A DNA stretch of 35,143 nucleotides from assembly GCA_021734065.1 (NCBI GenBank), contig JAIPJQ010000013.1, positions 1-35,143 on the forward strand, given 5' to 3'. This document shows, one piece after another, positions 1 to 35,143 of the stretch. Made by a program: the position numbers and the translations under genes. Source of the stretch: Fidelibacterota bacterium (GTDB taxonomy: Bacteria; Fidelibacterota; UBA8477). The notes below the pieces were generated by a model. The model ran no database searches. It had not been told where the DNA came from and saw only the letters and a program-made list of their open reading frames with translations. Position 1 is the first letter of the stretch. Each line of letters starts with the position of its first letter.

Positions 1-548
1 CGGACGCCTATCTTGACCTGCTCATCTGTTCCTTTCAGTCGGTCATGCCACCCGACAACATTTGGACGCTGGAGGGAATTTTTCCCTATTCGGACGGTTC
101 ACTCGATTATGGGGTCGTGCTTATGATGGGTGGCGCAGGTTTCCGGCGATACGGCGTTGGCTTTCACTTATTTATCGGTGATAATATTGGAACTGTTAGC
201 CGGTTAATCGGGTACCGGGTTGGTGACGAGGTGTGGGGCGATATTGATGTGATCACCGGTATTCAGGAGGAACCGCAGACACCCCGGGATTTTTCGATAA
301 ATGTCTACCCCAATCCCTTCAATCCCATTACCATGATTCGGTATGGCTTACCCCAATCAGACCAAGTTACTGTCGCTATTTTTGACGCACTTGGTCGTAG
401 AGTGGCTGTCCTGGTGGACCAAGAAATGACCAGTGCTGGTATCCATAGAAAAATTTGGAATGCTACCGAAGAGGCGAGCGGTATTTACTTCATCCAAATC
501 GCTTCTCAGACCCAAACCCGAGTACAAAAAGTATTACTCGTGAAATAA
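1..548 (+). CDS. C-terminal part of a T9SS type A sorting-domain protein (5' truncated by the window)
   Basis: The reading frame is open to the first base, so the true start lies upstream and about 181 residues are visible. The last 80 or so residues form a type IX secretion C-terminal sorting domain: the hallmark VYPNPFNPITMIRYGLP, then an IFDALGRRV strand, a GIYFIQI strand, and a basic end in KVLLVK. In this family the domain directs a protein already in the periplasm across the outer membrane and is usually removed or used for surface attachment. The upstream visible part (glycine-rich, no recognised catalytic motif) cannot be assigned. The next gene follows after 28 bases and carries the same kind of sorting domain, so the two are probably co-expressed surface or secreted proteins. 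The sorting domain is clear; the function is unknown. Confidence 0.85.
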   Translation, partial: DAYLDLLICSFQSVMPPDNIWTLEGIFPYSDGSLDYGVVLMMGGAGFRRYGVGFHLFIGDNIGTVSRLIGYRVGDEVWGDIDVITGIQEEPQTPRDFSINVYPNPFNPITMIRYGLPQSDQVTVAIFDALGRRVAVLVDQEMTSAGIHRKIWNATEEASGIYFIQIASQTQTRVQKVLLVK

Positions 549-576
549 TTCAAATCGAATTGAGGATTGTATACAT

Positions 577-3345
577 ATGAAAACGTCCTGGATGAAAATC
601 TCACTATTCGGCTCGTCGGTAACCATACTTCTGGCCCAAGAACCTGCACCTGCCAATCGACTCTCCACTGTCATGGATGGTAATCAGGTGCGGACATTGA
701 TTTACAATTATGGTTCGATTGGACGGCCAAACACAGAGCCTTCGCTGGAATGGCCTGCCGAAAGTGGGCAGGGCTATGCTTTTGAATTCGGGCTTTTGGT
801 GGGAACCAGGCTTGATGGAGAGAATGCTGAACCGATACATTTTATTGCCGATGGCTTGGTGGTGGGTGGCGTGGCCGGATCCAACCCAGATGGTACACGA
901 GCAGATTGGGAACCAATGCCGGGCTACGTAGCGGATACAGAAGATGCCACCATCGCCCGGAGTGATGATCCGGCAACCTGGCCGTCTCATTGGGCTTCCT
1001 GGCCGGGACTGTCGGGGTGGGGAGAATTATTCGCAGATCTGGAATCGTACTATGTCATGGACGATCGTTTTGTCGGACGCCATGTGGACAATTATACCGC
1101 AATAGCAGACGATTCAAGTTACTGGGGAGCCGGTCTGCAGGTTGGGGTGCGAAGTTATCAATGGAGTTCTCCTGCACTTGCGGATGTTCTGCTTAATGTC
1201 TATGAAATCACCAATATCAGTGATCATTCCATGGATTCCGTAGTGGTGGGTATGAAAGGTGATCCACATATTGGAGGTGCCAATGACTACTCCGATGATA
1301 ATGTGAGTATGTTTGATCGGCAGGGTGTGGAAGTGAGTCTGGCAGAACGCCAACCCGCCATTCAAAATTTGATTTATGCGTGGGATGACAATCAGCGAGG
1401 TGGTCCAGAGTTTGGTGACGACAATGTTGGTTTAATGGGGATTCATTTAATGGATCAGTTTGATGGTCTTGATATCGCCACGTTACGAGTTATGCAATAT
1501 ACCAGTAGTCATATAACTGAATCCCATTGGTGGGCTATTTTTAAGGAGGACTCGATATATCCTTCACAGTTTACTCAAAGAGCCGATAATATTGTCCTGT
1601 TCGGCACGGACTTTTTCCCTCTTACACCAGGCGAAACCAGGCGATTGGCAATCGCGTTCATTTTAGGCGAAACCAAATCTGATTTATTCCAGAATGCTAG
1701 AAACGCGGATGTTGCATTTCAGAATACTTTTATGCCCAACGCCAATCCACCGCACGCTCAGATTCAGAGTCCTGTAGCTGATGAGGTGGTCTCTAATACG
1801 GTAACTGTCAACTATTCCATCACCGCCGGTGGTGCACCCGTTGACCTGGCGAAATTGTACTACACCAGAAATGATAGTACCGGTTGGTTCTATATCGATG
1901 AAATTGATCCGGGCAATGGGATTTATGAATGGAGCACAGCCGTGCTGCCGGACGGGTACAATTATCAGATTGGTATTCAGGTTTTTGCCGGAGAGTCCTG
2001 GAATTTTTCCGTAAGCCCCCATTTTATTTTGAATAATCCAGGACCGGCAAATCCTGAAATACTTCCGTTTTATCCGTTATTTGAGCGCGAATTGGATAGT
2101 ACGGTAGTCCTTAGTTGGCGGGCGGGCGATCCGGACGGTGATTCGGTGAACACGATTATCGAATACAGTACCGATAATGGGAATTCATGGCTAAATCTGA
2201 CAACGAACACCGCAAGTATTTTTGACTGGGATACCCGGCAGTTTCCCAACAGCGAGAATTACAAACTCCGCTGGGGAGTAACACAGGATGACGCGGTGTA
2301 CTATAGTGGTGCTTCGGTTCGATTTAGCGTGAGTAACGATTTTACCTCCCTGCCCGATTCCACGATAGAACATGCAGAGGGAAATTCCACTGGTCAGATC
2401 ATTGTGAGCGTCATTCCGGAACAATCTATAACCGGCCACCCGTATGAGGTCACATTCACCGGACAATCTAACTTGACGCGATATAACGTCTCAGATATGG
2501 TGACCCATCAGCCGGTAATTCAAAATGAATTGCTACCCCTGTACCCTGAACAGGGAAGCCTGTTTGATGGGCTGCGATTATCATTTGTCAATCCGGAACC
2601 AAGTCTGAATCAGGAATCGTCAGGTTGGAACGAGGGTAATACGACGCTCACGACGGATTTGAGGCGTTTTAACAATACCACCATCCTGCCTTATGACTAT
2701 GAGTTAGTATTTTTTGATACGCCAATAGATACCCCTTGGAACGTGTCCTATGGCGTCAATGTTAAAGTCTGGAACACGACCTTAGCAAAATATGAAGAAA
2801 TGTTTTTATCCGATCACCACCCCCGTGATGGATTCATCGGACCGCTTGATAACTTGGTTCCAACCGACACGGATACGGCAGGGAATGTTTTTTCCCTCGG
2901 TTGGCAGGTCAGTTTCCATGCGCCCTCCTCCGGTGATACAATCCTGCCCGCACTGGGGGACACCTTTACCGTCATCACGAACAAACCATTCCTATCTGCA
3001 GATACCATTCACTTCAACACTGAACAATTTGTGACTGTGCAGGATAAGGAGGGTTTCTCAATCCCAAGGTCGCTGTTAGTGTATCAGAATTTCCCCAATC
3101 CCTTCAACCCCACCACCACTATCCGATACACAATCCCCGAAAAAAGTCAGGTCACAGTGACAATCTATGACCCATTAGGACGGGAAGTGAACACCCTGGT
3201 CAACGGGCAACAAACAGCCGGAGATTACGCGTTAAAGTGGAATGGAACAGACGCAGTCGGTCGTCAACTCAGTTCCGGATTGTATTTCTGTCAGGTGCAG
3301 GCAGGGGGATTTTCGGAATCGATTAAATTGGTGCTATTGCGTTAA
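577..3345 (+). CDS. Secreted 922-residue protein with Ig/Fn3-like repeats and T9SS sorting domain
   Basis: The product starts with a signal peptide (about residues 1-20, hydrophobic core ending in TILLA before Q) and ends with a T9SS type A sorting domain at about 832-922 (NFPNPFNPTTTIRYTIPE, then IYDPLGREV and SSGLYFCQV). Residues 30-400 are aromatic and Asp/Gly-rich and match no family I can name. Residues about 400-590 hold two beta-sandwich-like modules, the second with the Fn3-like DPDGDSV-YSTDNGNSW pattern; a further beta-rich region precedes the sorting domain. It is probably exported by Sec, then by T9SS to the surface or medium. The start is supported by GAGGA at 562-566, ten bases before the ATG. 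I see no enzyme motif, so a structural, adhesive or polymer-binding role is only inference. Confidence 0.85.
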   Translation: MKTSWMKISLFGSSVTILLAQEPAPANRLSTVMDGNQVRTLIYNYGSIGRPNTEPSLEWPAESGQGYAFEFGLLVGTRLDGENAEPIHFIADGLVVGGVAGSNPDGTRADWEPMPGYVADTEDATIARSDDPATWPSHWASWPGLSGWGELFADLESYYVMDDRFVGRHVDNYTAIADDSSYWGAGLQVGVRSYQWSSPALADVLLNVYEITNISDHSMDSVVVGMKGDPHIGGANDYSDDNVSMFDRQGVEVSLAERQPAIQNLIYAWDDNQRGGPEFGDDNVGLMGIHLMDQFDGLDIATLRVMQYTSSHITESHWWAIFKEDSIYPSQFTQRADNIVLFGTDFFPLTPGETRRLAIAFILGETKSDLFQNARNADVAFQNTFMPNANPPHAQIQSPVADEVVSNTVTVNYSITAGGAPVDLAKLYYTRNDSTGWFYIDEIDPGNGIYEWSTAVLPDGYNYQIGIQVFAGESWNFSVSPHFILNNPGPANPEILPFYPLFERELDSTVVLSWRAGDPDGDSVNTIIEYSTDNGNSWLNLTTNTASIFDWDTRQFPNSENYKLRWGVTQDDAVYYSGASVRFSVSNDFTSLPDSTIEHAEGNSTGQIIVSVIPEQSITGHPYEVTFTGQSNLTRYNVSDMVTHQPVIQNELLPLYPEQGSLFDGLRLSFVNPEPSLNQESSGWNEGNTTLTTDLRRFNNTTILPYDYELVFFDTPIDTPWNVSYGVNVKVWNTTLAKYEEMFLSDHHPRDGFIGPLDNLVPTDTDTAGNVFSLGWQVSFHAPSSGDTILPALGDTFTVITNKPFLSADTIHFNTEQFVTVQDKEGFSIPRSLLVYQNFPNPFNPTTTIRYTIPEKSQVTVTIYDPLGREVNTLVNGQQTAGDYALKWNGTDAVGRQLSSGLYFCQVQAGGFSESIKLVLLR

Positions 3346-3363
3346 ATTTCGTCAGAGCTGGTC

Positions 3364-3450
3364 AACGAGATCCCTCCGCTGCGGTCGGGATGACACCGTA
3401 AAGGCATTTCTAATTTTTGGGTTTTTCTTGGTGTCCTTAGAGTCTTGGTG
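3364..3450. repeat. Dispersed-repeat remnants between convergent genes
   Basis: The 111-base gap between the T9SS gene and mpaA holds two repeat-like pieces. One (3364-3395) runs from AACGAGATCCCTCCGCTGC to GGTCGGGATGACA and contains a small CCGC-T-GCGG palindrome; a diverged relative lies at 4320-4356. The second has TCTTGGTG twice (3427-3434 and 3443-3450), 16 bases apart, ending just before the mpaA stop codon. A T-rich tract (about 3410-3428) lies between them. The convergent position means it may also serve as a transcription end, but there is no canonical stem plus T-run. Confidence 0.5.
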
Positions 3451-3456
3451 GTGAAA

Positions 3457-4158
3457 TCAAGCCTTTCCCGTCAACAGGCCAATCAATGCCGGAGCGTACT
3501 TCGCTTTGATCTCGTGTAAGGAGGCTCGGGGCAGTTCCCAGGTAATGAGTTCCACACCATTCTCCTGCGCCCAGGACCCAAACGAACCGGGCGTGGGGTA
3601 GCCAATATTTTCCACCAATGGTAATCCGGTTTCCTGACTTAACCATTTGGCGGTAGGTGTGGAATGGGGATCATCGATACAGCCCAGGGCGGAATGAATG
3701 GAAATCACCAGCCGTGGTTTGATATCTTCCAGTAAATTCAGCAATGCCTGTGTCTCCGGTTCCGAAGCCGGCTCCGTCCCGGGACTCAGGGTCAGATCAT
3801 CCGGGTTCTCACTGTCTTGCGGGTAGATCACCATCTCCGGTGACCAATTTTTCGTGGACCAGTTGCGGTTCAAATCCACGCCATTGGCATTGGCACGGGT
3901 GCCGTAGCGGAGTCCGTCCGGATTGGCGGTGACAATCACCGCGCAGGTCAGGTCCGCCAGATCAATCAGGCGCAGCGCATAGGAGAGCAGTACCGGTCCC
4001 TCAGCTTCATCGCCATGCTGACCGGCCATAATCAGTGTGTGGGTTTCGCGCTCTTTTTCGGGCAGCCATACTTCCAGTGGTAAGCCTTGTACGGATTCTC
4101 CGTAAATAATGGGTTCGCCACCAATGGTTCCGCGTATCGTTTTGATCGTATCTGACAT
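3457..4158 (-). CDS. mpaA: Murein tripeptide amidase MpaA (M14-type zinc carboxypeptidase)
   Basis: This 233-residue protein is close in length and motifs to enterobacterial MpaA, which cuts the gamma-D-Glu-diaminopimelate bond in murein tripeptide during cell-wall recycling in the cytoplasm. The zinc site is visible as H48-x-x-E51 (GQHGDE) and H155 (SIHSALG). RANANGVDLNRN (about 88-99) supplies the substrate-binding Asn-Arg, and E208 in ITWELPR is the likely catalytic glutamate. The strings EPETQAL, CIDDP and YPTPGSFGSW are typical of MpaA rather than general M14 peptidases. No signal peptide is seen, as expected for a cytosolic recycling enzyme. It is the only - strand gene here, convergent with the T9SS gene and divergent from msrBA, so it must have its own promoter. 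No other recycling gene is nearby. Confidence 0.9.
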   Translation of the reverse strand: MSDTIKTIRGTIGGEPIIYGESVQGLPLEVWLPEKERETHTLIMAGQHGDEAEGPVLLSYALRLIDLADLTCAVIVTANPDGLRYGTRANANGVDLNRNWSTKNWSPEMVIYPQDSENPDDLTLSPGTEPASEPETQALLNLLEDIKPRLVISIHSALGCIDDPHSTPTAKWLSQETGLPLVENIGYPTPGSFGSWAQENGVELITWELPRASLHEIKAKYAPALIGLLTGKA

Positions 4159-4224
4159 GGGTATTTGCTCCTGCTGTCTCAGATTCTGCGTGAGTTCAGA
4201 GACAATATAAAAAAATCAGAGAAA

Positions 4225-4284
4225 GAGGAAGGAAGAAAGAGTAAGAGTAAGAATCGAGAACGAGTACGAGTACGCGAACGTGAT
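4225..4284. repeat. Degenerate hexamer tandem tract
   Basis: About ten consecutive six-base units can be read in register: GAGGAA, GGAAGA, AAGAGT, AAGAGT, AAGAAT, CGAGAA, CGAGTA, CGAGTA, CGCGAA, CGTGAT. Two adjacent pairs are identical (4237-4248 and 4261-4272) and the unit drifts from A/G-rich to CG-containing along the tract. It lies in the 335-base gap between divergent mpaA and msrBA, where I see no gene. The open frame across it is low-complexity and not convincing. Confidence 0.6.
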
Positions 4285-4319
4285 AGAAGTTGCCAGATTT
4301 CCAGTGTCCGGTGTGGAAT

Positions 4320-4356
4320 AACGAGATCTCTGCACTGCGCTTCGGCCGGGACGAGC
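4320..4356. repeat. Second diverged copy of the AACGAGATC repeat
   Basis: AACGAGATCTCTGCACTGC followed by a TCGG-CGGGACGA segment matches the pattern at 3364-3395 (AACGAGATC, CT-rich, CTGC, GGGA-GA) with substitutions and a small insertion. Both copies lie in gaps next to mpaA. It reads as a decayed member of a dispersed intergenic repeat family. Confidence 0.4.
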
Positions 4357-4433
4357 AGCCTGTCTCAAAATTCAATGTTCACGGGATAAATGTCCAACCA
4401 CACATGACAAATTGTGACCAGATCCGGAACATT

Positions 4434-4464
4434 TTGACTTTGCTGGGCTAAGCTTAGGTTAAAT
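4434..4464 (+). promoter_or_regulatory. Candidate promoter for msrBA
   Basis: TTGACT at 4434-4439 resembles a -35 box, and TTAAAT at 4459-4464 resembles a -10 box, but the spacing is 19 bases rather than 17. It ends 29 bases before the msrBA start and is the best match in the gap. FCB bacteria often use non-canonical promoters, so this is weak. Confidence 0.25.
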
Positions 4465-4493
4465 ATTCCACTTGCGGTCGGAAGGAGCGCGAA

Positions 4494-5501
4494 ATGAATT
4501 TGAAAACCCACCTCCCCAACCTAAAAATATATTCCATACTTATCGTCACGGGACTGGCGATAGTGACCGTGGCAACCTTAACCCTGAAAGGACAGAGTCG
4601 AAGCCCCATGACAACCAACAACGAAAATCAATCGAATTGGAATCAATTGACCCCGGAAGAAAAACGGGTCATTGTGGATAAAGGAACCGAACGACCCTTC
4701 ACGGGCAAGTACGATGAGTTTAATGAGGAAGGGACATATACCTGCAAGCGCTGTAATGCGAAACTGTATCGCTCGGTGAATAAATTTGACGCCCATTGTG
4801 GTTGGCCGGCGTTCGATAAAGAAATCCCGGGCGCCGTAACCCGCAAACCGGACCCGGATGGCATGCGCACGGAGATATTGTGCGCCAATTGCGGTGCTCA
4901 CCTTGGCCATGTTTTTATCGGAGAAGGATTTACCGAAACCAATACACGCCATTGTGTCAACTCCATCTCCATGAACTTCATCCCGGCCGGTGAGCAGGAA
5001 TCGAAAATGGTTCAATCCGCCACCAATAAGGCCATTTTCGCAGGCGGCTGCTTTTGGGGGATGGAATATCAGTTCAAACAAGCGCCGGGTGTCATTGATG
5101 CAGTGGTGGGCTATACCGGTGGCACCAAAAAAAATCCCACCTATCAGGAGGTTTGCAACAACACCACCGGACACGCGGAGGCGATCGAGGTGACCTTCAA
5201 TCCGGAGCAAACCACCTACGAAGCGCTGACCAAATTTTTCTTCGAAATTCACGATCCTACCCAGGTGAACCGGCAGGGACCCGACATTGGCGAGCAATAT
5301 CGCTCGGAAATTTTCTATGTCGACAATGCCCAGAAAGTCACCGCGGAAAAACTCATGGGGATTTTGGAAGACAAGGGCTACCGTGTTGCCACAAAACTCA
5401 CACCCGCGTCCCAATTTTACCCGGCAGAGGAGTATCACCAGGACTATTACGCAAAGACTGGCGGGTCACCCTATTGTCATATCTACACCAAACGTTTCTG
5501 A
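4494..5501 (+). CDS. msrBA: Secreted or membrane-anchored bifunctional methionine sulfoxide reductase (MsrB-MsrA fusion)
   Basis: The 335-residue protein repairs oxidised methionine in both stereo-forms. Residues about 10-32 are a hydrophobic signal or anchor, so it likely works outside the cytoplasm. MsrB (about 48-165) comes first: GTERPFTGKY, zinc cysteines C84/C87 and C130/C133, the CGWPAFDKEI block, and catalytic C154 in RHCVNSISMNF; this half reduces the R form. MsrA (about 176-335) follows, with catalytic C186 in GGCFWG, then GYTGG, HAEAIEV and EEYHQDYYAK; this half reduces the S form. Many fused enzymes have the opposite MsrA-MsrB order. The start follows AAGGAG at 4482-4487 with seven bases of spacing. 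No thioredoxin or DsbD-like partner is adjacent, so the electron donor is not apparent here. Confidence 0.93.
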   Translation: MNLKTHLPNLKIYSILIVTGLAIVTVATLTLKGQSRSPMTTNNENQSNWNQLTPEEKRVIVDKGTERPFTGKYDEFNEEGTYTCKRCNAKLYRSVNKFDAHCGWPAFDKEIPGAVTRKPDPDGMRTEILCANCGAHLGHVFIGEGFTETNTRHCVNSISMNFIPAGEQESKMVQSATNKAIFAGGCFWGMEYQFKQAPGVIDAVVGYTGGTKKNPTYQEVCNNTTGHAEAIEVTFNPEQTTYEALTKFFFEIHDPTQVNRQGPDIGEQYRSEIFYVDNAQKVTAEKLMGILEDKGYRVATKLTPASQFYPAEEYHQDYYAKTGGSPYCHIYTKRF

Positions 5502-5570
5502 GGCCAGCACTTTAAGGCAAACACTCTCCCGGTCGGTCCTCACCCGATCGACCCAATTATTCTCTAAAGG

Positions 5571-5600
5571 GTTTAATACCCCGACGCTCGCGTCGTCGTT
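5571..5600. repeat. Left GC-rich palindrome of a composite repeat
   Basis: GTTTAATACCCC leads into the short perfect inverted repeat CGACGC-TC-GCGTCG (5582-5595). It resembles the right-hand piece at 5661-5700 (GTAAACACCCC followed by a CG-rich stem), suggesting either two copies of one repeat or one repeat split by the element between them. Confidence 0.5.
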
Positions 5601-5660
5601 CGTCATGCCGAACTTGTTTCGGCTCTGTCTTAAAGATCCTGAAACACGTTCAGGGTGACG
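5601..5660. repeat. 60-base element with three nested inverted repeats (cloverleaf-like)
   Basis: The element is bounded by CGTCA (5601-5605) and its complement TGACG (5656-5660). Inside are two further hairpins: CCGAA-CTTGT-TTCGG (5608-5622) and CCTGAA-ACACG-TTCAGG (5638-5654). A transcript or single strand could fold into a terminal stem with two arms. This design suits a small non-autonomous mobile repeat or a REP-like element. It contains no gene. Confidence 0.6.
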
Positions 5661-5700
5661 TAGTAAACACCCCGGTGCTTGCGGCGGGGATGATTTATTC
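5661..5700. repeat. Right GC-rich palindrome of the composite repeat
   Basis: CCCCG (5670-5674) pairs with CGGGG (5685-5689) around a ten-base CG-rich centre, and a T-rich stretch (TGATTTATTC) follows. This could act as a weak terminator downstream of msrBA. Its similarity to 5571-5600 suggests a shared repeat family. Confidence 0.45.
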
Positions 5701-5860
5701 CCCTTCGTCAGAATTCCGCTTGATTTCCAGACCGGAAGCAGGGCAGCCGAAGCGATCCCGGTGGTGTGAAATTTGCCAAGCAATTAGCAGCCCCATAGCG
5801 GGCGTGATGGAATAGATCTCACAACCGGAAGCGAAATTACCGGGTCAATCCGGTAAAAAT
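5701..5860. other. Gene-free, hairpin-rich segment upstream of the histidine kinase
   Basis: No plausible gene is seen between the repeats and the kinase start at 5990. The segment has two direct copies of ACCGGAAGC (5731-5739 and 5824-5832), a long-range ACCGG/CCGGT pairing (5731-5735 with 5758-5762), a GCCC-CATAGC-GGGC hairpin (5790-5803), and a perfect seven-base stem TTACCGG-GTCAAT-CCGGTAA (5837-5856). It could be a structured leader or a degraded repeat; I do not recognise a known riboswitch or RNA family in it. Confidence 0.35.
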
Positions 5861-5989
5861 CTTAAATGCGATTAGCATTAACTGTATTAAGTTATTATCG
5901 AACCAAACCAAAAAATGAGAATCTCAATTACCACCAAGTGCTTCCACACACGCCATTTGATCAGAGATGAACGATGAGGAATTTGCGGA

Positions 5990-8500
5990 TTGCAGACTAG
6001 TATTTTCATAGGATTGATCAACAATGTGGCGCTGCTGCTGGCACTGGCGCTGCTGTTCGATATTATTTCCTTCAAAGCCAGAAAGGATTCCCTGCGGGTC
6101 CAGATTATTGTGGGATTGGGCATTAGCCTGATTGGTATCGCGGTAATGTTCGGTCACTGGGAACTTCGTCCCGGTGTCATTTTCGATACCCGCTCCATTC
6201 TACTCTCCATCACCGGGGTTTATTTTGGATTCATTCCTACCGCCATTGCTTCCGTGGTGACCATCCTGCTGCGCATCGCCCAGGGGGGCGGTGGGATGTA
6301 TATGGGAATTGGTGTAATCGTCTCTTCTGCCGCTATGGGATTGTTATTGCGGTACGCGCATCGCGGGAAAATCGAAAATATTCAATGGCATGAAACCCTG
6401 CTACTGGGAATCACGGTCCATGTGGTCATGTTGACCTTAACGATTCTCCTGCCTGAAAATATCCGTCTGACCACATTCAAAAATATCGCCCTGCCGGTCA
6501 TTACGCTCTATCCGGTGGGGACTGTTTTGTTGGGGAAATTGCTGGATCTGAGTCTGAAACGTAACCACATCGAAGTGCAACTTCGAACCAGCGAAAGGCA
6601 GCTTCGGGAGAGTCAGCGGGTGGCCGGTCTGGGATCCTATGTGCTGGACATTCGAACCGGCCAATGGGTGAGTTCGGAAATTCTGGACAAGATTTTCGGG
6701 ATTGACGAAACCTATGCCAAAACGGTAGAGGGGTGGGAGGCGCTCATCCACCCGGAAGACAGAGCGATGATGGATCATCACCTCCGGAAGGAGGTGGTGG
6801 GGAAACGGGGGTACTTTGATAAAGAGTACCGCATTATCAATCAGACGACAAAACAGATGTGCTGGGTTCATGGTCTGGGAGTCCTGGAGCTCGATACCGA
6901 AGGTGAGCCCGTCAAAATGATGGGTACCATTCAGGATATTACCGCCCGGAAGGAGATTGAGCTGGCGCTCCAGCGGAGTGAGGAGAAATTCCGGGAGATT
7001 TTTAACAATGCCAATGACGCTATTTTTATTCATACCATTTTGCCGGATGGTGGGGCAGGGAAGTACATCGAAGTGAACGAAGTTGCCTGTCGGCGGTTGG
7101 GTTACTCACGGGATGAATTGCTCCAATCAGGACCGGCCGACATCCGCGCGCCTGAGTTTGGTGCTAATACCGATGAATTGTTGCAAGAGATGATCAAGCA
7201 CGAGCGATACTCCACCGAGCTGGTGCATCGGACCAAAACCGGCGAGACGTTTCCCGTGGAGGTGAATACGCATGTTTTTGATCTGGCGGAGGAGAAGGTG
7301 GTTCTGGCGGTGGCGCGGGATATTTCCCGCCGGCGGCAGATGGAGGAGGAATTTCGGCAGGCACAAAAAATGGAATCCATCGGGCGTCTGGCGGGTGGCA
7401 TTGCCCACGACTTCAATAATCTGCTCACGGTCATTAACGGATATGCCTCTATCTTGAGCGAAGAGGTGAAAGAGGGGGAGTCCGCCCAGGCCATGCTGGG
7501 AAATGTTCTCAAGGCCGGGGAACGGGCGGCCCGACTCACCAATCAACTCCTGGCCTTCAGCCGCAAGCAAATTCTCAAGCCGGAAATTCTGAATCTGAAC
7601 ACACTGGTGGAAGAAACCCAAACCATGCTGCGGCGCATCATTTCAGAGAATATCGTGCTGAAGACCAAATTGGAACCGGCGTTGAAAACCATCAACGCGG
7701 ACCGGGGACAGATTGAGCAGGTGATCATCAACCTGGTGGTGAATGCCGGGGATGCCATGCCCGATGGCGGTACGCTGACGCTGGAAACCCAGAATGTTAC
7801 ACTGGGTGACGATTATGGTGAACGCCATCCGGAAGTGGCTCCGGGAACCTATGTACTTTTTGCGCTAACGGATACCGGCGTGGGCATGTCTCCGGAGACT
7901 CAGGAGCACATTTTCGAGCCATTCTTCACCACCAAGGAAAAGGGCAAGGGAACCGGACTGGGTTTAGCCACGGTCCATGGAATTGTCCGCCAAAGTGGCG
8001 GCTTTGTCTGGGTGTACAGTGAATCGGGGAAAGGGACTGCTTTTAAAATTTATCTACCTGTTTCGGAATCAGAGGTGCAACCCGCCGGCGCCGCGATAAC
8101 TCCCGCCCGATCTTTATCGGGTAGTGAAACGGTGCTGGTGGTGGAGGATGAAGTGTTTGTCCGCCATCTGGCCCGGGATATCCTGGTGAATCATGGGTAT
8201 GCCGTACTGGAGGCAGCCGAAGGCCAAACCGCGGTGGGTTTGTACGGAGAAGAAAGCGGTTCTGTTGACCTTATTCTCACCGATGTGGTGATGCCTCACA
8301 TGAGCGGGAAACAGTTGGTGGAGCGCATCCGGACGATGGGACACAAGACACCGGTGATTTATATGTCTGGCTATACGGAGAATGCCATTGTTCACCACGG
8401 CGTGCTGGAAGATAATGTGAATTTCATTCAGAAACCCTTTGGTCCCAATCAGTTGCTGGAGATGGTCCGGCGCGTTCTTGATCGAAGTCGACAAAGCTGA
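5990..8500 (+). CDS. Membrane-bound hybrid sensor histidine kinase (5TM-LYT sensor, two PAS, HisKA, HATPase, receiver)
   Basis: This 836-residue hybrid kinase has several transmembrane helices over about residues 5-190. They contain the LRPGVIFDTRSILLSITGVYFG stretch in pieces typical of the 5TM receptor family of LytS-type kinases. Two PAS regions follow (about 205-325 and 330-455), then HisKA with phospho-acceptor H473 in GGIAHDFNN, and an ATPase with N-box near N585, DTGVGM at D628 and a GKGTGLGLA box near 651-660. A C-terminal receiver has acidic D720, acceptor D765 (LTDVVMPHMSG) and K815. The start must be TTG: an in-frame stop sits at 5975-5977, GAGGA at 5976-5980 is nine bases before TTG, and the next Met is inside a membrane helix. 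No separate output regulator is adjacent, so its target is unknown. Confidence 0.93.
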   Translation: MQTSIFIGLINNVALLLALALLFDIISFKARKDSLRVQIIVGLGISLIGIAVMFGHWELRPGVIFDTRSILLSITGVYFGFIPTAIASVVTILLRIAQGGGGMYMGIGVIVSSAAMGLLLRYAHRGKIENIQWHETLLLGITVHVVMLTLTILLPENIRLTTFKNIALPVITLYPVGTVLLGKLLDLSLKRNHIEVQLRTSERQLRESQRVAGLGSYVLDIRTGQWVSSEILDKIFGIDETYAKTVEGWEALIHPEDRAMMDHHLRKEVVGKRGYFDKEYRIINQTTKQMCWVHGLGVLELDTEGEPVKMMGTIQDITARKEIELALQRSEEKFREIFNNANDAIFIHTILPDGGAGKYIEVNEVACRRLGYSRDELLQSGPADIRAPEFGANTDELLQEMIKHERYSTELVHRTKTGETFPVEVNTHVFDLAEEKVVLAVARDISRRRQMEEEFRQAQKMESIGRLAGGIAHDFNNLLTVINGYASILSEEVKEGESAQAMLGNVLKAGERAARLTNQLLAFSRKQILKPEILNLNTLVEETQTMLRRIISENIVLKTKLEPALKTINADRGQIEQVIINLVVNAGDAMPDGGTLTLETQNVTLGDDYGERHPEVAPGTYVLFALTDTGVGMSPETQEHIFEPFFTTKEKGKGTGLGLATVHGIVRQSGGFVWVYSESGKGTAFKIYLPVSESEVQPAGAAITPARSLSGSETVLVVEDEVFVRHLARDILVNHGYAVLEAAEGQTAVGLYGEESGSVDLILTDVVMPHMSGKQLVERIRTMGHKTPVIYMSGYTENAIVHHGVLEDNVNFIQKPFGPNQLLEMVRRVLDRSRQS

Positions 8501-8515
8501 GCCCCGGGACCGGGC

Positions 8516-8541
8516 ATTCCATCTACTTATTAGAATGGAAT
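8516..8541. other. Small stem-loop after the histidine kinase
   Basis: ATTCCAT (8516-8522) and ATGGAAT (8535-8541) form a seven-base inverted repeat with a 12-base loop, shortly after the kinase stop. No T-run follows, so it is not a canonical terminator. It separates the kinase from the folate operon. Confidence 0.25.
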
Positions 8542-8610
8542 ACCCAGCGCCGCTGCCTGACCAAGGTTTCACTCTTGTAAATATCTAACCGACGGCTACA
8601 TTTGTTTTAT

Positions 8611-8979
8611 ATGGGAAAACTCACCCTCAAGAATCTGGTTTTTTACGGCTACCATGGCGTCCAGGATTACGAGAAAGAACTGGGCGGCCGGTTCGAGGTT
8701 GATATCACGGTGGCCTATCCCTTTCGCCGGGCAGCCCGGGAGGATTATCTGGCTGGGGCGGTGGATTATCAGAAGGTTTATGAGGTGGCAAAAGCCATGG
8801 TGACCACCCGTAAATATCATCTTATCGAAACCTTGGCCGACCACATTGCCGATGCCATTGTGGAGCAATTCGATGTTGATGAAGTCCGGGTGATTGTCCG
8901 AAAGAACAAGGTTCCCATTGATGCTGTGCTGGATTATGTGGAAGCCGAAGTAATCCGGAAAGGAACCGATCGTCCATGA
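8611..8979 (+). CDS. folB: Dihydroneopterin aldolase
   Basis: FolB converts 7,8-dihydroneopterin to 6-hydroxymethyl-dihydropterin plus glycolaldehyde in folate synthesis, in the cytosol. The 122-residue product has the family's opening (KLTLKNLVFYGYHGV), the VDYQKVYE segment, the LIETLADHIAD helix with its pterin-binding glutamate, and the RKNKVPIDAVLDYVEAEV end containing the catalytic-lysine region. I chose ATG 8611 over an in-frame TTG at 8602 because it gives the usual MxKLxLK start; neither has a strong ribosome site. The stop overlaps the folK start as ATGA, so translation is probably coupled. It is the first gene of folB-folK-deoxynucleoside kinase. Confidence 0.92.
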   Translation: MGKLTLKNLVFYGYHGVQDYEKELGGRFEVDITVAYPFRRAAREDYLAGAVDYQKVYEVAKAMVTTRKYHLIETLADHIADAIVEQFDVDEVRVIVRKNKVPIDAVLDYVEAEVIRKGTDRP

Positions 8980-9473
8980 GTCAGGTGGTGGTGAGTCTGG
9001 GATCGAATATGAGCCGACCTCTGAATCAACTGGAAATAGCCCTGGAGCGACTGCGGAAGAATTTCACCCACGTTCAATGCAGCTCATACTATCTCACTGA
9101 CCCGGTAGGCGGACCTGTTCAACCGGATTATGTAAATGCCTGTGCAATATTTGAAACAAGTCTGCAACCGGACCAGGTTTTGAAAAAATTGCAAATCATG
9201 GAAGAAGCCGGTGGCCGGACCCGCAATGGTGAACGCAATCAACCGCGCACATTGGATATTGACATTATCCTGTATGATGATCTGGTCCTGGATGAGGCGG
9301 AATTCATATTGCCCCATCCACGCTTTCGCGAACGCCGGTTTGTGTTGGTGCCATTAGCAGAATTAGCACCCCATCTCATTGACCCGGTGAGCGGGAAGAC
9401 GATTGTGGACCTTCTGAAACAATGTCCGGATGTCCACGGGGTTGAACAATTGGATACTGAAATCAGCGCATGA
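8976..9473 (+). CDS. folK: 6-hydroxymethyl-7,8-dihydropterin pyrophosphokinase
   Basis: FolK transfers pyrophosphate from ATP to 6-hydroxymethyl-dihydropterin, the step after FolB. The 165-residue product has the typical SLGSNM start (about 7-12), the ETSLQPDQVLKKLQIMEE region, the diagnostic RNQPRTLDIDIILYDD block (about 87-102) with Mg-binding aspartates, and LPHPRFRERRFVLVPLAEL (pterin/ATP-loop arginines). Length is normal for the family. It overlaps folB by four bases at its start and the kinase gene by four bases at its end, so the three are a translationally coupled unit. folP is not in the window. Confidence 0.94.
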   Translation: MSQVVVSLGSNMSRPLNQLEIALERLRKNFTHVQCSSYYLTDPVGGPVQPDYVNACAIFETSLQPDQVLKKLQIMEEAGGRTRNGERNQPRTLDIDIILYDDLVLDEAEFILPHPRFRERRFVLVPLAELAPHLIDPVSGKTIVDLLKQCPDVHGVEQLDTEISA

Positions 9474-10108
9474 GACCGTTATATCATATTGCGATTGAGG
9501 GGGTGATTGGTGTTGGGAAGACCAGTCTGGCTGAACGACTGGGGGAGCGTTTGTCCGCGAAACTCATCCGGGAGGAATTTGATGAAAATCCTTTTCTGGA
9601 GAATTTTTACAAGGACAAAAAACGCTACGCTTTTCACACCCAGCTATTTTTCCTGTTAAGCCGCTACCGACAGCAGCAGGAGCTGCGTCAGACGGATTTG
9701 TTCGCCAATCTACTGATCACGGATTACATGTTCCAGAAGGACCGGCTTTTCGCGTATCTGAATCTGGAAGAGAAGGAACTGGCACTATACAATAACATCG
9801 CCAATCTCCTGGAAGCCAACATTACCAATCCCGATTTGGTGATCTATCTGCAGGCGGACACGGATCGGTTATTGTACAACATCCGTAAACGCGGCCGTGA
9901 AATTGAAGCCCCCATAACCCGTGATTATATTGAAGCGCTGAATAAGATGTACAACGAATTCTTCTTTCATTACAACAGTTCGCCGCTACTGATCATCAAT
10001 GCCACGGAGATTGATTTTGTTGAGAATCCGGATGACCTGGAGGAGCTGATCAAAACCATTCGCCAACCCATCACCGGCACCCGGTTTTTAAATCCCATTA
10101 GACATTAG
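9470..10108 (+). CDS. Deoxynucleoside kinase (dGK/dAK-type)
   Basis: The 212-residue product phosphorylates deoxynucleosides for dNTP salvage. It has a P-loop EGVIGVGKTSL (G11, G14, G16, K17, T18), an E-x-x-x-NPFLENFY substrate-loop (about 36-47) typical of the dNK family, a DYMFQKDR motif (85-92) corresponding to the family's conserved D/E-R-S region, and an arginine-rich LID-like NIRKRGREIE (about 137-146). No membrane or signal segment is seen. It follows folK with an ATGA overlap; linking folate and deoxynucleoside supply makes sense because thymidylate synthesis uses folate, but the link is inference. Base preference (A, G, C or T) cannot be read safely. Confidence 0.87.
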   Translation: MRPLYHIAIEGVIGVGKTSLAERLGERLSAKLIREEFDENPFLENFYKDKKRYAFHTQLFFLLSRYRQQQELRQTDLFANLLITDYMFQKDRLFAYLNLEEKELALYNNIANLLEANITNPDLVIYLQADTDRLLYNIRKRGREIEAPITRDYIEALNKMYNEFFFHYNSSPLLIINATEIDFVENPDDLEELIKTIRQPITGTRFLNPIRH

Positions 10109-10184
10109 CGATTGGGTGATTTTAAGGCTTTCAAAAATGCTGCCAGGCTGAAACATTCATTGAAAACAAACATAGATAGTTCAC

Positions 10185-10376
10185 ATGTCAAAATTCATAA
10201 CATTCCTGATTCTGTTCTACCTGATTTACCGCGGTTCCCGCTGGTTGCTTAGCAAAATCAAGATCCAAAGCGACGAAAAATCCAAAGTGGGTGGTAAGCG
10301 TCAGGCACAGCGCAAGCTCAATATCGACAAGCGCGATATTGAGGATGCCGATTACAAAGACATTCATTCCGATTAA
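10185..10376 (+). CDS. Small membrane protein, 63 residues, unknown function
   Basis: Residues about 4-24 are one hydrophobic helix (FITFLILFYLIYRGSRWLL), followed by a charged lysine-rich stretch and an acidic tail with DKRDIEDADYKDI. This helix plus charged tail resembles the small DUF4834-like proteins common in FCB bacteria; that resemblance is from memory and not firm. It sits alone in a gap, 76 bases after the deoxynucleoside kinase and 58 before the oxidoreductase. The ATG has no strong ribosome site. The hydrophobic-then-acidic pattern supports it being real. Confidence 0.6.
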   Translation: MSKFITFLILFYLIYRGSRWLLSKIKIQSDEKSKVGGKRQAQRKLNIDKRDIEDADYKDIHSD

Positions 10377-10434
10377 TTTCCCATTGCCCGGGCATGCATC
10401 CGTCCTGGTTTTAGTCGCAAAGGAGTAATGTTTC

Positions 10435-11466
10435 ATGCAGGCTCTGCAATATCACAAGTTTGGCGGACCCGATGTTCTGAAACTGGAGAACCTCCCGGAT
10501 CCCGAGGTCACTCGCGATACCGTTTTGGTGCGGATGAAAGCCACGGCCTTGAACCATTTGGACATCTGGGTTCGGAATGGTATTCCCGGACTTCCCATCA
10601 TAATGCCCCATGTTCCCGGAAGCGATGGCGCCGGGGTTGTAGAGGCGGTGGGGCGTAATGTGTCCGGCTGGAAAGCGGGCGATGAGGTGGTCATTCAGCC
10701 GGGAACCTTTTGCGGACACTGTGAAGCGTGTCAGCGTGGCCAGGAAGATTTGTGCCCTGAATATGGCATTCTGGGCGAAACCAGCCCCGGTGTCATGCAA
10801 ACGCTGAAGAACTACGACCCGGTGAACCTGGGACGGAAACCCGCCAACCTGACCTGGGAGGAGAGCGCAGCTTTACCGCTGGTCTATCTCACTGCCTGGA
10901 ACATGCTGATAAACCGGGCGGAATTAAAGGCCGGGGAAACCGTTTTGGTGCAGGGCGCCAGCTCCGGTGTGGGCATGGCGGCGATTCAGATTGCCAAGCA
11001 TGTCGGTGCAACGGTGATTGCCACGGCGCGTACGGCTGTGAAGCGTACCGCAGCCGGACTATTGGGCGCGCACTATACGCTGAATTCCGCCGAGCCCAAG
11101 ATGTATAAAGAAGTGAAATCCCTGACCCGGGGCAAGGGTGTGGATGTGGTGGTGGAGCATGTGGGGCAGGCCACCTGGCAGAATAGTTTGCGATCCCTGG
11201 GATTTGCCGGGCGGCTGGTGACCTGCGGTGCTACCACCGGACCCGTGGCGGAGGTGGAAATACGACATATCTTCTCCAAACGACTCTCCATTTTGGGTTC
11301 CACCATGGGATCTGTTGCAGATTTCAACGCGGTACTCTTTCTGGCGGAAAAGGGTGTATTAAAACCCTGGATTGATCGCGTATTCCCGTTGGATAAAGGT
11401 CAGGCAGCACACACGTATCTGGTATCTGAGCATGGATTTGGCAAAGTGGTCATTTCAATGGAGTAG
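10435..11466 (+). CDS. Medium-chain dehydrogenase/reductase, quinone-oxidoreductase type with structural zinc lobe
   Basis: This 343-residue MDR-superfamily enzyme has an N-terminal GroES-like catalytic domain and a Rossmann domain. The structural zinc cluster is intact: C93, C96, C99 and C107 (FCGHCEACQRGQEDLC). The usual catalytic-zinc ligands are not: the Cys position reads ALNHLDIW (N40) and the GHE motif reads PGSDGAG. This suggests zinc-independent reduction, as in quinone oxidoreductases. The NAD(P) loop is GASSGVG (174-180) with a following IQIAKHVGATV. The start is supported by AAGGAG just upstream (about 10420). It is six bases from the ferredoxin gene, so the two may be a redox pair. 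The substrate cannot be read. Confidence 0.85.
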   Translation: MQALQYHKFGGPDVLKLENLPDPEVTRDTVLVRMKATALNHLDIWVRNGIPGLPIIMPHVPGSDGAGVVEAVGRNVSGWKAGDEVVIQPGTFCGHCEACQRGQEDLCPEYGILGETSPGVMQTLKNYDPVNLGRKPANLTWEESAALPLVYLTAWNMLINRAELKAGETVLVQGASSGVGMAAIQIAKHVGATVIATARTAVKRTAAGLLGAHYTLNSAEPKMYKEVKSLTRGKGVDVVVEHVGQATWQNSLRSLGFAGRLVTCGATTGPVAEVEIRHIFSKRLSILGSTMGSVADFNAVLFLAEKGVLKPWIDRVFPLDKGQAAHTYLVSEHGFGKVVISME

Positions 11467-11472
11467 CTAATC

Positions 11473-11868
11473 GTGTCGCGATTCGAAAAACATGTTTTTA
11501 TCTGCACCAATGAGCGTCCGCCGGGTCATCGCAAGGGCTGTTGCGCTGATTGTGGCGGAAACCAGATTAAGGCGATGTTGAAAGCACGGGCAAAGGCGGC
11601 AGGCTTGAAGGATACCATTCGAGTCAATGGTGCCGGCTGTCTGGATGCCTGTGAATACGGACCTTCCATTGTGGTGTATCCGGAAGGGATTTGGTATGGT
11701 TGCGTACAACCGGAAGATGTGGACGAAATTTTCCGCTCCCACCTCCAATCGGATGAACCGGTAGCCCGACTCATGATTCCGGAAAAGGAGCTGCAATCCA
11801 TCGCCACCCGCTCCACCAGCCAGCGGTTCGATGAACCCCGACCGTGTCAATCGCCTGAAAACACTTGA
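11473..11868 (+). CDS. Thioredoxin-like [2Fe-2S] ferredoxin
   Basis: The 131-residue product begins HVFICTNERPPGHRKGCC and has GAGCLDACEYGPSIVVYPEG, the two halves of the thioredoxin-fold [2Fe-2S] ferredoxin family. Likely cluster ligands are C11, one of C23/C24, C56 and C60; C27 and C77 are additional. Family members act as single-electron carriers or as subunit-like domains in larger dehydrogenases. The gene starts with GTG six bases after the oxidoreductase stop, suggesting co-transcription and possibly electron exchange (inference). The last 30 residues, after the fold ends near position 100, are polar and probably disordered. Confidence 0.85.
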   Translation: MSRFEKHVFICTNERPPGHRKGCCADCGGNQIKAMLKARAKAAGLKDTIRVNGAGCLDACEYGPSIVVYPEGIWYGCVQPEDVDEIFRSHLQSDEPVARLMIPEKELQSIATRSTSQRFDEPRPCQSPENT

Positions 11869-11945
11869 TTCTCCTGGCAAAACCGGATGTTTTCACTGTG
11901 ATAAGCGCTTGTTGTCATAGCCCTCAGTTCATAAAATTGCGTGCT

Positions 11946-12377
11946 ATGAAATCCACAGTCAGCAATACTCCAATATACTCTCAACTTACCATCTCATCCG
12001 ACTGCCGGGAAATGGAGCAGGTGAAGGCATTTTTGAACGACTTTCTCCGGGAACATGATTTCGACGAAGCGGAAGCTGAAGACATTCTGGTGGCCGCCCA
12101 GGAGGGGGTCACTAATGCAATTATCCACGGAAATAATTTAAGTGTACAAAAATGCGTTCGGCTGGAATTGTACCTGAATCCTTCGCAATTAAAGATCGTG
12201 GTGAGTGACAATGGGGTTGGGTTTGACATGGAATCCCTGGCGGATCCCACTGATCCGGAGAACCGGATGAAGAGTAACGGCCGGGGTCTCATGTTTATTC
12301 GTACCTTCATGGACCAGGTAATGAACCAAACCAATGGTGACGGACATAAGTTGGTAATGATCAGGAACCGGGTATGA
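11946..12377 (+). CDS. RsbW-like anti-sigma factor / serine kinase (GHKL ATPase)
   Basis: This single-domain GHKL ATPase of 143 residues matches anti-sigma regulatory factors such as RsbW and SpoIIAB. The N-box is EGVTNAIIHGN, G1 is DNGVGFD, and G2 is GRGLMFIRTFMD. Such proteins bind a sigma factor and phosphorylate an anti-sigma antagonist. I chose ATG 11946; an in-frame TTG at 11865 would add 27 residues that overlap the ferredoxin gene and do not look domain-like. It ends in an ATGA overlap with the barrel gene. No sigma factor, STAS antagonist or PP2C phosphatase is seen in the window, so the partners must be encoded elsewhere. Confidence 0.85.
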   Translation: MKSTVSNTPIYSQLTISSDCREMEQVKAFLNDFLREHDFDEAEAEDILVAAQEGVTNAIIHGNNLSVQKCVRLELYLNPSQLKIVVSDNGVGFDMESLADPTDPENRMKSNGRGLMFIRTFMDQVMNQTNGDGHKLVMIRNRV

Positions 12378-12973
12378 AGCAAATCGCTATTATTACGGTT
12401 TTTCTGATAATGACAAGCGCGGTCACCGCACAGGAAAAGGATAGGCGTGAGACCTGGGGTTTTAATGCCGAACTGCTCCAGTATGGCGGCAGTTTTGGCG
12501 GCATTTGGCAGATGGATATGAATCCGGATTGGGCAGTGGGCGCAGAAGCCAACTGGACATTTGTGCAGACCGGGCAGTCATTGGAATTCTATGATCCTTA
12601 TACCGGACAGTATTATCAGGTAGGTTCACAAAACCTGTCCATGCTGAAATTCCTGGGTGGGGTGACATGGTATCCCTTCGCCGAATCCATGGATCCCTCT
12701 TTCCAGTTCGGATTTTACGCGGGTGCGGGACCCATTCTGGCAATGGATACGGATGATGAGACCTCCGACATTACCCGTTGGCGCCATGTGCGGGGTTATC
12801 CCTCTATTTATGCCAAAGTGGGAATGGAATTCAAAATACGCCAGCAGGGCATGGGGATTTACATTTTCCGATTGGGTTTGGATGCCACAGAATTTGAAAC
12901 GGAAATAGATGGTCAGTCCAGGTATCAGGGAATATTTCTGCAAGTGGGGATGGAGTTCCCGCGCTACAGATGA
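12374..12973 (+). CDS. Predicted outer-membrane beta-barrel protein
   Basis: The 199-residue protein has a signal peptide (hydrophobic IAIITVFLIMTSAVTA, cleavage before Q). The mature part is rich in alternating hydrophobic and aromatic strands (FGGIWQMDM, VGAEANWTF, FQFGFYAGAGP, SIYAKVGMEFKI, GIFLQVGMEF) and ends close to an aromatic residue, as small eight-stranded barrels do. The strand pattern is the only evidence; no family name can be given. It overlaps its upstream and downstream neighbours by four bases each, so it is translated together with the anti-sigma kinase and rsmE. Confidence 0.65.
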   Translation: MKQIAIITVFLIMTSAVTAQEKDRRETWGFNAELLQYGGSFGGIWQMDMNPDWAVGAEANWTFVQTGQSLEFYDPYTGQYYQVGSQNLSMLKFLGGVTWYPFAESMDPSFQFGFYAGAGPILAMDTDDETSDITRWRHVRGYPSIYAKVGMEFKIRQQGMGIYIFRLGLDATEFETEIDGQSRYQGIFLQVGMEFPRYR

Positions 12974-13701
12974 GTTTGGAACAGGTTTTTTTACCGGATC
13001 TGGATCTTGACGCTCCTTCCCTGAGAATCACGGGTTCCGAGCTACACCATCTGCGGACGGTACGACGATTTGGACCCGGGCAGCAGGTGGTGGCAGTGAG
13101 TGGGAAGGGACACGCCAGAACGTTGACATTGGAAAAAATTGAGAAAGATACTGCTTACGCCCAGGCCGGTGTATTACGAACCGATGCCGGGGAGCTGGCA
13201 TTGCCACTCACGCTGTGTGTAGCCAATCTGAAATCGGACCACCTGGAATGGGTTGTGGAAAAAGCCACCGAATTGGGCGCCTGGCGGATTGTTCCGCTGC
13301 TCACCGATCACACGGTGAAAAAAGGTCTGCGGTTAGAGCGCCTGGAGCGCATTGCCATCAGCGCCCTGAAGCAGTCCGGACGCTCCCGGTTACCGGTGAT
13401 TGATGCGTTAACGCCATTTGACAGCGCACTCCGGAATTTGAACACGGGTGAACATTGGTTCTGCATAGCCGCACCCTCGGCGAGACCCGTGGTGACGCTC
13501 ACTACCAAACCCGCCACCCAGCCACTCACGGTGTGGATCGGTCCTGAAGGTGATTGGTCGGAAGAGGAATGGTCCCTGGCAATGGCGCGTGGACTGACGC
13601 CGGTTGACCTGGGTTCCCGTCGTCTGCGGGCAGAGACCGCCGCCATCAGCGCCATGAGCACGGTGAGTCAATGGATCGAGTTTTCAGATAATAGGATTTG
13701 A
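12970..13701 (+). CDS. rsmE: 16S rRNA (uracil1498-N3)-methyltransferase RsmE
   Basis: RsmE methylates U1498 of 16S rRNA in the 30S subunit, using S-adenosylmethionine. The 243-residue product has the N-terminal PUA-like region (HHLRTVRRFGPGQQV), the LKSDHLEWVVEKATELGAW segment with the EKATELG signature, ALKQSGRSRLP, and the SPOUT knot IGPEGDWSEEE plus LGSRRLRAETAAI that forms the SAM pocket. Length is normal. It overlaps the barrel gene by four bases and precedes the HIT gene by 30 bases. Confidence 0.94.
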   Translation: MSLEQVFLPDLDLDAPSLRITGSELHHLRTVRRFGPGQQVVAVSGKGHARTLTLEKIEKDTAYAQAGVLRTDAGELALPLTLCVANLKSDHLEWVVEKATELGAWRIVPLLTDHTVKKGLRLERLERIAISALKQSGRSRLPVIDALTPFDSALRNLNTGEHWFCIAAPSARPVVTLTTKPATQPLTVWIGPEGDWSEEEWSLAMARGLTPVDLGSRRLRAETAAISAMSTVSQWIEFSDNRI

Positions 13702-13731
13702 TAAACCATCGTATGATTGAGGAGTTTGGCC

Positions 13732-14076
13732 ATGGAAGAAAACTGTGTTTTTTGTAAGCTCATTGCGGGGGAAATGCCGGTTGAAAAGCTGTTTGAGGAT
13801 GAGGAAATCATGGCTTTCAATGACATTAATCCCCAGGCGCCCACCCATTTTTTAGTCATCCCAAAACAGCACATCGCCAAGCCCGGCGAGATTCAGGATG
13901 GCGATGAGGCATTGGTGGGAAAACTGGTTCATCGGGCGACCAGGCTGGCTCATAAACTGGGTCTGGGAAATGGCTACCGAATGGTGATCAATCATGGGGA
14001 TGACGGCGGACAGACCGTTTTTCACCTCCATGTGCATGTTCTGGGTGGCCGGCGTATGCTTTGGCCTCCGGGCTAA
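13732..14076 (+). CDS. HIT-family nucleotide hydrolase (HinT-like)
   Basis: The 114-residue protein has NCVFCKLIAGEMP at its N-terminus, NDINPQAPTHFLVIPK, and the histidine triad H98-x-H100-x-H102 in FHLHVHVLGG. HinT-type enzymes hydrolyse AMP-linked lysine and other purine phosphoramidates. I take ATG 13732 because GAGGAG lies seven bases upstream (13719-13724); the upstream TTG at 13717 would include that site. The CxxC near the start (C5, C8) is seen in many bacterial HinT proteins and can bind zinc. It is 51 bases before smc. Confidence 0.9.
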   Translation: MEENCVFCKLIAGEMPVEKLFEDEEIMAFNDINPQAPTHFLVIPKQHIAKPGEIQDGDEALVGKLVHRATRLAHKLGLGNGYRMVINHGDDGGQTVFHLHVHVLGGRRMLWPPG

Positions 14077-14127
14077 ATCGGGAGATTGAGCGGGTTGTGA
14101 TTCTGGAATCGTTGAAATTGAGTTGGC

Positions 14128-17100
14128 ATGTATATATCTGAGTTGATGATCAAGGGTTTCAAGTCCTTTGCGGATCCCACCAAGGTCAAGTTTGACCAGG
14201 GCATTACCTGTATCGTGGGACCCAATGGTTGCGGAAAAACCAATGTGGTGGATGCTATCCGGTGGGTCCTGGGTGAGCAGAAATCCTCCGTATTGCGTTC
14301 TCAGAGTATGCATGATGTCATTTTCAGCGGAACTGACGGACGCAAACCGCTGGGGTTTGCAGAAGTATCGTTGAATATCCACAACAACCGGGGCGTTTTG
14401 CCGGTTGAATACACGGATGTGACCATTACCCGCCGTGTGTTTGGCGATGGTACCAGCGAGTATTTTCTGAATAAAAATGCCTGCCGGCTGAAGGATATCC
14501 TGAATCTGTTCATGGATACGGGGATGGGGGCGGACGCCTATTCAGTGATTGAGTTGAAGATGGTGGAATCCATCCTCAGTGAGAGTAAGGACGAACGGCG
14601 CCGACTCATTGATGAAGCGGCCGGTGTGAATAAATACAAGCAGCAGCGCAACCTTTCCTTCCGCCGTCTCCAGTCCACCGAAGCGGATTTACTGCGCATT
14701 CGCGACATTCTCAATGAGGTGGAGAAAAATGTCACCTCCCTGCGCCGCCAGTTAAAGCGCTACAACCGCTACGAAACGGTGAAACAGCAGTTGCAGGAGG
14801 ATGAGGTGGCATTGGCCATCTGGAATATTCACCAGCACCTGAATCAGATGGAACCGCTCCGGAATCAGGTAAGCGACCTGCGGCATAAGCACGAAGAACA
14901 GTCGGAAAAATTATCGCTGACGGAACAGCAGGCTGAAACCATGCAAACCGAACTCGGCGAGTTGGAAACCCGTCAACGCGGGCAGCGGGAGGTGGTGCAC
15001 CAGCAGGAAGCGGTGGTAAACGACCTGGAGCGCAAACTCCTCATCGCCGGGGAAAAGGTGGCCGCTGCCACAGCGGCGTTGGACCGTCTTAAAGTTGAAG
15101 ATCGCTCTCTGCAGGAACGGCTGGAGACCACCCAAAATGTGCAGGCGGATCTGGAAAACGAGCGAGAGCATCTGTTGCCCCGAATCGATGAAAAGCGCGC
15201 GTTGAATGAATCGCTGAAGGCCGATTTCGACCAAGCGGTGAGCCTCTACCGGGAAGCTCAGTCAGAATTTGATACCCACAATCACAAACGGGTGGCGTTA
15301 CTCAATGCAGTGAGTGAGCTGAAGCATCAGCAGGAGCGGTACACCCAGGCCATTACCCAGTACGAAGAGAATCTAAAATCCCTGACGGAAAAGCGGGAGC
15401 GACTGAAGGCGTCTGAGAAGAATTATCAGCAGGATTTGTTCGGCGCTTCCAATGAGCAGACGGGCGTGGAAAATGTCTATAAAGACCTGGACCAGCGCAT
15501 TCAGGATATGGAAGCAAAATTCCAGGAGACCCAATCCAAACTCAACGAGATTCGCGAGACCCTGGCACAGAAACGCGGTGAACGGGTGAGTGTGGAAAAC
15601 CAACTCAGCTTCTACGAAGAGCTTCTGGAGACCGGTGAAGGTTATTCCAGCGGCGTACGCAGCGTGTTGAATGCCAGATCAGAGCTGGATGGCATACTCG
15701 GGACGGTGGCCGATGTGGTGAAGGTGGACGAGAAGTATGAACGGGCTATCCAGGTGGGATTGGGCGCCATGGCCGAGGTGATCGTTACCCGTGACAGTAA
15801 AACTGCCCAGGCCGCTATCGAATTTTTAGAGCGGGAGCAGAAGGGGGCAGCAACCTTTTTTCCCCTGAAAAATGTCAGTAACAAACGAGCCTCCAAAGCC
15901 GGATTACAGGGCGAGGGTGTCATCGGACCGGCTTTAGATTTTGTGACCGTTTCCACCAATGAAAAACCGCTGGTGGAAGCGTTGTTGGGCGATCTGTTTC
16001 TGGTAGAAGATGGGTTTAAGCCGGACTGGAAGGCATTTCAGGGGCGGGTGGTGACCGAATCGGGAAAATTACTGGATGCCACCGGATTTATGCGCGGTGG
16101 TCAGGGCGGCGAGGAGAAAAACAGCATTGTGGGACGCCGCGACCGGATTGACCAATTGCGGAAGCGTCATACCAAACTGGTGGATACAATTGAATCGTTG
16201 TCCGGCGAGGTGGAGCAGTACCATAATCAACTGGGTCAATTGGAGCGGGACCTGCGTCAAACCCGCACGGAGCGAGAGAACCAGCGGCAGGTGATGTTGG
16301 AGTTTGACCGCCGGGTATCCCGCGCGCAATACGGTATCTCCACCACCAGTGCAGATCTGAAGTCGTTGGATCAGGAAGAAAAACAGACCCGGTTGCATCA
16401 AAAGGAGACTGAGAAAAAATTAGCCGCCATTCAGCCTGAGATTGAGAAAAAACAGCAGGAATTGGCCACGCTGGATGAATCGGTGAAGCAGGTTGAAAGC
16501 CGTCTGCAGACCCTTTTGATGGATCGGGATGCCGCCAGTGAAAAGGTCCAGACCAGCCGGATTGAAGTGGTGAATCTGGAAAATGAGTTCCAGAACCTGG
16601 AAACCCGGCTCAAGGGATTGGCGGAAAATGCGGCGGAAATCAGCGAACGGCTGGTGCAGATTGATCAGGACCGCAAGGGAAACGAAGCAACCCTTGTTGA
16701 AAATCGCCAGATCCAGACCGAGTCCGACCAGGCTTTATCAGAAGCGCGGGAGCATCTTCAACGCCATCAAGAGACTTTTACCAACGCGGACAAAGCCTAT
16801 CAGGATCGGCGGTTGGCCTACAATGAACTGGAGCACAAACTCCGGGCTCTGCGTCAGGAACGGGAGCGCATGGGCGAGGCGCTGAAGCGGCTGGAACTCA
16901 AACTGACGGAAATGAAGTCCGAACGGCAACGCATTGTGGATCGCATATTCGAAAAGTATGAAGTGGAATTGCCACCAACGCCCGAACCGGTTGACATTGA
17001 TCCGGAAGAGGTGAAAAAGCGCATCGGCCGCAGCCTGAAGTTCATCGAAAATTTGGGACCCATTAACATGGCGGTGAAGGACGAATTCGAAGCGGAACAG

Positions 17101-17646
17101 TCCCGTCTCAATTTTCTCAATGAACAGCAAGCTGATTTGATGGACGCGAAAACCAGCTTGCTGGAAACGATTTCGCGATTGGACCGGGTGGCGCGCAAGC
17201 AATTCCGGGAGACATTCGAGCTGGTGCGGGAAAATTTCCAGGCCACTTTTCAGATGTTATTTGACGGTGGCGCAGCGGACATTCGCCTGGAAAATGCCGA
17301 TGATCTGCTGGAGAGTGACCTGGTGATAACCGCCACACCCAAGGGGAAAAAGACCCAGAATCTGAAAATGTTATCTGCCGGTGAAAAAGCACTCACTGCC
17401 ATCGCCCTGCTGTTCGCCATTTATCAGGTAAAACCAAGTCCGTTCTGTATTCTGGATGAGGTGGATGCCCCGCTGGATGATCACAATGTTCGCAAGTACA
17501 CCAAAATTCTGGAACACTTCACCACCAACACCCAGTTTATTGTCATTACACATAATAAACTGACCATGGAAGCTGCGCGCTATCTCTATGGTGTGACCAT
17601 GGAAGAGGAGGGGGTGTCCAAACTGGTTTCTGTGAAATTTGTTTAA
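14128..17646 (+). CDS. smc: Chromosome segregation ATPase SMC
   Basis: SMC forms long coiled-coil dimers that, with ScpA and ScpB, organise and separate the chromosome. The 1172-residue length is typical. Walker A GPNGCGKTN is at 31-39, followed by RWVLGEQ and a Q-loop region. Coiled coils run about 170-495 and 640-1000. The hinge (about 500-640) begins near GEGYSSGVRSVL. The signature motif LSAGEKALTAIALLFA is near 1083, and Walker B ILDEVDAPLDDHN near 1107, followed by the D-loop and FIVITHNKLTMEAA. scpA and scpB are not in the window. The neighbours do not share its function. Confidence 0.97.
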   Translation: MYISELMIKGFKSFADPTKVKFDQGITCIVGPNGCGKTNVVDAIRWVLGEQKSSVLRSQSMHDVIFSGTDGRKPLGFAEVSLNIHNNRGVLPVEYTDVTITRRVFGDGTSEYFLNKNACRLKDILNLFMDTGMGADAYSVIELKMVESILSESKDERRRLIDEAAGVNKYKQQRNLSFRRLQSTEADLLRIRDILNEVEKNVTSLRRQLKRYNRYETVKQQLQEDEVALAIWNIHQHLNQMEPLRNQVSDLRHKHEEQSEKLSLTEQQAETMQTELGELETRQRGQREVVHQQEAVVNDLERKLLIAGEKVAAATAALDRLKVEDRSLQERLETTQNVQADLENEREHLLPRIDEKRALNESLKADFDQAVSLYREAQSEFDTHNHKRVALLNAVSELKHQQERYTQAITQYEENLKSLTEKRERLKASEKNYQQDLFGASNEQTGVENVYKDLDQRIQDMEAKFQETQSKLNEIRETLAQKRGERVSVENQLSFYEELLETGEGYSSGVRSVLNARSELDGILGTVADVVKVDEKYERAIQVGLGAMAEVIVTRDSKTAQAAIEFLEREQKGAATFFPLKNVSNKRASKAGLQGEGVIGPALDFVTVSTNEKPLVEALLGDLFLVEDGFKPDWKAFQGRVVTESGKLLDATGFMRGGQGGEEKNSIVGRRDRIDQLRKRHTKLVDTIESLSGEVEQYHNQLGQLERDLRQTRTERENQRQVMLEFDRRVSRAQYGISTTSADLKSLDQEEKQTRLHQKETEKKLAAIQPEIEKKQQELATLDESVKQVESRLQTLLMDRDAASEKVQTSRIEVVNLENEFQNLETRLKGLAENAAEISERLVQIDQDRKGNEATLVENRQIQTESDQALSEAREHLQRHQETFTNADKAYQDRRLAYNELEHKLRALRQERERMGEALKRLELKLTEMKSERQRIVDRIFEKYEVELPPTPEPVDIDPEEVKKRIGRSLKFIENLGPINMAVKDEFEAEQSRLNFLNEQQADLMDAKTSLLETISRLDRVARKQFRETFELVRENFQATFQMLFDGGAADIRLENADDLLESDLVITATPKGKKTQNLKMLSAGEKALTAIALLFAIYQVKPSPFCILDEVDAPLDDHNVRKYTKILEHFTTNTQFIVITHNKLTMEAARYLYGVTMEEEGVSKLVSVKFV

Positions 17647-17710
17647 GGCGGTTTGAACCTTCTGCGCGGTAGGCGCGGGATTGGTACGGCCGCATAGAAG
17701 GGATAAGATC

Positions 17711-19096
17711 ATGGTATGGGGATATAAATTTTACCGCTACCGGATCCGGACGCTCGCCTTTGCTGTCGGGATATTTTTAATTCTGGGAGGGATGGCACAC
17801 GCTCAAGCCTCATCCGTCAAACAGGGTACCCACGGTGATCTGGGCGTGGCGGTGGACCTGGCACAATACCGGCTGCAGGGTGGTGTCATGCTGGAAGTAT
17901 ATCTGCTGGTTCCCCGGGCAAATTTTACCTACCAGCCATCGGAAGACGGTGGCTACGAAGCCCGGGTCTTTTTCCAGGTGGCGCTCATACAAAATGACTC
18001 GGTGCGCTATCTGGATCGTTGGCCCCGTAACTACCATGTGGCAGACCTGGACGAATTGAAGGGCTCCCAAAAAATTCCGGATCTCACCAGTTTCGCAGCT
18101 TTGGCAGGCGAGTATACCCTGTATGTGGAAGTAATTGACCTGAATCAGGATGTGCGCCAAACGGTGGAGCAACCAGTCAATCTGCTCACCTTCCCGGATA
18201 AAGGTCTCACCATCTCTGATCTGGAATTGGCCAATAATATTGTTACAGCCCGCAGCGAAAATGAATTCACCAAGTACGGAAAAGATGTGGTACCCAACGC
18301 GGATCGGGTTTTCGGCGTAAACTCCCACCTGATGTACTATTTCACCGAAATTTACAATCTCTCCGGAAGTGGCGAATATGTTGTGGTGAATGAAGTAAGC
18401 GACCTCAATGGCGAGATTGTGAAGGAATTTCCCGAGCGGGTGAAAAAATCACCGGGAACATCAGCCGTTGACATGGGAGCCGTGAATATCAATAGCATTC
18501 CCTCGGGGATTTACCAGCTCCGTTTACGTGTTACCGATAAATCCACCGGGGAGGAAGCTACCCGTAGTAAGACTTTCTACATCTACCGGCCGGGTCAGGT
18601 ACAACAGACAGAGGCTGGTCACGAATACGATAAGCTGGATGAAGAACAGTTGGATCAGATCTACGAAGTGGTGAAACTGGTCATGATTAAGCGGGAAAAA
18701 CAGCTTTACGAGAGCTCGGATGTGACGGGGAAACGCAATGTGCTATACGCTTTCTGGACTCAGCATGATCCCGACCCTGAGACGGACCTCAATGAGTATA
18801 AGCAGGATTTTTATGAGCGTGTGGAAATGGCCAATCGCGAGCTGGGAACCAGCAACCGACCGGGTTGGCAGACCTCCCGTGGACGCACCCTCATCAAATA
18901 CGGCCGGCCCAATGAGATTGAACGGGCGCCCTTAACCACGGAACAACGGCCGTACGAAATTTGGTACTACTACGAAATTGAAGGGGGCGTGGAATTTGTA
19001 TTCGTGGACAAACGCGGTTATGGTGACTATGAATTGGTTCATTCGACTGAGCGCAGTGAAGTTTCGGATCCCAACTGGCAGCGCTGGTTGAAATAG
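17711..19096 (+). CDS. GWxTD domain-containing exported protein
   Basis: The 461-residue protein has a signal peptide (basic start, then LAFAVGIFLILGGMAHAQA). Residues about 40-300 are beta-rich with repeated strand patterns. The C-terminal part (about 330-461) has the YAFWTQHDPDPETD-NEY and GWQTSRGRTLIKYGRPNEIE motifs that define the GWxTD family; here the Thr-Asp of the name reads Thr-Ser. These proteins are common in FCB and other anaerobic lineages and have no proven biochemical role. The ATG at 17711 has AAGGGA at 17698-17703; an upstream TTG (17681) would only lengthen the signal. It probably acts in the periplasm. Confidence 0.87.
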   Translation: MVWGYKFYRYRIRTLAFAVGIFLILGGMAHAQASSVKQGTHGDLGVAVDLAQYRLQGGVMLEVYLLVPRANFTYQPSEDGGYEARVFFQVALIQNDSVRYLDRWPRNYHVADLDELKGSQKIPDLTSFAALAGEYTLYVEVIDLNQDVRQTVEQPVNLLTFPDKGLTISDLELANNIVTARSENEFTKYGKDVVPNADRVFGVNSHLMYYFTEIYNLSGSGEYVVVNEVSDLNGEIVKEFPERVKKSPGTSAVDMGAVNINSIPSGIYQLRLRVTDKSTGEEATRSKTFYIYRPGQVQQTEAGHEYDKLDEEQLDQIYEVVKLVMIKREKQLYESSDVTGKRNVLYAFWTQHDPDPETDLNEYKQDFYERVEMANRELGTSNRPGWQTSRGRTLIKYGRPNEIERAPLTTEQRPYEIWYYYEIEGGVEFVFVDKRGYGDYELVHSTERSEVSDPNWQRWLK

Positions 19097-19193
19097 TATC
19101 CGCTGGTTAAGCCCCTGTAGAAATTCCTTAACACAATTAATTGAGCATGCAAACAAGCAGATATTAACAATAAAACAAAGAAATTATGGCGCT

Positions 19194-20081
19194 ATGATGA
19201 AGGTTCGAGTTGGAGTTGATCTGGGAGGGACAAAAGCCCGGATTGGTGTGGTGGATGAAGCGGGTCAATTGCTCACGCTGGGTGATAAAATCTATGTAAA
19301 GGATTTCAAGAGCGCTGCTGTGTTGGTCAAGGCATTGGTGAGGGATGTACGGCAAATTTTCCGCGCCAATACTCAGTGGGAGCTGGCGGGAATCGGGATC
19401 GGATCGCCGGGTCCGCTGGACAAATCCCGTCGGCGAGTGCTGAATACACCCAATTTGAAAATATTGGCTTATTTTGATTTGGTGGAAGCTTTTGCGAGTC
19501 ATTTCTCTGAGCCGGTTGTAATGAATAATGATGCCAATGTCTTTACCCTGGGCGAGGCGTTGTATGGTGCCGGCCGAGGTATGGATGTGGTGTATGGGAT
19601 GACATTGGGCACCGGCTTTGGGAATGGATTGGTCTACCGGGGTGAGATTTTCGACGGCGCCCACGGCGTGGCCACCGAGTATGGTCTGGCGCCCTACGCG
19701 GAGGACGTAGTGGAACACTATGTTTCGGGCCGGGCGTTGGAACGCTATTATCAGGACTTCACCAACCAGAAGTTGGTCGGTGCGGAGATTTTCAAACTGG
19801 CGGAAGGTGGCGATGAGTTGGCGATCCGGGCTTTTAAGTTGCTGGGATACCATTTAGGTAAAGCCTTAATTCCGGTGGTGCGTTTGATTGACCCGAAAAT
19901 GATGATTATCGGGGGATCGCTGGCAGCGGGTTTCCCGTGGATTTACGAGGCCGCCTGGCCCATTCTGAAAGAATTGCTCTGGGATGACCAGGAAGACAGC
20001 CTGCAACTGGTTCCCGCCAAGCTGGGCGATGCTGCCCCGGTGATTGGCGCGGCGGCTCTGATTCCGGGTAAGCCGAGCTAA
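19194..20081 (+). CDS. ROK-family kinase-like protein with atypical sugar and zinc site
   Basis: ROK kinases phosphorylate sugars such as glucose or N-acetylglucosamine. The 295-residue product has VGVDLGGTKARIGVVD (phosphate loop, 7-22), GIGSPGPLD, NNDANVF with the expected catalytic D113, GMTLGTGFGNGLV, and DPKMMIIGGSLA. The region that normally reads ExGH followed by the cysteine zinc motif CxCGxxGCxE instead reads TEYGLAPYAEDVVEHYVSG. The sugar-contact His is Leu165, and none of the zinc cysteines is present. It may have changed substrate, or be a zinc-free ROK branch. An ATG at 19197 is an equal alternative start. It stands 97 bases clear of each neighbour, before comF. Confidence 0.85.
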   Translation: MMKVRVGVDLGGTKARIGVVDEAGQLLTLGDKIYVKDFKSAAVLVKALVRDVRQIFRANTQWELAGIGIGSPGPLDKSRRRVLNTPNLKILAYFDLVEAFASHFSEPVVMNNDANVFTLGEALYGAGRGMDVVYGMTLGTGFGNGLVYRGEIFDGAHGVATEYGLAPYAEDVVEHYVSGRALERYYQDFTNQKLVGAEIFKLAEGGDELAIRAFKLLGYHLGKALIPVVRLIDPKMMIIGGSLAAGFPWIYEAAWPILKELLWDDQEDSLQLVPAKLGDAAPVIGAAALIPGKPS

Positions 20082-20178
20082 AGCGCTACCCGGCTATGCT
20101 CCTCTCACTGATTCGATATTTTTTACGGGTGCACATACCCATGATTATCACGAACACCGTGAAATATTTTGTGAGCCA

Positions 20179-20892
20179 ATGGCAATGAATTGTGTTCTGA
20201 CTACCCTGACCACACCATTCAGGTCGTTGCCAATGGGCCTGATTGACCTGCTGTATCCACCGGTGTGCGAAATTTGTGGTGAGAAATTAGCTTACCCTGC
20301 TTACCTGGTGTGTGATGACTGTCTGGACCAGGTGGCGTTCAAGGGCTATTCCCTGGATACTTTTTCCATCCATGGTGATGTGGCATTGGATGGCGCTTGG
20401 TGTTTGACCGATTTTGTACCGGTGATGCAGCAATTGATCCATCTGTTGAAATACAATCGCCGCACCCGGGTGGTAGAACGGCTCTGTGATTTTTGGACGT
20501 CGGAAATCAGCCGGTGTCTCGATGGTGTGGCGTATGACCGGGTGGCACCGATTCCCCTTCATCCCCGAAAAGCCAGGGAACGCGGTTACAATCAGGTGGC
20601 CGGGTTGGCACGCTGGTTGGGTGTTTATCAAAACATCCCGCTGTCCCTGGATTTACTCGCGCGTACCCGTTACACCACCACCCAGACGCAGCTCAATGCA
20701 GAGAAGCGCCATTCCAATGTTTCGGGTGCATTCCGCCTAAATGCGCCTGTGGAAGGAATGAATATCCTGCTGGTGGATGATGTCTTGACCACCGGCTCCA
20801 CCGCCAATGCCTGCGCAGCGGTTCTAAAAGCTACCGGTGCCCGCCGGATTGACCTGCTGACACTGGCCACGCCCTCCCAGATGGATGCCTGA
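20179..20892 (+). CDS. comF: ComF-family phosphoribosyltransferase-like protein
   Basis: The 237-residue product has a four-cysteine zinc finger (C30, C33, C45, C48), then a phosphoribosyltransferase domain with RVAPIPLHPRKARERGYNQV and the PRPP loop ILLVDDVLTTGSTA. ComF-type proteins aid DNA uptake in competent bacteria, but wide occurrence in other species suggests additional DNA-related roles. Start is uncertain: ATG 20179, 20185 or 20233 are possible, and 20233 (MGLIDLLYPPVCEIC) would give the usual family N-terminus. No other competence gene is seen nearby. Confidence 0.88.
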   Translation: MAMNCVLTTLTTPFRSLPMGLIDLLYPPVCEICGEKLAYPAYLVCDDCLDQVAFKGYSLDTFSIHGDVALDGAWCLTDFVPVMQQLIHLLKYNRRTRVVERLCDFWTSEISRCLDGVAYDRVAPIPLHPRKARERGYNQVAGLARWLGVYQNIPLSLDLLARTRYTTTQTQLNAEKRHSNVSGAFRLNAPVEGMNILLVDDVLTTGSTANACAAVLKATGARRIDLLTLATPSQMDA

Positions 20893-20931
20893 CATACCTT
20901 GACTTGGCAAGAATTTTGTAGTAACCTATTG

Positions 20932-21006
20932 TTGAGTTACGATGCGTGTAAAGCACATAAGACTAGAAATAACAATATATAAGCGCCTGATACACATGTG
21001 GTCAGG
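20932..21006 (+). promoter_or_regulatory. Candidate promoter and operator-like palindrome before fba
   Basis: The 157-base gap before the glycolytic block has TTGAGT (20932-20937) and CATAAG (20956-20961), spaced 18, as a weak -35/-10 pair. Further on, CCTGA (20986-20990) and TCAGG (21002-21006) flank a perfect CACATGTG palindrome (20993-21000). A factor binding there could control the aldolase block. I cannot name a regulator; the palindrome is visible, its function is inference. Confidence 0.35.
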
Positions 21007-21049
21007 TTTGTAAATAAAATGAATTAATTACCAGGATAGAGAGGACATC

Positions 21050-22234
21050 ATGAAAGTTTTTCAATCACCACCAAGTCTCAATACAACCCGGCGTTTTCCG
21101 GACAATATGACCAATGCCCATGCCCTGTTACTGAAAGCAAAAATGGGTGAGAAGGGCAACCGCAAGGAGACCGGATACGCGGTTCCAGCTTTTAATGTTA
21201 CCACATTTCAGGGCATTAATGCTGCATTCAAAGCCTTTGAACTGTTAGGCTCTTCGGGTCTGTTGGCCTTTTCCAACAGTGCCTTAAAACATTTTGGTCT
21301 GGGTGATCCGCTGTTTGGACTGGAGGTAGCTTCCGAATATGTGGCGAAAATGGCCAAGCGCTCCAGTGTTAAGATCGCCACCCATCTGGATCACGGCGAT
21401 TATACCAGTGAAGCCGGCCGAAAGGTTGTACAGGGCGCCGTGGAAATGCTCACCAGTGTCATGGCGGATAATTCAACAGATCATAACACCAAAAAATCCA
21501 CCGACCTGGCCGACAATATTGGGTACACCCGCGAAGTGGTGAATATGGCGCATCCGGTGGGCGTCTCTGTAGAAGGCGAATTAGGTGTTCTGGCCGGCGA
21601 AGAGGATGAGGATACCAAATCTGATTTTTCCACCTACACGAATCCGGATGAATTTGAAAAATTCATTACCGAAACCGGCGTATTGCTCATTGCACCCACC
21701 ATTGGAACCATGCACGGACCCAACAAAGGCAAGCCGGGTCAGAAGGTGAAGCTGAACATTGAATTGGCGCATGAGCTGTTGAAAATTGCCGACCGGGTCC
21801 AGCCTGAGACGGTATTTGTTGCCCACGGCGCATCCACGCTGTATCCACAGGTGGTTGAGTACACGGTGAATCAAATGGGGCAGATCGGTTCCGCACTGGC
21901 AGATCGTTTTACACAGACCTGGAAGGATTTTGTGGGCACCGACTGGAAACAGATCAAGGGGCTGATCAGCGCCGGATTCGCCAAAATCAATACCGACACC
22001 GAGAATCGACAAACCTATCTGGCCGGGCTGTTGGGTGCAGTGAATGAAAATTCAGCCAAAATCGACATTCGCTGGTACGACAATCAGACCACTGACGCCA
22101 TTACCCAGAGCTACATCATGAAGCTCATCATGGCCGGTGATTATGGTGTCTGGTACGAACCCAAAATCAATGTGGATAAATTTGTCTTCGATTTGAATCG
22201 TTCCCTGAAAGAGGCAATCGAAGCTGCCAAATAA
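21050..22234 (+). CDS. fba: Class II fructose-1,6-bisphosphate aldolase
   Basis: This zinc enzyme splits fructose-1,6-bisphosphate into dihydroxyacetone phosphate and glyceraldehyde-3-phosphate, or joins them. The 394-residue product has VPAFNVTTFQG, the catalytic D114 and zinc ligand H115 in THLDHGD, VEGELGVLAGEED (metal-activating region), zinc H222 (GTMHGPNKGK) and zinc H259 (FVAHGAS). The C-terminal half is longer than in many class II enzymes. A ribosome site, GAGAGG, lies just before the ATG. With pgk and tpiA next, it is the first enzyme of a glycolytic or gluconeogenic operon. Confidence 0.95.
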   Translation: MKVFQSPPSLNTTRRFPDNMTNAHALLLKAKMGEKGNRKETGYAVPAFNVTTFQGINAAFKAFELLGSSGLLAFSNSALKHFGLGDPLFGLEVASEYVAKMAKRSSVKIATHLDHGDYTSEAGRKVVQGAVEMLTSVMADNSTDHNTKKSTDLADNIGYTREVVNMAHPVGVSVEGELGVLAGEEDEDTKSDFSTYTNPDEFEKFITETGVLLIAPTIGTMHGPNKGKPGQKVKLNIELAHELLKIADRVQPETVFVAHGASTLYPQVVEYTVNQMGQIGSALADRFTQTWKDFVGTDWKQIKGLISAGFAKINTDTENRQTYLAGLLGAVNENSAKIDIRWYDNQTTDAITQSYIMKLIMAGDYGVWYEPKINVDKFVFDLNRSLKEAIEAAK

Positions 22235-22275
22235 ACGATGACTGCTACACAAAACACACCATCCGGGGCGTTATC

Positions 22276-23481
22276 ATGTTGAAACCAAAATCTGTTGAAG
22301 AACTGGCAGTTCAGGGCAAACGGGTATTTGTTCGTACAGACTACAATGTGCCGTTGAACGAGCAAACGGAAATTACGGACGATTTGCGGATTAAAGCATC
22401 ACTACCCACGATCCAATACCTGCTGGAAAATGGTGCCGCGGTGATTTTGGCTTCCCATCTGGGGCGTCCCAAGGGTGAGCGCAAACCCGAAATGAGTCTG
22501 GCGCCGGTGGCGGAGCGATTAAGCCGGTTATTGGAGCGGCCGGTCCGGTTTGCGGAAGACTGTATTGGCGCTGCAGTAGAAGCACAGACCCGGGCGCTTA
22601 AGGCGGGTGAGACACTGTTGCTGGAAAATCTGCGGTTTCATGCGGGCGAGACCAAAAATGACCCTGCGTTTTCCGCTCAGTTGGCACAGCTGGCTGATGT
22701 GTATGTGAATGACGCCTTCGGAACCGCCCACCGCGCCCATGCGTCCAATGTGGGGATTACCGAACATTTCACTGAAAAAGGTGCCGGATTCCTGCTTATG
22801 AAAGAGGTGGAATTTCTGGTGGATGCCATCCAAAAACCCGAGCGACCGTTTACCGTGGTCATGGGTGGCGCTAAAATTTCCGGAAAGATCGATCTGATCA
22901 AATCCCTGGCAGAGCGAGCCGATTACATTCTTATTGGCGGGGGAATGGCGTTTACCTTTCTGGCAGCGCCACCACTCCGGCATGATGTGGGCAGTTCGCT
23001 GGTGGAAACGGATAAATTGGAACTGGCTACCCAGATCATGGAATTTTGTGCCAATCGGGAGGTGAACCTGGTGTTACCAACCGATTGCGTTGCGGCGGAG
23101 GAGATCAGCAGCAGTGCTGAAACCCGAAATCTTTCAATTCGGTCATTGACCCATGGACTGATGGGTTTGGATATTGGACCCCAGACACTGAAAACTTTTG
23201 AGTCGGTCTTGAAAGAATCCAGGACCATTTTGTGGAACGGACCCATGGGGGTATTTGAGCACGAACCATTTGCGAATGGGACCCGGCGGGTGGCTGAGAC
23301 CCTGGCAGAACTGACCGCTGGCGGTGCAACCACCATCGTGGGGGGCGGAGACAGTGCGGCTGCGTTGGCTCAATTTGGCCTTACGGAACGGGTGACCCAT
23401 GTGAGCACCGGCGGCGGGGCGTCGCTGGAACTGTTGAGTGGGATGCAACTACCGGCTTTCGAAGCATTGAAGGGAGAGTAA
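22276..23481 (+). CDS. pgk: Phosphoglycerate kinase
   Basis: Pgk makes ATP from 1,3-bisphosphoglycerate, in the cytosol. The 401-residue product has FVRTDYNVPLN, SHLGRPKGE, LLENLRFHAGE, NDAFGTAHRAHAS, VMGGAKISGK, LIGGGMAFTF, WNGPMGVFE and the nucleotide loop VGGGDSAAAL, all in the expected order. Length is normal. It is 41 bases after fba and four bases before tpiA, so the block is co-transcribed. gapA, the usual partner upstream of pgk, is not in the window. Confidence 0.97.
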   Translation: MLKPKSVEELAVQGKRVFVRTDYNVPLNEQTEITDDLRIKASLPTIQYLLENGAAVILASHLGRPKGERKPEMSLAPVAERLSRLLERPVRFAEDCIGAAVEAQTRALKAGETLLLENLRFHAGETKNDPAFSAQLAQLADVYVNDAFGTAHRAHASNVGITEHFTEKGAGFLLMKEVEFLVDAIQKPERPFTVVMGGAKISGKIDLIKSLAERADYILIGGGMAFTFLAAPPLRHDVGSSLVETDKLELATQIMEFCANREVNLVLPTDCVAAEEISSSAETRNLSIRSLTHGLMGLDIGPQTLKTFESVLKESRTILWNGPMGVFEHEPFANGTRRVAETLAELTAGGATTIVGGGDSAAALAQFGLTERVTHVSTGGGASLELLSGMQLPAFEALKGE

Positions 23482-23485
23482 GTCA

Positions 23486-24253
23486 TTGAAAAGAAAGAAG
23501 ATAATAGCGGGCAACTGGAAGATGAACTATGGCCCGAATGCGGCCGGAAAGTATGCCCAAAAGCTCCGGATTAATCTATTGGAGGCCCACGGAGTGGACA
23601 TTATTTTATGCCCGCCTTTTTTGGCCTTGAAACCGGTTTTTGACGCAGTGGTCGACTCACCGATGAAAGTTGGTGCTCAAAATATGCATGAAGCCGAGTC
23701 CGGTGCTTTCACCGGTGAAATTTCCGGCTCCATGCTGAAGGACCTGGGAATCGATTATGTCATCCTGGGGCATTCGGAGCGACGACATGTATTTGGTGAA
23801 TCGGATGAGCGGATAAACCTGAAAATCAAGCGTTCTTTGCAGGTGGGGCTGAAGCCGATTTTCTGTGTGGGCGAGACCCTGGATGAGCGTAATAGCGGTG
23901 AAACCAATAAGGTTATCCAGCGCCAGTTATCCAAAGGTCTGGAGGGCATCGACGCAGAGCAACTGAAGTCAATCATCATAGCCTACGAGCCCGTTTGGGC
24001 GATTGGGACAGGATTGACCGCCACGCCGGATCAGGCTGTGGAAGTTCATCAGGAAATTCGGAAGATGGTACATGACCTGTACAGCCCTGTAAGCGCAGAT
24101 GATATGAGTATTCTCTATGGTGGAAGTGTGAAGCCGGAGAATGCGGAAGGGCTGCTGCGCAATGAAGATATTGATGGTGTCCTGGTAGGCGGTGCCAGTT
24201 TGAAGCTGGATCAGTTCACGGGCATTGTACATGCGGCTCTTAAGGTCGCATAG
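23486..24253 (+). CDS. tpiA: Triosephosphate isomerase
   Basis: TpiA interconverts dihydroxyacetone phosphate and glyceraldehyde-3-phosphate. The 255-residue product has catalytic N10 and K12 (IIAGNWKMN), H96 (ILGHSERR), E168 (IAYEPVWAIGTG), and the phosphate loops YGGSVKPENA and VGGASL. The start is TTG: it gives the standard KKIIAGNWKMN beginning, and AGGGAG at 23471-23476 sits ahead, within the pgk 3' end. The gap to pgk is four bases and to secG eight, so expression is coupled. Confidence 0.96.
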   Translation: MKRKKIIAGNWKMNYGPNAAGKYAQKLRINLLEAHGVDIILCPPFLALKPVFDAVVDSPMKVGAQNMHEAESGAFTGEISGSMLKDLGIDYVILGHSERRHVFGESDERINLKIKRSLQVGLKPIFCVGETLDERNSGETNKVIQRQLSKGLEGIDAEQLKSIIIAYEPVWAIGTGLTATPDQAVEVHQEIRKMVHDLYSPVSADDMSILYGGSVKPENAEGLLRNEDIDGVLVGGASLKLDQFTGIVHAALKVA

Positions 24254-24261
24254 GAGCGAAA

Positions 24262-24657
24262 ATGGTTTTTCTGTATTTTGTGTTGGCATTTGTAAGCCTT
24301 TCTTTGATGGTTGTGATCTTAATGCAATCCAGTAAAGGTGGTGGTCTAGCCGGCACTTTTGGTGGCGCCGCCTCGACAACCAACGCGTTGTTTGGCGCGG
24401 GTACCGGTAATTTTCTCACGAGATTGACTACTGGTTTGGCCATTACATTCATGGTCCTGATCATTTTAATCAGTGTGCTTAATAAGGGATCTGGCAGCCA
24501 AGGCGGCCAGTCTGTTATTCAGCAAAGCGCGAATGTGCCGTCCTCCATCGTACCGGGTACGCAATTTGATGCCCGGGAGATGGCGGTTCCCGGTGAGCAG
24601 GCTGAAGGAAACAATGCTCTTCCGGCCAGCGGTGACGAAACCGGAACCGCAAACTAA
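24262..24657 (+). CDS. secG: Protein translocase subunit SecG
   Basis: SecG is the small accessory subunit of the SecYEG channel in the inner membrane. The 131-residue product has two membrane helices (about 3-21 and 55-74) around the conserved MQSSKGGGLAGTFGG-STTNALFG-GTGNFLTR loop. The last 50 or so residues are polar, Gln/Ser/Ala/Gly-rich, low-complexity and longer than in E. coli. AGGAG lies just upstream of the ATG. It follows tpiA in the same unit and is followed 22 bases later by tRNA-Leu. Confidence 0.94.
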   Translation: MVFLYFVLAFVSLSLMVVILMQSSKGGGLAGTFGGAASTTNALFGAGTGNFLTRLTTGLAITFMVLIILISVLNKGSGSQGGQSVIQQSANVPSSIVPGTQFDAREMAVPGEQAEGNNALPASGDETGTAN

Positions 24658-24679
24658 GCTTTTTACAATTACCGTAAAG

Positions 24680-24766
24680 GCCGAGGTGGTGGAATTGGTA
24701 GACACGCTATCTTGAGGGGGTAGTGAGCGAAAGCTTGTGCGGGTTCAAATCCCGCTCTCGGCACCA
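24680..24766 (+). tRNA. tRNA-Leu (anticodon GAG)
   Basis: The 87-base gene folds as a tRNA with CCA encoded. The acceptor stem GCCGAGG (24680-24686) pairs with TCTCGGC (24756-24762, one G-T wobble), then discriminator A and CCA (24764-24766). The anticodon stem CTATC/GGTAG encloses TTGAGGG, giving anticodon GAG at 24714-24716. The T arm is GCGGG-TTCAAAT-CCCGC (24739-24755). The long variable arm with an AGC-GAAA-GCT hairpin is right for leucine. It decodes CUC/CUU codons. Confidence 0.97.
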
Positions 24767-24772
24767 TCAGTC

Positions 24773-24797
24773 AAACCCCGTTGAGATGCGGGGTTTT
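24773..24797 (+). terminator. Rho-independent terminator after tRNA-Leu
   Basis: AAACCCCG (24773-24780) and CGGGGTTT (24789-24796) form a perfect eight-base stem with an eight-base loop, running into TTTT. It starts seven bases after the tRNA CCA end and probably terminates the fba-pgk-tpiA-secG-tRNA transcript. Confidence 0.88.
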
Positions 24798-24875
24798 CTG
24801 TATTGAAAATTCGGGACTTCTGGCAGCAACGGGCTTCAGGATGAAGGAAACTAAAATTCCCCGGAGTTGTTAGAA

Positions 24876-24896
24876 TCACCCTGATAAAATGGGTGA
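24876..24896. other. Small stem-loop in the gap before the TPR gene
   Basis: TCACCC (24876-24881) and GGGTGA (24891-24896) form a perfect six-base inverted repeat with a nine-base loop. The 243-base gap (24798-25040) otherwise holds only a TTGACA-like hexamer at 24946-24951 without a good -10 box. No gene is seen. Confidence 0.25.
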
Positions 24897-25040
24897 CAAG
24901 CGTGGGTCGTCCATCTATATTCCCGCGCTAAACTGCTGGAAATCATTGACATGAAGAAGATGTCCAAAATTGACGAGAGAATGTGAAATCTGAAGGTCTG
25001 CTGAATGGATTCTTCAGGTAGATCTGGGAGAAACTATCGT

Positions 25041-26300
25041 ATGAAAAAATTATTAGTACTGGCAATTGTTTTTATGGCCGGACTCGGGGTAGCGAAAGCT
25101 GAAAATACCGAAGCCCAGGCATTGATCAAGGAAGCCCGGCAGGCTATCGCCGAACTCCATCTGAGTGATGCTGACGCAAAGTATAAAGAGGCTATCGACG
25201 TCATTGAGCAGGAATTGGACTATGAGGAGGCCGAGAGCAAAGCGGCCCGTGATGAGTGGAAACGTCTGCAAGCCATTACCCAACTCCTGGCGGATGGTAG
25301 TCGTTCACTGGAGCGTCAGGATTATGCGGATGCCGGGAAACGGTATGCTGAGGCCATTGAGACCATGTCCTCCTATAAGGACGCCATCTGGGATCGCGCC
25401 ATGGCAGAGGCTTACTATCAGTGGGGCATGAGTTTTTATCGGCAGGAAAACACTGCGGAGGCTGCCGCCAGATTCCGGGAAGCTATTTCCAAGGCACCAG
25501 AGCAGGAAAATTACAATAAAGCACTCTACAATATCGTGGTGAGGCACTACAACGAAGGGCTGAAATATTACCGTCGTCGGGATTTCCGGAATGCCAGACT
25601 GGAATATGAGCAGAGTGTTGCCGTTGATCCCACCTTCTCCCAGGGTTATTACATGTTAGCCCTTATTGCGAAAATGGATAATGACGCCGACAAAGCCATG
25701 GACTATTACCAAAAGGCGATCGACAATGATCCCCGGTATTACATTGCCTGGTTTGGCCTGGGGAAATTATATACCGATCTGGGGCGCATGAGCAAGGCAG
25801 TGGATGCATTTAGCCGCACCATCAGCATCAATCCCACCTATCACAAAGCATATTTTGAGCGCGGCCAGGCCTATCTCTCCCTGAAGGAGAAGAGCAAAGC
25901 TATTGCCGACCTGCAAATGGCTCTGAGTTTGGATGATGAATATACATTGGCCTACGAAGCACTGGGACTGGTCTATAATGAAGACCATAAATATGAAGAG
26001 GCCATTCGATTACTCATGCCGATTAAAGGTACCAAGTCAGCCAGCTACAAAACCTGCTATTATATGGCTCAGGCGTATAATGAGACAAAAAACTTCGAAG
26101 AAGCATTGAAATGTGCCACCAACTCATTGACCCAGAAATCAGGCTGGGCTCCGGCATTGTTTGAGAAAGGCCGGGCATTGGCAGCCATGAATCAGAAAAG
26201 CGAAGCCATCGCAGCTTTTAAACAGGCCGCCAAGGATTCCAGATGGAAGTCGGCTGCCGAGTATGAAATCAATCTGCTCACCAAATGGGCCGATCGATAG
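25041..26300 (+). CDS. Exported TPR-repeat protein
   Basis: The 419-residue protein has a signal peptide (MKKLLVLAIVFMAGLGVAKA) and then tetratricopeptide repeats over most of its length, recognisable by A-x-x-x-F/Y-x-x-A-I-x-x-x-P (for example FSQGYYMLALIAKMDNDADKAMDYYQKAID, YYIAWFGLGKLYTDLG and YHKAYFERGQAYLSL, given in parts). The first 100 residues are more acidic and helical. TPR proteins are scaffolds for protein complexes; many exported ones work at the envelope. The ATG at 25041 is preceded by GGGAG at 25026-25030. An upstream ATG at 25005 would bury the signal peptide. Confidence 0.87.
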   Translation: MKKLLVLAIVFMAGLGVAKAENTEAQALIKEARQAIAELHLSDADAKYKEAIDVIEQELDYEEAESKAARDEWKRLQAITQLLADGSRSLERQDYADAGKRYAEAIETMSSYKDAIWDRAMAEAYYQWGMSFYRQENTAEAAARFREAISKAPEQENYNKALYNIVVRHYNEGLKYYRRRDFRNARLEYEQSVAVDPTFSQGYYMLALIAKMDNDADKAMDYYQKAIDNDPRYYIAWFGLGKLYTDLGRMSKAVDAFSRTISINPTYHKAYFERGQAYLSLKEKSKAIADLQMALSLDDEYTLAYEALGLVYNEDHKYEEAIRLLMPIKGTKSASYKTCYYMAQAYNETKNFEEALKCATNSLTQKSGWAPALFEKGRALAAMNQKSEAIAAFKQAAKDSRWKSAAEYEINLLTKWADR

Positions 26301-26344
26301 CCTGCATTACAGGGTATAATTCAAGACGACCTTCAGATCAGGAT

Positions 26345-26390
26345 TGTAACAGACAAGAGGTGACCGGCGAGTCACCTCTTGTCTGTTACA
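26345..26390. repeat. Perfect 20-bp inverted repeat with six-base loop
   Basis: The left arm (26345-26364, beginning TGTAACAGACAAGAGG) is matched base for base by the complementary right arm (26371-26390) around CGGCGA. A perfect stem this long is uncommon by chance. It starts 45 bases after the TPR stop. No T-run follows on either side, so it is not a standard terminator. It could be a transcription-end hairpin without a tail, a protein-binding palindrome, or a member of a palindromic repeat family. Confidence 0.85.
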
Positions 26391-26495
26391 GGTATTACAA
26401 AATAGCAGAATTGAAGATTGCCGTTGCTGAAGTTTCCCCCTGTCCTAAATTCCGGGCAGGATGACATTCTTTTCGGTGACAGCAGCAGAGTAAGT

Positions 26496-26864
26496 ATGAA
26501 AATTACCGGGGTAGGAACTGACTTGGTTAAAGTGGCACGCATTGATGGGCTGCTGCAGCGTTACGGAGAGCGCTTCATGCGCAAAATTTTTACGGACAGG
26601 GAGATCCGGGACTGCTCGAACCGGCCGGAACCGGCGGTACACTTTTCCGGACGATTCGCTGCCAAAGAAGCTGTTGCCAAGGCCGCTTACCAGGGGGGCT
26701 GGCTGGAGGTGATTCCCTGGCGAAATATCGAAATCACAACGGATGAATACGGACGCCCGTCGGTGACGATTGCCCCGGAGGTTTTCAGCGTCTGTCATAT
26801 TTCCATCGCTCATGATGGTGAATATGCCCAGGCATTCGCAGTGGGGGAGCGTGATCATGACTAA
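26496..26864 (+). CDS. acpS: Holo-[acyl-carrier-protein] synthase
   Basis: AcpS moves the phosphopantetheine arm from CoA onto acyl carrier protein. The 122-residue product has GVGTDLVKVARI (Mg ligand D9), RYGERFMRKIFTDREI and GRFAAKEAVAKA (Mg ligand E58), plus a SIAHDGEYAQAFAV end. I chose ATG 26496 because it gives the family MKIxGxGxD start; upstream in-frame codons would add unrelated residues. Its stop lies inside the next gene (eight-base overlap), a pairing of acpS and nnr genes seen in many bacteria. Confidence 0.93.
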   Translation: MKITGVGTDLVKVARIDGLLQRYGERFMRKIFTDREIRDCSNRPEPAVHFSGRFAAKEAVAKAAYQGGWLEVIPWRNIEITTDEYGRPSVTIAPEVFSVCHISIAHDGEYAQAFAVGERDHD

Positions 26865-28404
26865 ATCCATTTATTACGCGCCCATGGCACTTTCCAAAGC
26901 CGTGGATGAATACGCCATCAAGACCTGTGACATCCCGGGTGAGAAACTCATGGGTACGGCGGGCCAAAAAGTTTTTGAAGCCCTTGAAGAACGCCAGTTT
27001 CTGGAGGATTTGTCCGGTCCTGTCTGGGTGCTCTGTGGCAAAGGGAATAATGGCGGTGACGGGTTTGTCGTGGCAACCCTGCTGGCAAAAGCGGGCATTG
27101 ATGTCAATATCCTGCGCATCCCTGATCCGGACCAGATAGCGGGTGATGCGGCTGTCTATTTTAAAGCAGCGCGTGACATGGACATTCCCATGATATCCAT
27201 CTTCCATGACAGCTGGCAAAACGCTCTGCAGTCAGCCGGACTTGTGGTGGATGGATTACTGGGCACGGGCATTACGGGAACAGAATTACGCCCGCCTTAT
27301 GATGAAATCATCACGCTGGTGAATGCCTTGACCGTGCCGGTGGTGGCTATTGATGTTCCCAGTGGATTAAGCGGTGATTTTGGACAGGTTACTGATCCCT
27401 GTATTCAGACCACCTTAACCGTGACCATGGGTTATCCCAAAGCGGGTATGCTTTTTTCGCCGGCCCGGGAGGTTTTGGGTGAATTGGTCGTCGCAGAAAT
27501 AGGATTTCCTTCCGACAGCCTGGACCATGTAGCTCTCCCGGTGTTGGCGTATCTGGATGCGGAGTACATGGACCCATTCTACCCCTCCCGTTCACGGAAT
27601 GCGCATAAATACCAGGTAGGAAAAGTGGCCATTATTGCCGGCTCCCGGGGATTTTCCGGTGCGGCGATTCTGGCGGCAGAAGCCGCCTTGCGCAGCGGCG
27701 CCGGGCTGGTGCGATTGGCGGTACCGGAAGGTATGGGGAGTATTGCAGAAACATTATCGAAAGAAACCATTGTCACCTATGCACCGGAGACCGAATCGGG
27801 CGGGTTTTCACTGACGGCGGAACCAGCGCTGACCGAATTAGCGGACTGGGCGGATGTGGTGGCGCTGGGACCCGGTGTGGGACGGGAAGACGAAACACTG
27901 CGCTTGATTCAAAATCTCATGGTACAGATTGAGAAACCACTGGTCATTGATGCGGATGGCTTGTTTGCGCTGGCGCAGAACCCGGAAATTCTAAAGCAAC
28001 GACGCGCTGAGACGGTGGTTACACCCCATGCAGGGGAATTTCAACGGCTGCTTACGGCGGCGGGAATTGAGGATACGCCCCAGTGGCAGACAGCCCGGCA
28101 ATTTGCTGACGATTGGCAGTGCTACGTCCTGCTGAAAGGTGCACCATCACTGGTGGCGACACCTTCCGGAGTTATTTTTGTTAATTCTACCGGCAATCCG
28201 GGTATGGCTACTGCCGGGAGTGGAGATGTCCTCACCGGGATGATCGCCGGGTTATTAGCGCAAAAAATGATGCTTCCGGAGATGCTCAACTATGCTATGT
28301 ATAAGCATGGTTCTGCCGGTGATGTTGCCCGCAGGGAGATTGGTGAATTGGGCATGATGGCTGGAGATATTGTGAACGCTATCTCCCGGGTGCTGGTCCC
28401 ATGA
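26857..28404 (+). CDS. nnrDE: Bifunctional NAD(P)H-hydrate epimerase / ADP-dependent dehydratase
   Basis: This enzyme repairs damaged NADH and NADPH: the N-terminal half (YjeF_N/NnrE, about 1-205) interconverts the two hydrate epimers, and the C-terminal half (NnrD, about 220-515) removes water using ADP. Visible motifs are CGKGNNGGDGFV (about 60-71), DGLLGTG, AIDVPSGLSGD, then GSRGFSGAAILAAEAALRSGAG, DADGLFAL, TPHAGEF, LKGAPS and NPGMATAGSGDVLTGM. The 515-residue length fits the fused form. ATG 26857 overlaps acpS by eight bases and is preceded by GGGGAG. The product ends in a four-base overlap with the VanZ gene. Confidence 0.95.
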   Translation: MTKSIYYAPMALSKAVDEYAIKTCDIPGEKLMGTAGQKVFEALEERQFLEDLSGPVWVLCGKGNNGGDGFVVATLLAKAGIDVNILRIPDPDQIAGDAAVYFKAARDMDIPMISIFHDSWQNALQSAGLVVDGLLGTGITGTELRPPYDEIITLVNALTVPVVAIDVPSGLSGDFGQVTDPCIQTTLTVTMGYPKAGMLFSPAREVLGELVVAEIGFPSDSLDHVALPVLAYLDAEYMDPFYPSRSRNAHKYQVGKVAIIAGSRGFSGAAILAAEAALRSGAGLVRLAVPEGMGSIAETLSKETIVTYAPETESGGFSLTAEPALTELADWADVVALGPGVGREDETLRLIQNLMVQIEKPLVIDADGLFALAQNPEILKQRRAETVVTPHAGEFQRLLTAAGIEDTPQWQTARQFADDWQCYVLLKGAPSLVATPSGVIFVNSTGNPGMATAGSGDVLTGMIAGLLAQKMMLPEMLNYAMYKHGSAGDVARREIGELGMMAGDIVNAISRVLVP

Positions 28405-28811
28405 AACGATTTGCCTGGTACTTCTGGCTGCCGCCAGTTCTCTATACACTGCTGATTCTGTTTGCTTCCACATTGCCCAACCGGGTTGTTTCAGAATATT
28501 CTTTCCAACTCAGCGACAAAATCCTGCACAGTATGCATTTCATGGTTTACGGCCTTACGCTCATCTGGGGCTTCCTGGGCACCCGACCTTTTCCCGAAGG
28601 ATTTAAATCAGCTTACCTGAAGGCCATCGGTGTGGGCGTGGCGGTGGCTTGTCTGGATGAAATTTACCAATCGTTCATCCCCAGTCGCACCTCCAGCGTG
28701 TGGGACACTTTCGCGGATTCAGTGGGAATTCTTCTGGCTGGTATTACCTTTTATTATCTGATGAAGATTCCGGCATTCAAGCGTATTCGTCGTTATGTTG
28801 AAGCAACTTAA
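28401..28811 (+). CDS. VanZ-family membrane protein
   Basis: The 136-residue protein has about four membrane helices (roughly 6-25, 45-62, 72-88, 103-122) and the family's LDEIYQSFIPSRTSSVWDTFADSVGILLA block (given in part), with its conserved Asp-Glu, Gln, Arg and Asp residues. VanZ-like proteins give modest teicoplanin resistance in enterococci; in most bacteria the role is unknown, so drug resistance should not be inferred. It overlaps nnrDE by four bases and recN by 17. Confidence 0.87.
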   Translation: MKRFAWYFWLPPVLYTLLILFASTLPNRVVSEYSFQLSDKILHSMHFMVYGLTLIWGFLGTRPFPEGFKSAYLKAIGVGVAVACLDEIYQSFIPSRTSSVWDTFADSVGILLAGITFYYLMKIPAFKRIRRYVEAT

Positions 28812-30486
28812 AATCAAGAATTTTGCCATCGTGGATGAGATTACCGTCCAGTTCGGGACCGGTTTTAATGTTATTACCGGGGAGACCGGTGTAGGTAAGT
28901 CCCTCTTAGTGGATGCACTGAATGTGGTCCTGGGTGACCGGGCGTACCGGGAGCTGATTCGCGAGGGAAGTGAGTTCGCCTGGGTAGAAGCGGAGTTCAG
29001 CATCAACCCGGATCAGCTCAAGCAGGGATTGGCGGCCGGGAACGGACAGTTCTCTGTGGGTGAAAAATTGGTGCTCACCCGGGAAATTCGCCTGCAAGGC
29101 AGTTCAAAGGTATGGATCAATGGCGTAGCCGCCACAGTGCAACAGCTTAAAAGTCTGGGTGAATTATTGGTGGATCTGCACGGGCAGCATGAGCACCAGT
29201 ACTTACTCAATGAAGACCATCATATTGATTTTCTGGATGCTTATGCGGAGACGGAAGCCGAGTTGGAGGCTGTGGCTGATGCGTATAAAAAACTACAGGC
29301 TCTACTGGCCCGGTTACGCACCATTGAGATGGACCAGACCCAGTTCAGGGAAAAACAGCAACTTTACCAGTTCCAGCTCAAGGAAATTCAGGATGTAGAT
29401 CCCCGGCCGGATGAATTGGAAATGCTGGAACAGGAGCGCCGGCTGCTGGAGAATGCCCAGCGACTCAATGAACTGGCGGGAGAGATAACCGCTCTGGCGC
29501 CGGACGCCACAGCGCGCATCGCGAAGATTCAAAAGCAGTTGGAAGAATTACGCCGGTTTGACGACGAGGCGGCTGGATATTTGCCGGAAATAGATGCCGC
29601 TGCCGTAAGTCTGGAGGAGGTGGCGGAATGGGCTGAGCATTTTCAGGCAAAAACCCGGGCAGATCCGGCGCGACTGGAGACCATTCATCAGCGCATTACC
29701 CAGATTCAACACCTCTGTCAGAAATACAACCGGACGCTGCCGGAGTTGATCCGGTACCAGGTTGAAATTGGTCAGTGGCTTAAGGAATCGCAGGAGGAAC
29801 AGCCGGATAAAGATGCGTTGAATCGGCAGATTGAAGATGCCCGCCGAGTCTATTCCGCGGCCTGCCGAATGTTGAGCGAAAAACGGGCTTCCGCGGCACG
29901 GGAGATGAATCAACAGGTGGTGGAAAAACTGAAGCGCCTGGGGATTCCCCATGCCCGGTTTGAGGTTCAGCTTTCCCGGGAGGAAACCCCTGCCGGATTG
30001 GTGGAATTGGGTGGCCAGCGCTTCACGGGAAATGAACGGGGGATGGACCGGACGGCATTCTGGATGCAGACCAATCCGGGTGAATCCCTGCGTCCTTTGG
30101 TGCGTGTCGCATCCGGTGGAGAGGTGAGCCGGATGATGCTGGCTATCAAAGCCACACTGTCCGGGCGGGACCGGATCGGGACGGTCATTTTTGATGAGAT
30201 TGACACGGGCATTTCAGGAAAAATCGCCCGGATTGTGGGACATGAATTGGCGAACCTGAGTCGGTTTCACCAAATCCTGTGCATCACTCATCTGCCCCAG
30301 ATCGCCAGTCTGGCAGATGAACATTACCGTGTGGAGAAAGTGGTACAGAATGGGCGTGCGGTAACGCGTGTTAAACCATTGTCCGGCGATGCACGGGTGG
30401 ATGAAATCGCGAAATTATTAGGAACCGGTGAAGCGACTGCTGCCAGCGTGGAGAGCGCACGGGAAATGTTGGGAGCCAAGTCATGA
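28795..30486 (+). CDS. recN: DNA repair protein RecN
   Basis: RecN is an SMC-like ATPase acting at double-strand breaks before homologous recombination. The 563-residue product has Walker A GETGVGKS (29-36), LLVDLHGQHEHQYLL (about 122-136), long central coiled-coil stretches (about 155-375), the signature VASGGEVSRMMLAIKA and Walker B VIFDEIDTGISG, then ITHLPQIASLADEHY. Length is normal. It begins 17 bases inside the VanZ gene, so translation is likely coupled. Confidence 0.96.
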   Translation: MLKQLKIKNFAIVDEITVQFGTGFNVITGETGVGKSLLVDALNVVLGDRAYRELIREGSEFAWVEAEFSINPDQLKQGLAAGNGQFSVGEKLVLTREIRLQGSSKVWINGVAATVQQLKSLGELLVDLHGQHEHQYLLNEDHHIDFLDAYAETEAELEAVADAYKKLQALLARLRTIEMDQTQFREKQQLYQFQLKEIQDVDPRPDELEMLEQERRLLENAQRLNELAGEITALAPDATARIAKIQKQLEELRRFDDEAAGYLPEIDAAAVSLEEVAEWAEHFQAKTRADPARLETIHQRITQIQHLCQKYNRTLPELIRYQVEIGQWLKESQEEQPDKDALNRQIEDARRVYSAACRMLSEKRASAAREMNQQVVEKLKRLGIPHARFEVQLSREETPAGLVELGGQRFTGNERGMDRTAFWMQTNPGESLRPLVRVASGGEVSRMMLAIKATLSGRDRIGTVIFDEIDTGISGKIARIVGHELANLSRFHQILCITHLPQIASLADEHYRVEKVVQNGRAVTRVKPLSGDARVDEIAKLLGTGEATAASVESAREMLGAKS

Positions 30487-30499
30487 GGGGAGCGAAAGG

Positions 30500-31018
30500 A
30501 TGATGTTTTCGCAGAAACACTATGGGACATTGATTACCCCGCTGGTGCTGGGATGGGTACTTTGGGGAGTGATTGGCTGTGGAAAGGGCGAATCAAAAAA
30601 GTATGAGGTTATGGATATACCGCCTGATGTATTGGTTTTGGGGACAGAAAGTGGTGCCACGGGAGATACGCTTATGGTACCCCTGATGCTCAAAACCGAG
30701 GAAAAGGTGATGGGGATTCAGTTTGACCTGGTCTGGGATACCAGTATGGTGGCCGTAGGTGAGCCGCAACTGAGTCTGGACAATGAACACATGAGCATCC
30801 GTACCCGGGATAAGGTGGATCGCAAAACGGTGATTATTTTCAGCCTGCAGGGGAAAGCTATGGATCTGTTATCCAGTGAAGTCCTGAAATTTCCCGTCAT
30901 CGTTCACACAGACATGTCCGGTGAAACGCCACTGCGTCTCACGCAGGTCATTGTGGCCGGTCAGGGCGCGGAGCAGTTGGAGATTGGCACAGCCGCAGGG
31001 AAAGTCAGCCTGAATTAA
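30500..31018 (+). CDS. Lipoprotein with a cohesin-like domain
   Basis: The 172-residue product starts with a lipoprotein signal: hydrophobic TLITPLVLGWVLWGVIG then C27, a good lipobox (VIGC). The mature part holds one beta-sandwich resembling cohesin domains, with VPLMLKTEEKVMGIQFDLVWDTSMV and a later LKFPVIVHT strand (given in parts). Cohesins bind dockerin modules in cellulosomes, but FCB bacteria have many cohesin-like domains without cellulosomes. No dockerin protein is seen nearby. The ATG is preceded by GGGGAGCG just after the recN stop. The fold call is moderately supported. Confidence 0.65.
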   Translation: MMFSQKHYGTLITPLVLGWVLWGVIGCGKGESKKYEVMDIPPDVLVLGTESGATGDTLMVPLMLKTEEKVMGIQFDLVWDTSMVAVGEPQLSLDNEHMSIRTRDKVDRKTVIIFSLQGKAMDLLSSEVLKFPVIVHTDMSGETPLRLTQVIVAGQGAEQLEIGTAAGKVSLN

Positions 31019-31080
31019 CCGGAGCGATTTGCCGGCAAAGTTTGGCGTTCGGAGAAATTTTTACCGGGAAAGAATTAAAA

Positions 31081-32112
31081 ATGACGCAAACACATTGGAT
31101 TGATTTACGATCGGATACGGTTACCGCGCCCACACCGGAAATGCGGGAAGCCATCTTTCAGGCGCCGGTGGGTGATGATGTCTATGGTGAGGATCCCAGT
31201 ATCAATGCCCTGGAGCGGAAGGTGGCGGAATTAATGGGCAAAGAAGCCGCCCTGTATGTGCCGTCGGGCACCATGAGCAATCAGGTTGCTCTGAAAGCAT
31301 TGACCGTTCCGGGGGACGAAGTCATCTGCGATTACAATTGCCATGTGTTCAACTACGAATCGGGCGCGGCTTCCGCTCTGAGCGGTGTTCAGCTCCATCC
31401 GCTGCCCGGTGAACACGGCATTCTGACTGCCGAGCAGGTTTCCAATGCCCTGCGACCGGCCAATGACCATTTTGCCACCAGCCGGGTCGTGACGCTGGAG
31501 AACACCCACAATCGCGCCGGCGGTGTGGTTTACCCGCTGGAGGTGATCCACGCCGTACATGCGGTGGTGAAAGGGGCTGGCTTGAAATTTCATCTGGATG
31601 GCGCCCGGTTGATGAATGCGGTGGTAGCCACGGGGATTCCGGCCCGGGAATGGGCGGCGCCATTTGACACAGTGAGTCTGTGCCTGTCCAAGGGACTTGG
31701 TGCGCCGGTGGGCTCGGTATTGTCCGGATCGAAAGAAATTATTACCAAAGCACATCGCTTCCGGAAAATGTTCGGTGGCGGGATGCGTCAGGCAGGCTTG
31801 CTGGCTGCCGCCGGATTATATGCATTGGAGCATCATGTTGAGCGGCTGGCGGAGGATCATCGCCGGGCGCAGGTTCTGGGTGAAACACTGGCGGAATTGG
31901 GGCGTTTGGCGGATGATTTGGAATGGGTCCACACCAATATGGTGTTTCTGAAGGTGGACAATGCCCCGGAATTTTCAGACCGGCTGAAGGCTGAAGGTGT
32001 ATTGGCCAATGCCACCAGCCCGGTCAAACTGCGCATGGTTACCCACTTGAATTTCGATGACAATCAATTGGATCAGACCGTGTCGGTCCTGAAAAAGCTT
32101 TTGAAACGGTAG
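31081..32112 (+). CDS. ltaE: Low-specificity L-threonine aldolase
   Basis: This PLP enzyme splits L-threonine or L-allo-threonine to glycine and acetaldehyde. The 343-residue product has WIDLRSDTVTAPTPEMREA, PVGDDVYGEDP, YVPSGTMSNQVAL, LENTHNRAGG, HLDGARLMNA and the PLP lysine K204 in LCLSKGLGAPVGS. ATG 31081 gives the normal N-terminus; an upstream ATG-like start at 31042 would add 13 residues. It is eight bases before trkA, though the roles are unrelated. Confidence 0.94.
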   Translation: MTQTHWIDLRSDTVTAPTPEMREAIFQAPVGDDVYGEDPSINALERKVAELMGKEAALYVPSGTMSNQVALKALTVPGDEVICDYNCHVFNYESGAASALSGVQLHPLPGEHGILTAEQVSNALRPANDHFATSRVVTLENTHNRAGGVVYPLEVIHAVHAVVKGAGLKFHLDGARLMNAVVATGIPAREWAAPFDTVSLCLSKGLGAPVGSVLSGSKEIITKAHRFRKMFGGGMRQAGLLAAAGLYALEHHVERLAEDHRRAQVLGETLAELGRLADDLEWVHTNMVFLKVDNAPEFSDRLKAEGVLANATSPVKLRMVTHLNFDDNQLDQTVSVLKKLLKR

Positions 32113-32119
32113 GGGAAGT

Positions 32120-33472
32120 ATGGCGCGCAAAATTATCATTATCGGGGGAGGTCAGGTGGGATTCTATCTGGCCAAGACCTTGTCTGAGGAGCACAACGAC
32201 ATCACCATCATAGACATTGACCCGCAAAAATGCAAGCGGGCGCGGGAGCATCTGGATGCCATGGTGATCGAGGGACACGGCGCTCAGAGCAAAATATTGG
32301 AGGAAGCCAATACGGCTGATGCTGATTTGTTCATTGCCGTGACACGTCTGGATGAGATTAATATCATCGCTTGCATGAAAGCCCGGCGCATCAATCCCAA
32401 GGTGCGAACCATTGCCCGGGTGCGCAGTGACGACTATGTGGGTCCGGATAATATTTTGAATTTGAAGACCGAAGGCATTGATAAGATCATTAATCCGGAG
32501 CGCACCGCTGCGTTGGAAATTCAGCAACTGGTACAGAATGCCATTGCCCAGGAAATTATGCCCTACGCGGACGGCCGCTTGTACATGGTGGCGCTCACTC
32601 CCACCGCTGAATGCGATTTGATGGACCATTCCCTGCGCGAGGTGGGTGAGATGTTTACCGAGTTACCCTTTCGTACGGTAGCCATTGACCGGGATGGCGA
32701 GACCATTATTCCCCAGGGCGACCATGTTTTCCATGAAGGGGATAAAATTTTTGTCATGTGTCGCCGGGAGCGGCTGGATGAGATGTACAAAATCTGCGGG
32801 TATCGGCGGGAAAAGAAAATTAATACGGTTATGATACTTGGTGCCGGCAAACTGGGACGACTGATCGTTCAGCATCTGCGGGATGATTTTAATGTGCGGC
32901 TGGTAGATAAAGACGAACGCCGGTTGGATGTGGCTTCCCGGGAGCTGCCGGATGTGTTACTCCTGGAGGGTGACGGGATGGATGTGGATTTTCTGGATTC
33001 GGAAGGCATTGAGGAGATTGATGCCTACATCGCCGTCACCAATGACGAAACCACCAACCTGTTTTCCGGTCTCATCGCCCGGCGTAAAGGGGTACGGAAA
33101 ATTATCGTCCACATCAATTCACCGGATTATATCCCCCTGGTGAAGGGGCTGGGGATTAACTCGGTGGTGAGTAAAAATCTCACCACGGTGGACGCCATTA
33201 TGCGCTATGTGTTACGGGGCAGGATTCATTCGGTCATGATGCTGGAAGGCATTGACACGGAGATTATTGAATTGTCACCATCTGGAAATAGCTCCATTGT
33301 GGGCAAAGCGCTGAAAGATCTGGATTTTCCAAAAGGTGCCGTGGTGGGTGCCGTCATTCATCCTGAGGGGGTGGAAATCGCCACGGGAAAAACCATCATG
33401 GGTCCCGACGACCGGGTATTGGTATTCACCCGTCCCAACAAGCTGGCCAATGTCGAAGCATTATTCAATTAG
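32120..33472 (+). CDS. trkA: Trk potassium transporter NAD-binding subunit TrkA
   Basis: TrkA is the peripheral regulatory subunit of Trk/Ktr K+ uptake; it binds nucleotides and gates TrkH from the cytoplasm. The 450-residue product is the double-domain form: Rossmann N1 with IIGGGQVGFYLA (8-13 core) and ID-IDPQ, a TrkA_C domain (about 140-225), a second Rossmann N2 with ILGAGKLGRLI (about 239-249) and a second TrkA_C (about 370-450). The stop lies 23 bases inside trkH, so the subunits are translated together. Confidence 0.95.
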   Translation: MARKIIIIGGGQVGFYLAKTLSEEHNDITIIDIDPQKCKRAREHLDAMVIEGHGAQSKILEEANTADADLFIAVTRLDEINIIACMKARRINPKVRTIARVRSDDYVGPDNILNLKTEGIDKIINPERTAALEIQQLVQNAIAQEIMPYADGRLYMVALTPTAECDLMDHSLREVGEMFTELPFRTVAIDRDGETIIPQGDHVFHEGDKIFVMCRRERLDEMYKICGYRREKKINTVMILGAGKLGRLIVQHLRDDFNVRLVDKDERRLDVASRELPDVLLLEGDGMDVDFLDSEGIEEIDAYIAVTNDETTNLFSGLIARRKGVRKIIVHINSPDYIPLVKGLGINSVVSKNLTTVDAIMRYVLRGRIHSVMMLEGIDTEIIELSPSGNSSIVGKALKDLDFPKGAVVGAVIHPEGVEIATGKTIMGPDDRVLVFTRPNKLANVEALFN

Positions 33473-34943
33473 ACCTCTGAGTCTGGTTCCGGTCCTCAAC
33501 ACCATTGGTGTGTTGATTGCCGTGATCGGTCTGTGTATGATCATCCCCTGGTTGGTGGCCTGGGGGTATGGTGATGGGGATGCGGATGCCATCGGCAAAG
33601 CGGCGATTATCACCTTCCTGTCCGGCGGGATAATGTTCCTTTTCACACGCCATCAGCATGAAATAACCAATCGCCAGGGTTTTGTGAGCGTAGCGGTAAG
33701 CTGGCTGGCGGCGTCACTGTTCGGGGCATTACCGCTCTATTTTGGGACGACGCTTTCTTACACGGATTCATTTTTTGAAATCATGTCCGGCTTCACCACT
33801 ACCGGAGCGTCCATCCTTACCGATATCGAATCCATGCCCCATGGTTTGCTGTTTTGGCGCAGCATGACCCAATGGCTTGGCGGAATGGGAATTATTGTCT
33901 TTACGGTAACCATCCTACCCCTTTTGGGACGCAGTGGCAGTACACTTTTTGCCGCGGAGGTACCGGGACCTGTGAATGACAAGCTCACCCCCCGAATCAG
34001 CGAGACCGCTAAGCTGTTGTGGGGCGTTTATGCACTCATCTCCTTATTTGAATTCCTACTGCTCTGGTTGGGGCCCATGGACTGGTTCGACGCTGTCTGC
34101 CACACCTTCACCACCATGGCTACCGGCGGGTTTTCCACAAAAAATGCCAGTATTGCCTACTACAATTCAGCCTATGTGGAATGGGTGATAACCATTTTTA
34201 TGGTCATAGCCGGAACCAATTTCGCGCTGCACTATTTTGGCATACGCGCGAAGTTTATGAAGTACTTGCGTAGTCGTGAGTGGCAATTCTGGATGCTGAT
34301 AATACTGGGATCCTGCCTGGTGATTTTTCTGGATTTTGCGTTTTCTGATTTTTACAAACAATCCGCACCTGCAGCCGCCGAATTTGCCAAAAGCCCGATT
34401 CGTTCCATTGCATTTCAGGTGGCCTCCATTGTGAGTACCACAGGATATGCTTCCCGGGATTTTGAGCAGTGGAGTTACCTGGCCCAATTCACACTGGTGA
34501 GTCTCATGCTGATTGGCGGTATGGCCGGCAGTACTGGTGGCGGAATCAAAGCGATTCGGGTGCTGGTATTCACCAAGATGGCCACGCTGGAAATTCGGCG
34601 TATGATCCATCCCCGGGGATTTTTCCCACTGAAATTGCACGGCCAACTGATTGAAATCGGAGCCATTCGAAACACAACGGCTTTTCTGCTGTTTTATGGT
34701 ATTATCTTCGGCGTGCTCTCGTTAGTCCTCACGTTCTTCGGTCGTGATTTGGTTACGGCCATGACAGCCACCATATCCATGCTTTCCAATATTGGTCCGG
34801 GTCTGGGGATGGTGGGGCCACTGGATAGTTACGCCTTTTTCACAAATCTGGAAAAATGGCTCCTGTCGCTGACCATGATGGCCGGACGACTGGAAATTCT
34901 TACCGTCATGGTCATTTTTAACCGCTATTTCTGGAGGTTTTAA
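33450..34943 (+). CDS. trkH: Trk potassium transporter membrane subunit TrkH
   Basis: The 497-residue product is a polytopic membrane protein of the TrkH/KtrB superfamily, with four pore loops whose glycine filters are visible: TTTGAS (about 116), MATGGFS (about 223), STTGYA (about 330) and SNIGPG (about 447). The helices between are strongly hydrophobic. The ATG at 33450 gives the short N-terminus expected before VLNTIGVLIAVIGLCM and overlaps trkA by 23 bases; a longer upstream frame through trkA is not used. No strong ribosome site is seen, consistent with translational coupling. Confidence 0.95.
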   Translation: MSKHYSIRPLSLVPVLNTIGVLIAVIGLCMIIPWLVAWGYGDGDADAIGKAAIITFLSGGIMFLFTRHQHEITNRQGFVSVAVSWLAASLFGALPLYFGTTLSYTDSFFEIMSGFTTTGASILTDIESMPHGLLFWRSMTQWLGGMGIIVFTVTILPLLGRSGSTLFAAEVPGPVNDKLTPRISETAKLLWGVYALISLFEFLLLWLGPMDWFDAVCHTFTTMATGGFSTKNASIAYYNSAYVEWVITIFMVIAGTNFALHYFGIRAKFMKYLRSREWQFWMLIILGSCLVIFLDFAFSDFYKQSAPAAAEFAKSPIRSIAFQVASIVSTTGYASRDFEQWSYLAQFTLVSLMLIGGMAGSTGGGIKAIRVLVFTKMATLEIRRMIHPRGFFPLKLHGQLIEIGAIRNTTAFLLFYGIIFGVLSLVLTFFGRDLVTAMTATISMLSNIGPGLGMVGPLDSYAFFTNLEKWLLSLTMMAGRLEILTVMVIFNRYFWRF

Positions 34944-34947
34944 AATT

Positions 34948-35143
34948 ATGGAACTGAAACTGGTACATCTGGAGCGTCAGGGTAATCTGGCGATTCTGAC
35001 ACTAACCCGGCCGGAGAAACTCAATGCCCTGAATCCCCAGATGCTGAATGACCTGGAAACGGCGCTCATTGAATTGAAGGCCGACCGGACGGTGCGGGTG
35101 GTCATTATCACCGGTGATGGCGAGAAGGCCTTTGTCGCCGGAG
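34948..35143 (+). CDS. Enoyl-CoA hydratase/isomerase family protein (3' truncated by the window)
   Basis: The first 65 residues are visible. They have LTRPEKLNALNPQML (crotonase N-terminal signature) and VVIITGDGEKAFVAG, the start of the oxyanion-hole loop. Crotonases act on acyl-CoA thioesters in fatty-acid and related pathways. GGAGG at 34933-34937, inside the end of trkH, precedes the ATG by ten bases. The catalytic glutamates lie beyond the window, so the exact reaction is open. Confidence 0.88.
   Translation, partial: MELKLVHLERQGNLAILTLTRPEKLNALNPQMLNDLETALIELKADRTVRVVIITGDGEKAFVAG

Follow-up and report, generated by a model that had tools for sequence, protein, structure and literature searches.

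The locus and its hairpin

Downstream of a gene for a TPR-repeat protein, and ahead of a gene that we take to be acpS (holo-ACP synthase) from its GVGTDLV motif, lies a long inverted repeat that raises the question of why a gene should end in a perfectly paired hairpin with no T-run. The whole stretch of DNA that was analyzed (35,143 nt) is referred to here as the window. The two arms of the repeat, 26345-26364 (TGTAACAGACAAGAGGTGAC) and 26371-26390, are complementary at every one of their 20 positions (100%) and enclose a loop of 6 bases, which confirmed the perfect arms, short loop and lack of a T-run described in the initial annotation, with its coordinates exact. No longer inverted repeat was present in the window. 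The hairpin is on the strand of the TPR gene, starting 44 bases past its stop codon and ending 105 bases ahead of acpS (Table 1). The predicted RNA fold of the segment has an energy of -35.6 kcal/mol (z -7.6), which none of 200 dinucleotide shuffles equalled.

In several respects the hairpin resembles an intrinsic terminator: it stands just past a stop codon, it has a small loop and a core stem with G-C pairs, and its position is kept across the order (see below). It differs in that any 8-base window around its 3' foot holds at most three T, that is, the defining T-tract of intrinsic terminators is absent, and in that a perfect 20-bp stem covers the place of the T-rich tail of its relatives. 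A consensus terminator scan of the window did not list the hairpin, because that scan demands T's, and a search of Rfam at the gathering score gave no match to it, the sole match in the window being a tRNA-Leu.

Table 1. Features of the TPR-acpS interval, in window positions; G000 is the window's own genome, G001 and G002 are its two congeners.
Feature	Position	Strand	Sequence	Remarks
TPR-repeat protein gene	25041-26300	+		ORF; longest ORF from 25005; start codon chosen by reading; stop TAG at 26298-26300
TCAGGA block	26337-26342	+	TCAGGA	Common to G000 and G002, just outside the hairpin (alignment)
Outer 5' arm	26345-26354	+	TGTAACAGAC	Rewritten part in G000; 2/10 columns as in G002, 2/10 as in G001 (MAFFT)
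Inner (core) 5' arm of terminator stem	26355-26364	+	AAGAGGTGAC	10/10 in G002, 9/10 in G001
Loop	26365-26370	+	CGGCGA	
Inner (core) 3' arm	26371-26380	+	GTCACCTCTT	Same in all three congeneric genomes
Outer 3' arm	26381-26390	+	GTCTGTTACA	Occupies the place of the relatives' U-rich tail; 7/10 columns as in G002
Conserved leader before acpS	26408-26495	+		Alignment with G002; promoter role inferred
acpS (holo-ACP synthase), downstream gene	26496-26864	+		ORF; GVGTDLV motif; ATG at 26496 by reading

The TPR protein has orthologues of 89% identity in congener G002 and 67% in congener G001, and its nearest named relatives, by which the genome was assigned to Ca. Neomarinimicrobiota, were Ca. Neomarinimicrobiota Tobar14m-G40 (89%) and Ca. 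Marinimicrobia CG1_02_48_14 (67%). The TPR gene is preceded, at 24680-24796, by a tRNA-Leu(GAG) followed by a terminator-like hairpin of 9 pairs with a short T-tail. Over 26408-26497, the leader of acpS matched G002 in 73 of 93 alignment columns, and it was better kept than the spacer around the hairpin, where 24 of 54 columns matched on the upstream side and 7 of 17 on the downstream side. This leader is probably the acpS promoter region, although no promoter motif was established within 26408-26495, and acpS is probably expressed from it.

Rarity and copy number of the stem

To place the length of the stem, perfect stems of at least 9 bp, with at least four G/C and a loop of 3-8, were surveyed and deduplicated across 41 stretches of this genome, including the window, which cover 755,169 of its 2,509,273 bases. 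The 32 stems identified were of 9 bp (nine stems), 10 bp (eight), 11 bp (eight), 12 bp (three), 13 bp (two), 14 bp (one) and 20 bp (the window's), leaving 14 bp as the runner-up. When two mismatches were allowed, the next hairpin of the own genome had 16 pairs, as did the longest stem in 416,090 bases of G002, also with two mismatches. The 20-bp stem is far from chance. In E. coli, inverted-repeat arms of at least 13 bp are described as scarce in the genome (PMC6060812).

Two other hairpins of the sample deserve mention as observations in their own right. The second strongest (L068:6613-6658, contig C117) is an inverted repeat of 18 positions, two of them mismatched, around a 10-base loop, with TTTAACAG behind it. 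A perfect 13-bp stem without a T-run occurs at L065:15290-15319 (contig C31), in a region that matches neither congener.

Membership in a dispersed palindromic repeat family, or an origin as a miniature mobile element, would be in keeping with perfect inverted arms, and a palindromic family was among the possibilities raised in the initial annotation. Intergenic palindromes of the REP type share this layout with the window hairpin, but unlike them it is single copy and therefore not a repeat family. Leaving aside 14-base matches, a BLAST search of the hairpin region against the own genome (82% complete) returned nothing but that region and its reverse complement. A 16-base arm pattern with up to three mismatches found 10 sites there, the window's two arms and eight at three mismatches, and the same pattern written backward found 18, more than the real one. 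The 20-base arm with 0-2 mismatches occurred in the own genome only, among 23 genomes of the order. Based on this single copy and its uniqueness in the order, the dispersed repeat was rejected, and we consider it scarcely credible.

An error of assembly or consensus that made the arms identical is conceivable in a draft genome of 170 contigs. The site, though, is inside a 35-kb contig, its flanking genes are arranged as in G002 and G001, and the core of the hairpin is conserved; moreover, fold-back artefacts usually leave longer inversions. We regard an artefact as very unlikely.

Use of T-runs at the gene ends of this genome

The initial annotation had allowed that the hairpin would be an ordinary terminator if many genes in the genome used T-less hairpins. 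Gene ends with a free interval of at least 60 bases numbered 256, and we looked for a strong hairpin within 100 bases of each. There were 38 strong hairpins, in a count that relied on a simple ORF rule for its genes and may include one hairpin twice where genes converge, and 28 of the 38 had at least 5 T in the 8 bases at the stem foot, as against 10 with 4 or fewer. Shuffled downstream regions yielded three strong hairpins, and the shuffled and Markov controls were small. T-tailed terminators are thus the rule in this genome and the window's hairpin is an exception, so that widespread use of T-less hairpins did not account for it. For comparison, most inverted repeats of at least 8 bp (spacer up to 8) at E. 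coli gene ends are described as intrinsic terminators (PMC6060812).

The same site across the order

The 110 bases past the TPR stop codon were read in 22 members of the order, including the window, out of 23 genomes. The genome left out (G011) had a weak sole TPR hit (E 2.9e-11), and phylum-level hits were not counted. In 20 of the 22 members acpS was within 500 nt of the TPR gene; the two others were L030, which has 197 bases left before the end of its contig, and L027. A hairpin beginning 24-57 nt past the TPR stop was present in 21 of the 22. Among these 21 hairpins, 17 had perfect stems of at least 8 bp as determined by script, and four (L020, L025, L030 and L032) were imperfect and read from the sequence. 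Of the 21 other members that carry the TPR gene, 20 had a stem running into a T-run; L027 had no intact hairpin. The T-runs comprised 6-8 T per 8 bases behind the perfect stems (by script) and TTTTT or longer behind the four imperfect ones (by reading). The window's hairpin was the only one of the 21 at this site with no T-run, and has its 20-bp stem instead.

In L027 (genome G020, contig C68), the sequence past the TPR stop has the appearance of a hairpin interrupted by an insertion: the hairpin is not intact, and acpS is not within 500 nt even though sequence is present.

The sequence of the dyad is unlike that of the genus in the other groups. Stems of the sister family were of the type GGGCTGTC/GACAGCCC, that of the single g2 genome was CCACCTC/GAGGTGG, and when the 231-base interval was searched as DNA outside the genus, no match rose above chance level (best E 0.015). 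An element that is conserved across the order while its sequence is not is the pattern expected of a terminator. Given the same site, a hairpin in 21 of 22 members and a T-run in 20 relatives, we conclude that the hairpin is very probably the intrinsic (Rho-independent) terminator of the TPR gene, orthologous across the order. The comparison of the interval in relatives thereby bore out one suggestion of the initial annotation, an RNA hairpin at the end of the TPR mRNA, as the site is the order's conserved terminator position.

These same data weighed on the suggestion of a protein-binding site. A DNA operator for a dimeric regulator of acpS would explain why a symmetric dyad precedes a gene start, but the symmetry is close behind the TPR stop codon and farther from acpS, the loop and the outer arms vary within the genus, and outside the genus the dyad sequence is lost whereas hairpin and T-run are kept. 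We find an operator highly improbable.

Differences between the window and its congeners

Comparison of the own genome with its two congeners, G001 and G002, separated the hairpin into an old and a new part. In the inner 10 bp, 39 of 40 bases were kept over both congeners. The outer arms, when paired in register, matched at 10 of 10 positions in G000, at 2 of 10 in G002, and at 2 of 10 plus one G-U in G001. Both congeners have a perfect stem of 10-11 bp as compared to 20 bp in G000, and neither shows a stem of intermediate length, in a comparison that covers these two congeners only. Past the core, G002 has CTCTTTTC and G001 has TGGTTTTT where G000 has the outer 3' arm. The interval from the TCAGGA block to the core is 11 bases long in both G000 and G002, and 9 of these differ. 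Together, the order-wide position and the genus comparison indicate that this is probably a conserved TPR terminator with a stem that has recently grown, from about 10-11 bp to a perfect 20 bp. The initial annotation had proposed recent origin or selection, and the outer 10 bp were indeed found only in this genome. Perfect inverted repeats near terminators have been described as having conserved arms and spacers that vary within species (PMC13155455).

The origin of the outer 5' arm was examined by alignment. It matched the reverse complement of the G002 3' flank at 7 of 10 positions, and its own G002 homologue at 3 of 10 with one gap (2 ungapped). Only 2.2% of random 10-mers from the window reached 7 matches and 0.10% showed as large a difference, and permuting the letters of the arm gave 7 matches in 4.1%. 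The changes at the hairpin are clustered, are complementary to the opposite arm and have conserved sequence on both sides, a description that depends on the alignment. On balance, these matches argue for the outer 10 bp being the product of a template switch ("quasipalindrome correction"), and we favor this origin, with some reserve, the ancestral state being judged from two congeners only.

A stepwise gain of the outer 10 bp, selected for a more stable stem that would protect the mRNA 3' end or terminate in two directions, would explain the same stem differently. Other strong hairpins of this genome pair an upstream A-run with their T-run to give stems of 12-15 bp. In addition, blastn aligned the outer 5' arm with more matches than MAFFT, recovering AACA at the price of two 3-base gaps, so that some bases of the arm are shared and stepwise change with indels is possible. 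Against this, the outer arm is of mixed sequence rather than an A-run facing a T-run, the other 31 perfect stems in 755 kb are all of 14 bp or less, and there is no intermediate in either congener. We therefore think a stepwise gain unlikely.

Template switching is a described source of such changes. In the quasipalindrome mutations reported from E. coli (PMC7202029), an imperfect inverted repeat becomes perfect through clustered changes for which the opposite arm accounts, as at the window hairpin; the event here is deduced from the comparison of natural genomes and was not seen as a mutation. Template switching is also described as a source of perfect RNA stems, with a multi-base change that creates the stem in one step (PMC8794818), a likeness to the present case that crosses from the microRNA and rRNA genes of that source to a terminator between bacterial genes. 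In our searches of open-licence PMC literature, no title or abstract opening dealt with the evolution of bacterial terminators by template switch or quasipalindrome, and a literature search on Bacteroidetes and U-tract terminators found no paper.

A second, smaller case

Comparable changes were sought among the 32 perfect-stem hairpins, 12 of which had a match in the G002 stretches compared and 11 of which aligned across the hairpin. With regard to the other long hairpins of the own genome, the regions of L126 and L057 were matched in congeners, L127 had only a 28-base match and L065 had none. By reading, two of those compared had gained pairs by a clustered change outside the core, namely the window hairpin and L057:15965-15996, in a sample that was selected for perfection in G000 and so favored gains by design. 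The latter, on contig C6, is also a terminator; its stem is perfect over 13 bp, and the G002 counterpart of this stem is broken by two adjacent mismatches. The change of AA to TG that perfects this stem also breaks up the minus-strand T-run, leaving it shorter than in G002. Two adjacent changes at this site are, by themselves, weak evidence for a template switch.

Proposed origin of the outer stem and its consequences

Under the template-switch origin, a replication fork would have stalled at the short hairpin and copied the flank of the opposite arm. The 5' flank would thereby have become complementary to the former T-rich tail (TTGTCTGTT), which would now serve as the 3' arm. With the tail turned into an arm, canonical release should be weaker. 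RNA polymerase would form the inner hairpin first, and termination may persist, probably in weaker form. Any read-through RNA would bear at its 3' end a highly stable stem of 20 bp, which would be expected to stop 3' exonucleases and might be cleaved by RNase III.

A stronger version of this loss is a decaying or dead terminator, whose U-tract was swallowed by the outer stem and whose TPR transcript would run on into acpS or be ended by Rho; it is compatible with an origin by template switch. The T-tail score past the core stem was 2.45 in G000, compared with 3.64 in G002 and 3.37 in G001, and fell to 2.05 past the full stem of G000; the background had a median of 1.87 and a 90th percentile of 2.84, so that the tail of G000 scored at background level. 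The lack of a T-run at this one hairpin of the 21 also favors decay. On the other side, the core is untouched, the order of both genes is kept, and partial termination is still possible where strong stems are backed by weak U-tracts. We hold decay to be a serious possibility, though a tentative one. By ancestry, the hairpin is an ordinary T-tailed terminator that has been altered in this genome. Of the interpretation offered in the initial annotation, recent origin and an RNA hairpin closing the TPR mRNA have stood, and the palindromic family and the binding site have not.

It is also imaginable, although we deem it improbable, that repeated template switching "perfects" terminator hairpins, using up their U-tracts and leaving U-less, very stable stems at 3' ends. 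The window hairpin and L057:15965-15996 would then be two snapshots of the process in one genome, and if this were true, some of the long hairpins that stand without T's at the ends of bacterial genes would be due to mutation bias and not to selection.

The preferred reading, a conserved terminator with its tail turned into an arm, would account for a puzzling T-less perfect hairpin without recourse to a new system. If the template-switch mechanism holds, a mutation process acting on hairpins can oppose the function of the terminators that they form, and may be a source of U-less hairpins at 3' ends.
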